Shown here in pieces: positions 1 to 50,000 of a stretch of 50,000 bases of DNA. The stretch is from Gammaproteobacteria bacterium (lineage in GTDB: Bacteria > Pseudomonadota > Gammaproteobacteria > Steroidobacterales > GCA-2729495). The notes under the pieces are model-generated. The model saw nothing but the letters and a program-made list of their open reading frames with translations. It did no database searches and was not told the DNA's origin. The translations under genes and the position numbers were made by a program. How positions within the stretch are numbered: position 1 is the stretch's first letter; every line of letters starts with the position of its first letter. Location: positions 1 through 50,000 of the forward strand of contig VGVH01000007.1 in assembly GCA_016874095.1 (NCBI GenBank), in the 5' to 3' direction.

Positions 1-127
1 CACCGCCGAACTTCTCTCCCATCACCTTCGTCAGCGCCGACGTCAACGTCGTCTTCCCGTGGTCAACGTGACCTATCGTCCCGACATTTACATGCGGCTT
101 CTTGCGTTCGAATTTTGCTTTGGACAT
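1..127 (-). CDS. tuf: Elongation factor Tu, first tuf copy (partial, 5' end only)
   Basis: These are the first 42 codons of EF-Tu, the GTPase that delivers aminoacyl-tRNA to the ribosome. The rest lies beyond the left edge of the window. All 127 bases are identical to positions 16657-16783, the start of the complete tuf copy, and the identity stops exactly at the ATG. The P-loop region (GHVDHGKTT) is included. A GAGGAG ribosome binding site lies about 9 bases upstream of the ATG. It is the last gene seen of the rpsL-rpsG-fusA-tuf (str) operon, 65 bases after fusA. Confidence 0.97.
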
Positions 128-192
128 GGACCCGATCTCCTCGAAAAACTTCACCCCGGCGCTTGGCAGTGCCGGCAACCTGAGTCAGGCGA

Positions 193-2295
193 TCAATGGC
201 GCCTTGCGCCGGCATCGACCGCCACTGGACTGTAGTGAGACAACTCCATCGCGAAAGTCCCGCGCCCCTGCGTCATCGACCGCAGGAGCGTGGCATAGCC
301 GAACATCGCCGCCAGAGGCACTTCGGCACGAAGGATGAGGCCCTCTGCGGCAGCTTCCATGCCCTGCAGAGCGCCGTGGCGGCGCGCAAGATCGCCGTGC
401 ACGTCACCGATAAACTGCTCGGGTGACGTGACCATCACCCGCATCACCGGCTCGAGCAGCACGGCGCCGGCCACGGCGACGGCTTCCCTGACGCCATTGC
501 TGGCGGCAATGCGCAACGCGGTTTCCGCAATTTCGCCGGCTGACTCGCTGGCATCGAGCACGGCCACCACGATGTCCGTCAGCGGATAGCCATTCGCACC
601 GCCCCTGGCGAGCTGCTCGCGGATTCCCAGCTCGATGGCGGGAAACGGGCAAGCGGTGCGCGCTCCGTCGGGGCGCGCATCGCGCACGATGGCGCCGGTA
701 CCGCGTGGCGCGACTTCGATTCGAAGCATGACGCGCGCGGACTGGACCGTCCCCGCTGACGGGCGCTCAAAGCGACCTTCGTGCGTCACCGGGGCCGCGA
801 CCGTCTCCCGGAAGGCAACCTGCGGGCGCCCCATGTTCACCGCGATGCCATGCTCGCGCCGTATGCGGTCGACGACGATTTCCAGATGCAGTTCACCCAT
901 GCCGGCGATGACGGGCTGGGCCGATTCATCGTCACCGACGACACGCAAGGACGGGTCTTCGCGGGCGAGGCTATTCAGGACATCGGCAAGGCGCGCCTGG
1001 TCGACCGCCGAGCGCGGTTCGAGCGCAACGGAAATCACGGGCTCCGGAAACTCCATGCGCTCGAGCGCAATCACGGCGCGCTCATCGGAAAGCGTGTCGC
1101 CGGTCGTGACGTCTTCAAGGCCGCTCGCTGCGGCGATGTCACCTGCGCGGACTTCGTCGATCAAATCGCTCTGATTGGCATGCATCTGCAGCAGTCGGGC
1201 GACCCGCTCGTGCCGGTTCCGGCGGGGGTTGAACACCCGGTCTCCCGTCCGCAACACACCGGAATAGACGCGGATGAACGTGAGCTTGCCTTCGGTCACG
1301 TCGGTCGCGATCTTGAAGGCCAGTGCTGCAAAAGGCTCGTCGTCGCTCGCCGCGCGCTCGCCCGGGCCGTTCGCCGCCAGCTGGCCGCGCACCGGTGGTC
1401 GATCCGCCGGGGAAGGCAGGTAGTCGACGACCGCATCCAGCATCGCCTGCACGCCCTTGTTGCGGAACGCCGAACCGCAGGTGACAGGCACCAGTTCGCC
1501 AGCCAGAACCCGGCGGCGCAGGCCGCGGCGGATTTCAGCCGCCGGAAGGTCGCCCTGCTCCAGGTAAAGCGCCGTGAGCGCCTCATCGCCTTCGGCTGCG
1601 GCGGCTACGAGAAATTCGCGGGCCTCGCGGACCTGCGCGCGCAGCTCGGCAGGAACGTCGCGGACGTGTACATCTACGCCGAGGCTGGCGTCGTCCCAGA
1701 AGTAGGCGCGCTGCTCGACCAGATCGACAACGCCACGGAAGGACTCCTCCGCACCGATCGGCAGCTGCAGCGGCAATGCATTGGCTCCGAGCCGGTCACG
1801 GATCTGCTGCACCACGCGGGCGAAATGCGCACCCGGCCGGTCCATCTTGTTGACGAAGCAGATGCGCGGTACGCCGTAGCGATCGGCCTGACGCCATACC
1901 GTCTCGGACTGCGGCTCGACGCCGCGGACGGCGCAAAAGACCGTCAACGCGCCATCAAGCACCCGCAGGCTGCGCTCGACTTCCATGGTGAAGTCGACGT
2001 GGCCGGGCGTGTCGATGATGTTGATGCGATGCTCCGGGCGCTGGCGCGTCATGCCGCGCCAGAAACAGGTCGTGGCCGCGGCGGTGATCGTTATGCCGCG
2101 TTCCTGCTCCTGCTCCATCCAGTCCATGACAGCCGCGCCGTCGTGGACTTCACCCATGCGGCGGGAGACCCCGGTGTAGAAAAGTATCCGCTCGGTCGTA
2201 GTCGTCTTGCCCGCATCGATATGGGCCGAGATCCCGATGTTCCGGTAGCGCTCGATTGGAGTGGTCCGGGGCACGGTATCGGTCCAGGCAGGCAT
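193..2295 (-). CDS. fusA: Elongation factor G, str-operon copy with divergent domain IV
   Basis: EF-G is the GTPase that drives tRNA-mRNA translocation and, with RRF, ribosome recycling. The 700-residue length is normal. The GTPase domain is intact: P-loop AHIDAGKT (residues 24-31), switch I ERGITIT (65-71), DTPGH (95-99) and NKMD (149-152). Domain III has AGMGELHLE (464-472), and domain V has GDVHGDL and [16 protein letters not shown]. Domain IV (about 491-613) is unusual. The conserved SGGRGQYG-type loop is replaced by PSAGTVQSA (512-520). The SYHDVDSSE tip is replaced by SESAGEIAE (583-591), which puts Ser585 where E. coli has His583. The end, MELSHYSPV, resembles second-copy EF-Gs such as Vibrio FusA2. 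It follows rpsG by 20 bases. Identity as an EF-G is certain. Whether it is the main translocase is doubtful. Confidence 0.95.
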
Positions 2296-2315
2296 TGACG
2301 GGACGGGAACGTCGT

Positions 2316-2795
2316 TTACCAGCGATAGTGGGCGAACGCCTTGTTGGCGTCGGCCATGCGGTGCATGTCTTCGCGCTTCTTGACCGCGTTGCCGCGATTG
2401 TCGGCAGCGTCGAGCAGTTCATGGGCGAGTCGCTGCGCCATCGACTTCTCGCCGCGACCCTTGGCCGCCTCGATCACCCAGCGCATGGCCAGTGTCTGGC
2501 GGCGCTGCGGTCGCACTTCCACCGGAACCTGGTACGTGGCACCGCCGACCCGGCGGGATTTCACCTCGACCATCGGCTTCACGTTGTCCAGCGCGCGCTG
2601 GAGGATTTCGAGCGCCTGGGGTTCCGGCTGGTTGGTGCGCTCTGCGATGCGCTCGATGGCACCGTAGACAATGCTCTCTGCAGCCGACTTCTTGCCCTGG
2701 CGCATCACCATGTTGATGAACTTCGCGAGCATATCGCTCCCGTGCTTGGGATCCGGGAGTATCTCGCGATGCGGTGCCTGGGCTCGTCTGGACAT
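2316..2795 (-). CDS. rpsG: 30S ribosomal protein S7
   Basis: S7 nucleates assembly of the 3' domain of 16S rRNA and contacts the E-site tRNA. The 159-residue protein is of normal length. It carries the hallmark stretches [19 protein letters not shown] and the C-terminal [17 protein letters not shown] followed by AHYRW. It lies between rpsL (34 bases upstream) and fusA (20 bases downstream) in the str operon. In E. coli S7 feeds back on this operon by binding the rpsL-rpsG spacer. The spacer here is short and no such structure was identified. Confidence 0.98.
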
Positions 2796-2829
2796 GGTGT
2801 GCTAGCTGCCTGCTTGATGAAGAGTGGTC

Positions 2830-3204
2830 TTACTTCTTGGGACGCTTGGCGCCGTACTTCGAACGGCTCTTCTTGCGGTCACTGACGCCTGAGCAGTCGA
2901 GCGTGCCGCGGACCGTGTGGTAGCGCACGCCGGGAAGGTCCTTGACGCGGCCGCCACGGATCAGCACGACAGAGTGCTCCTGCAGGTTGTGACCCTCGCC
3001 GCCGATGTAGCTCGTCACTTCGTAGCCGTTGGTGAGACGCACGCGCGCCACCTTGCGCAGCGCCGAGTTCGGCTTCTTCGGCGTGGTCGTGTAGACACGC
3101 GTACAGACACCGCGCTTCTGCGGGCTCTTCTGTAGCGCCGGCACGTTCGTCTTCCAGACGTTCGGCTGGCGTGACTTGCGGACGAGCTGATTGACCGTGG
3201 CCAT
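2830..3204 (-). CDS. rpsL: 30S ribosomal protein S12
   Basis: S12 sits at the decoding centre and affects accuracy of tRNA selection. The 124-residue protein starts at [10 protein letters not shown]. The frame stays open 15 codons further upstream, but the family start and length favour the ATG at 3204. The two streptomycin-relevant lysines are wild type, in [13 protein letters not shown] and [12 protein letters not shown], so no streptomycin-resistance substitution is seen there. It is the first gene of the str operon, with a sigma70-type promoter at 3371-3399 and a leader of about 160 bases. Confidence 0.98.
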
Positions 3205-3331
3205 GCGGCGTAATCCCGGTAACTCAAAAATTGGTCGGCTGATAAACATCAGCCCGCATGCGGCGCATCCGTCACGGATGCTTCACACATACGGGCTGTC
3301 CATTGCGGGCCGAGGGGCCCCGCGTCGCTGA

Positions 3332-3365
3332 GCCCTCGCGGCGCTTTCCGCGCTCTGACGAGGGC
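3332..3365 (-). other. Predicted hairpin at the 5' end of the str operon mRNA
   Basis: The arms at 3332-3338 and 3359-3365 are perfect 7-base complements (GCCCTCG/CGAGGGC) around a GC-rich interior that can pair further. If transcription from the promoter at 3371-3399 starts 6-7 bases after the -10 box, the transcript begins almost exactly at this stem. Such 5' stems often protect mRNAs from decay. The rest of the leader (3205-3331) shows a weaker stem (3305-3309/3319-3323) and no clear leader peptide. Confidence 0.4.
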
Positions 3366-3370
3366 CGGAA

Positions 3371-3399
3371 ATTCTATGGGTGGCCGACTGCCGCGTCAA
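3371..3399 (-). promoter_or_regulatory. Putative sigma70 promoter of the str operon
   Basis: On the minus strand, TTGACG (3399-3394) and TAGAAT (3376-3371) are separated by exactly 17 bases, close to the consensus for both boxes. It lies directly after the hairpin that follows rpoC and about 165 bases upstream of rpsL. This would let rpsL-rpsG-fusA-tuf be transcribed independently of rpoBC. Confidence 0.7.
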
Positions 3400-3430
3400 C
3401 CCGGACGGGACAGCTAAAGTCCCGTCCGGG
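3400..3430 (-). terminator. Hairpin following rpoC, probable terminator
   Basis: A perfect 12-base inverted repeat (3400-3411 and 3419-3430, CCCGGACGGGAC type) with a 7-base loop begins 7 bases after the rpoC stop codon. There is no long U tract after it, so termination may be partial or Rho-assisted. The -35 box of the str promoter abuts its last base. Confidence 0.6.
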
Positions 3431-3437
3431 CTGGGAT

Positions 3438-7658
<4,221 letters not shown>

Positions 7659-7677
7659 GTGATGCTTCCTCCTGGGC

Positions 7678-10600
7678 CTAGTTCTGCTCGAGCTCAATAT
7701 TGATGCCGAGCGAGCGGACTTCCTTCACCAGCACGTTGAAGGACTCCGGCATGCCGGCGTCCATCTCGTGCGCGCTGTCCACGATGTTCTTGTACATCTT
7801 GGTGCGACCTTGCACGTCGTCCGACTTGACCGTGAGCATTTCCTGCAGCGTGTAGGAGGCGCCGTAGGCTTCGAGGGCCCAGACCTCCATTTCGCCGAAG
7901 CGCTGGCCACCGAACTGCGCCTTGCCACCGAGCGGCTGCTGGGTGACCAGGCTGTACGGTCCCGTAGAGCGCGCGTGCATCTTGTCGTCGACGAGGTGGT
8001 TCAGCTTCAGCATGTACATGTAGCCGACGGTGATCTGGCGGTCGAATGCCTCGCCCGTGCGACCGTCGATCAGCGTCGTCTGGCCGTTGACCGGCAAACC
8101 GGCGATCTCCAGCAGTTTCTTGATCTCGGCCTCGGTTGCACCGTCGAACACGGGTGTCGCGATCGGCACGCCATGGCGCAGGTTGCCGGCCAGCTCCAAG
8201 ACCTCGTCGTCCGCGAGGCTCTGGATGTCTTCCTTCTGGCCGCCCGTACGGTTGTAGATCTGGTCGATGAACGCACGGATCTTCTCGGCACCCGCCTGCG
8301 CCTCGATCAGGTCGCCGATGCGCTTGCCGAGCCCCTTTGCAGCCCAGCCGAGGTGTGTCTCCAGCACCTGGCCCACGTTCATGCGCGACGGCACGCCGAG
8401 CGGATTGAGCACGACGTCGACCGGCGTGCCATCCGGCAGGTAGGGCATGTCTTCCACCGGCACGATGGTCGAGATGACACCCTTGTTGCCGTGGCGGCCT
8501 GCCATCTTGTCGCCCGGCTGGATGCGGCGCTTCACAGCAAGGTAGACCTTGACCATCTTCAGCACGCCCGGCGGCAGGTCGTCACCGGCCGTGATCTTGC
8601 GCTTCTTCTCCTCGAAGCGCCGGTCGAACTGCTCGCGCTGCTCGCGCAGCCGCACGGCGGCCTGCTCGAGCTGGGCGTTGGCGTCGTCGTTATGGAGACG
8701 GATCTCGAACCACTTCTCGCGCGCCAGCTCCTCGAGGTAGTTCCGCGTGATGCGGCTGCCGGATTCGAGCTTGTTCGGTCCGCCTTCGGCCTGCTTGCCG
8801 ATCAGGAGACGCTCTACCCGCTGGAAGATGTCGTTCTCGAGGATGCGCTGCTGGTCATCGAGGTCCTTCTTGACCGACTCGATCTCGGACTTCTCGATAG
8901 ACAGGGCGCGGCTGTCCTTGTCGACACCGTCGCGGGTGAACACGCGTACGTCGATGACGGTACCGTCCATTCCGGGCGGGACGCGCAGCGACGTGTCTTT
9001 AACGTCCGACGCCTTCTCGCCGAAGATCGCTCGCAGCAGCTTCTCTTCCGGCGTGAGCTGGGTTTCGCCTTTCGGCGTCACCTTGCCGACGAGGATATCG
9101 GCAGCGCGGACTTCTGCGCCGATGAAGGCAATGCCGGCTTCGTCCAGCTTGGCCAGGGCGACTTCGCCGACGTTCGGGATGTCGGCGGTGATCTCCTCGG
9201 GCCCCAGCTTGGTGTCGCGGGCAACGCAGGAGAGCTCCTCGATGTGGATGGTCGTGAAACGATCTTCCTCGACGAGCCGCTCGGACAACAGGATGGAGTC
9301 CTCGAAGTTGTAGCCGTTCCAGGGCATGAACGCGACCAGCAGGTTCTGGCCGAGCGCGAGCTCGCCCAGGCTGGTCGATGCACCGTCGGCGAGCACGTCG
9401 CCGCGGGCGATCACGTTCCCCGCCTTCACCAGCGGCCGCTGGTTGATGCAGGTGTTCTGGTTCGAACGCGTGTACTTCGTCAGGTTGTAGATGTCAACGC
9501 CAGGCTCGCCGACGCGGGTCTCGTCGTCGTTGACGCGGACCACGATGCGGGAGGCGTCGACGGAGTCGACCACGCCGCCGCGCTTGGCGACGACGGTCAC
9601 GCCCGAATCGATGGCAACCGGACGCTCCATGCCGGTGCCGACGAGCGGCGTGTCCGACTTGAGCGTCGGCACGGCCTGGCGCTGCATGTTCGAACCCATG
9701 AGCGCACGGTTCGCGTCGTCGTGCTCGAGGAAGGGGATGAGAGCCGCCGCCACGGAGACGATCTGCCGCGGCGAGATATCCATGTACTGGATCTCCTCGC
9801 GCGGGCGGATCGTGAACTCGTTCTGGTGGCGGACCGAGACGAGCTCGTCGCCGAATTCGCCCTTGGGCGTCAACTGGGCATTGGCCTGGGCGATGACGTA
9901 CTGGCCTTCCTCGATCGCCGACAGGTACTCGATTTCATCGGACACCCGGCCGTTCTTCACCTTGCGGTACGGTGTTTCGAGGAACCCGTACTCATTGGTG
10001 CGAGCGTACACCGACAGCGAGTTGATCAGGCCGATGTTCGGACCTTCAGGCGTCTCGATCGGGCACACGCGGCCGTAGTGGGTCGGGTGCACGTCGCGGA
10101 CCTCGAACCCGGCGCGCTCGCGCGTCAGGCCACCCGGACCAAGCGCAGAAACGCGGCGCTTGTGAGTGACCTCGGACAACGGATTGTTCTGGTCCATGAA
10201 CTGGGAAAGCTGGCTCGAGCCGAAGAACTCCTTTACCGCGGCCGCGACCGGCTTCGCGTTGATCAGCTCCTGCGGCATCAGTCCCTCGGACTCGGCGAGG
10301 GTCAGGCGCTCCTTGACGGCACGCTCGACACGCACGAGGCCGACACGGAATGCGTTCTCGGCCATTTCGCCGACGCAACGCACACGGCGGTTGCCAAGGT
10401 GGTCGATGTCGTCGACTTCACCGCGACCGTTGCGGATTTCCATCAGCGCCTTGAGGACGTCGATGATGTCCTCCTTGCTGAGCACGCCGGCGCCGGTGGT
10501 CTCGGCACGGCGGACACGGCGGTTGAACTTCATGCGGCCTACCGGCGAGAGGTCGTAGCGCTCGAGATTGAAGAACAGGTTGGCGAAAAGGTTCTCGGCG

Positions 10601-11757
10601 GCGTCCTTCGTCGGCGGCTCGCCGGGACGCATCATGCGGTAGATCTCGACGAGGGCCTCGAGACGAGTCGTCGTCGAATCGATCCTGAGCGTGTTGGAAA
10701 TATACGGCCCCTGGTCGAGATCGTTGACGTAGAGGCACTGGACTTCGTCGATGCCCTTGTCGATCAGGCGCTGGACCAGCTCTGCGGTGAGTTCGTCATT
10801 GGCGGCTGCCAGCAGCTCGCCGGTCGACTTGTCGACGACGTCATGGGCGAGGATCTTGCCCTGCAGGTACTCGGTCGGCACCACGAGCGTCCTGGTGCCA
10901 CTCTTCTCGAGTTCGGCGACGTGGCGGGCCGAGATGCGCTTGCCTTCCTCGGCGATGACACGCGTGCCGATCTTGATGTCGAACGCCGCTGTCTCGCCCT
11001 TCAGGCGCGCAGCGACCAGGCCCATCTTGACTTCCTTCTTCGCGAGGTAGAAATCCACTTTCTCGAAGAAGATGTCGAGCATCTCCTGGTTGGTGTAACC
11101 GAGGGCACGCAGGATGACGCTGACCGGCAGCTTGCGCCTACGGTCGATGCGCGCGAACACGCCGTCCTTGGGATCGAACTCGAAGTCGAGCCAGGATCCG
11201 CGGTACGGGATGACGCGGGCGGAGAACAGCAGCTTGCCCGAGGAATGCGTCTTGCCCTTGTCGTGGTCGAAGAACACACCGGGGGAACGGTGCAGCTGCG
11301 AGACGATGACCCGCTCGGTGCCATTGATGACGAAGGTGCCGTGGTCGGTCATCAGCGGCATTTCGCCGAGATAGACCTCCTGCTCACGGACTTCCTTGAC
11401 GGCCTTCTTGGGTCCGGTGGCCTCGCGATCGTAGATCACGAGCCTGACCTTCACGCGCAGCGGCGCGGCATAGGTCAGCCCGCGAAGCTGGCATTCCTTG
11501 ACGTCGAAACCCGGCTCGCCGAGCCGGTAGTAGAGGTACTCAAGCGCGGCGCTTCCCGAGTAGCTGATGATCGGGAACACGCTCTTGAAGGCGGCATGCA
11601 GCCCGACGTCCTGCAGCTTCTCCGGGTCAGCGAATTCCTGCAGGAACTGGCGATAGGAGTCCAGCTGTATCGACAGGAGGTACGGAACCCCCAGGATGCT
11701 GGGCCGCTTGCCGAAGTCCTTGCGGATGCGCTTCTTCTCGGTGAAGGAGTAAGCCAT
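7678..11757 (-). CDS. rpoB: DNA-directed RNA polymerase subunit beta
   Basis: The beta subunit of RNA polymerase is 1359 residues here, against 1342 in E. coli. It starts [17 protein letters not shown]. The rifampicin-binding region ([20 protein letters not shown], then [20 protein letters not shown]) is wild type, so there is no sign of rifampicin resistance. The C-terminal clamp segment ([24 protein letters not shown]) is normal. It follows rplL after a 160-base spacer that contains a hairpin, and it precedes rpoC. An AGAGGTG ribosome binding site lies about 8 bases before the ATG. Confidence 0.99.
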
Positions 11758-11798
11758 GGAGATGCACCTCTGGTTGATTGCCGCAACGCGAGCCGGGG

Positions 11799-11854
11799 CT
11801 CACGCAACGGCAAAGGTAGACCGGTGGCACACGCCACCGGCCCGCCATCGTGAG
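11799..11854 (-). promoter_or_regulatory. rplL-rpoB intergenic stem-loop, possible attenuator or RNase III site
   Basis: A perfect 8-base stem (11821-11828 with 11833-11840, CCGGTGGC/GCCACCGG) with a 4-base loop is enclosed by a second helix, CTCACG (11799-11804) with CGTGAG (11849-11854). No U tract follows. In E. coli the same spacer holds a partial terminator and an RNase III cleavage site that keep RNA polymerase subunits below ribosomal protein levels. A similar role is inferred from position and structure only. Confidence 0.5.
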
Positions 11855-11917
11855 TGACGAGTCGAAACGTTCGAACGCTCTCGGAGCCGCTTCTGGCGGC
11901 CGGTCGGTAGCAGCAAG

Positions 11918-12301
11918 CTACTTGACCTCGACCTTTGCGCCGGCGTCTTCGAGCTCTTTCTTGATCTTCGCGACTTCGTCCTTGGAAACGCCTTCCTTGA
12001 CCGTCGAGGGAACGCCCTCGACCAGGTCCTTGGCTTCCTTGAGGCCGAGACCGGTGATCGTCCGGATCGCCTTGATCACGCCGACCTTGTTCTCGCCGAA
12101 CGCGGTCATGATCACGGTGAATTCGGTCTTTTCTTCGGCAGCCGGCGCAGCGGCACCCGCAGCGCCCGGCGCAGCGGCAACAGCCGCGGCAGCGGCCGCG
12201 GAAACGCCCCATTCCTCTTCGAGCTCCTTGATGAGCCCGACGAGATCCATGACGGGCATCTTGCCCAGCGCTTCCTTGATTTCCTGACGTGAAACGGACA
12301 T
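11918..12301 (-). CDS. rplL: 50S ribosomal protein L7/L12
   Basis: This is the flexible stalk protein that recruits translation factor GTPases to the ribosome. The 127-residue protein has the N-terminal dimerisation/L10-binding helices ([15 protein letters not shown]), an Ala-rich hinge (about 35-57) and the C-terminal factor-binding domain ([20 protein letters not shown]). It lies 51 bases downstream of rplJ, in the usual rplJL pair, and is followed by the rplL-rpoB hairpin. Confidence 0.98.
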
Positions 12302-12352
12302 GTGTCTTCTCCTGATGAATCTATTACCGAATCAGATGCAATGTGCGGTGCC

Positions 12353-12880
12353 TCAGGCGCCGCCCTGCTTGTCGCGATAAGCCGCGAGCAGGCGGGCGAA
12401 CTTGGCCTGGGGTTCCGCGATGGTGCGCACGAACTGCGAGAGCGGGGCCTGCAGCAGGCCCAGGAACCGCGCGCGTGCTTCGTTCAGCGTCGGCAGGCTC
12501 GCAACGCGGCCGAGCTCGCTTCCGGGATAAACCTGGCCACCGATGGCAACTGCCAGCGGCACCAGCGTTTCATTCTCCTTGGCGAACTCCTTGACCACGC
12601 GCGCCGCGGAACCCGGATCCTCGCGCGAGAAGGCGAGAATCGTCGGTCCCTTGAGCGCGCTGCCGAGGCACGAAAACTCCGTGCCCTCGACCGCTTTGCG
12701 GGCTAGCGTGTTCTTCACAACCCGCATGTAGACGCCCTGCTTGCGCGCACGCGCGCGCAGGCTCGTCATCTGCGAGACCGTGAGTCCGCGATAGTGCGCG
12801 GCCACCGCCGACTGCGCGGTCGAAGCGACGGCATTCACCTCCGCCACGAGCGCTTTCTTGTCGTCGAGCTTTAGGCCCAT
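12353..12880 (-). CDS. rplJ: 50S ribosomal protein L10
   Basis: L10 anchors L7/L12 dimers to 23S rRNA. The 175-residue protein has the expected start (MGLKLDDKKALVAEV), the RNA-binding region with VVKNTLARKAVEGT, and a C-terminal helix for L7/L12 binding. A strong AGGAGGAG ribosome binding site lies just upstream. It follows a 274-base gap after rplA, where the L10-binding autoregulatory leader is expected. Confidence 0.97.
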   Translation of the reverse strand: MGLKLDDKKALVAEVNAVASTAQSAVAAHYRGLTVSQMTSLRARARKQGVYMRVVKNTLARKAVEGTEFSCLGSALKGPTILAFSREDPGSAARVVKEFAKENETLVPLAVAIGGQVYPGSELGRVASLPTLNEARARFLGLLQAPLSQFVRTIAEPQAKFARLLAAYRDKQGGA

Positions 12881-13154
12881 AACTCCTCCTGGCTGTCATC
12901 TTCAGCAGTCGCCCGGGCCACATGGCCTTCACGGCTGCACCACCCTTGCGGGCGGATTTCCGACGGCGACCTCACCAGAAAGATCTGACTCGGCGTGCAC
13001 CGTCTGCGCTGGCAGGCCCAGTGGCCCATTAAGTTCCGGTACCGGGCGAACCCGGTGCCGGATCACCGGCGGTCTTCGACGGCGGCCGCTTTCGCGACCG
13101 CATCTCTGTCGTCCTGCGCCGGCAAGCGGCCGACGCGGGACAAATTCATCTGTC
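12881..13154 (-). promoter_or_regulatory. rplA-rplJ spacer, probable L10 leader with UUCG hairpin
   Basis: This 274-base noncoding stretch is the position of the L10 leader, where L10-L7/L12 represses its own synthesis. The clearest structure is an 11-base stem (13051-13061 with 13036-13046) with one C-A mismatch, closed by a UUCG tetraloop on the minus-strand RNA (13050-13047). It could be the main stem of the leader or an attenuator between rplKA and rplJL. No convincing promoter was found inside. Assignment as L10 leader rests on position; a covariance search was not possible. Confidence 0.5.
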
Positions 13155-13859
13155 TTACGCGGACTCGGCCACGTCCAGGCTGGACTGGTCGACACCGACG
13201 CCCGGCCCCATCGTGGAGGACACCGTCACCCGCTTCAGGTACTGGCCCTTGGCCTGCGGCGGCCGCGCCTTGCGGATATCCGCCAGCAGCGCCATCAGGT
13301 TCTCGCGCAGCGCCTGCACCTCGAAATCGACCTTGCCGATTACGCAATGGACGATGCCGGCCTTGTCGGTGCGGTAACGCACCTGGCCGGACTTGGCGTT
13401 CTTCACGGCCGCTTCGACATCCGTCGCCACCGTGCCGACCTTCGGGTTCGGCATGAGGCCGCGCGGACCGAGCACTCGACCGAGCTGGCCGACGATGCGC
13501 ATGGCATCCGGCGTGGCAATGACGACGTCGAAATCCACGTCGCCGCCCTTCATGCGCTCGGCGAGGTCCTCGAAACCGACGACGTCCGCACCAGCGGCCT
13601 TGGCCTTGGCGACGTTGTCGCCCTGCGCGAACACGGCAACCTTCACGACCTTGCCCGTGCCGTTCGGCAGCACGGTGGAACCGCGCACGTTCTGGTCGGA
13701 CTTCGAGGCGTCGATGCCGAGGTTGATGGCAACGTCGACGGACTCACGGAACTTCGTGCTCGCCTGCTGCTTGACGAACGCGAGGGCCTCATCCACCGGC
13801 TTGAGATCGGTGCGCACCACCTGCTGGTGGCGCTTCTGGCGTTTGCTCACGGCGGTCAT
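13155..13859 (-). CDS. rplA: 50S ribosomal protein L1
   Basis: L1 forms the mobile stalk at the E site and represses rplKA translation in many bacteria. The 234-residue protein starts [13 protein letters not shown]. The frame continues 13 codons upstream into rplK, but GAGGGAG lies before the ATG at 13859 and the family starts there. The signature [19 protein letters not shown] is intact. Its ATG is one base after the rplK stop, so the two are translationally coupled. Confidence 0.97.
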
Positions 13860-13860
13860 C

Positions 13861-14292
13861 TCAGACTCCCTCGGTTTCCAGGCCCATGCTGCGGGCACTG
13901 CCCGCGATCGTCCGCACGGCAGCGTCCATGTCCGCAGCTGTGAGGTCGGGCATCTTGGTCTTGGCGATCTCCTCGAGCTGGGCGCGCGTGACCTTGCCGA
14001 CCTTGTTCTTGTTCGGCACGCCGCTGCCCTTCTCGACTTTGGCCGCCTTCAGCAACAGCACCGCCGCGGGCGGCGTCTTGGTGATGAAGGTGAAGCTGCG
14101 GTCGTTGTAGACGGTGATGACGACGGGGATCGGCGTGCCCGGCTCGATACCCTGGGTCTGGGCGTTGAACGCCTTGCAGAACTCCATGATGTTCACGCCA
14201 GCCTGGCCAAGCGCCGGACCCACCGGCGGGCTCGGGTTGGCTTTGCCAGCCGCCACCTGAAGCTTGATGTACTTGTCTACTTTCTTGGCCAT
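13861..14292 (-). CDS. rplK: 50S ribosomal protein L11
   Basis: L11 is part of the GTPase-associated centre and is needed for RelA activation. The 143-residue protein starts [18 protein letters not shown], with the proline-rich [16 protein letters not shown] segment. The C-terminal rRNA-binding domain includes GTARSMG-like GSARSMGLE. It follows nusG after 53 bases and precedes rplA by one base. Confidence 0.98.
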
Positions 14293-14345
14293 TTCAGTTT
14301 CCCGTCAGGGGACGCGCCGGCAGCAACCGGGCGGCCCGAATCGAA

Positions 14346-14879
14346 TCAGCTCTTCTCGACCTGGCTGAAGTCCAGCTCCACGGGCGTCGAGCGTCCGAGG
14401 ATCTGCACCGCCACGCGCAGCTTGTTCTTTTCGTAGTTCACGTTCTCGACGACACCGCTGAAGTCGTTGAACGGCCCGTCGGTGACACGCACCACCTCGC
14501 CCGGCTCGAACAGCACCTTCGGCCGCGGCTTGTCGACACCTTCCTCGACGCGGTGGAGGATGAAGTCGGCTTCCTTGTCCGTGATCGGCGCCGGCTTGTC
14601 GCTCGAGCCACCGATGAAGCCGAGAACCTTCGGCACTTCCTTCACCAGGTGCCAGGTCTCCTCGTCGAGATCCATCTGCACCAGCACGTAGCCCGGGAAG
14701 AACTTGCGCTCGCTGCGCCGCTTCTGGCCACCGCGCATTTCCACGACCTCTTCGGTCGGGACCATGATCTTGCCGAACTTGTGCTGCAGGCCTTTCATCT
14801 TGATCCGCTCTTCGAGCGAGGTTTTCACCTTGTTCTCGAAGTTCGAATAGGCATGCACGACATACCACTTCAGCGTCAT
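14346..14879 (-). CDS. nusG: Transcription termination/antitermination protein NusG
   Basis: NusG binds RNA polymerase through its N-terminal domain, and Rho or S10 through its C-terminal KOW domain. The 177-residue protein starts [18 protein letters not shown]. It contains [20 protein letters not shown] and a C-terminal KOW motif ([21 protein letters not shown]). It starts 3 bases after the secE stop, the usual secE-nusG pair. Confidence 0.98.
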
Positions 14880-14882
14880 GCC

Positions 14883-15260
14883 TCAGCCTCCCGGCCCGGT
14901 CACGAACTGCGTGAAATTGAGCAGCGCCAAGTCGACCAGGAAGAAGAACACGGCCATGACGATAGCAAACACGAGGACGATTCCGGTTGTGTTGATCGTC
15001 TCCTGGCGCGTCGGCCAGACCACCTTGCGCAACTCGACCTGCGAGCCCTTCATGAACTCCCAGACCTCCTTGCCCTGTGTGCTGGTGAACGCAACCAGCA
15101 CGCCAAGCACGAGGCTGCCGACGAGCCCGAGCACGCGCCACAGCACGGAGTACTCCGCGAACCAGTAATAGCCGACGAAACCGCCGAGCAGGATTGCGAT
15201 GGCCGCAACCAGCTTGACGGTGTCCAGCGTTCCCGGACCTGTCTCGACCTTCGTGTTCAT
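14883..15260 (-). CDS. secE: Preprotein translocase subunit SecE
   Basis: SecE is an essential inner-membrane partner of SecY in the Sec translocon. The 125-residue protein is the long three-helix gammaproteobacterial form, with helices at about 15-35, 42-60 and 97-118. The conserved cytoplasmic segment before the last helix, ELRKVVWPTRQETINTT, is intact. The ATG at 15260 (MNTKVETG) is chosen; the longer frame would run into the tRNA-Trp gene. It lies between tRNA-Trp and nusG. Confidence 0.96.
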   Translation of the reverse strand: MNTKVETGPGTLDTVKLVAAIAILLGGFVGYYWFAEYSVLWRVLGLVGSLVLGVLVAFTSTQGKEVWEFMKGSQVELRKVVWPTRQETINTTGIVLVFAIVMAVFFFLVDLALLNFTQFVTGPGG

Positions 15261-15290
15261 CCCGCCTGTTACCGTTCTGTTCCGCAGTGC

Positions 15291-15366
15291 TGGCAGGCCA
15301 GGAGGGTCTCGAACCCCCAACCTTCGGTTTTGGAGACCGACGCTCTGCCAATTGAGCTACTGGCCT
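15291..15366 (-). tRNA. tRNA-Trp (CCA anticodon)
   Basis: A 76-base tRNA with encoded CCA. The acceptor stem AGGCCAG pairs with CTGGCCT, the D arm is AGCTCAATTGGCAGAGC, the anticodon loop is CTCCAAA (anticodon CCA) and the T arm is GGGGGTTCGAGACCCTC. It sits between tuf and secE, as in many gammaproteobacteria, and is probably processed from the tuf-secE-nusG transcript. Confidence 0.97.
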
Positions 15367-15530
15367 GTGCTGCTAAACGCCTTCATGGACCGATATCGGA
15401 GATCCAGCAAACACGAAGGGCTTCGCCTCTAGTACCGAGCAGTTCTCTCTGCCTCTGCCTGTCTCAAGCCCGGCGCGCTCAGCTTGCTGGGCGCCCGGGT
15501 TTGTTTGTTGAGTCGGATCGCGGTGGTGTT

Positions 15531-15553
15531 GTCGCGGCTTGCGCCGCTCCTGC
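15531..15553 (-). repeat. REP-like palindromic repeat, copy A
   Basis: On the minus strand this reads GCAGGAGCGGCGCAAGCCGC followed by GAC, a short hairpin (GCGGC/GCCGC) preceded by a GTAG-like head. It matches the GTAG-type REP architecture known from Pseudomonas and Xanthomonas relatives. It lies 22 bases from copy B in the tuf-tRNA-Trp spacer. The rest of that spacer (15367-15530) has no gene; it holds an imperfect GC-rich hairpin around 15470-15512 of unclear function. Confidence 0.65.
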
Positions 15554-15574
15554 CTGCCGCTCCTGTCGTTGCCA

Positions 15575-15592
15575 TCGCGGCTTGCGCCGCTC

Positions 15593-15596
<4 letters not shown>
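15575..15596 (-). repeat. REP-like palindromic repeat, copy B, overlapping the tuf stop codon
   Basis: On the minus strand the element reads GTAGGAGCGGCGCAAGCCGC followed by GA, in the same orientation as copies A and C. Its GTAG head overlaps the last bases of tuf. The final G of the last codon plus the TAG stop (15595-15593) are the first four bases of the repeat. Confidence 0.7.
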
Positions 15597-16783
<1,187 letters not shown>

Positions 16784-16867
16784 CGGCTTCTCCAGGCGTC
16801 TGGTGCTTGCAATCCGGCATCGATCGCGACACCGGCATCTTCACTGTGAATCGAAAACTCTCTGTCT

Positions 16868-16943
<76 letters not shown>

Positions 16944-17037
16944 GGTGTCAGAGGGCCAGTGACTGTGTCTCCGTACTGAAAACCCTTGAGATCGTCCTGC
17001 TCGTCGCACTAGCGATGCGGATTCCGTCTCCTCGATC

Positions 17038-17111
<74 letters not shown>

Positions 17112-17288
17112 CGAGCTTGACTGTCGCCCCTTGCACCGGAGCGCCCGCAAAAATTTCATCGTGCATGCGCCACGTATCACTGATCTCTTCGATCAGGACA
17201 CTCACGCGACAGACTTCAATCTGATTCAGGTCCCTTCGGCCGACGCGTTAAACGGCGTCATCGAACCCGCCCCGCCCACCAGCCCGAC

Positions 17289-17374
<86 letters not shown>

Positions 17375-17471
17375 GCGGACATAAGCGCACTATTTTCCGG
17401 TTGCACCAATCGGGTGTCAACAGAAAACCAGCGGAAAAGCAGGCGGATGGGCGTTGCGGACACACCGAAAC

Positions 17472-17545
17472 TGGTGCCCCCACTCGGAATCGAACCAAGC
17501 TCTGTGGTTTACAAAACCACTGCATCACCACAATGCTTTGGGGGC
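17472..17545 (-). tRNA. tRNA-Thr (TGT anticodon) with atypical D arm
   Basis: A 74-base tRNA with encoded CCA. The acceptor stem is GCCCCCA/TGGGGGC, the anticodon stem-loop GTGGT-TTTGTAA-ACCAC gives TGT (Thr), and the T arm is CTTGG-TTCGATT-CCGAG. The D arm is GCAT-TGTGGTG-ATGC, with a 7-base loop, and the two linker bases after the acceptor stem are A-A, so position 8 is A rather than the near-universal U. It is the first gene of the tRNA-tuf operon, matching E. coli thrU by position. Confidence 0.88.
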
Positions 17546-17560
17546 GCGGACCCGGGGCGG

Positions 17561-17590
17561 ATTCTAGTGGTTCGCGGGCACGGCCACCAA
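17561..17590 (-). promoter_or_regulatory. Putative promoter of the tRNA-tuf-secE-nusG operon
   Basis: On the minus strand TTGGTG (17590-17585) and TAGAAT (17566-17561) are 18 bases apart. They are followed by a GC-rich discriminator and, about 15 bases on, the 5' end of tRNA-Thr(TGT). The -10 box is identical to that of the str promoter. A GC-rich discriminator is typical of stringently controlled promoters for stable RNA. Confidence 0.55.
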
Positions 17591-17592
17591 AC

Positions 17593-18228
17593 TCACCCGG
17601 CCGGGCAGTCAGCCGGTTCGGAGCGCAGTATCTGGCCGGTCTGCTGCCCGAGTTCCTGCAGCGGCAGCTTCCGCCCCGGCGGCAGCCGGACGGTCAGCCA
17701 GGCCTGCATTCCGGCGCGGTAACGATCGCCCACCTGCGAGCGGAAACCCAGCGAAGACGCGGTCGCCACCACGGCGTCCGCCCGTTCGCGGTCGCGGAAA
17801 ACGCCGAGCGAAACCGCGAATGTTGGCTGGGTCTGCACGACGTAGGCATCGGGCAGGCCGCCAGCGCTGAGTCGCGCGACCATCGCGTCCGCCTCCTCGC
17901 GGGTCGGCACCGGCTCAAGCTGCACCCAGTAGCCTACCCAGATCTGTCCCGACTCGTTGCGCAGCACGGGTGAGAACCCCAGCCTGTCGAGCCGGGCCCG
18001 GAGTGCATCGGCGACCGCCGGGTCGGCGATGGGGCCGACCCGCCAGCAATCGCCGCTCGCCGCGGACATGCCCGCGGTCGGCCCGCCAGCGGGCTGCAGC
18101 AGCGCGATCCGGGGTTCCTTGCCGGGCGTGCGCAGCTCCATTGCCGGGAGTTCCGGCGGCGCGACCCAGACGCGCCAGCCCCAGAAGAGCAGGTTGCCGA
18201 GCAACAGGACCAGAAACAGGTTCCTCAT
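17593..18228 (-). CDS. SPOR domain-containing protein
   Basis: This 211-residue protein has an N-terminal membrane anchor (MRNLFLVLLLGNLLFWGWRV) and a C-terminal SPOR-like region (about 115-195: YWVQLEPVPTREEADAMVARL and YVVQTQPTFAVSLGVF). SPOR domains bind septal peptidoglycan with denuded glycan strands, so it probably acts in the periplasm near the division site. Its ATG overlaps the coaX stop by 4 bases (ATGA), so it is coupled to birA-coaX. A small SPOR protein after birA-coaX is seen in other gammaproteobacteria. The exact function is not known. Confidence 0.75.
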   Translation of the reverse strand: MRNLFLVLLLGNLLFWGWRVWVAPPELPAMELRTPGKEPRIALLQPAGGPTAGMSAASGDCWRVGPIADPAVADALRARLDRLGFSPVLRNESGQIWVGYWVQLEPVPTREEADAMVARLSAGGLPDAYVVQTQPTFAVSLGVFRDRERADAVVATASSLGFRSQVGDRYRAGMQAWLTVRLPPGRKLPLQELGQQTGQILRSEPADCPAG

Positions 18229-18983
18229 GCCGGCGCCCCCCGGGCCACTGCTGCCAGTCCCTCGAGCACCAGCAGCGGCCGTAATTCCGCAGGCGCCCGC
18301 AACGTCGTCGCCAGTGCGGTGCCAGCGCCACCGGTCAGGAACAAGGCGGGTCTCTCATGCCCTTGATTCACAAGATTTTTCAGGCTGTCCTCGACCAGGC
18401 AGGCGAGCGCTTTTTCAGCCCCCAGTCGCAGGCAGGTCGCCGTATCCCGGCCCCAGTGCCCTGCGGCTGCGCCGCCGCCCTGCAGGCGCGCGGAAGCCGC
18501 GATGCGGCCTGTGCCACCAGCCAGGCTGTCCTGCATGAGCTGCGCTCCGGGAAGGATGTAGCCGCCGAGATGCTCTCCCTGGGCATCGACCACATCCAGT
18601 GTCAGGGCCGTGCCGGCATCCACGACACAAAAAGCGCCCCGGCAGCGTTCCCGGGCGCCGATCAGGGCGAGCCAGCGGTCGACCCCCATCTGCGCAGGAT
18701 TCGAATACCCATTGCGCAGCGTCCCGAAACTCGCAGCAGTCTCGACGCGTTGTGGGGCGGGGCCGTCGCCGCCCAGCAGCGATAGGACCGACGCTGTCAG
18801 TTCCGGTCCGGCGACGCTCGCCAGCAAGGTTCGCCGGGCCCTGCGGCCACCGGCGAACAAGTTTGCGGCGAGATCCCGCGGCACCGCACCGCCATGGAGG
18901 AGGACGCCAGCCTGCTGAAGCGCACCATCGACGAGCCACGCCCACTTGATGCGCGAGTTGCCGATGTCGACCAGCAGGATCAT
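18225..18983 (-). CDS. coaX: Type III pantothenate kinase
   Basis: CoaX phosphorylates pantothenate, the first step of coenzyme A synthesis, and is not feedback inhibited by CoA. The 252-residue protein has the ASKHA-fold motifs of the family: DIGNSRIKWAW (6-16), GVDRWLAL, DAGTALTLDV and GGYILPG. It overlaps birA by 4 bases upstream and the SPOR gene by 4 bases downstream (ATGA in both), so the three genes form a tight operon. The birA-coaX pairing is common in gammaproteobacteria. Confidence 0.95.
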   Translation of the reverse strand: MILLVDIGNSRIKWAWLVDGALQQAGVLLHGGAVPRDLAANLFAGGRRARRTLLASVAGPELTASVLSLLGGDGPAPQRVETAASFGTLRNGYSNPAQMGVDRWLALIGARERCRGAFCVVDAGTALTLDVVDAQGEHLGGYILPGAQLMQDSLAGGTGRIAASARLQGGGAAAGHWGRDTATCLRLGAEKALACLVEDSLKNLVNQGHERPALFLTGGAGTALATTLRAPAELRPLLVLEGLAAVARGAPA

Positions 18984-19966
18984 GCGGCCACGCGCAGCGA
19001 GACATCGCCGCTGAACACGCGCACGACGCCAGTCGACTGCTCGAGTAGCAGCGCGCCATCAGGCCCGATGCCGCGGGACACGCCCTGCAACTCCTCGCCG
19101 TCATGCCGCACCGTGACTTCGCGGCCGGCGCAGGCATCGCGCGCGCGCCACTCGGCCGCCCAGGGGGCGAAGCCGGACTCGGCAAACCCCGCCAGCACTT
19201 CATGCAATGACCGGAAGATTCCGCCGGCAAGCGCGTTACGTCCCAGCGCCGGATTGGCATCCAGCAGGCCTGCCGGCGCGAGTCCGCCGTCTGCCTGCAC
19301 GGCCGCGGCCAGTTCGCCCGACACGCTGAAGTTGATGCCGATGCCGACGATCACGCGCAGCGGCCCGCGGGCATCGCCGTCGACATCGACCAGCAGCCCC
19401 GCAAGTTTCGCACCGCCGAGCACGATGTCATTCGGCCATTTGAGCCCATGGCCCTCGACGCCGCTTGCGGCGAGCGCGCGACTGACGGCCACGGCCGCCC
19501 CGAGCGACAGTGCCGGCAGTTCGCGTGGCGCCGTCGCGAACGACCAGCCGAAAGACAGGCAGAGCCCGCTGCCGTAGGGGGAATGCCAGCGGCGTCCGCG
19601 CCGGCCGCGTCCGCCTGTCTGGAATTCGGCGACGAGGCCCTGCCAGCAGCCGGGCGGTGGCGGTGCGACAGCTGCCAGCGCCACGTTGGTGGACTCGATG
19701 ATGCCGGCCACCTGCAGGTTGTCGCAGGCATCGCGCGCCGACGATCCCGCCGCAGCCAGCAGCCTTTCCCGGTCGAGCAGTTCCAGCTGCCGCGGCAGCC
19801 GGTAGCCGCGCCGGCCCTCGACGACGACCTCCAGACCGACATCAGCGAGCTGGTGCACCTGTTTCCACACGGCACTGCGCGACACGCCGAGCCGGACCGC
19901 CAGCGAAGCGCCGGAGTGCAGGTCGCCGTCCGCCAGCGCGCGTATGAGTGCGGGGCGCAGGCTCAT
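18980..19966 (-). CDS. birA: Bifunctional biotin-[acetyl-CoA-carboxylase] ligase / biotin operon repressor BirA
   Basis: BirA attaches biotin to acetyl-CoA carboxylase and can repress biotin synthesis genes. The 328-residue protein has an N-terminal winged helix (about 1-60, LGVSRSAVWKQVHQL), so the repressor function is probably kept. The catalytic domain has the biotinyl-AMP loop GRGRRGRRW, KWPNDIVLGGAKLAG and a C-terminal SH3-like domain. It ends overlapping coaX by 4 bases and starts 7 bases after the plsY stop. Confidence 0.95.
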   Translation of the reverse strand: MSLRPALIRALADGDLHSGASLAVRLGVSRSAVWKQVHQLADVGLEVVVEGRRGYRLPRQLELLDRERLLAAAGSSARDACDNLQVAGIIESTNVALAAVAPPPPGCWQGLVAEFQTGGRGRRGRRWHSPYGSGLCLSFGWSFATAPRELPALSLGAAVAVSRALAASGVEGHGLKWPNDIVLGGAKLAGLLVDVDGDARGPLRVIVGIGINFSVSGELAAAVQADGGLAPAGLLDANPALGRNALAGGIFRSLHEVLAGFAESGFAPWAAEWRARDACAGREVTVRHDGEELQGVSRGIGPDGALLLEQSTGVVRVFSGDVSLRVAA

Positions 19967-19973
19967 CGGGCCG

Positions 19974-20618
19974 TCAGCCGGCGGGTCGCCGCCACATGAT
20001 GCCCGTCATGCGCGTTTCCTGGCGCTGGCGCATGCGCTCGATGTTCGAGCGGTGGGTCCAGGCGACGAAGAGCGCGAGCAGCACGAGGAACACGATGAAC
20101 GCCGGGCTGTCGTTAACGCCACGCACGAAGGCGGCGACTGGCAAGACCGCGAAGACCGACATCGTCGCGAGACCAACGAACCCGCTGGCAGCGACGACCA
20201 GGTACCAGGTGAGCAGAGCCGGTATCAGCAACCACGGCGCCAGACCGATCAGCGCGCCGATGCCGGTCGCACCGCCCTTGCCGCCCTGGAAGCCGAACCA
20301 CAGCGGATAGCAGTGTCCGACGACGGCGGCACCAGCGCAGGCGAGCTGGGTGAATTCCGGGCCAAGGCTGCGGGACTCCGGCGCGACGAGCGCCAGCGCG
20401 GGCACGGTGGTGGCGGCGACTACGCCCTTCACGACATCGATGACGACGACGCCCACGGCAAACCACTTGCCGTGCGCCCGCAATGCATTGGTACCACCGG
20501 CATTGCCGCTGCCGACAGTACGCACATCCGGCCAGCCGAGCACTTTGCCGAGCACGAGGCTGCCGTTCAGGGAACCCAGCAGGTAAGCGATGAGGACTTT
20601 GAGGCCGAGTTCGAGCAT
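19974..20618 (-). CDS. plsY: Glycerol-3-phosphate acyltransferase PlsY
   Basis: PlsY transfers an acyl group from acyl-phosphate to glycerol-3-phosphate in the inner membrane, the first step of phospholipid synthesis. The 214-residue protein has about five hydrophobic segments and the three family motifs: GSLNGSLVLGK, VGSGNAGGTNALRAHG and HCYPLWFGFQGGKGGATG. It precedes birA by 7 bases and lies 60 bases after the M61 peptidase gene. Confidence 0.95.
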   Translation of the reverse strand: MLELGLKVLIAYLLGSLNGSLVLGKVLGWPDVRTVGSGNAGGTNALRAHGKWFAVGVVVIDVVKGVVAATTVPALALVAPESRSLGPEFTQLACAGAAVVGHCYPLWFGFQGGKGGATGIGALIGLAPWLLIPALLTWYLVVAASGFVGLATMSVFAVLPVAAFVRGVNDSPAFIVFLVLLALFVAWTHRSNIERMRQRQETRMTGIMWRRPAG

Positions 20619-20678
20619 GTCGTCCCGCGCCGCGGTGAATACGCGCCGGATTCTAGCACCGGGCCGCGCGCAGGCCCG

Positions 20679-22520
20679 TCAGCCGCCCGCGCCCGGCAGC
20701 CAGGCGCTGCAACGGGCGATGGCAGCGGGGCTCGCGGTCTTGTCGAAGGCAAGGTAGACGGTGTCCCGCGGCGGCTCGACCGCCGCAAGGCGGATCTCGC
20801 GCAGCTCGTCGCGACGCAGGAGATGCACGGCAACGTCCTGGCCGATGACCAGCCGGTCGAGCAATCCGTCCCAGGCCTCGCCATCGGCACGCAGCCCGTT
20901 GAGCGCAACGATTTCGTCGTCGGCGTAGAGGCCGGCCGCCTGCGCCGGGCTGCCCTCGAGCACATGCGTGACCCGCGTGCGGCCCTGCACCTGCCGCGTC
21001 CGCAGGCCGAGCCAGGGGCGCGGCCGGTTCTGCCGCGTGCCCGCGTTGCCGCCCGCGTCGGTGGCGCTTTCCGCCGCGCGCAACTGCAGCCGCACGCCGA
21101 ACTGCGCGAGCAGGATACCGACCGGCGGGTCGACGGTGCCGCGGACATGGTTGCGGAAGAATTCCGCGAGATCGCTGCCCGTCACTTCAGCGGCGAGTTC
21201 TTCGAAGGCACCGTCCGACAAGCCGCGCAGCTCCTTGCCGTAGCTGGCCCAGAGCGTGCGCATGATGTCGTCGAGCGTCACCCGCCCTTCGGTGCGCAGG
21301 CGTACCTCGAGATCGAGCGCGAGCGCGACCATGGCGCCTTTCGAGTAGTAGCTCACCAGAGCGTTCGGCGTGTTCTCGTCGGTGCGGTAGTACTTGATCC
21401 AGGCATCGAAGCTGGCGTCCTCCAGCGTCTGGCGGCGCCGGCCCGGCGTGCGATACACCAGCGTCAGCGTGCGACCGAGCAATTCGAGATAGGTCTCGGA
21501 GCTGACGATACCGCTGCGCGCGAGCGCGAGGTCGTCGTAGTACGACGTAATGCCCTCGAAGATCCACAGCTGCCGGGTGTAGGTCTCGCGGCCGAGTTCA
21601 TAGGGTGAGAACTCCGCCGGCCGGATCCGCTTCACGTTCCAGACGTGGAAATACTCGTGGCTCGCCAGCCCGAGGAAGTTCCGGTATTCCCGCGGCAGGC
21701 CCTGCAGGCCGGCGCGGGGCAGGTCGTTGCGATGGCAGACGAGCGCGGTGGAGGCGCGATGCTCGAGCCCGCCGAAGCCTTCGCCGGTCAACCGGACCAG
21801 GAACAGATATCGCGCCATCGGCGCGGGTGCACCGAACAGGCCGATCTGCCACCCGCAGATTCGCGCGAGGTCGGCGGTCAACCGACCGAGGTCAGCCTCG
21901 TGGCGGCCGGCGATGACGACGGCATGCGGAGTGCCCTCCGCCTCGAACTCGGCGATCGTCAGATCACCGATCAGCAACGGGTGATCGATCAACTCCTCGT
22001 AGTCGGCGGCCGCAAAGGCGCCGAAGTCCCAGGTCGTGCCGGTGAGCCGGCGCATCGATGTCGCGACCTGCCAGCCGGACATGCCCTCGGCACTGCCTGG
22101 ACTGAGATGAACGACGCAGGGCTCGCGCTCCCGTCCCTGCACGCGCAGGAACACGCTGCTGCCGTTGACGAACGCACCCGCGGTGTCGAAATGTGCACCG
22201 CGCACCGAGAGGTCGTTCGCGTAGATCTCCGCCCGCACTAGCAGCTCGCCTTCGACCGGCGACGCGACCCAGCTGGCCTTGTCGAGCTTGCGCAACGCGA
22301 CGGGCTCGCCGCCGCTGGTTGCCTCGATCGCGACGATGTGGCGGGAGAACTCGCGGATCAGGTAACTGCCCGGGATCCACACCGGCAACGAGAGAACCTG
22401 CCCCGACGGATCCGGACGGCGTATACGACAGAATACCTCGAGGAGCCGGGCCCCCGGGTGATGGAGTCGCAGGTGGTATTCGACGGCCGCTTCGGCCGCC
22501 AGCGGCTGGACGTCACTCAT
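20679..22520 (-). CDS. M61 family metallopeptidase with PDZ domain
   Basis: This 613-residue zinc peptidase resembles glycyl aminopeptidases. The Pfam-type M61 N-terminal domain is followed by the catalytic motif HEYFHVWNVKRIRP (HExxH at about 288-292), with the downstream ligand glutamate in the W-x-x-E-G-type segment LWIFEGITSYYDDL. A C-terminal PDZ region (about 480-580) contains WLGLRTRQVQGRTRVTHVLE. No clear signal peptide is visible. A GTG three codons upstream (22529) is an alternative start; neither has a strong ribosome binding site. It lies 27 bases after asd. Confidence 0.9.
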   Translation of the reverse strand: MSDVQPLAAEAAVEYHLRLHHPGARLLEVFCRIRRPDPSGQVLSLPVWIPGSYLIREFSRHIVAIEATSGGEPVALRKLDKASWVASPVEGELLVRAEIYANDLSVRGAHFDTAGAFVNGSSVFLRVQGREREPCVVHLSPGSAEGMSGWQVATSMRRLTGTTWDFGAFAAADYEELIDHPLLIGDLTIAEFEAEGTPHAVVIAGRHEADLGRLTADLARICGWQIGLFGAPAPMARYLFLVRLTGEGFGGLEHRASTALVCHRNDLPRAGLQGLPREYRNFLGLASHEYFHVWNVKRIRPAEFSPYELGRETYTRQLWIFEGITSYYDDLALARSGIVSSETYLELLGRTLTLVYRTPGRRRQTLEDASFDAWIKYYRTDENTPNALVSYYSKGAMVALALDLEVRLRTEGRVTLDDIMRTLWASYGKELRGLSDGAFEELAAEVTGSDLAEFFRNHVRGTVDPPVGILLAQFGVRLQLRAAESATDAGGNAGTRQNRPRPWLGLRTRQVQGRTRVTHVLEGSPAQAAGLYADDEIVALNGLRADGEAWDGLLDRLVIGQDVAVHLLRRDELREIRLAAVEPPRDTVYLAFDKTASPAAIARCSAWLPGAGG

Positions 22521-22547
22521 GACCGGCACTTTAGCCGATCACCCGGA

Positions 22548-23597
22548 CTAGCGGAGCAGCAGCTCGGCGATCTGCACGGCGTTCAGCGCCGCACCCTTGC
22601 GCAGCTGGTCACCGCAGACGAACAGGTTGAGCCCCACCCCGCCCGGCTGGCTGTGATCCGTGCGCACCCGGCCGACCAGCACGTCGTCCTTGTGCGAGGC
22701 ATCGAGCGGCGTCGGGAAACGGTTGTTGCCGCGGTCATCGATCACCGTGACGCCCGGCGCGCGCTTCAGCACCTCGAGCGCCTCGGCCTCGCCGAGCGGC
22801 TTCTTCAACGTGAGGTTGACGCTCTCAGCGTGGGCGCGCATGACCGGCACGCGCACGCAGGTCGCGGTGATACCGACAGCGGAATCGCCCCAGATACGGT
22901 GCGACTCCTTCACCATCTTCACTTCTTCCTGGTTGTAGCCGTCCGGCTGCATCGCGGAGTTGTGGCTGAAGATGTTGAACGCGTACTGCTGCGGGAAGAT
23001 CTTCGGCTGCGCCGGCTTGCCGGCCAGCACATCGACGGTCTGCGAGCGCAACTCTTCCATCGCGGCTGCACCCGCGCCGCTCGCGGCCTGGTAGGTGCTG
23101 ACGACGATGCGTGACACGCCCGCTGCCTGGCGGATCGGGTTCACCGCCATGAGCATGATGATGGTGGAGCAGTTGGGATTCGCGATGATCGCCCCGCCCG
23201 GCTGGCCGAGGCGAATGCCTGCCATCGCCTCCGGATTGACTTCCGGCACGACCAGCGGGCACTTCGGATCCATGCGAAACGCGGAGCTGTTGTCGACTAC
23301 GACAGCGCCCGCCGCCGCCGCAATCGGACCGTGCGACTTGCTGATCGGACCGCCCGCGCTGAAAAAAGCGACATCGACGCCAGCGAAGCTCTGCTCCGTC
23401 ATCTCCTCGATGACCTGCTCACGCCCGCCAAAGCGCAGCTTCTGCCCGGCGCTGCGCTTGCTGGCGAGAAGCTTGAGCGTCCCGATCGGGAAGTTCCGCT
23501 GCTCGAGCACGGCGAGGAATTCATGGCCGACCGCACCCGTGGCGCCGACGACGGCGACGGTGAGGGGCTTACGGGTACCAGTGGCAGCGGCATTCAC
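22548..23597 (-). CDS. asd: Aspartate-semialdehyde dehydrogenase
   Basis: Asd reduces aspartyl-4-phosphate to aspartate semialdehyde, the branch point to lysine/diaminopimelate, threonine and methionine. The 349-residue protein has the NADP-binding VAVVGATGAVGHEFL (residues 14-28), the catalytic cysteine in NPNCSTI (Cys143) and RVPVMRAHAESVN with the catalytic histidine. On the minus strand a TATAAT lies at 23641-23636, about 40 bases upstream of the ATG, as a possible -10 box; no clear -35 box was found. It is followed by the M61 gene. Confidence 0.96.
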   Translation of the reverse strand: MNAAATGTRKPLTVAVVGATGAVGHEFLAVLEQRNFPIGTLKLLASKRSAGQKLRFGGREQVIEEMTEQSFAGVDVAFFSAGGPISKSHGPIAAAAGAVVVDNSSAFRMDPKCPLVVPEVNPEAMAGIRLGQPGGAIIANPNCSTIIMLMAVNPIRQAAGVSRIVVSTYQAASGAGAAAMEELRSQTVDVLAGKPAQPKIFPQQYAFNIFSHNSAMQPDGYNQEEVKMVKESHRIWGDSAVGITATCVRVPVMRAHAESVNLTLKKPLGEAEALEVLKRAPGVTVIDDRGNNRFPTPLDASHKDDVLVGRVRTDHSQPGGVGLNLFVCGDQLRKGAALNAVQIAELLLR

Positions 23598-23691
23598 GGG
23601 CGGTCTCCCAGGTCCTGGGGCTCGAAGGGCGCCGCATTATAAAGAAGGTGACGCCAAATGGTCGCGGCGGTGACTTGACGAAATCCGGCCC

Positions 23692-23826
23692 CTACTCCCA
23701 CCCCGCCGCCCGCCGCACATAAACCGCCAGCCGCCGGATCTCGTCGGCGGACAGCATGCTGCGCCAGGCCGGCATGCTCATCGAGTTGGTGCCGTCGCGA
23801 CTGATGAGTCAGGCCAGCGAAGCCAT
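23692..23826 (-). pseudogene. Remnant of a cytochrome c-type C-terminus
   Basis: Read on the minus strand, codons up to the stop at 23694-23692 give MPAWRSMLSADEIRRLAVYV preceded by GTNSMS. This resembles the end of small c-type cytochromes, with the axial methionine before the last helix. Upstream the frame meets a TGA (23811-23809) only five codons after the first ATG (23826). No CxxCH heme motif is present, so this is a truncated remnant rather than a working gene. It lies between asd and ctlX. Confidence 0.5.
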
Positions 23827-23839
23827 GGCGGTGACCCTC

Positions 23840-24724
23840 TCAGTACAACTCGGCCAGCATGCAGCGTACGCTCCCGCCGCCCACGGTCTCAATGGTTGGG
23901 ATCGGCAAGGCGACGATTTCGCCCTGTGAGTGCAGGCGGCGCAGCTGCGGCGCGGTCAGTGAGCGTCGCGCCGTGGCCGACAGGGCGATGACCGGGTGGC
24001 CGCGGCTGCTGCGGAGTTCGAGGATGTTGGCGGCGAATGCGCCCACCTGCTCGGGCGTGAGTTCGATCAGCTCGCGCGTCGCGGCGATGCCGTCGGCGAC
24101 GGCTTTGCGCTCCGCCGGATCGGGCAGCGCGGCGGGACAGAAGACCGCGAAGCGTTCGCCCAGGGAGAGCAGCACGTTGGTGTGGTAGTAGGGCCGCCCG
24201 TGCGGGTCGGCCGTGCGGAAGCTGTGCACGGCAATGCCGGTCCGTTTCGTGAATTCGGCGATCGCCTGCGGATGCGTGCGTGACGACAGCGACGCCCAGG
24301 CCTGTAGGCGCGCGTGGTCGATGATGAGACTGCCGGTACCCTCGAGGAACTGGTTGTCCTGTTCGAGCGGCGACAGGTCGATGAAGCGGCCGGTGCCGAG
24401 GACTTTCTCCAGCACGTCGCGCCGCCGTTCCAGCCGCCGGTTCGCGGCCTCCATCGGGTAGAGCACGACGCTGCCGTCGGGGTGGGTGCTGAACCAGTTG
24501 TTCGGGAAGACGGCGTCGGGTTTCACTGGCACAGGCGTGTCGGGGACGACGACGGTCCCGACGCCGGCTGCATCGAGTGCTGCCACCAGGCCGTCGAATT
24601 CGCGCAGGGCCTGGGCGGCGACGTCGGCGCCAGCCGGCCGGCTCTGGAAGGCATTGCTGGCAGCCGTCTCGGCGTTCCAGCCGAACGCGGCCGGACGCAC
24701 GAGCAGTACGCGCGTCGCGCTCAG
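23840..24724 (-). CDS. ctlX: Citrulline utilization hydrolase CtlX-type amidinohydrolase
   Basis: This belongs to the pentein-fold amidinohydrolase group (CtlX/DDAH-like). Family members hydrolyse citrulline to ornithine or act on related ureido/guanidino substrates. Visible hallmarks are VRPAAFGWN near the N-terminus, PDAVFPNNWFSTHPDGSVVL followed by YPM, the glutamate segment FLEGTGSLIIDH, and the C-terminal catalytic cysteine in GGGSVRCMLAELY. No ATG, GTG or TTG occurs where the fold should begin. The CTG at 24724, overlapping the stop of a short upstream ORF, gives a family-like N-terminus. The first conventional start is GTG at 24700, inside the first beta strand. A frameshift is the alternative. 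The substrate is inferred only from family. Confidence 0.8.
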   Translation of the reverse strand: MSATRVLLVRPAAFGWNAETAASNAFQSRPAGADVAAQALREFDGLVAALDAAGVGTVVVPDTPVPVKPDAVFPNNWFSTHPDGSVVLYPMEAANRRLERRRDVLEKVLGTGRFIDLSPLEQDNQFLEGTGSLIIDHARLQAWASLSSRTHPQAIAEFTKRTGIAVHSFRTADPHGRPYYHTNVLLSLGERFAVFCPAALPDPAERKAVADGIAATRELIELTPEQVGAFAANILELRSSRGHPVIALSATARRSLTAPQLRRLHSQGEIVALPIPTIETVGGGSVRCMLAELY

Positions 24725-24786
24725 AAATCGGGCGCCGGTGTCTGCCGGCGGCGCGGCGGATCGAGGAAGGCGTCGTAGCGGTTCAC
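24721..24786 (-). CDS. 21-codon ORF between the BHMT-like gene and ctlX
   Basis: A GTG at 24786 overlaps the stop of the upstream methyltransferase gene (GTGA). It opens a 21-codon ORF beginning MNRYDAFLDPP, which ends in a TGA overlapping the CTG proposed as the ctlX start (CTGA). Either it is a coupling ORF that hands ribosomes to ctlX, or it is the true N-terminus of ctlX separated by a one-base frameshift. The sequence does not decide which. Confidence 0.35.
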   Translation of the reverse strand: MNRYDAFLDPPRRRQTPAPDF

Positions 24787-25793
24787 GCCCGAGTCTTGCC
24801 TTTTTCCTCGATACGGTGACCGTAATACTCGGTCGCCGACGTGGGCCTGTCGTAGTTGACACGCCAGATCCGGTTGTCCGGCGGCAGCTTGTCGAGCACG
24901 CGCGCCATCTCCCGGACGTGCGTCGCAACGACGCCGCAGCAGCCGCCGATGTAGCGGATGCCCATGTCGCGCGCGTCGGCCGCGAATTGCGCCATCTCGC
25001 CGCGCGAGAGCTGCAGCGGATCGAGCTGCGTCGGGAATTCCGGCTGGCTGGTGAAGTCGGGCTTGCCCGGCGCCGTGCGGTACCCGACCGGCTGGCAGGC
25101 GAGCGGGGCGCTGACGGCATCGCGCATCTGCCGCATCAGCGGCAGCGTGTGCTCGGGATTGCGCAGGCAGTTGATGCCGACGACATCGACGCCTGCATCG
25201 ACCAGGCGCCTGGCGCAGTCGGCAGCCGTGTAGCCCTCGGGTGTCACATCCTGGTTTTCAAAGCACATCGTGATCATCGCCGGGAGCCCGCTCTTCTTCG
25301 CGCGCTCGGTGGCGAGCAGGGCTTCGCCCAGGAAGGAAAACGTCTCGCCGATCATGAAATCGACGCCCTCGCCCACCTGCCCGGCGAGCTGTTCGTCGAA
25401 CTGCGCACGGACAGCATCGTGGGACTTCGGGTCATTCATGTCGTAGAGCCAGGTCAGCGCGAGGTTGCCCGCGACGAGCGCGTCCTCGCCCGCGACCTCA
25501 CGGGCGATGCGCACGGCTTCGCGGTTCAGCTCGTCGAGCCGGCCGTCGAGCCCGACGGTCGCGAGCTTCTCGCGGCTGGCGTAGAAGGTCAGTGCCTGCA
25601 GCACCTCGGCGCCCGCCCGGCGGAACTCGAGGTGCAGCTCGCGTACTGCTTCAGGGTGCTCGAGCACGACTTCCGGCGTGAACGGGCCGGCGCGGACCCA
25701 GCCGCGCTTCTCGAGCTCCAGCAGGTATCCCCCATCGCCCAGCACGATGCCCCCGGCGAGGCGTTCCATCAGTCCCTTTTTTTTCTTCTGCAT
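24783..25793 (-). CDS. Homocysteine S-methyltransferase family protein (BHMT-like)
   Basis: This 336-residue zinc-dependent methyltransferase is closest in pattern to betaine-homocysteine methyltransferase. The zinc cysteines are Cys209 in GINCLRNP and Cys285/Cys286 in YIGGCCGV, which match the spacing in the family. It starts MQKKKKGLMERLAGG at the ATG at 25793, with GGTGGGG just upstream; TTG (25805) and GTG (25802) are weaker alternatives. The methyl donor may be betaine, S-methylmethionine or another methylated compound and cannot be told from sequence. It overlaps the next ORF toward ctlX by 4 bases. Confidence 0.88.
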   Translation of the reverse strand: MQKKKKGLMERLAGGIVLGDGGYLLELEKRGWVRAGPFTPEVVLEHPEAVRELHLEFRRAGAEVLQALTFYASREKLATVGLDGRLDELNREAVRIAREVAGEDALVAGNLALTWLYDMNDPKSHDAVRAQFDEQLAGQVGEGVDFMIGETFSFLGEALLATERAKKSGLPAMITMCFENQDVTPEGYTAADCARRLVDAGVDVVGINCLRNPEHTLPLMRQMRDAVSAPLACQPVGYRTAPGKPDFTSQPEFPTQLDPLQLSRGEMAQFAADARDMGIRYIGGCCGVVATHVREMARVLDKLPPDNRIWRVNYDRPTSATEYYGHRIEEKGKTRA

Positions 25794-25869
25794 GATCCCC
25801 ACCAACAGAGCGCGTGCGTGTCCGTCTGCTTACACCCGGCTGACTTTATACCGGATCCCGCCGGCGCGG

Positions 25870-27075
25870 TCAGGGGGTCGGGACGAGTCGGCCGTAACGC
25901 TTGAGCAGGGCCCGGAGGCGGTCATGCGGGAGTGCGAATACGTAGTGATCGTCGCGGCCGGTCATCGACTCGCCGGCAACCAGCGCATTGACGATCGACT
26001 CCTCCGTCGCTTCCACGGTGGCCTGGAAAAACGGCGTCATCGAATCATTCGGCAGGAGACCGACCGTGCCGACACCCGCACCGGTGCCCGAGCCTGCGGG
26101 TTGCGTGCTGAACGCGATGAAGATATCGCCCGAAGAATCGCTCGCAGTTGCGCCGGTACGCGCGATCCCCATGCCGACGCGCCGCGCCAGCCGCTTCAAC
26201 TGGTGCGGCAGGAACGGCGCATCCGTCGCAACCACGGCAATGATCGAACCCGTGTCGCGATCGCCACCGCCGCGCCGCTCGCCGGCCTCGCGCGTACCCG
26301 GTTCGACATAGGCCGGGTACTCCGTGATGGCGCGACCCACCGGCACACCGCCGATCGTGAGCTGTGCCCGACTGCCGAAATTGGCCTGCACCAGCACGCC
26401 AAGGGTGTAGTCGCCACCCGGCACCTTGACGCGCCGCGAGGCCGTGCCGACGCCGCACTTGAAGTGGTAGCAGATCATGCCGGTGCCACCGCCCACGTTG
26501 CCCTCCGCGACCGCGCCGCCCCTGGCCGACTCGATCGCCTGGATCGCATGCTCCGGCCGGACGTGAAAGCCGTTGATGTCGTTCAGCCAGCCATCCCAGG
26601 TTTCGGCGACCACCGGCAGCGACAGCGCGTCGAAGTCGTCACTCTCGCGAAATCTCTCGACTCCCCAGCCGATGACCGCGTCGCGCACCGTGCCGACGCT
26701 GTGGGTGTTGGTGATCATCACGGGGCCAGTCATCAGGCCGGATTCCTCGACCCAGGTCGTGCCGGTCATCTCGCCATTGCCGTTCAGCGAAAACCAGCCG
26801 GCGAAGACCGGCTGATCGGCAGCGGCGATTCCACGCGGAAGAACCGCGGTCACGCCGGTGCGCACGGGCCCCTGCCCTTCCACCAGCTTGCCGCTGCCGC
26901 GGACGAGCGTGAAGTGGCCGACCGCCACGCCAGTGATATCGGTGATGGCATTGAGGGGCCCGGGGTGTCCTTCGAAGGGCACACCAAGGTCGCGTGCGCG
27001 GGGCTTCGCAGTGGCCGCCTGCGCGGCGAGCAGCACGACACTCATCAACAGCACCACGCCTCGCTGCGAACTCAT
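25870..27075 (-). CDS. P1 (S58) family aminopeptidase, DmpA/BapA-like, exported
   Basis: This 401-residue Ntn-type hydrolase of the DmpA/beta-aminopeptidase family releases N-terminal amino acids, in some members D- or beta-amino acids, from short peptides. A signal peptide is visible (about residues 1-23, ending AQAATA). Family motifs are NAITDITGVAVGH, GNVGGGTGMICYHFK and the self-cleavage/nucleophile region ASDSSGDIFIAFST, with Ser315 as likely nucleophile. The residue before it is Ser, where DmpA has Gly. The ATG overlaps the stop of the upstream MFS gene by 4 bases, so transport and hydrolysis are coupled. The frame is open further upstream, but only inside the MFS gene. Confidence 0.9.
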   Translation of the reverse strand: MSSQRGVVLLMSVVLLAAQAATAKPRARDLGVPFEGHPGPLNAITDITGVAVGHFTLVRGSGKLVEGQGPVRTGVTAVLPRGIAAADQPVFAGWFSLNGNGEMTGTTWVEESGLMTGPVMITNTHSVGTVRDAVIGWGVERFRESDDFDALSLPVVAETWDGWLNDINGFHVRPEHAIQAIESARGGAVAEGNVGGGTGMICYHFKCGVGTASRRVKVPGGDYTLGVLVQANFGSRAQLTIGGVPVGRAITEYPAYVEPGTREAGERRGGGDRDTGSIIAVVATDAPFLPHQLKRLARRVGMGIARTGATASDSSGDIFIAFSTQPAGSGTGAGVGTVGLLPNDSMTPFFQATVEATEESIVNALVAGESMTGRDDHYVFALPHDRLRALLKRYGRLVPTP

Positions 27076-28376
27076 GCAGGTTCCCTCACCGGGATCGGGT
27101 CGAACCGAACCACCAGCCACAGCACGACGGCGGCCAGCGCGAATGCCGAACCGGTGACGAATGCGGCCCACCAGCCGAAGCTGTCGACGATGAAGCCCAC
27201 CAGCGGCGCGAGGAACCCGACCAGGTTGCCGCCGGTATTGAGCACACCGGTTGCGGTCGCGGTATGCGGCCCGGCCGCAGCCGTCGTGCCCTGCCAGAAC
27301 GCGCCTTCGGTGAACTGCGTGAAGCCGAAGCACAACGACAGCAGCGCCACCGCGACATAGGCATTGGGCGCGGCAGCGCCGGCAAGCAGCAGCCAGGCGG
27401 CCATCAGCAGCCCCACGATGGCCGGCAGGCGGCAGCCCCACAACAGGCCCACGCGGCGGCAGAGGAAGTCGCAAACGGCGCCGCCGGCAGCAGCGAGCAC
27501 CGCGCCAACCACGAATGGCAACGCGTAGAGGAAGCCGGCGGCCAGCAGGCCGAAGCCGCGCTCCTCGACGAGATAGGTGTAGAGCCAGTTCGAGAAAATG
27601 TAGAAGGTGTAGTTCATCGAGAAGTAGCTGGCGGCCAGCAGCAGCACGTTGCGATTGCGCAGCACCACCCGCCAGGCGCCGGGCTCGGCGGGCGCCGCCG
27701 GCGCGCGCCCCGTCGCGATCAGCTCGCGCTCCGCGGCGCTGACCGCGCGATGCTCGCGCGGGTCGTCGCGGCCGTAGGACCACCACCACAGCCCCGCCAG
27801 CACGCCGATGGGTGCCAGCAGCAGGAACGAGGCCTGCCAGCTGAAGGTCACGATCAGGAACGCGACGACAGGCCCTACTGCGGCCTGCCCCAGCGTGAGG
27901 CCTGAACTCAGCACGGAGTTGGGCAGCGCCCACTGGCCCACGGGGAACCAGCGCGCGAAGGCGCCCGCAGCGACCGGGAACATCGGCGCGTTGGCCACGC
28001 CCATCAGCGCACGGATCGCGATCAGTGCCACGAGCGTGCCGGTGATCGCCGGGAACAGCCCCGGCAGGATGCCGGTCAGCGCGGTCAGCACGCCCCAGGC
28101 GATGGCAGCGCCCGCGAGCAACAGCCGCGGACCGTAGCGGTCGCTCAGCACACCGCTCGGTATCTGGAACAGCGTGTAGGCGACGTTGAACGCCAGGTAG
28201 ATGAAGCCGAACTGAGTGGCGCTGAGCGAGTACTCGTGGCTCAGCGTCGGCTGGGCGACCGAGAGATTGTTGCGCAGCAGGTAGTTGACGAAGCTCAGGA
28301 CGAAGAGCAGCCCGAGGATGCGGAATCGCACCGGCAGCGCCGCAAGCGGAGCGACGAGGAACGCGCGGGGGTTCAT
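27072..28376 (-). CDS. MFS transporter, anion:cation symporter-like
   Basis: This 434-residue inner-membrane carrier has about 12 hydrophobic segments and the MFS loop signature SGVLSDRYGPRLLL between helices 2 and 3. The N-terminal NYLLRNNLSVAQPTLSHEYSL resembles the ACS family, which takes up organic acids or peptides. The ATG at 28376 (MNPRAFLV) is preferred over one 9 codons upstream because AGGTGA lies close before it. Its stop overlaps the start of the S58 peptidase, and it follows the FAD oxidoreductase gene by 36 bases. The substrate is unknown; the context suggests a peptide or amino acid derivative. Confidence 0.88.
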   Translation of the reverse strand: MNPRAFLVAPLAALPVRFRILGLLFVLSFVNYLLRNNLSVAQPTLSHEYSLSATQFGFIYLAFNVAYTLFQIPSGVLSDRYGPRLLLAGAAIAWGVLTALTGILPGLFPAITGTLVALIAIRALMGVANAPMFPVAAGAFARWFPVGQWALPNSVLSSGLTLGQAAVGPVVAFLIVTFSWQASFLLLAPIGVLAGLWWWSYGRDDPREHRAVSAAERELIATGRAPAAPAEPGAWRVVLRNRNVLLLAASYFSMNYTFYIFSNWLYTYLVEERGFGLLAAGFLYALPFVVGAVLAAAGGAVCDFLCRRVGLLWGCRLPAIVGLLMAAWLLLAGAAAPNAYVAVALLSLCFGFTQFTEGAFWQGTTAAAGPHTATATGVLNTGGNLVGFLAPLVGFIVDSFGWWAAFVTGSAFALAAVVLWLVVRFDPIPVREPA

Positions 28377-28412
28377 GGCGTCACCTGACACGCTCCGGAG
28401 CATACACCGGCC

Positions 28413-30008
28413 TCAATCACGGTCGCGCAGCAACTGCTGGGCCGCATTGTAGCCGGGCGCCCCGGTGACACCGCCGCCCGGGTGCGTGCCGGCGCCGCAC
28501 AGGTAGAGGCCCGCGATCGGCGTGCGATAACGCGCCCAGCCCGGCACCGGCCGGCGCAGGTACATCTGCTCGAGCGCGAGGTCGCCGTGGAAGATGTTGC
28601 CCTCGCTGATGCCGAACCGCCGCTCGAGATCGAGCGGGGTCAGGACGCAGCGGGCAACGACCGATTCGGCGAAGCCCGGCGCGTAGCGGCCGATGATGGC
28701 GGTGACGCGCTCGCCCAGCGCTTCGCGGTGCTGGTCCCAGCCGCCAGCCACGGGACGGTACGGCAGGTATTGCACGAAGCAGGTGAGCATGTGGCGGCCG
28801 TCCGGTGCCAGCGTGTCGTCGATGTTCGAGGCGAGCACGCAGTCGACCCAGAGATCCTCCGGGATCTCGCCGCGACGGGCGGCGTTGTAGCAGTCCTCGG
28901 CGCGGGGCAGCGTCTGGATCAGGGTGAACAGCGAGCGCTCGGCGCGGCTGCGGTCGGCGGGCATGCCCGTGACGCGCGGTTCGGCGTCGAGCACGTAGTT
29001 CACCTTCGCGCAGGGGCCATCCATGCGGATCGCGGCGACGTCCGCGCGAAAGCGCTCCGGCAGGTCACCGGGTGCGCACAGCGTCAGGAAGGTGTGCTTT
29101 GGATCGGCGTTCGACAATACCCAGCGCGCAGCGATCGACTCCCCGCCCGCCAGGGTGACGCCGCGGACGCGACCGCCGGCCTGGTCGATACGCTCGACCG
29201 CAGCGCCGGTGCGAATCGCCACACCGAGATCGCGGCAGGCCGCGGCCATCGCCTGCGTGATGGCGCCCATGCCGCCCAGGACGTGGCCCTGGAAACCCGG
29301 CTGGCGGTCCTCGCCGCCGGTGAGCAGATGAAACAGGAGCCCCATCGCCGTGCCGGGCGCATACGGCCCGCCATGCTTGCCGTAGAGGCTGTTCGCGAGG
29401 ATCAACCGCTGCAGTTTTTCGGAACGGAAGCGCCGCTCGACAAAGTCGCCGAGCGAGCCGGTGAGAAAGCCCTGCAGCGCCGCCAGCTCCGCGCCCCGCG
29501 CGCGGCGGAACCGCCCGCCGAGGCGCAGCGCTGCGGCGAGCCGCGTAAAGGGGCCGGCATCGAGATCGGGCGGTGGCTCGAGGAAAAACGGCTGCAGGTA
29601 CGCCGCGAGGCCCTGCAGCTCGGCCTCCGTGTCGAAGAACGCATCGACGTCATCCGGCGCGAAGCGCTCGAGCTCGGCCCGCATGCGCGCGCGGTCGCCC
29701 CACCAGCCCATGACGGTGCCGTCCTCGAACGCCGCCTGCACCGCGGGCTCGCAGGCCACCATGCGCAACCCGTAGCTGCCGAGCTTAAGGTCGCGGATGA
29801 CCTCGGGCCTGAGCATGCTCGCGATGTAGGACGCCGTCGAAACCCGGCAGCCCGGCGCGCGCACCGGATCGACCTCCTCCGTCACCGCGCAGCCGCCGAC
29901 GACGTCGCGCCGCTCGAGCACGATCACCTTGAGCCCGGCTCTGGCCAGGTAGGCCGCCGCGGTTAGGCCATTGTGGCCGGCGCCGATGACGATGACGTCG
30001 TGGCTCAT
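28413..30008 (-). CDS. NAD(P)/FAD-dependent oxidoreductase, phytoene desaturase/PYROXD2-like
   Basis: A 531-residue flavoprotein with the N-terminal dinucleotide-binding motif VIVIGAGHNGLTAAAYLARA. It also has the C-terminal FAD-closing segment IAGLYLCGAGTHPGGGVTGA followed by PGYNAAQ, typical of the phytoene desaturase/PYROXD2 group. No carotenoid genes are near, so carotenoid synthesis is unlikely; the substrate is unknown. The ATG at 30008 (MSHDVIVIGAG) is chosen over an open frame extending upstream into the TonB receptor terminator. It is followed by the MFS and S58 peptidase genes. Confidence 0.85.
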   Translation of the reverse strand: MSHDVIVIGAGHNGLTAAAYLARAGLKVIVLERRDVVGGCAVTEEVDPVRAPGCRVSTASYIASMLRPEVIRDLKLGSYGLRMVACEPAVQAAFEDGTVMGWWGDRARMRAELERFAPDDVDAFFDTEAELQGLAAYLQPFFLEPPPDLDAGPFTRLAAALRLGGRFRRARGAELAALQGFLTGSLGDFVERRFRSEKLQRLILANSLYGKHGGPYAPGTAMGLLFHLLTGGEDRQPGFQGHVLGGMGAITQAMAAACRDLGVAIRTGAAVERIDQAGGRVRGVTLAGGESIAARWVLSNADPKHTFLTLCAPGDLPERFRADVAAIRMDGPCAKVNYVLDAEPRVTGMPADRSRAERSLFTLIQTLPRAEDCYNAARRGEIPEDLWVDCVLASNIDDTLAPDGRHMLTCFVQYLPYRPVAGGWDQHREALGERVTAIIGRYAPGFAESVVARCVLTPLDLERRFGISEGNIFHGDLALEQMYLRRPVPGWARYRTPIAGLYLCGAGTHPGGGVTGAPGYNAAQQLLRDRD

Positions 30009-30033
30009 ATCGCTTGCCGCGGCCCTGAAACGA

Positions 30034-30058
30034 CACGGGCGTCCAGAGGACGCCCGTG
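30034..30058 (-). terminator. Terminator hairpin after the TonB receptor gene
   Basis: A perfect 11-base inverted repeat (30034-30044 with 30048-30058, CACGGGCGTCC/GGACGCCCGTG) with a 3-base loop lies 27 bases after the TonB receptor stop codon. It is followed on the minus strand by a modest T-rich stretch. It separates the receptor transcript from the downstream oxidoreductase, whose ATG is 25 bases further on. Confidence 0.7.
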
Positions 30059-30085
30059 CCGGTACCGCTTCAGTCCTGCTGCGCG

Positions 30086-32503
30086 CTACTTGCTGCCGAA
30101 CTTCTGGTTGAAGCGCAGCCCGGCCGTCATCGGTTGGATGATCCCGACGTAGGGATTCACGCCGCAGACATCGGTCGCGCATTGCGCGTACTTGGTCACC
30201 TCGCCGCGCTCGTCGAACACGTTGTCGATGAACAGCTCGATGCCCCAGGAGTCACGACCCAGGCCCGCGGTGAAATCCGCGGACATGTAGGAGTCGTTGG
30301 AGCCGATGATTTCGCGGTCCGCGTCGATGAGGTCCGAATAACTGCGCGTCTGGTATGTCGTCGCCAGCTGCAGGTAGGAGTCGAAATCGCCCATCATGAA
30401 CTCGTAGCGGGCACGCACATTCGCCTTGAATTCCGGGGTCACCGGCAGCTGGGTGCCGTCGGAAGCCGCAGGCGGTGCCTCAGGGTCCGGATCGAAAAAG
30501 TCGTCCCGGTAGTCTTCGGCAAGTTCTGCGTCGATGAAGGCGAAGCCGCCGGTGATCCGCAGCTGGTCCGTGGCCGCCCAGTCGATGTCGGCTTCGATGC
30601 CCATGATGCGGGCATCGCCGGCGTTACGGATCACGGTCAGGCCCGAGCCACCGGGGGGCAGGAACGAGAACTGGATGTCGGTCCAGTCCTCGTAGAACAC
30701 GGCGCCGTTGAACCGGAGCCGGCCATCTGCCAGCGTGGTCTTCCAGCCCAACTCGAAGTTGTCGAGGTAGTCCGGATCATAAGGTCCGGCGTTGCCGTTG
30801 CGATTGACGCCGCCCGGCCGGAAACCCTCGGAATAGGTGAAGTAATAGAGCATGTCATCCATGGGCCGCCAGTTGACCGTGCCCTTGAACAGCACACCGT
30901 CGTCGTCCACTTCGTCGTCGAGGTTGACGCAGGGGGAGTTGCGGAACTCCTCGGGCGAGAAACACAGTGCCTCGCCATAGTTGCTGCTGTAACCCTCGGC
31001 AAACCCGAAGAACCCCTTGAGCGCGTCCTCGGTGTGGTAGTAACGCACGCCGCCGACCACCGACCACTGGTCGTTGATGGTGAAGGACGCTTCGCCGAAG
31101 GCGGCGTACTCCTCGTTCTGCCGCTCCTGGTTGGTGAGCCAGATGGTGTCCGGCCAGTTGGCCACCGTGTAGGTCGGGTCGAGGCCGCTGATCTGGTAGT
31201 TCTGGAAGATGTCGTGCGTGGTGTCCTGGTAGAACAGGCCCGTCACGAATTTCCAGTTGCCTATCTCCGGCGACGTCAGGCGGATTTCCTGGGTGATACG
31301 CTCGTAGTTGTCAGTGCCGTTGATGAACTGGGAGGGGTCCGGCAGCATGTCGCCGTCGCCGTCCAGCCAGGAGTACGCCGTGTAGTAGCAGCACTGGTCG
31401 TAGTAGAAGGTGTAGTCCGAGTAGTCGGCGTCGACCTCGTCCTCGCGATCGAGATAGGCGGCGGTGTAGAGCAGGTCGAAATCGCCGACCTTGCCCTCGA
31501 CGGTCAGGGCCGCCTGGTACCACTCGTCCTCCGAGCGGTCCGGGTGGAACTGGATGACGTCCAGGTCACCGACATTCGGCTCGTAGGCGAAGATGCCGTC
31601 AGCCTCCTGCTTCTGGTACATCAGCGACGGCGTGATCGACCAGCGGTCGTTCAGGTCGATGCGCAGCGCGGCACGGGCGCCGTAGGTCTCGACTTCGTTG
31701 AAGTCGTCCTCGGCACTGACAGGCGTCTGGTTGCAGCCCGGATTCGCCTCGGCATCGTTCGTGATGCAAACCGATGGCAGTCCGTTCAACTCGCCCTCGT
31801 TGTAGGTCCGGGTGCCCGCCACGTTGTCGATGTAGCCGGCGCCCTTCTGATACCAGCCGACCACGCGCACCGCTGAATTCTCGCCGATGGGGATGTTGGT
31901 GAAGCCCTCGACGACATAGCCGGTATCGCCGTCCTTGACGACGTTGCCTTCGATGTCATAACCGGCATCGAACGCTGCCGGATCCGGCTTGTTGGTCACC
32001 AGCTTGATCGTGCCCGCCATGGAGCTCGCGCCGTACAGCGTGCCCTGCGGTCCAGCCAGCGCCTCGACGCGCGCCATGTCGTACATGTGGATGTCGAGCG
32101 CGCCCTGGATGGTCGTGATCGGCTGCTCGTCGAGGTACATGCCCACCGTCGGCTGGGGACCGGAGTGGTTGTTGTTCTCGCCATTGGCGACGCCGCGGAA
32201 ATAGGCGAGCGAGAAGCCGGGGGCGAGATTGGTGAACGCGACGCTCGGCAGGTACTTCACGTACTCGTCGAAGTCACTGACGCCGAGGTTCTCCAGCTGC
32301 TGCGTGTCGATGGCCTGCACGCTGATCGGCACGTCCTGCAGTCGCTCTTCGCGCTTCTGCGCGGTGACGATGATCTCGGGCAGCGGATCGCTCGACTGCG
32401 CCCAGGCACTCGAGATCGCCACCAGCAGAGACGAGGCGACGGGTATGGCCTGGCGCAGCACGCGACGGCGCTGCTCCAGCTTGCGCTTCTTGGATCGTTG
32501 CAT
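30086..32503 (-). CDS. TonB-dependent receptor
   Basis: An 805-residue outer-membrane transporter. It has an N-terminal signal peptide (about 1-36, ending SAWAQS), a TonB-box-like and plug region starting PEIIVTAQKREERLQDVPIS (42-61), the plug motif VEALAGPQGTLYG, and a beta-barrel ending in FNQKFGSK. Many acidic, tyrosine-rich extracellular loops are visible. One holds CC at 371-372 and a calcium-loop-like DGDGDMLPDP (381-390). It is typical of the large receptor families that take up complex organic matter, but the ligand is unknown. It lies 60 bases after the TPR-sulfotransferase gene and is probably cotranscribed with it. Confidence 0.93.
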   Translation of the reverse strand: MQRSKKRKLEQRRRVLRQAIPVASSLLVAISSAWAQSSDPLPEIIVTAQKREERLQDVPISVQAIDTQQLENLGVSDFDEYVKYLPSVAFTNLAPGFSLAYFRGVANGENNNHSGPQPTVGMYLDEQPITTIQGALDIHMYDMARVEALAGPQGTLYGASSMAGTIKLVTNKPDPAAFDAGYDIEGNVVKDGDTGYVVEGFTNIPIGENSAVRVVGWYQKGAGYIDNVAGTRTYNEGELNGLPSVCITNDAEANPGCNQTPVSAEDDFNEVETYGARAALRIDLNDRWSITPSLMYQKQEADGIFAYEPNVGDLDVIQFHPDRSEDEWYQAALTVEGKVGDFDLLYTAAYLDREDEVDADYSDYTFYYDQCCYYTAYSWLDGDGDMLPDPSQFINGTDNYERITQEIRLTSPEIGNWKFVTGLFYQDTTHDIFQNYQISGLDPTYTVANWPDTIWLTNQERQNEEYAAFGEASFTINDQWSVVGGVRYYHTEDALKGFFGFAEGYSSNYGEALCFSPEEFRNSPCVNLDDEVDDDGVLFKGTVNWRPMDDMLYYFTYSEGFRPGGVNRNGNAGPYDPDYLDNFELGWKTTLADGRLRFNGAVFYEDWTDIQFSFLPPGGSGLTVIRNAGDARIMGIEADIDWAATDQLRITGGFAFIDAELAEDYRDDFFDPDPEAPPAASDGTQLPVTPEFKANVRARYEFMMGDFDSYLQLATTYQTRSYSDLIDADREIIGSNDSYMSADFTAGLGRDSWGIELFIDNVFDERGEVTKYAQCATDVCGVNPYVGIIQPMTAGLRFNQKFGSK

Positions 32504-32563
32504 CGGAATCCCCCCAGATGAAACACGCCTGGGCGGCAGTCTACACGTGGTTTTTCGACAACG

Positions 32564-34588
32564 TCAAAGCGGCGGCGCAGCCGGATAACTCTCGAGCGCC
32601 GGGCCCAGCGCCGCCTTCAGGGGACCCAGCCAGGGCTCGAAATGGCGCCAGTGGTCCACGCCCTCGCGAAAAATCGGCTGGCGGACCTGCTCGGAGCTGG
32701 CCGTACGCACCGCGCGCTCGTTCTCGAAGAACCGCAGACAGCTGTCCTCGAAGGGGACGTTGCAGTATCGCAACAGATCACGAACCTGTGCTTCGGTGTC
32801 GGCCACCATCTCTTCATAGATGACGCGGTGCACCCGGCCGGGCAGGACCGCGTCCATGTGGGCCATGAGCTCGACGTAGTCGCGGTAGTAGCGCCCTATG
32901 TCTTCCAGGCTGTAGGTGAAGCTCTGCCCTCGCGCGAAATGCTGCTTGAAACCGGAGAAACAGCAGCCCAGCGGGTGGCGGCGGGCGTCGACGATCCGGG
33001 CGTTCGGCAGGATCAGGTGGATCAATCCGCTGTGGGCGAAGTTGTTCGGCATCTTGTCGATGAAGAACGGTCGACCGAGCTTGCGCTGCACACGGGTCTG
33101 GGCGATGTAGCGCTCGCCGAGCCCGCGGCACTGGGCCTCGGTCAGCTCGGCGAGCACCTGGGGATAGCGCGAAGGGTCGCTGCGCTTCAGCCGCGCACCG
33201 AGTTCCCGAACGAAGCCCATGATGTCCGGCAGCTCCATCGTGCCCTCGATCTGCGAATGGCTGGCGAGGATCTGCTCGACCAGCGTCGAGCCCGACCGCG
33301 GCAGGCCGACGACGAAGATCGGGTCGGCATGCGGCGCGCCCCAGCCGGCGCGCTCGGCAAAGAACTCCGGCGTAAAGAGTTCGCGCGAGCGCACCACCCG
33401 GGCGCGGTTGTCGTCTGCCGAGTAACGCAGCGACCGGCGGCGCAGTTCGTTGCCGGCGGCATAGTGGCGGAAGGACTGTTCGTACTCCCCGGCATCCTCC
33501 AGCGCCTTTCCCAGGGCGAAGTCCAGGTGCAGCCGGTCCTCGCCGGCGAGGTCGCTGCGCGCCAGCTGCGCCCGGATCGTGGCGATGTCAGCCGCTTCGA
33601 AGCGAAAGGTCTTCAGGTTGGCCAGGCTCCACCAGGCCTCGCCGAGACCCGGTGCATGCGTGAGCGCCTGCCGGTAGGCGGCGATGCTGTCGGCCTGCCG
33701 CCCTGCCGTTTTCAGGGTGTGGCCGTAGCTCATCCAGACCTTGGGTGCGCGCCGGTACTGGGCAAGCACCTTTTCGAACGCGTCGATGGCCGCAGCGTTT
33801 TCACCGAGCCGCGACAGGATGACGGCCTTCAGGTTGAGCCAGGCGGTTTGGCGCGGATTCCTGGCGAGCAGCGACTCGGCCTCGGCCAGCGCCTCCGGCA
33901 GCTTGTTCTGCCGATGGAGCATCATCGCGAGGTTCTGGCGGGCTGCGGCGAAACTCGGCGCGAGTTCGAGGCAACGGCGCAGCAGCAGCTCGGCATCGGC
34001 GTTGCGGCCCAGCCGGGCGGCGACTTCGGCCAGCATGCGGATGGCGGCCACGTCGGTGGGATGCTGCTTCAGGTGGTCGCGCAACAGCGTCTCGGCGACC
34101 GGCACCCGCTTTTCGACCAGTGCTGAGGCCGCAGCCATCAGCTTCGGATCGCGGTTTGCCGTGCTGAGGAATCGCGCGTAGGCGTCATCGGCCGCCTCGG
34201 TCTCACCGGTGGCGTGCAGGTGATCGGCCAGTGCGCGCCAAGCCTCGGCCAGATCCGGCTTGATGGCCACCGCCCGTTCCAGCGCAGCAAGCGCCTCGAC
34301 GCCACGGCCCGCCGCCCCCAGCGCGAGCCCCAGCTCCAGGTGCGTGACGGAGGCGTTCGGCTGCGAGCGCGCCAGCGGTTCGAGTATCGCGAGCGCCGCC
34401 TCGATCTGCTCCTGCTTGCGCAACGCCGCACCGAGATAGAGTTCGGCTACCGGATGGCCCGGCACGACCTTGAGGATCTCCCGCGCCTGCTCCTCGGCCA
34501 GCGCGGCTTTGTCTGCCGTCAGCAGGCGCGAGGCATGCGCCAGCGCCTGGTCGAGTGATCCGCTGCCGTTCGCTGACGGTTCGTTCAC
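32564..34588 (-). CDS. TPR-repeat sulfotransferase family protein
   Basis: This 674-residue protein has an N-terminal half made of tetratricopeptide-like repeats (about 10-380) and a C-terminal sulfotransferase domain. The PAPS-binding P-loop is GLPRSGSTLVEQIL (428-441), and RRHPLGCCFSGFKQHF contains the 3'-phosphate-binding region. Such proteins transfer sulfate from PAPS to a carbohydrate, peptide or small molecule; the acceptor is unknown. It starts with GTG at 34588, overlapping the stop of the ACT-domain gene by 4 bases, and precedes the TonB receptor by 60 bases. The recurring pairing of this family with TonB receptors suggests a linked role. Confidence 0.88.
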   Translation of the reverse strand: MNEPSANGSGSLDQALAHASRLLTADKAALAEEQAREILKVVPGHPVAELYLGAALRKQEQIEAALAILEPLARSQPNASVTHLELGLALGAAGRGVEALAALERAVAIKPDLAEAWRALADHLHATGETEAADDAYARFLSTANRDPKLMAAASALVEKRVPVAETLLRDHLKQHPTDVAAIRMLAEVAARLGRNADAELLLRRCLELAPSFAAARQNLAMMLHRQNKLPEALAEAESLLARNPRQTAWLNLKAVILSRLGENAAAIDAFEKVLAQYRRAPKVWMSYGHTLKTAGRQADSIAAYRQALTHAPGLGEAWWSLANLKTFRFEAADIATIRAQLARSDLAGEDRLHLDFALGKALEDAGEYEQSFRHYAAGNELRRRSLRYSADDNRARVVRSRELFTPEFFAERAGWGAPHADPIFVVGLPRSGSTLVEQILASHSQIEGTMELPDIMGFVRELGARLKRSDPSRYPQVLAELTEAQCRGLGERYIAQTRVQRKLGRPFFIDKMPNNFAHSGLIHLILPNARIVDARRHPLGCCFSGFKQHFARGQSFTYSLEDIGRYYRDYVELMAHMDAVLPGRVHRVIYEEMVADTEAQVRDLLRYCNVPFEDSCLRFFENERAVRTASSEQVRQPIFREGVDHWRHFEPWLGPLKAALGPALESYPAAPPL

Positions 34589-34992
34589 GTCGCCGCCGTG
34601 TCGGACAATGACTCGAGGACCTTCATCGCTGCCGCTGCCTGCTCCACCGGTACGAAAAGGTGATCATGATGCGCGGCTGCGATCACGTTGCAAGCGATGC
34701 CCTCGGCGGCAAGCGCCGCAGACACCGCCGCCGTCAGGCCGACGGCGGCGAGATCGGAGTGCACGGTCAGGGTGATCCAGGCAGCGCGGAACAGGGGCAC
34801 GAGCCCGGCGCGGCGGGCCGCGGCCTCCTCGACCACCAGCGTCCGCCCTTCCCGCTCGGTGAATTCCGCGACGGCCTCGACCGGCGGGCGTGGTGTGCCG
34901 GGCGTGAGGGACGCATATATATAGGTGCCCGCGTTCAGCTCGGGCCGCAGGGAGCGCAGCAGCGCCCGCAGTTCTGTGACTGTGGCTGTCAT
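34585..34992 (-). CDS. ACT domain-containing protein (DUF2241-like)
   Basis: A 135-residue cytoplasmic protein starting MTATVTELRALLRSLRPELNAG. The C-terminal half (about 65-130), with WITLTVHSDLAAVGLTAAVS and NVIAAAHHDHLFVPVEQA, fits the ACT fold of the DUF2241/ACT_3 group, where amino acids are common ligands. The open frame extends 41 codons further, but that would cross the divergent arsC start, so the ATG at 34992 is taken. It overlaps the sulfotransferase start by 4 bases (GTGA). It may sense an amino acid; its role here is unknown. Confidence 0.8.
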   Translation of the reverse strand: MTATVTELRALLRSLRPELNAGTYIYASLTPGTPRPPVEAVAEFTEREGRTLVVEEAAARRAGLVPLFRAAWITLTVHSDLAAVGLTAAVSAALAAEGIACNVIAAAHHDHLFVPVEQAAAAMKVLESLSDTAAT

Positions 34993-35044
34993 TACCCGGT
35001 CATATACTGCGCGCAGCTTGCCCGGCGCAACCGGGACAGGAACC

Positions 35045-35533
35045 ATGACGACACATATTCTCTTCCTTTGCACGCACAACTCGGCACGCAGCGTGCTGGC
35101 GGAGTGCCTGGCCAATCACTGGGCACGGACACTGGGCTGGGACGTGCAGGCACACAGCGCCGGCAGTGCTCCAGCCGGTCGCGTGAATCCGCACGCCCTC
35201 GCCGTGCTGGAGGCAGCCGGGATCGATACGACCGGCGTACGCAGCAAATCCTGGGACGAGTTCGCCCGACCAGGTGCGCCGGTCATGCGCATCGTGATCA
35301 CCGTCTGCGACAGTGCCGCCGCCGAAACCTGTCCCACCTGGCCCGGTGCGCCGGTGCGGGCGCATTGGGGACTGGCCGATCCGTCGTCCGCCGCCGAGGC
35401 TGATCGCCGCCACGCGTTCGAAATGACCCGGCAGGCAATTGGCTACCGCGTGCTGCAGCTGCTGGCGCTGCCGCACGAAACGATGGACGACCTGGCGCTG
35501 GCTGCAGCGTTGCAGCGAATCGGCAGCAGCTGA
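35045..35533 (+). CDS. arsC: Arsenate reductase ArsC, thioredoxin-type (low-molecular-weight phosphatase fold)
   Basis: A 162-residue protein with the P-loop CTHNSARS (Cys9-x5-Arg15) and the two further redox cysteines in VCDSAAAETCPTWPG (Cys88 and Cys96), followed by HWGLADPS. This three-cysteine pattern is that of thioredoxin-coupled arsenate reductases rather than of protein tyrosine phosphatases. The ATG at 35045 has AGGA upstream. It is divergent from the ACT-domain gene, with a 52-base spacer that contains TATACT (35003-35008) as a possible -10 box. No arsR or arsenite efflux gene is adjacent. Confidence 0.85.
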   Translation: MTTHILFLCTHNSARSVLAECLANHWARTLGWDVQAHSAGSAPAGRVNPHALAVLEAAGIDTTGVRSKSWDEFARPGAPVMRIVITVCDSAAAETCPTWPGAPVRAHWGLADPSSAAEADRRHAFEMTRQAIGYRVLQLLALPHETMDDLALAAALQRIGSS

Positions 35534-35536
35534 CGT

Positions 35537-36172
35537 CTATGGCGGCTGCCGACAGTCCTGCGCTGCGACTGTCACGTACTCACCCAGGAGCCGCACGAGT
35601 GACTGACGCTGACCGAGGCTGACGTCGGCGATCGTCCAGGCGGCGCCATCGAGGCGCAGCAGCACGTCGTCGCGCCAGGCACGCGTCCTGTTGCGACCAC
35701 CTTTCGGGAAGCGTTCGTCGACGTACACCAGGTTGGCCGCGACCGTAACCAGTCCATCGCTCGATGCGGCATCACCGTAGGCGACTTCGGTCGCGCCCTC
35801 GAAATTGCCGACGAAGAGATCGCCCTCGAGGATCTCCGGCTTCTCGCCGGGCTGCGCGGCCGCGCGGCAGGCCGCGTCGGCCACCGCGGCATCATCAAGC
35901 AGCGAATTCAGCTGCGCGGACAGCAGCGGCTCGAGCGCCTCACGCTCAGCCGCAGCCGGCAGGCCCGCGCCGGGGTGCGCCAGCACCCAGCCGTAGAACG
36001 ACTGCAGCACCTGGTCGGCATCAACTTCGGTGATGAAGACCTGGGGCGGGGTTTCGGCGGCAACCTCCGCGGCAGGTGCAACGTCCGGAACACCGGCTGG
36101 CGGTGGTTCGTCGGCAAGAACGGCGGAAGTCGTTGCCACGAATACGAGCATCCAGTGTCTTGACTTCAGCAT
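35537..36172 (-). CDS. Exported hypothetical protein, DUF3828-like
   Basis: A 211-residue protein with an N-terminal signal peptide (MLKSRHWMLVFVATTSAVLA). The C-terminal domain (about 50-205) includes VLQSFYGWVLAHPGAG, a predicted helix, and the beta-rich LVTVAANLVYVDERFPKGG and DVLLRLDGAAWTIADVSLG. It resembles the DUF3828 family of unknown function; periplasmic location is inferred. The ATG at 36172 is chosen because the hydrophobic leader begins there. It converges with arsC, with 3 bases between the stop codons. Confidence 0.6.
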   Translation of the reverse strand: MLKSRHWMLVFVATTSAVLADEPPPAGVPDVAPAAEVAAETPPQVFITEVDADQVLQSFYGWVLAHPGAGLPAAAEREALEPLLSAQLNSLLDDAAVADAACRAAAQPGEKPEILEGDLFVGNFEGATEVAYGDAASSDGLVTVAANLVYVDERFPKGGRNRTRAWRDDVLLRLDGAAWTIADVSLGQRQSLVRLLGEYVTVAAQDCRQPP

Positions 36173-36188
36173 GAGCAAAACCGTGAAC

Positions 36189-36453
36189 CTAGGAAAGCAG
36201 CGCCGCCAGGGCCTCAATTGTGCGCTGACTGGCCGTCCGCTCCAAGTGATGCGGCATCCATCCGGTACACGACATGCTCATGGACTACGCCATTCAGCTC
36301 GGCGTTGTAGCCCCTGCCCCAGCAGCGCCGCACGATGAACGTGAAGCCGATCGTCACGGCGCGCTCCGCCGGCCGCCAGGCTACACCGACGGTCCCGGCC
36401 GTATCTCCGATCCATCGGAAAACCGCGCCAACCGAAACGCCTGCATGGCGCAA
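36189..36453 (-). pseudogene. Decayed GNAT acetyltransferase remnant
   Basis: On the minus strand one frame reads VTIGFTFIVRRCWGRGYNAE, like the acetyl-CoA-binding core of GNAT enzymes. About 30 codons later another frame reads RTASQRTIEALAALLS before a TAG at 36191-36189, like the family's NxxSQRAIEKLG ending. The two halves are out of frame and the middle is unrecognisable. The remnant overlaps the 3' end of the FAD oxidoreductase gene in a different frame. Confidence 0.5.
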
Positions 36454-37712
36454 GCCCCCGATCTCCCTCTAACCAACTCCGCCACCGCTTCCCCCGCCGC
36501 AGGCCCGATCCCGAAGCCATGCCCGCTGAAGCCTGTGGCGATGTAGAAGCCCTTGCTCTCCGCCACCGCCGAAATCACCGGCAACACGTCCGGGGAGGCC
36601 TCGATCACTCCCGCCCAGGTCTCTTCGATCGGCGCGGAGGCGATATCCGGGAAGTCGCTGGCCAGCGCAGCCTGGATCTCGGTGAGGATCCCTGCACTTG
36701 GCGGCGGCGCGAGCACGCGCGTCGCTTCCGGTGAAGCCGCGGTCGAGACATCGTTGTCTGCGCCCGGGCTCACCCGCAGCCGCACGGCGCCATGCTCCTG
36801 CAGGAAGGCTTTCATGAACTTAGGGGCGAAGCGCAGGGTGTCGGCGCAGACGAAGTGCTCCAGCGCCGCGCCGTGTGCGACCGTGTAGCCGCCATCGCTC
36901 CTTCTCCTTATCGCGACGCGTGGCGCGAACGCGGTGCCGTTGGTGATCTTCACGGTCGGTGCGGTGCGCGCGACGCTGCCCTTCAGGCGCAGCTGCGGCA
37001 CCGTCACGCCGAGCGTGCGGCAGAGCGAGGACGTCCATGCTCCTGCGGCGCAGACGACGGTGCTGGCCGCGATGCGCCCGTGCTCGGTCACGACGCCGCT
37101 GATCGAGCCCGCCGACGACTCGATGCTGCGCACCGCGCAGTGCGTAACGATGCGGGCGCCGGCGCGCTCCGCGGCACGCGCGATCACCGGCGCGGCGCGG
37201 TTCGGTTCGGCGCGGCCGTCGCTCGGCGTGTACAAGGCACCGTGCCAGCGCCTGCTGCCGTTCTCGAGCACGGTGTTCAGCGCCTGTTGGCCGAGGAGCT
37301 GCGTGTCGAGCCCGTGTTCCTTCGCGATGGGGAGGAACTTCGCGTGTTCGGCGAGCGCGTCTTCGTTCCCGGCGAGGTACAGGCACCCGCCCTGCACGAA
37401 GCCTGCGTCGTCGCCAGCCTCGGTCGCGAGCGACTTCCAGATCTCCATGCTGCGGATCATCAGCGGCAGCTCCAGCGGTGAGCGGCCCTGCTGGCGCACC
37501 CAGCCCCAGTTGCGACCCGACTGCTCGCCGGCGACACGGCCCTTTTCCAGGACGACAGTGCTGACCCCTTGTTTCGCGAGGAACCAGGCGGCGGAGGCGC
37601 CGACGATGCCGCCGCCGATGATGACGACGTCGGATCTCTGCGGCAGTGGTTGAGTCGGGTCGAATGCCCACCCGTCACGAATGGACCCGGGTATCTGCCG
37701 CTCGCCCGTCAT
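36381..37712 (-). CDS. FAD-dependent oxidoreductase, D-amino acid oxidase/glycine oxidase family
   Basis: A 443-residue DAO-fold flavoprotein with the N-terminal motif DVVIIGGGIVGASAAWFLAK. It has GRNWGWVRQQGRSPLELPLM, typical of amine-oxidising members, and the C-terminal FATGFSGHGFGIGP-like segment ATGFSGHGFGIGPAAGEAVA. It likely oxidises an amino acid or amine. The stretch after about residue 420 (CAMQAFRLARF) is less conserved and overlaps a GNAT remnant. It starts 4 bases after the stop of the M20 peptidase gene, so the two are probably one operon. Confidence 0.85.
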   Translation of the reverse strand: MTGERQIPGSIRDGWAFDPTQPLPQRSDVVIIGGGIVGASAAWFLAKQGVSTVVLEKGRVAGEQSGRNWGWVRQQGRSPLELPLMIRSMEIWKSLATEAGDDAGFVQGGCLYLAGNEDALAEHAKFLPIAKEHGLDTQLLGQQALNTVLENGSRRWHGALYTPSDGRAEPNRAAPVIARAAERAGARIVTHCAVRSIESSAGSISGVVTEHGRIAASTVVCAAGAWTSSLCRTLGVTVPQLRLKGSVARTAPTVKITNGTAFAPRVAIRRRSDGGYTVAHGAALEHFVCADTLRFAPKFMKAFLQEHGAVRLRVSPGADNDVSTAASPEATRVLAPPPSAGILTEIQAALASDFPDIASAPIEETWAGVIEASPDVLPVISAVAESKGFYIATGFSGHGFGIGPAAGEAVAELVRGRSGACAMQAFRLARFSDGSEIRPGPSV

Positions 37713-37716
37713 CTGT

Positions 37717-39117
37717 TCAGCGCTTGCCGAACTGCTGCAGCAACCGGTACCAGAAACTCACCATGTCGTTGAAGGCGTCGATGCGCACGTATTCGTTGGC
37801 CGAATGCATGACGTGGTCCTGTGGAGCGAACACGAGGCCGCGCACGCCGTAGGTCGGGATGCCGGCCGAGCGCGTGTACATGCCGTCGGATGCCGTTGGC
37901 GACATGAAGGGCACCACGGCAATCTTCGGCCAGACGTCGCGGACAGCGCGCTCGACGGCCCGGAGCACGACAGGATTCAGCGGTGATGCGGGTGCCGCCA
38001 CCGGTTCCCAGGCCGTCACGACTTCCACGCCGGTGTCGCGCACCAGCTCCCGGAGCAGAGTCTTCACTTCGCTGCCCGAAGACTGCGGCAGTATCCGGCA
38101 GTTCACGGTGGCCGTGGCGCTGGGCGCGAGCACGTTGTCGCCGATGCCGGCGTTTAGTCGTGTCGCGACGCAGGTCGTGCGCAGCACGGCGCTGCGTTCG
38201 GCGTCGGCTTCGACAGCGTCGATCGCCCGATCGTCGATGCGGCCGTCCGCCAGGGCAAGGGCCCCGGCGCGCTGTGCAGGCGGCAACGTCGGGGCCAGCG
38301 CACGGAAATAGGCACGACTCGTCTCGTTCAGATCGCGCGGAAAGCGCATCGGCGCGAGTCTTGCCAGCGCCGCGGCCAGGTCGTAGATCGCGTTGTCGTC
38401 GCTCGGCAGGGAGCTGTGGCGGCTCAGGCCCCTGGCTTCCAGCCGGTAGGTCGCGTAGAGCTTCTCCGCCGTCTGCAGCAGGAAGCTCTTCGGCGTGCGC
38501 GCTTCATTGGCGTCGACGTAGCCGCTGTCGCCGTTGAGGGCGAACTCCGGATCGGCCTTCTCGCGCACGCGCTCGATCAGCCACCGGGTATTCGCCATCT
38601 GCGTTTCTTCATCGGCCGTGAAGAACAGGATGAGGTCGCGGTCCGGCTCGAAGCCCTCGGACTTCAGGCGGATGACGCTGGTGGTGATCGCAGAAATCGC
38701 GCCCTTGATGTCCGCGGTGCCGCGACCGTACAGGGCGCCATCCCTTTCGGTCACGGTCCAGGGGTCGGTGCCCCAGTCGGCGGTCACCGCGTCGACCACG
38801 TCGATGTGCGCCATCAACAGCACGGGGCGGGCCTTCGGGCGCGGGCTGCGGAACCAGGCGAGCAGATTGCCGTCGCCGGCGTTCAGGCCGGCGGTGTCGA
38901 TGTCGCTGTCGGCGAAGCCCGCGGCCCGGAGTCGCGCCGCAATCGCCTCGGCGGCCTTCTTCGTCTGCCCCGGCCCGGCAGCCTGCGAGGTGTTGATCGC
39001 GACGAGTTCGGCCATCATCTCGCGGGCGAGCACTTGCTGGCCTTCGTCGCCCGCGGCAGCGGAACCCGCGACGATCAGCAGGGCGGCAGCAAGACAGCGG
39101 CGGAACGGCACGGGCAT
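37717..39117 (-). CDS. M20 family metallopeptidase, exported
   Basis: A 466-residue zinc peptidase with a signal peptide (about 1-22, ending AGSAAA). The metal-binding residues lie in LMAHIDVVDA, GRGTADIKGA, FTADEETQM and, near the C-terminus, DHVMHSANEY. This matches carboxypeptidase/dipeptidase-type M20 enzymes (CPG70/peptidase V-like), probably periplasmic. The open frame extends far upstream, but only antisense to other genes; the ATG at 39117 begins the signal peptide. It is followed by the FAD oxidoreductase and is divergent from the BKACE operon across a 93-base spacer with no clear promoter. Confidence 0.9.
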   Translation of the reverse strand: MPVPFRRCLAAALLIVAGSAAAGDEGQQVLAREMMAELVAINTSQAAGPGQTKKAAEAIAARLRAAGFADSDIDTAGLNAGDGNLLAWFRSPRPKARPVLLMAHIDVVDAVTADWGTDPWTVTERDGALYGRGTADIKGAISAITTSVIRLKSEGFEPDRDLILFFTADEETQMANTRWLIERVREKADPEFALNGDSGYVDANEARTPKSFLLQTAEKLYATYRLEARGLSRHSSLPSDDNAIYDLAAALARLAPMRFPRDLNETSRAYFRALAPTLPPAQRAGALALADGRIDDRAIDAVEADAERSAVLRTTCVATRLNAGIGDNVLAPSATATVNCRILPQSSGSEVKTLLRELVRDTGVEVVTAWEPVAAPASPLNPVVLRAVERAVRDVWPKIAVVPFMSPTASDGMYTRSAGIPTYGVRGLVFAPQDHVMHSANEYVRIDAFNDMVSFWYRLLQQFGKR

Positions 39118-39210
39118 GGCGAGAACTCCGGTGGGGCTGGCGACGAGTCTCGCCCGTGCCGGGGGCCTGCGTCCACCCCGGTACTGCGACCCTGTGCGAC
39201 AATTCGCCGG

Positions 39211-40038
39211 GTGACACGGCCTGTCATCATCGCCTGCGCGATCACCGGCTCGCTGCCGAAGAAGCGGGACAACCCCGGAGTGCCCGTCACGCCTGCCGAG
39301 CAGGTTCAGAGCACGTTCGAAGCCTGGCAGGCCGGGTGTTCGCTGGTGCACATCCATGTGCGTGACGACGACGAGCAGCCCTCGTCTGATCCGGCGCGGT
39401 TTGCCGCAGTGCAGGCCGGCGTGCGCGAACGCTGCCCGGGCATGATCGTGCAGTTCTCGACCGGCGGGCGCGGGCGCGACGCTGCCGAGAGGGGTTCGGC
39501 CCTGTACCTGCGGCCGGACATGGCGTCGCTCGCGACGGGTTCGGTCAATTTCCCGACAGCTGTGTACGAGAACTCGCCGCAGCTCGTCGAGGCGCTGGCG
39601 GGTTCGATGAAGGAACATGGCATCAAGCCGGAAGTCGAGGTGTTCGACGCGGCGATGCTCTACAACGCGCGCGACCTGCTCGACCGCGGCCTGCTGCGCG
39701 CGCCGGTCCACGTGCAGTTCGTGCTGGGCCTGAGGAACGCGCTGCCGCCGCGCCGGCGCGTGCTCGAGTTCCTGGTGAGCGAGCTCGCCGAGGTGCTGCC
39801 CGGCGCGACCTGGACGGCGGCCGGCATCGGCCGCTGGCAGCAGGAGGTCGCCGGCTGGGCACTCGCCCTCGGCGGTCATTGCCGCACGGGCATGGAGGAC
39901 AACCTCAAGCTCGATGCGAAGACGTTGGCGCCGTCGAACGCCGCGCTCGTCGCGCAGATCGCCGCGCTCTGCGCCCTGCACGACGCGCGGCCGGCCACCT
40001 GTGCGGAAGCGCGCGCCCTGCTGTCGCTGCCCGCCTGA
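39211..40038 (+). CDS. Beta-keto acid cleavage enzyme (BKACE, DUF849)
   Basis: BKACE enzymes use zinc and acetyl-CoA to cleave a beta-keto acid into acetoacetate and a CoA ester. This 275-residue protein starts at a GTG (TRPVIIACAITGSLPKK) and has the metal site HIHVRDDD, FSTGGRGR, and the C-terminal GHCRTGMEDNL with the catalytic/metal glutamate. Different members act on 5-amino-3-oxohexanoate, dehydrocarnitine or beta-ketoadipate; the substrate here is unknown. It is the first gene of an operon with a P5C-type dehydrogenase (3-base gap) and an aminotransferase, which suggests an amino-keto acid. Confidence 0.9.
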   Translation: MTRPVIIACAITGSLPKKRDNPGVPVTPAEQVQSTFEAWQAGCSLVHIHVRDDDEQPSSDPARFAAVQAGVRERCPGMIVQFSTGGRGRDAAERGSALYLRPDMASLATGSVNFPTAVYENSPQLVEALAGSMKEHGIKPEVEVFDAAMLYNARDLLDRGLLRAPVHVQFVLGLRNALPPRRRVLEFLVSELAEVLPGATWTAAGIGRWQQEVAGWALALGGHCRTGMEDNLKLDAKTLAPSNAALVAQIAALCALHDARPATCAEARALLSLPA

Positions 40039-40041
40039 GAC

Positions 40042-41607
40042 ATGAGCTACAAGCTCACCTATTCGACGATGTTCGACCCGCCGCCGGAGCTGCACACGCG
40101 GTTCGAGTCGGCACTGGCCCGCGTGCGCGCAGGCCTCGGACGCAGCCACGGCCATCACATCGACGGGCGGGACGTTTCCGGTGCGGTGAAGTACAGCCAG
40201 GCCAGCCCGATCGACCGCGAGCTGGTGCTCGGGGAGTTTGCCGACGCGACCGCCGGCGAGGTCGGGGCCGCGGTCGCTGCCGCGAAGCGCGCGTATCCGG
40301 CGTGGCGACGCGCGAGCGTCGCGGAGCGCTGCGCGTTGCTCCGGCGCGTGGCGGCGCTCATCGAGGAGCGCGTATACGAAATCGCGGCCGCCGTTGCGCT
40401 GGAGGTCGGCAAGAACCGCATGGAGGCCCTGGGCGAGGTCCAGGAGACCGCCGACTTCTTCTCCCTGTACTGCGACGACTACGAGCGCGGCAACTTCGAC
40501 CACGCGCTGCCGGACGACCCGCTCACGACCCATCGCAGCCACAACCGTTCCGTCATGAAGCCCTACGGGGTCTGGGCGGTCATCGCGCCGTTCAATTTTC
40601 CCTTCGCGCTGGCCGGCGGCCCCGTCGCTGCGGCGCTCGTGACCGGCAACACCGTTGTCCTCAAGGGCGCGACCGACACGCCGTGGTCCGCGCGCCTGCT
40701 GGCGGATGCGATCCGCGATGCCGGGTTGCCGCCGGGCGTGTTCAACGCGGTGAACGGCAGCGGCACCGGCGCCGGTGTCGCGCTGTCGGGCCACCCGGAG
40801 ATCGCCGGCATCACCTTCACCGGTTCGCATGCCGTCGGCATGCAGATGGCGCAGCGCTATGCAGCCGGTCCGACACCGCGGCCCTGCATCGCGGAAATGG
40901 GTGGCAAGAACGCCGTGATCGTGACCGCGCGGGCGGATCTGGAGCGGGCGGCACTCGGGATCACGCGTTCGGCCTTCGGCATGGGCGGCCAGAAATGCTC
41001 CGCGCTGTCGCGCATCTATGTGGACGGCAGGATCGCCGATGCCCTCATCGAACGGCTGGTGGCCGAGGCTGGCAGGATCCGTATCGGAGATCCGACGCGG
41101 CGCGAACACTGGCTGGGCCCGGTGATCAATGGCACCGCCTGGCGCCGCTATGCGCGTGCTGTCGAATCCCTGCGCAGCAACGGCGCGACGCTGCACGTTG
41201 GCGGCGAGCAACTGAAGGCGGGCGAACTCGGGCGCGGCTGGTTCGTCGCCCCGACGCTCGCCGAGGCTCCGCTGCACGACGCACTCTGGCGCGAGGAACT
41301 GTTCCTGCCGCTGGCAATGCTGGCGCGTGTGAGCGACCGCGACGCCGCAATGGCCCTGGCGAACGAGTCCACGCTGGGCCTCACGGCTGGTTTTTACGGC
41401 GGCGCCGACGAAACGGAGTGGTTCTTCGATAACATCGAGGCCGGCGTGACCTATGCGAACCGCCCGCAGGGCGCGACGACCGGCGCCTGGCCGGGCTACC
41501 AGCCGTTCGGCGGCTGGAAGGGCTCGGGCACTACCGGCAAGGGAATCGCCTCGAGTTACTACCTCGCGCTGTACCAGCGCGAACAGTCGCAGACCACGGT
41601 GGAGTGA
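40042..41607 (+). CDS. Aldehyde dehydrogenase, 1-pyrroline-5-carboxylate (glutamate semialdehyde) dehydrogenase-like
   Basis: A 521-residue NAD(P)-dependent aldehyde dehydrogenase. The catalytic cysteine is Cys319 in GGQKCSALSR and the general base is Glu285 in AEMGGKN. The Asn185 region is PFNFPFALAGGP, and NTVVLKGATDTPWSARLL is typical of P5C dehydrogenases of the RocA/PruA-like class. It has no proline dehydrogenase domain. It may oxidise glutamate semialdehyde or a similar amino-aldehyde. It lies 3 bases after BKACE and overlaps or abuts the aminotransferase gene. Confidence 0.88.
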   Translation: MSYKLTYSTMFDPPPELHTRFESALARVRAGLGRSHGHHIDGRDVSGAVKYSQASPIDRELVLGEFADATAGEVGAAVAAAKRAYPAWRRASVAERCALLRRVAALIEERVYEIAAAVALEVGKNRMEALGEVQETADFFSLYCDDYERGNFDHALPDDPLTTHRSHNRSVMKPYGVWAVIAPFNFPFALAGGPVAAALVTGNTVVLKGATDTPWSARLLADAIRDAGLPPGVFNAVNGSGTGAGVALSGHPEIAGITFTGSHAVGMQMAQRYAAGPTPRPCIAEMGGKNAVIVTARADLERAALGITRSAFGMGGQKCSALSRIYVDGRIADALIERLVAEAGRIRIGDPTRREHWLGPVINGTAWRRYARAVESLRSNGATLHVGGEQLKAGELGRGWFVAPTLAEAPLHDALWREELFLPLAMLARVSDRDAAMALANESTLGLTAGFYGGADETEWFFDNIEAGVTYANRPQGATTGAWPGYQPFGGWKGSGTTGKGIASSYYLALYQREQSQTTVE

Positions 41608-41612
41608 ACGCG

Positions 41613-42932
41613 ATGAACCAGAGCAGCCGCAGACCCGCCCTGCCCGGCCCGAAGGCCCGCGCGCTGATCGAGCGCGACAAGGATGTCGTCGCGCATTCCT
41701 ACGTGCGCGACTACCCCTTCGTCATGAGCCACGGTCGTGGCTGCGAGGTGTGGGACGTCGACGGGCACCGCTTCCTCGACTTCGCCTCCGGCATTGCCGT
41801 GTGCTCGACCGGCCACAGCCACCCGAAGGTGGTGAAGGCCATACAGGATGCCGCGCAGAAGTTTCTGCACATTTCCTCGGACTACTGGCACGAGGGCCAG
41901 GTGCGCCTCGGCGAGATGATCCGCGACCTCGACCCGGTCGCGGGGCCCGCAATGACCTTCTTCGCGAATTCGGGCACTGAGTCCGTCGAAGCCGCGCTGA
42001 AGCTGGCCCGCTACGTGTCGGGCCGGCCGCGCTTCATTGCTTTCCTCGGCGGCTTCCACGGCCGCTCCATGGGATCGCTGGCCTTCACCGCCAGCAAATA
42101 CACGCAGCAGAAAGGTTTCTTCCCGACGATGCCGGGCGTGACCCACGTGCCCTACCCCAACCGCTACCGTCCGCTGCTGGCCGGCGACGACCAGGGGCAG
42201 GCCGTGCTTGCCTACATCGAGCAGCTCTTCACGCAGAACGTGCCGGCGAACGAAGTGGCGGCGATACTCGTCGAACCGATCCAGGGCGAAGGCGGTTATC
42301 TCGTCCCGCCGGACGGATTCCTGAAGGGCCTGCGCGCGCTCTGCGATCGCCACGGCATCCTGCTCATTTTCGACGAGGTGCAGGCCGGCATCGGCCGCAC
42401 GGGCCGGATGTTCGCCTGGCAGCACTGGGGCGTGAAACCCGACATCCTCACGCTGGCGAAAGGCATCGCCTCGGGGATGCCCCTGGGTCTGATGGTCGCC
42501 CGTCGCGACCTGATGGAAAAATGGCCAGCCGGTGCGCATGCAAACACCTACGGCGGCAACCCCGTGTGCTGTGCGGCCGCGATCGCAACGCTCGAGCTGG
42601 TGCAAAGCGGTTACCTCGAAAACGCCGCCCGGGCAGGCGCTGAACTGAAGGCCGGTCTGCAGGGTCTCATGGCCGAATTCGACTGCATTGGCGACGTGCG
42701 TGGTCACGGTCTCATGCTCGGCGTGGACTTCGTAAAGGACCGCGGCACGAAGGCGCCGCACAAGGACCTCGCCAACGCGATCGTGAACCGCGCGTACCAC
42801 AACGGACTGCTGCTGCTCACCTGCGGGGTCAGCGGCATCCGCCTGATTCCGCCCCTGATGCTAGATTCGAAACAGGCAGTGGAAGGCCTGTCGATCATCC
42901 GGCAATCCATCACCGAAGCTCTTGCCAATTAG
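41613..42932 (+). CDS. Class III PLP aminotransferase (GABA/ornithine-type)
   Basis: A 439-residue omega-aminotransferase. The PLP lysine is Lys283 in LAKGIASGMPLG and the pyridine-nitrogen aspartate is Asp255 in FDEVQAGIGRTG. FANSGTESVEAALKLAR and EPIQGEGGY are standard class III segments. Likely donors are GABA, ornithine, beta-alanine or related compounds. The ATG at 41613 has GGAG at good spacing; a GTG at 41604 overlapping the upstream stop is an alternative. With the aldehyde dehydrogenase before it, it can convert an omega-amino acid to an acid by way of a semialdehyde. Confidence 0.9.
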   Translation: MNQSSRRPALPGPKARALIERDKDVVAHSYVRDYPFVMSHGRGCEVWDVDGHRFLDFASGIAVCSTGHSHPKVVKAIQDAAQKFLHISSDYWHEGQVRLGEMIRDLDPVAGPAMTFFANSGTESVEAALKLARYVSGRPRFIAFLGGFHGRSMGSLAFTASKYTQQKGFFPTMPGVTHVPYPNRYRPLLAGDDQGQAVLAYIEQLFTQNVPANEVAAILVEPIQGEGGYLVPPDGFLKGLRALCDRHGILLIFDEVQAGIGRTGRMFAWQHWGVKPDILTLAKGIASGMPLGLMVARRDLMEKWPAGAHANTYGGNPVCCAAAIATLELVQSGYLENAARAGAELKAGLQGLMAEFDCIGDVRGHGLMLGVDFVKDRGTKAPHKDLANAIVNRAYHNGLLLLTCGVSGIRLIPPLMLDSKQAVEGLSIIRQSITEALAN

Positions 42933-42950
42933 TTCAAGGAACCAGCCACC

Positions 42951-43517
42951 ATGCATACTGCACTCGTCTCCCTCCGCCAGTTCGTCGCGGTCGCGTTGGC
43001 ACTGCTGGCGATGTCCAACGGCCCGGCAGCGCAGGCAGCCGGCAGCACTGCTGCCGAGATCGACCAGAAGGTGAACGCAGCCCTGCAGCGGCTGCGGACG
43101 GAAATCCCGGGCTCCGCCTCCGTACTCGCAAAAGCGCAGGGCGTACTCGTGTTCGCCGAGGTCATCAAGGCGGGATTCGTGATCGCCGGCGAGGGTGGCG
43201 AGGGCGCGCTGCGGATCGGTGGCAACACGGCTGCCTACTACAGCATCTTCTCCGGTTCCGTCGGCTTCCAGGCGGGCGGCCAGAAGCGCGACATCATCAT
43301 GGTTTTCCTCGACGACGACGCACTGAAGAAATTCCAGGCCAGCGACGGCTGGAAAGTCGGCGCCGACGGCACAGTGACGCTGATCGACGTCGGCGCCAGC
43401 GGCTCGATCGATACCGCCACGCTGAAGAAGCCGATCGTCGCCTTCGTCGTCGGCCAGAAAGGACTGATGGCCGGCGTCTCGCTCGATGGTTCGAAGATCA
43501 CGAAGCTGAAGCGCTGA
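42951..43517 (+). CDS. SYLF (Ysc84-type) lipid-binding domain protein, exported
   Basis: A 188-residue protein with a signal peptide (about 1-29, ending AAQAA) and a SYLF domain. Its hallmarks are AKAQGVLVFAEVIKAGFVIA, YYSIFSGSVGFQAGGQKRDI and a C-terminal FVVGQKGLMAGVSLDGSKI. Bacterial SYLF proteins are periplasmic and often stress-linked, and SYLF domains elsewhere bind phospholipid. It follows the aminotransferase by 18 bases and may be cotranscribed, but no metabolic link is evident. Confidence 0.88.
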   Translation: MHTALVSLRQFVAVALALLAMSNGPAAQAAGSTAAEIDQKVNAALQRLRTEIPGSASVLAKAQGVLVFAEVIKAGFVIAGEGGEGALRIGGNTAAYYSIFSGSVGFQAGGQKRDIIMVFLDDDALKKFQASDGWKVGADGTVTLIDVGASGSIDTATLKKPIVAFVVGQKGLMAGVSLDGSKITKLKR

Positions 43518-43577
43518 GGCCTACCGGCTCAAACGGTTTTCGAAGGGAAACGAGTCGGCAGGAAGCAGCATGGGCCT

Positions 43578-44825
43578 TCATCGACGATCGGCGTCCACCG
43601 GCAGTCGCTCATGCGGGTGCAGTTCAAGCACCTCCGCCGACGGCGTCGCGACCGGCACAAATTCCTCGCGGCCTTCGACCGGTACCGCGCGCATCGTGAG
43701 GGCGCGCAGCAGTGCGAAGGCTGCAAGTCCCGCCATGAGGGCCGCCGACGCCCAGTAAAGCATCTGCGGGCCGAAGCCCGACATCAGCGCACCGACGAGC
43801 ACCGGCGCCGCAGCCGCGCCTACGCCGTAGAGCAGGTTGAAACCACGTGCCGCATCGAGGAACTGCAGCTGCGGCAGCAGATCGTTGGCATGCGCTACGC
43901 AGAGCGCATAGAGCGTGAGCAGCGTGCCGCCGAAGATGAAGCTCAGCGCAAGCAGCGACGGCAGGTCGCGCCTGCCGAGCAGAACGATCGCCAGCGACGC
44001 CGCGGTAGCCAGCAGCGCGGATCCGCCGATCACCCAGCGGCGGTCGACGTAATCCGAAAACGCTCCGATTGGCCACTGCAGCACCGCTCCGCCGATCAGC
44101 GCCGCGCTCATGAACGAAGCGATGCCTGCCTCGTCGAGCCCGAGATCGCGCGCATACAGCGGCCCGAGGCTGAAAAAGGCGCCGGCGGCCGCGGCGCTTA
44201 CGACCGTGCCGAGCACCGCGACCGGCGATAGCCGCACGAGGGCCGCGAGCGACAGCCGCCCGCCCTCGGCAAGCTCCGGTTCCGGCAACCGCGTCAGTGC
44301 AACCGGCACCAGTCCCGCAGCGAACAGGCCCGCAGCGATCATGAAGAGCAGCGGCGAACGGATGTCGCCCACCGTGAGCAGGAACTGCCCGGCCGCAAGC
44401 GCGCCGAGCCCCACCATCTCGTAGAGGCCGAGGATCCGCCCGCGATTCGACCGGTCGGCGCGCTCGTTGAGCCAGCTCTCGACCGCGATGTAGATGCCGA
44501 TCAGGCTGGCGCCGACTAGGGCACGGAGCAAGGTCCAGAGGAGCGGATCGACAACCAGCGCGTTCAGGAGGATGCAGACCGTCGCCGTGGCCGCGAAAGT
44601 CGCGAAACCGCGGATGTGCCCGACGCGGCGGATGATCCACCCGCACCAGACGGTGCCGACGACGAAGCCAACGTAATAGGCCGACATCACGATGCCGATC
44701 GTGAAGTCGGAGAAGCCCTCGGCGCTCGCCCGCAGGGGCAGTATCGTGTTGAGCAGCCCCGCGCCGACCAGCACGATGCCGAGACCGGCGAGCAGCGCGG
44801 AGACACCGTAGATCAGGCGGACCAT
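43578..44825 (-). CDS. MFS transporter (YcaD/CynX-like)
   Basis: A 415-residue inner-membrane carrier with about 12 hydrophobic segments. It starts MVRLIYGVSALLAGLGIVLV. CGWIIRRVGHIRGF is the loop 2-3 signature, and VESWLNERADRSNRGRILGLYEM resembles the YcaD/TsgA-type group. The C-terminal tail is hydrophilic and His/Asp-rich. The substrate is unknown. An ATG six codons upstream (44843) overlaps the divergent yajQ start. The spacer to yajQ is only 16 bases, with TATAAT in it. Confidence 0.82.
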   Translation of the reverse strand: MVRLIYGVSALLAGLGIVLVGAGLLNTILPLRASAEGFSDFTIGIVMSAYYVGFVVGTVWCGWIIRRVGHIRGFATFAATATVCILLNALVVDPLLWTLLRALVGASLIGIYIAVESWLNERADRSNRGRILGLYEMVGLGALAAGQFLLTVGDIRSPLLFMIAAGLFAAGLVPVALTRLPEPELAEGGRLSLAALVRLSPVAVLGTVVSAAAAGAFFSLGPLYARDLGLDEAGIASFMSAALIGGAVLQWPIGAFSDYVDRRWVIGGSALLATAASLAIVLLGRRDLPSLLALSFIFGGTLLTLYALCVAHANDLLPQLQFLDAARGFNLLYGVGAAAAPVLVGALMSGFGPQMLYWASAALMAGLAAFALLRALTMRAVPVEGREEFVPVATPSAEVLELHPHERLPVDADRR

Positions 44826-44830
44826 GGGCC

Positions 44831-44836
44831 TATAAT
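44831..44836 (+). promoter_or_regulatory. TATAAT box 5 bases before the yajQ start
   Basis: A perfect -10 hexamer lies between the divergent yajQ and MFS genes. Transcription starting 6-7 bases downstream would begin at the yajQ ATG itself, implying a leaderless mRNA. No Shine-Dalgarno sequence precedes that ATG and no good -35 box is seen. The reverse strand of the same A/T-rich block could likewise serve the MFS gene. Confidence 0.45.
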
Positions 44837-44841
44837 GCCGC

Positions 44842-45324
44842 ATGCCCTCCTTCGACGTCGTCTCCGAACTGAATATGCACGAAGTGACCAACGCGGTCGA
44901 CCAAGCCAACCGCGAGGTCAGTACGCGCTTCGACTTCAAGGGCACGGGCGCCCGCTATGACCTGAAGGACAACGTCATCACCCTTCACGCCCAGGTCGAG
45001 TTCCAGCTCAAGCAGATGATCGAGGTGCTGCGGCTGAAACTCGGCCGCCGTAACGTCGACCTGTCCTGCGTCGACGTCGGCGATCCGGTGACGGCCGGCC
45101 AGTCCGCGACCCAGGCGATCACGCTGAAGCACGGGATCGACAAGGAAGCGGGCAAGAAGATCCAGAAAGTACTCAAGGACTCCGGCCTCAAGGTGCAGGC
45201 GGCGATCCAGGGCGACCAGGTGCGGGTGACCGGCAAGAAACGGGACGACCTGCAGCTCGCGATCGCGCGCGTAAAGGCCGCGGAGATCGGCATTCCCCTT
45301 CAATTCAACAACTTCCGCGACTAG
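44842..45324 (+). CDS. yajQ: YajQ family nucleotide-binding protein
   Basis: A 160-residue member of the YajQ family, which binds nucleotides; the Xanthomonas homologue (XC_3703) is a cyclic di-GMP effector acting with a transcription factor. It starts MPSFDVVSELNMHEVTNAVD, the invariant family start, so the ATG is certain. Later segments RFDFKGTGARY and VQAAIQGDQVRVTGKKRDDL are typical. It is divergent from an MFS gene and followed 24 bases later by a cyclophilin gene. Confidence 0.95.
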   Translation: MPSFDVVSELNMHEVTNAVDQANREVSTRFDFKGTGARYDLKDNVITLHAQVEFQLKQMIEVLRLKLGRRNVDLSCVDVGDPVTAGQSATQAITLKHGIDKEAGKKIQKVLKDSGLKVQAAIQGDQVRVTGKKRDDLQLAIARVKAAEIGIPLQFNNFRD

Positions 45325-45348
45325 CGGACTTCACCGACAGGAACAGCC

Positions 45349-45824
<476 letters not shown>

Positions 45825-45828
<4 letters not shown>

Positions 45829-47183
45829 CCGCGGAGCCGGCCTTCGCGGGCGAGCCTGTCGGCATAGGTGCGGAGCGTTCTGGCCACCCCATCGACGAGG
45901 GCATCGATGTCGGACTCCGTCGCGATCAGCGGTGGAGTCATCATGAGCCAGTCGCCGTAGCGGCCCGCGTAGCTGCGGCGTCCGTAGATCAGCAGGCCTT
46001 CGGTGAGCGCCAGCGCCTTCAGGTCTTCGATCACCGGGAACTCGCGCGGCAGCATCGTCTTCGTCACGGGATCTGCGACGATTTCGATCGCATTCAGCAG
46101 GCCGATGCCACGCACGTCGCCGAGCAGTGGCAGTGTCGGCTGCAGCGCACGCAGGCGGTCGCGAAGCCGGGCGCCGACGCGTTCCGCGTTGGCGGGCAGG
46201 TCCCGGTCGAGCGTTTCTTCGAGAACTGCCAGGCCGACAGCGCAACCCAGCGGGCTGCCTTTGTGCGTGTGGCCGTAGTGGAAGCCCGGTCCGCTGGCGA
46301 CAGCTTCCACCATGACGGCCGGCGCGAGGAAGGCTCCGAGCGGCCAATAGCCGCCGCCGATGCCCTTCGCCAGCACGACGAGATCGGGGCGCGCGTCGGG
46401 CCAGTGGTGCGCTGCCAGGAACCGGCCCGTGCGACCGGCGCCGGTGATGATCTCGTCATAGATGAGCAGTATCCCGTGCCTGCTGCAGATTCGGCGGACC
46501 TCGTCGTAATAGAACGCGGGCGCGCTGACTGCACCGCCGCTCAGGCCGATCACCGGTTCAAGGAGGAATGCCAGCACCGTATCCGCGCCCTCGCGCGCGA
46601 TCGTGGTCTCCAGCTCCGCGAGGCAGTGTCGCGCAAAGGAAACGACGTCGTGTCCGTCGGGAAGCCGGTACGTGAGTGGCGCCGGAACGCGTGGCATGTC
46701 GTGCAGGTACGGCGCCATTACGCCGGACCCCATGTCGCCGGCAACCTCGAGCGCCCCGAGCGTGCTGCCGTGATAGGCAGGAAGACGACCGATGATCTTC
46801 CAGCGCCCGGGCTGCTTCGTCGCGAGCGCATGTACTCGCGCGAATTGCAGGCATTTCTCGACGGCCTCGGACCCGCCCGACACGACAAAGGCGTGATCGA
46901 ATCCCGGTCCCGCTGCCGCACAGAGCCGCGCGGTGAATCGCAGGTTGGCCTCGCTCTCGAGCTGGCTTGGATAGGCGAAGGCGGCGCGCGCTGCCTGCTC
47001 GCGCATTGCAGCCAGCACCCGCGGATTGCCGTGGCCCAGGTTGACGGCCACCGGTCCGGAGGTGACATCGAAATAACGACGACCGTGATCGTCCCAGACG
47101 TAGATCCCTTCGGCTCGCGCAAGGCGCAGCGCTGACGCGCTGCCGGGGGCCTGCCAGAACGCTTGCATACCAGCCGTCGGCAT
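45825..47183 (-). CDS. Class III PLP aminotransferase
   Basis: A 452-residue aminotransferase. The PLP lysine is Lys273 in [17 protein letters not shown] and the aspartate is Asp243 in [26 protein letters not shown] and [15 protein letters not shown] fit the beta-alanine/taurine-pyruvate-like class III branch more than GabT. The ATG at 47183 ([11 protein letters not shown]) is taken; an open frame upstream runs to the rRNA terminator. It is the first protein gene downstream of the rRNA operon. The amino donor is unknown. Confidence 0.88.
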
Positions 47184-47290
47184 CGCGCTCAGAGCTCGAG
47201 CGTACCGCGCATGACGGCGACGCAGCGACCACCGACGCGCGTAGCGGTCACGTAGCTCAATCGCATGGCAGTGACGTTTCAAACGCCATG

Positions 47291-47341
47291 AAAATGAAAA
47301 ACCCCCGGTTCGCACGCCTCGTGGGCGTCAAACCGGGGGTC
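47291..47341 (-). terminator. Rho-independent terminator of the rRNA operon
   Basis: A stem of ACCCCCGGTT (47301-47310) with AACCGGGGGT (47331-47340) encloses a second short stem (ACGCC/GGCGT). On the minus strand the hairpin ends in TTTTTC. It lies 12 bases after the 5S rRNA gene, as expected for the end of the rRNA transcript. Confidence 0.88.
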
Positions 47342-47352
47342 TTCGGAAAAGG

Positions 47353-47471
47353 TGCCTGGCAGTGACCTACTCTCACATGGGGAAACCCCACACTACCATC
47401 GGCGCTGGGCGTTTTCACTTCTGAGTTCGAAATGGGATCAGGTGGTTCCCGCCCGCTATAGCCGCCAGGCA
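47353..47471 (-). rRNA. rrf: 5S ribosomal RNA
   Basis: A gene of about 119 bases on the minus strand. Its terminal helix is TGCCTGGCGGC at the 5' end with CTGCCAGGCA at the 3' end. The conserved loops are CCCATTTCGAACTCAGAAGTG and GCCGATGGTAGTGTGGGGT. It follows 23S by a spacer of about 145 bases and precedes the operon terminator. The ends are placed by the terminal helix and could be off by 1-2 bases. Confidence 0.96.
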
Positions 47472-47495
47472 ATTCGGTTGGCCTGCGGGGAATGA

Positions 47496-47518
47496 GTCGC
47501 GGCTTGCGCCGCTCCTAC
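47496..47518 (-). repeat. REP-like palindromic repeat, copy C, in the 23S-5S spacer
   Basis: The 23 bases match REP-like copy B over its full length and have the same orientation: the minus strand reads GTAGGAGCGGCGCAAGCCGC followed by GAC. It is followed at 47520-47560 by degenerate pieces of the same CCGCTCCTGC motif. It lies inside the transcribed 23S-5S spacer and would appear in the precursor rRNA. The rest of the spacer shows no gene. Confidence 0.7.
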
Positions 47519-47617
47519 ATCCGCTCCTGCATCCGCATCTGCGCTGCTCCTGCAGGCCGTAATCTGGTTGGTTTCGACGAAACAACTGCTTCGTTCAAGC
47601 TGTTTGGGTGTTATATG

Positions 47618-50000
<2,383 letters not shown>

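Follow-up and report, generated by a model that had tools for sequence, protein, structure and literature searches.

The locus considered here raises the question of what the elongation factor EF-G of a str operon does once the tip of its domain IV has been lost. The window, by which we mean the whole stretch of 50,000 nucleotides that was analysed, starts inside tuf at a contig end and continues with fusA, rpsG, rpsL, rpoC, and rpoB, so that rpsG to rpoB lie upstream of fusA; its relevant features are as follows.

193 to 2295, minus strand: fusA of the str operon, encoding an EF-G of 700 aa with the domain IV tip lost (open reading frame; TIGR00484 907.5 bits against a cut-off of 659.4)
469 to 825, minus strand: domain IV, Pfam EFG_IV, residues 491 to 609
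736 to 762, minus strand: loop 1, PSAGTVQSA replacing QSGGRGQYG, residues 512 to 520 (from alignment)
649 to 669, minus strand: third conserved tip segment, residues 543 to 549 (from alignment)
523 to 549, minus strand: loop 2, SESAGEIAE replacing SYHDVDSSE, residues 583 to 591 (from alignment)
2316 to 2795, minus strand: rpsG (S7), the upstream str-operon neighbour
2830 to 3249, minus strand: rpsL (S12), open reading frame as listed, with the usual start near 3204
1 to 127, minus strand: tuf, 5' portion only, truncated at the contig end, its 42 residues identical to the second tuf
15593 to 16783, minus strand: second tuf copy, a member of the codon-usage reference set

The preliminary description had placed fusA in a canonical str operon between rpsG and tuf, and so it lies, with rpsL and rpsG before it and the partial tuf after it at the contig end. 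Its true start may be the GTG at 2272 to 2274, where the reading of its relatives begins. Elsewhere in the window, five tRNA genes surround the second tuf (15294 to 17545), and 5S and 23S rRNA genes occupy the minus strand at 47354 to 50000. All EF-G domains are found by Pfam, and the protein scores above the TIGR00484 equivalog cut-off. We confirm that the GTPase, domain III, and domain V are intact: the GTPase motifs are complete, the RGITI G2 motif and the switch-II His are present, and so are domains II, III, and V. By pseudogene criteria this is no pseudogene, its frame being open and its dN/dS 0.23–0.28 in three pairs.

The two altered loops lie at the residues first given for them, and Ser585 does align with E. 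coli His583 (E. coli residue numbers leave the initiator Met uncounted). In the alignment, loop 1 has Q507 replaced by P, G509 by A, and G512 by V, with G510 kept, and loop 2 has H583 replaced by S; the translocation tip residues Q507, G509, G510, and H583 thus read P, A, G, and S. A third tip segment, overlooked in the preliminary description, is also changed (G541 to D, P545 to T, and E547 to C, with G542 kept). Displacement of the motifs was considered and is ruled out by the alignment, in which the loops are in register with SGGRGQYG and YHDVDSSE of the relatives' str EF-Gs. Pfam EFG_IV gives the protein 58 bits, as compared to 138 for the other EF-G of the genome. A C-terminus like that of second-copy EF-Gs had been proposed as well, but the tail is divergent and short (by about 3 residues), and our tree places the protein among str EF-Gs. 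An AlphaFold2 model, which is not main evidence here, is weak overall (pLDDT 60, pTM 0.43), with domain IV at 72–91 per ten-residue block and the tail, where recycling-only EF-Gs (EF-G2mt, spdEFG2) have a shortened helix, drawn as a 5-residue helix at low confidence; Foldseek with this model puts EF-Gs at the top of its list.

A canonical-tip EF-G elsewhere in the genome had been offered as one possibility, and genome search retrieves one at G000:C13:17267-19393 (G000 is the window genome). An EFG_IV search of the genome finds two genes, the window gene at 62.5 bits and C13:17555-17911 at 142 bits. We name the kinds of extra EF-G discussed here B1, B2, and B3. The B1 of the window genome (P0002, 709 aa) has both loops canonical (KKQSGGSGQYA and KYHDVDSSA) and is 43% identical to the operon EF-G. 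Its gene adjoins dcd; dcd is otherwise near B1 in two of 80 named loci (G003 and G005), some flanks being short, and its absence beside B1 elsewhere suits horizontal spread without proving it. Switch I is 5 residues longer in both B1 and B2, through an insertion that reads TKDGK in P0002 and TKDLK in B2. We considered and rejected the identification of B1 as spdEFG1: unlike the 3-residue KDG of spdEFG1, the B1 insertion in the same region has 5 residues (with KDG among them in P0002), and the spdEFG1 trait of occurring without EFG I is absent, a str EFG I being found in all 37 B1 genomes where it is readable. The mtEFG1 match has 3 extra residues. B2, found in the congeners G004 and G007, is 59–60% identical to B1; B3 is 45–48% identical to the window protein and is accompanied by canonical str loops where these are readable. 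As a separate observation, two congeners carry, tail to tail and about 120 bases apart, B2 and a distant EF-G with 34% identity to the window protein (L036, G007:C1:2221023-2225225; and G002:C32:26009-30205).

Which of the two genes is the newcomer is addressed by phylogeny. Among 95 EF-Gs placed on a tree, the window protein and those of G003 and G005 group beside the family's other decayed copies, inside the str/EFG-I clade, with the canonical copies of G004, G007, and G008 as sister; branches are long, and the exact position of the most decayed rows is uncertain. In a 62-row tree made without domain IV, the window protein again falls among its family's str EF-Gs. This position within its own family's str clade indicates that the resident gene was changed in place, the native operon EF-G losing its tip and B1 being the copy of foreign lineage. 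The earlier suggestion that a specialised EF-G had taken over the operon slot does not survive this placement, although specialisation itself is kept as the best reading. The window protein would thus be an EFG I by descent that, judged by its sequence, is no canonical bifunctional EF-G. In the midpoint-rooted tree, B1, B2, and a plasmid-borne EF-G from Azospirillum make up a clade of their own with support 99, on the alphaproteobacterial side, and B1, B2, and B3 lie on one side of this tree. The plasmid-borne gene (L257, 5001-7142, NZ_CP029358.1, Azospirillum thermophilum) encodes a relative of B1 and B2 that is 62.5% identical to B1; it is a spare EF-G on an extra replicon of 406 kb, with an IS transposase about 4 kb off.

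Within the family, for which 40 genomes were compared, B1 occurs in 11 at 84–100% identity, namely three from the window's genus (G000, G003, and G005) and all eight genomes of another genus. The str EF-G is readable in seven of these 11 and is decayed in six (G000, G003, G005, G016, G035, and G060); the seventh, G023, is mildly changed, with loop 1 intact, loop 2 reading HHEVDSSE, and the third segment altered. Identity between G000 and G003 or G005 is 92–93% for rpsG and 96% for tuf but falls to 63% for the str EF-G. In switch I, RGISI replaces RGITI in the decayed str EF-Gs of G005 and G003 (L009 and L010), and B1 keeps RGITI. Canonical loops in close relatives at the same locus had been named beforehand as grounds for doubting the loss. 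The congeners G004, G007, and G008 do have canonical str loops; however, the search detected no B1 in these three, and other species show the loss again, so the objection applies only in part.

Beyond the family, the best 80 of 369 B1 loci in a scan of named genomes (77–88% identity) come from Dyella, Rhodanobacter, Frateuria, Dokdonella, and many beta- and gammaproteobacterial metagenome-assembled genomes (MAGs), some of the names being doubtful; L120, L131, L136, L142, L178, and L190, for example, bear labels (Rheinheimera tuosuensis, Bordetella parapertussis, Chitinophaga pinensis) that misfit their tree neighbours or each other. Eight of the 80 are family genomes; 42 of the other 72 were searched for str EF-Gs, and loop 1 was readable in 30, with 24 canonical loops and six broken ones (G431, G438, G440, G464, G439, and G461, the last by one residue only, SGSKGQYG). 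Loop 1 is thus broken in 12 of 37 readable B1 carriers, as compared to none of the 34 str EF-Gs in whose genomes B1 was not detected (E. coli and 33 genomes, some incomplete, from the same family or order), and tip loss recurs so far only in B1 carriers. All 71 str EF-G genes adjoin rpsG, and the 12 broken ones have rpsG and tuf as their two neighbours. Fisher's test gives p = 4e-5 for the association of B1 with a broken loop 1 (28 of the 37 carriers, 11 of them broken, nine omitted including G461), a value that ignores kinship; a kinship-aware comparison has only two to three independent pairs, too few for a test. On the tree without domain IV, loop-1 loss needs at least five changes, of which three are forced by well-supported branches, counted among B1 carriers. 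B1 is not sufficient for the loss, with loop 1 intact in 25 of the 37.

The reading frame is open along the entire EF-G in all of the 12 broken-tip copies except G431, where the part upstream of an unread base gives no EF-G sequence and the first 50-odd residues are unsure. The str EF-G of a B1-carrying betaproteobacterial MAG (L224, G429) has intact loops but sits on a long branch and shows no match to NKMDR in G4; it is perhaps at an early stage of decay. In 276 genomes of the class searched with canonical domain IV, no decayed full-length str EF-G other than the window's was found; the best match was at or below 1.2e-73 in 240, weaker in 15 (including G000), and absent in 21, and mild decay could hide among the 240 strong matches, whose loops were not read individually. 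On re-search of the 14 other weak and 20 of the 21 matchless genomes, eight have a str-type EF-G (at least 56% identity) running off a contig end and the remainder have EF-Gs of other kinds or no EF-G; of the cut copies, two extend as far as loop 1 (L265 and L266), and their glycines are intact. Outright loss of the str EF-G in those B1 genomes where none was found was also considered and is not supported: rpsG is missing from the same assemblies in G028, G032, and 11 of 12 further genomes, the twelfth, G442, holding an EF-G fragment (G061 and G062 were outside the rpsG check).

This distribution bears on whether the pairing is an artefact of assembly, sequencing, or binning, with B1 from a contaminant. 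The window genome is in 75 contigs and its str contig starts inside tuf, as such an artefact might have it; against this, the genome is listed as 100% complete with 0.73% contamination, the same pairing is seen in G003, G005, G016, G023, G035, G060, and other B1 genomes, and B1 is present in genomes whose names assign them to strains of Dyella, Rhodanobacter, and Frateuria. An assembly error behind the tip loss is itself unlikely because the frame is open and because the tip is lost in other ways at this locus in the congeners G003 and G005. We therefore regard an artefact as extremely improbable.

To see how far the loss is confined to the tip, we compared ten decayed copies, omitting G023 and G439 as intermediates, with 50 canonical str EF-Gs (the 34 without detected B1 and 16 from intact-tip B1 carriers). 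Tip-invariant cells are lost in 96 of 190 cases (51%) and those in the rest of domain IV in 27 of 220 (12%), with a tip boundary that is partly post hoc, the third segment having been added after the alignment was seen. Losses in the other domains run at 6–15% (72/1292 in G, 41/410 in II, 67/440 in III, and 28/330 in V). When the copies are considered one at a time, seven of the ten show a clear tip excess; that of the window protein is borderline (13/19 in the tip, 8/22 in the body, p 0.04), and those of G035 (p 0.25) and G440 (p 0.08) fall short of significance. Every decayed copy, but no canonical one, lacks one or both of the two loop-1 glycines; Q507 follows the same pattern, and H583 is lost in five of the ten and kept in five. 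With H583 kept in half and partial states in G023 and G439, the tip change is graded, and the replacement tips differ between lineages without a common sequence. Compared with G007, the window protein is 75% identical in G, 70% in II, 58% in III, 42% in IV, and 64% in V, as against 87, 85, 93, 93, and 88% for the canonical G008; six B1 pairs keep 81–99% identity in domain IV.

Pairwise dN/dS (Nei–Gojobori, with dS partly saturated) is 0.120 (G464/G440), 0.122 (G035/G060), and 0.143 (G003/G005) for decayed pairs, with 0.05–0.09 in the G domain and 0.17–0.25 in domain IV of the same pairs. The decayed proteins are therefore maintained under purifying selection, with domain IV the most relaxed. 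Canonical str pairs give 0.054 and 0.084, and B1 pairs 0.025, 0.050, 0.121, and 0.124; with two of the four B1 pairs at 0.12, the overall value is no clear divider of decayed from B1 proteins. The window protein against G003, G005, and G007 gives 0.23–0.28 overall and 0.47–0.57 in domain IV; selection in this lineage is relaxed along the whole protein, which suits slow decay as well. With the window genome's ribosomal-protein and tuf genes as reference, the codon adaptation index (CAI) is 0.565 for the operon EF-G, 0.75 for B1, 0.686 for tuf, 0.716 for rpoB, and 0.73 for rpoC, an order opposite to that expected if the operon copy were the main translocase. B1 also exceeds the str EF-G in 13 of 13 genomes compared, which is indicative only, the window-genome reference having been used throughout. 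Because B1 is the higher in two carriers with intact str tips as well (G441 and G429), the codon-usage shift may be earlier than the tip loss.

These measurements can be read as redundant decay, in which B1 does both jobs of EF-G and the operon copy is a dispensable, drifting relic that lost its tip first, the tip having had the strongest special constraint to lose. The long branches and raised dN/dS across the whole window protein, the low codon adaptation, and the lineage-to-lineage variety of the replacement tips all agree with this. A relic would not be expected, however, to show G-domain dN/dS like that of two canonical pairs (0.06 and 0.09), to keep its GTPase motifs (RGISI in G003 and G005) and most body residues of domain IV, or to stay open throughout in all but one of the broken-tip copies, and we consider redundant decay unlikely.

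We favour instead a division of labour in which B1 translocates and the operon EF-G, released from translocation, most likely keeps RRF-dependent ribosome splitting; we give this reading a probability of about 0.57. An extra EF-G of another lineage, B1, with its canonical tip and switch-I insertion, would take over translocation; the freed resident would then lose the residues that hold the codon–anticodon helix (Q507, a loop-1 glycine, and H583), keep its GTPase, domains II, III, and V, and most of the domain IV body, and persist as the RRF partner that splits post-termination, and perhaps also hibernating, ribosomes. One splitting event would be needed for each protein, not for each codon, in keeping with the lower codon adaptation of the operon EF-G. 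RRF has one gene in the window genome and one in 18 of 19 other genomes searched, G431 being the miss.

Several published results point this way. Q507 and H583 are reported to contact the moving tRNA–mRNA complex, and replacements in the tip to slow translocation and promote −1 frameshifting (PMC9307594). The recycling-only EF-G2mt has its second loop-1 Gly changed to Asp and B. burgdorferi EF-G2 its first changed to Ala (PMC8203779); the same positions are changed here, to Asp in G003 and G438 and, like the Borrelia factor, from the first Gly to Ala in the window protein. S. aureus EF-G H572K, the equivalent of H583K, is described as splitting 100S ribosomes with RRF at the wild-type level, a reaction requiring GTP hydrolysis, while its translocation is compromised (PMC7196661). 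From these data and the RRF gene, we infer that B1 translocates and that the operon EF-G splits ribosomes with RRF. That the operon EF-G has lost translocation is highly probable; that it retained recycling is a closer call, with the odds somewhat in favour, and B1 could be a recycler too. EF-G2mt uses loop 1 against bridge B2a (PMC8203779), and the lack of a common sequence in the new tips counts against the recycling reading.

The preliminary description had also offered that the lineage translocates with an unusual tip. The operon EF-G might do so beside B1, given that it still scores above the equivalog cut-off and that Q507 mutants are reported to translocate still (PMC9307594). In the window protein, though, both reported tRNA–mRNA contacts (PMC9307594) are gone together with a loop-1 glycine, and a canonical-tip EF-G is present in the genome, which makes this very unlikely. 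A different retained job, such as splitting or rescue of stalled or hibernating ribosomes or another ribosome-dependent GTPase role in place of routine recycling, is improbable to a lesser degree: RRF and EF-G split 100S ribosomes also without translocation function (PMC7196661), and G000, G035, and G060 have a shortened C-terminal tail, G016 and G023 an altered one, but nothing at the locus points to a stress role and the gene still sits behind rpsG in the str operon.

The division of labour that we favour has known counterparts. Like the present pair, EF-G1mt/EF-G2mt and spdEFG1/spdEFG2 (Borrelia EF-G1/EF-G2) comprise one EF-G with a canonical loop 1 and one with a substituted glycine, and they are reported to divide translocation from RRF-dependent recycling (PMC8203779, PMC3150367, PMC3832671). 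Unlike in the spirochaete pair, the tipless partner here is the native str-operon EFG I; it nests among its own family's str EF-Gs, in a tree that holds no spdEFG2 sequence. In P. aeruginosa, the str copy of EF-G1A/EF-G1B is assigned to recycling and the non-str copy to translocation, the two being 84% identical (PMC3832671); here the roles are inferred, the identity is 43%, and the str copy is visibly tipless. The gcEFG2 group, described as a second EF-G of unknown function found mostly in gammaproteobacteria (PMC4342817), is like B3 in lying outside the str operon, and B3 may belong to it; unlike the B1-carrying window genome, B3 carriers with a readable str EF-G keep canonical loops.

EFG II, which includes the EF-G2 of T. 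thermophilus and that of M. smegmatis, is likewise a divergent second EF-G. EFG II is, however, characterized as lacking RGITI (PMC3150367), a motif that the window protein has. The same source has Margus et al. assuming that str-operon fusA is stable throughout evolution (PMC3150367), and these genomes look like exceptions. We found no report of str EF-G tip loss in the open-access literature searched. Division of labour between EF-Gs is itself known; what is new is the parties (a native str EFG I made tipless and a B1 partner), the recurrence, and the living intermediates.

More tentatively, and at slightly less than even odds, the arrival of B1 repeatedly turns a bifunctional str EF-G into a dedicated ribosome-splitting factor by removal of its tip. 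If so, the split of translocase from recyclase seen in mitochondria and spirochaetes would have been re-created several times in proteobacteria, starting from another pair of EF-Gs, and its intermediates would survive in G023 and G439. EF-G combines two essential jobs in one body, and assigning residues to jobs is hard; here the tip has apparently been removed several times with the rest kept, and canonical, partial, and extreme states occur in related genomes, so that the split is directly testable. These proteins would then be natural separation-of-function EF-Gs, and they warn that the fusA of a str operon need not be the translocase.
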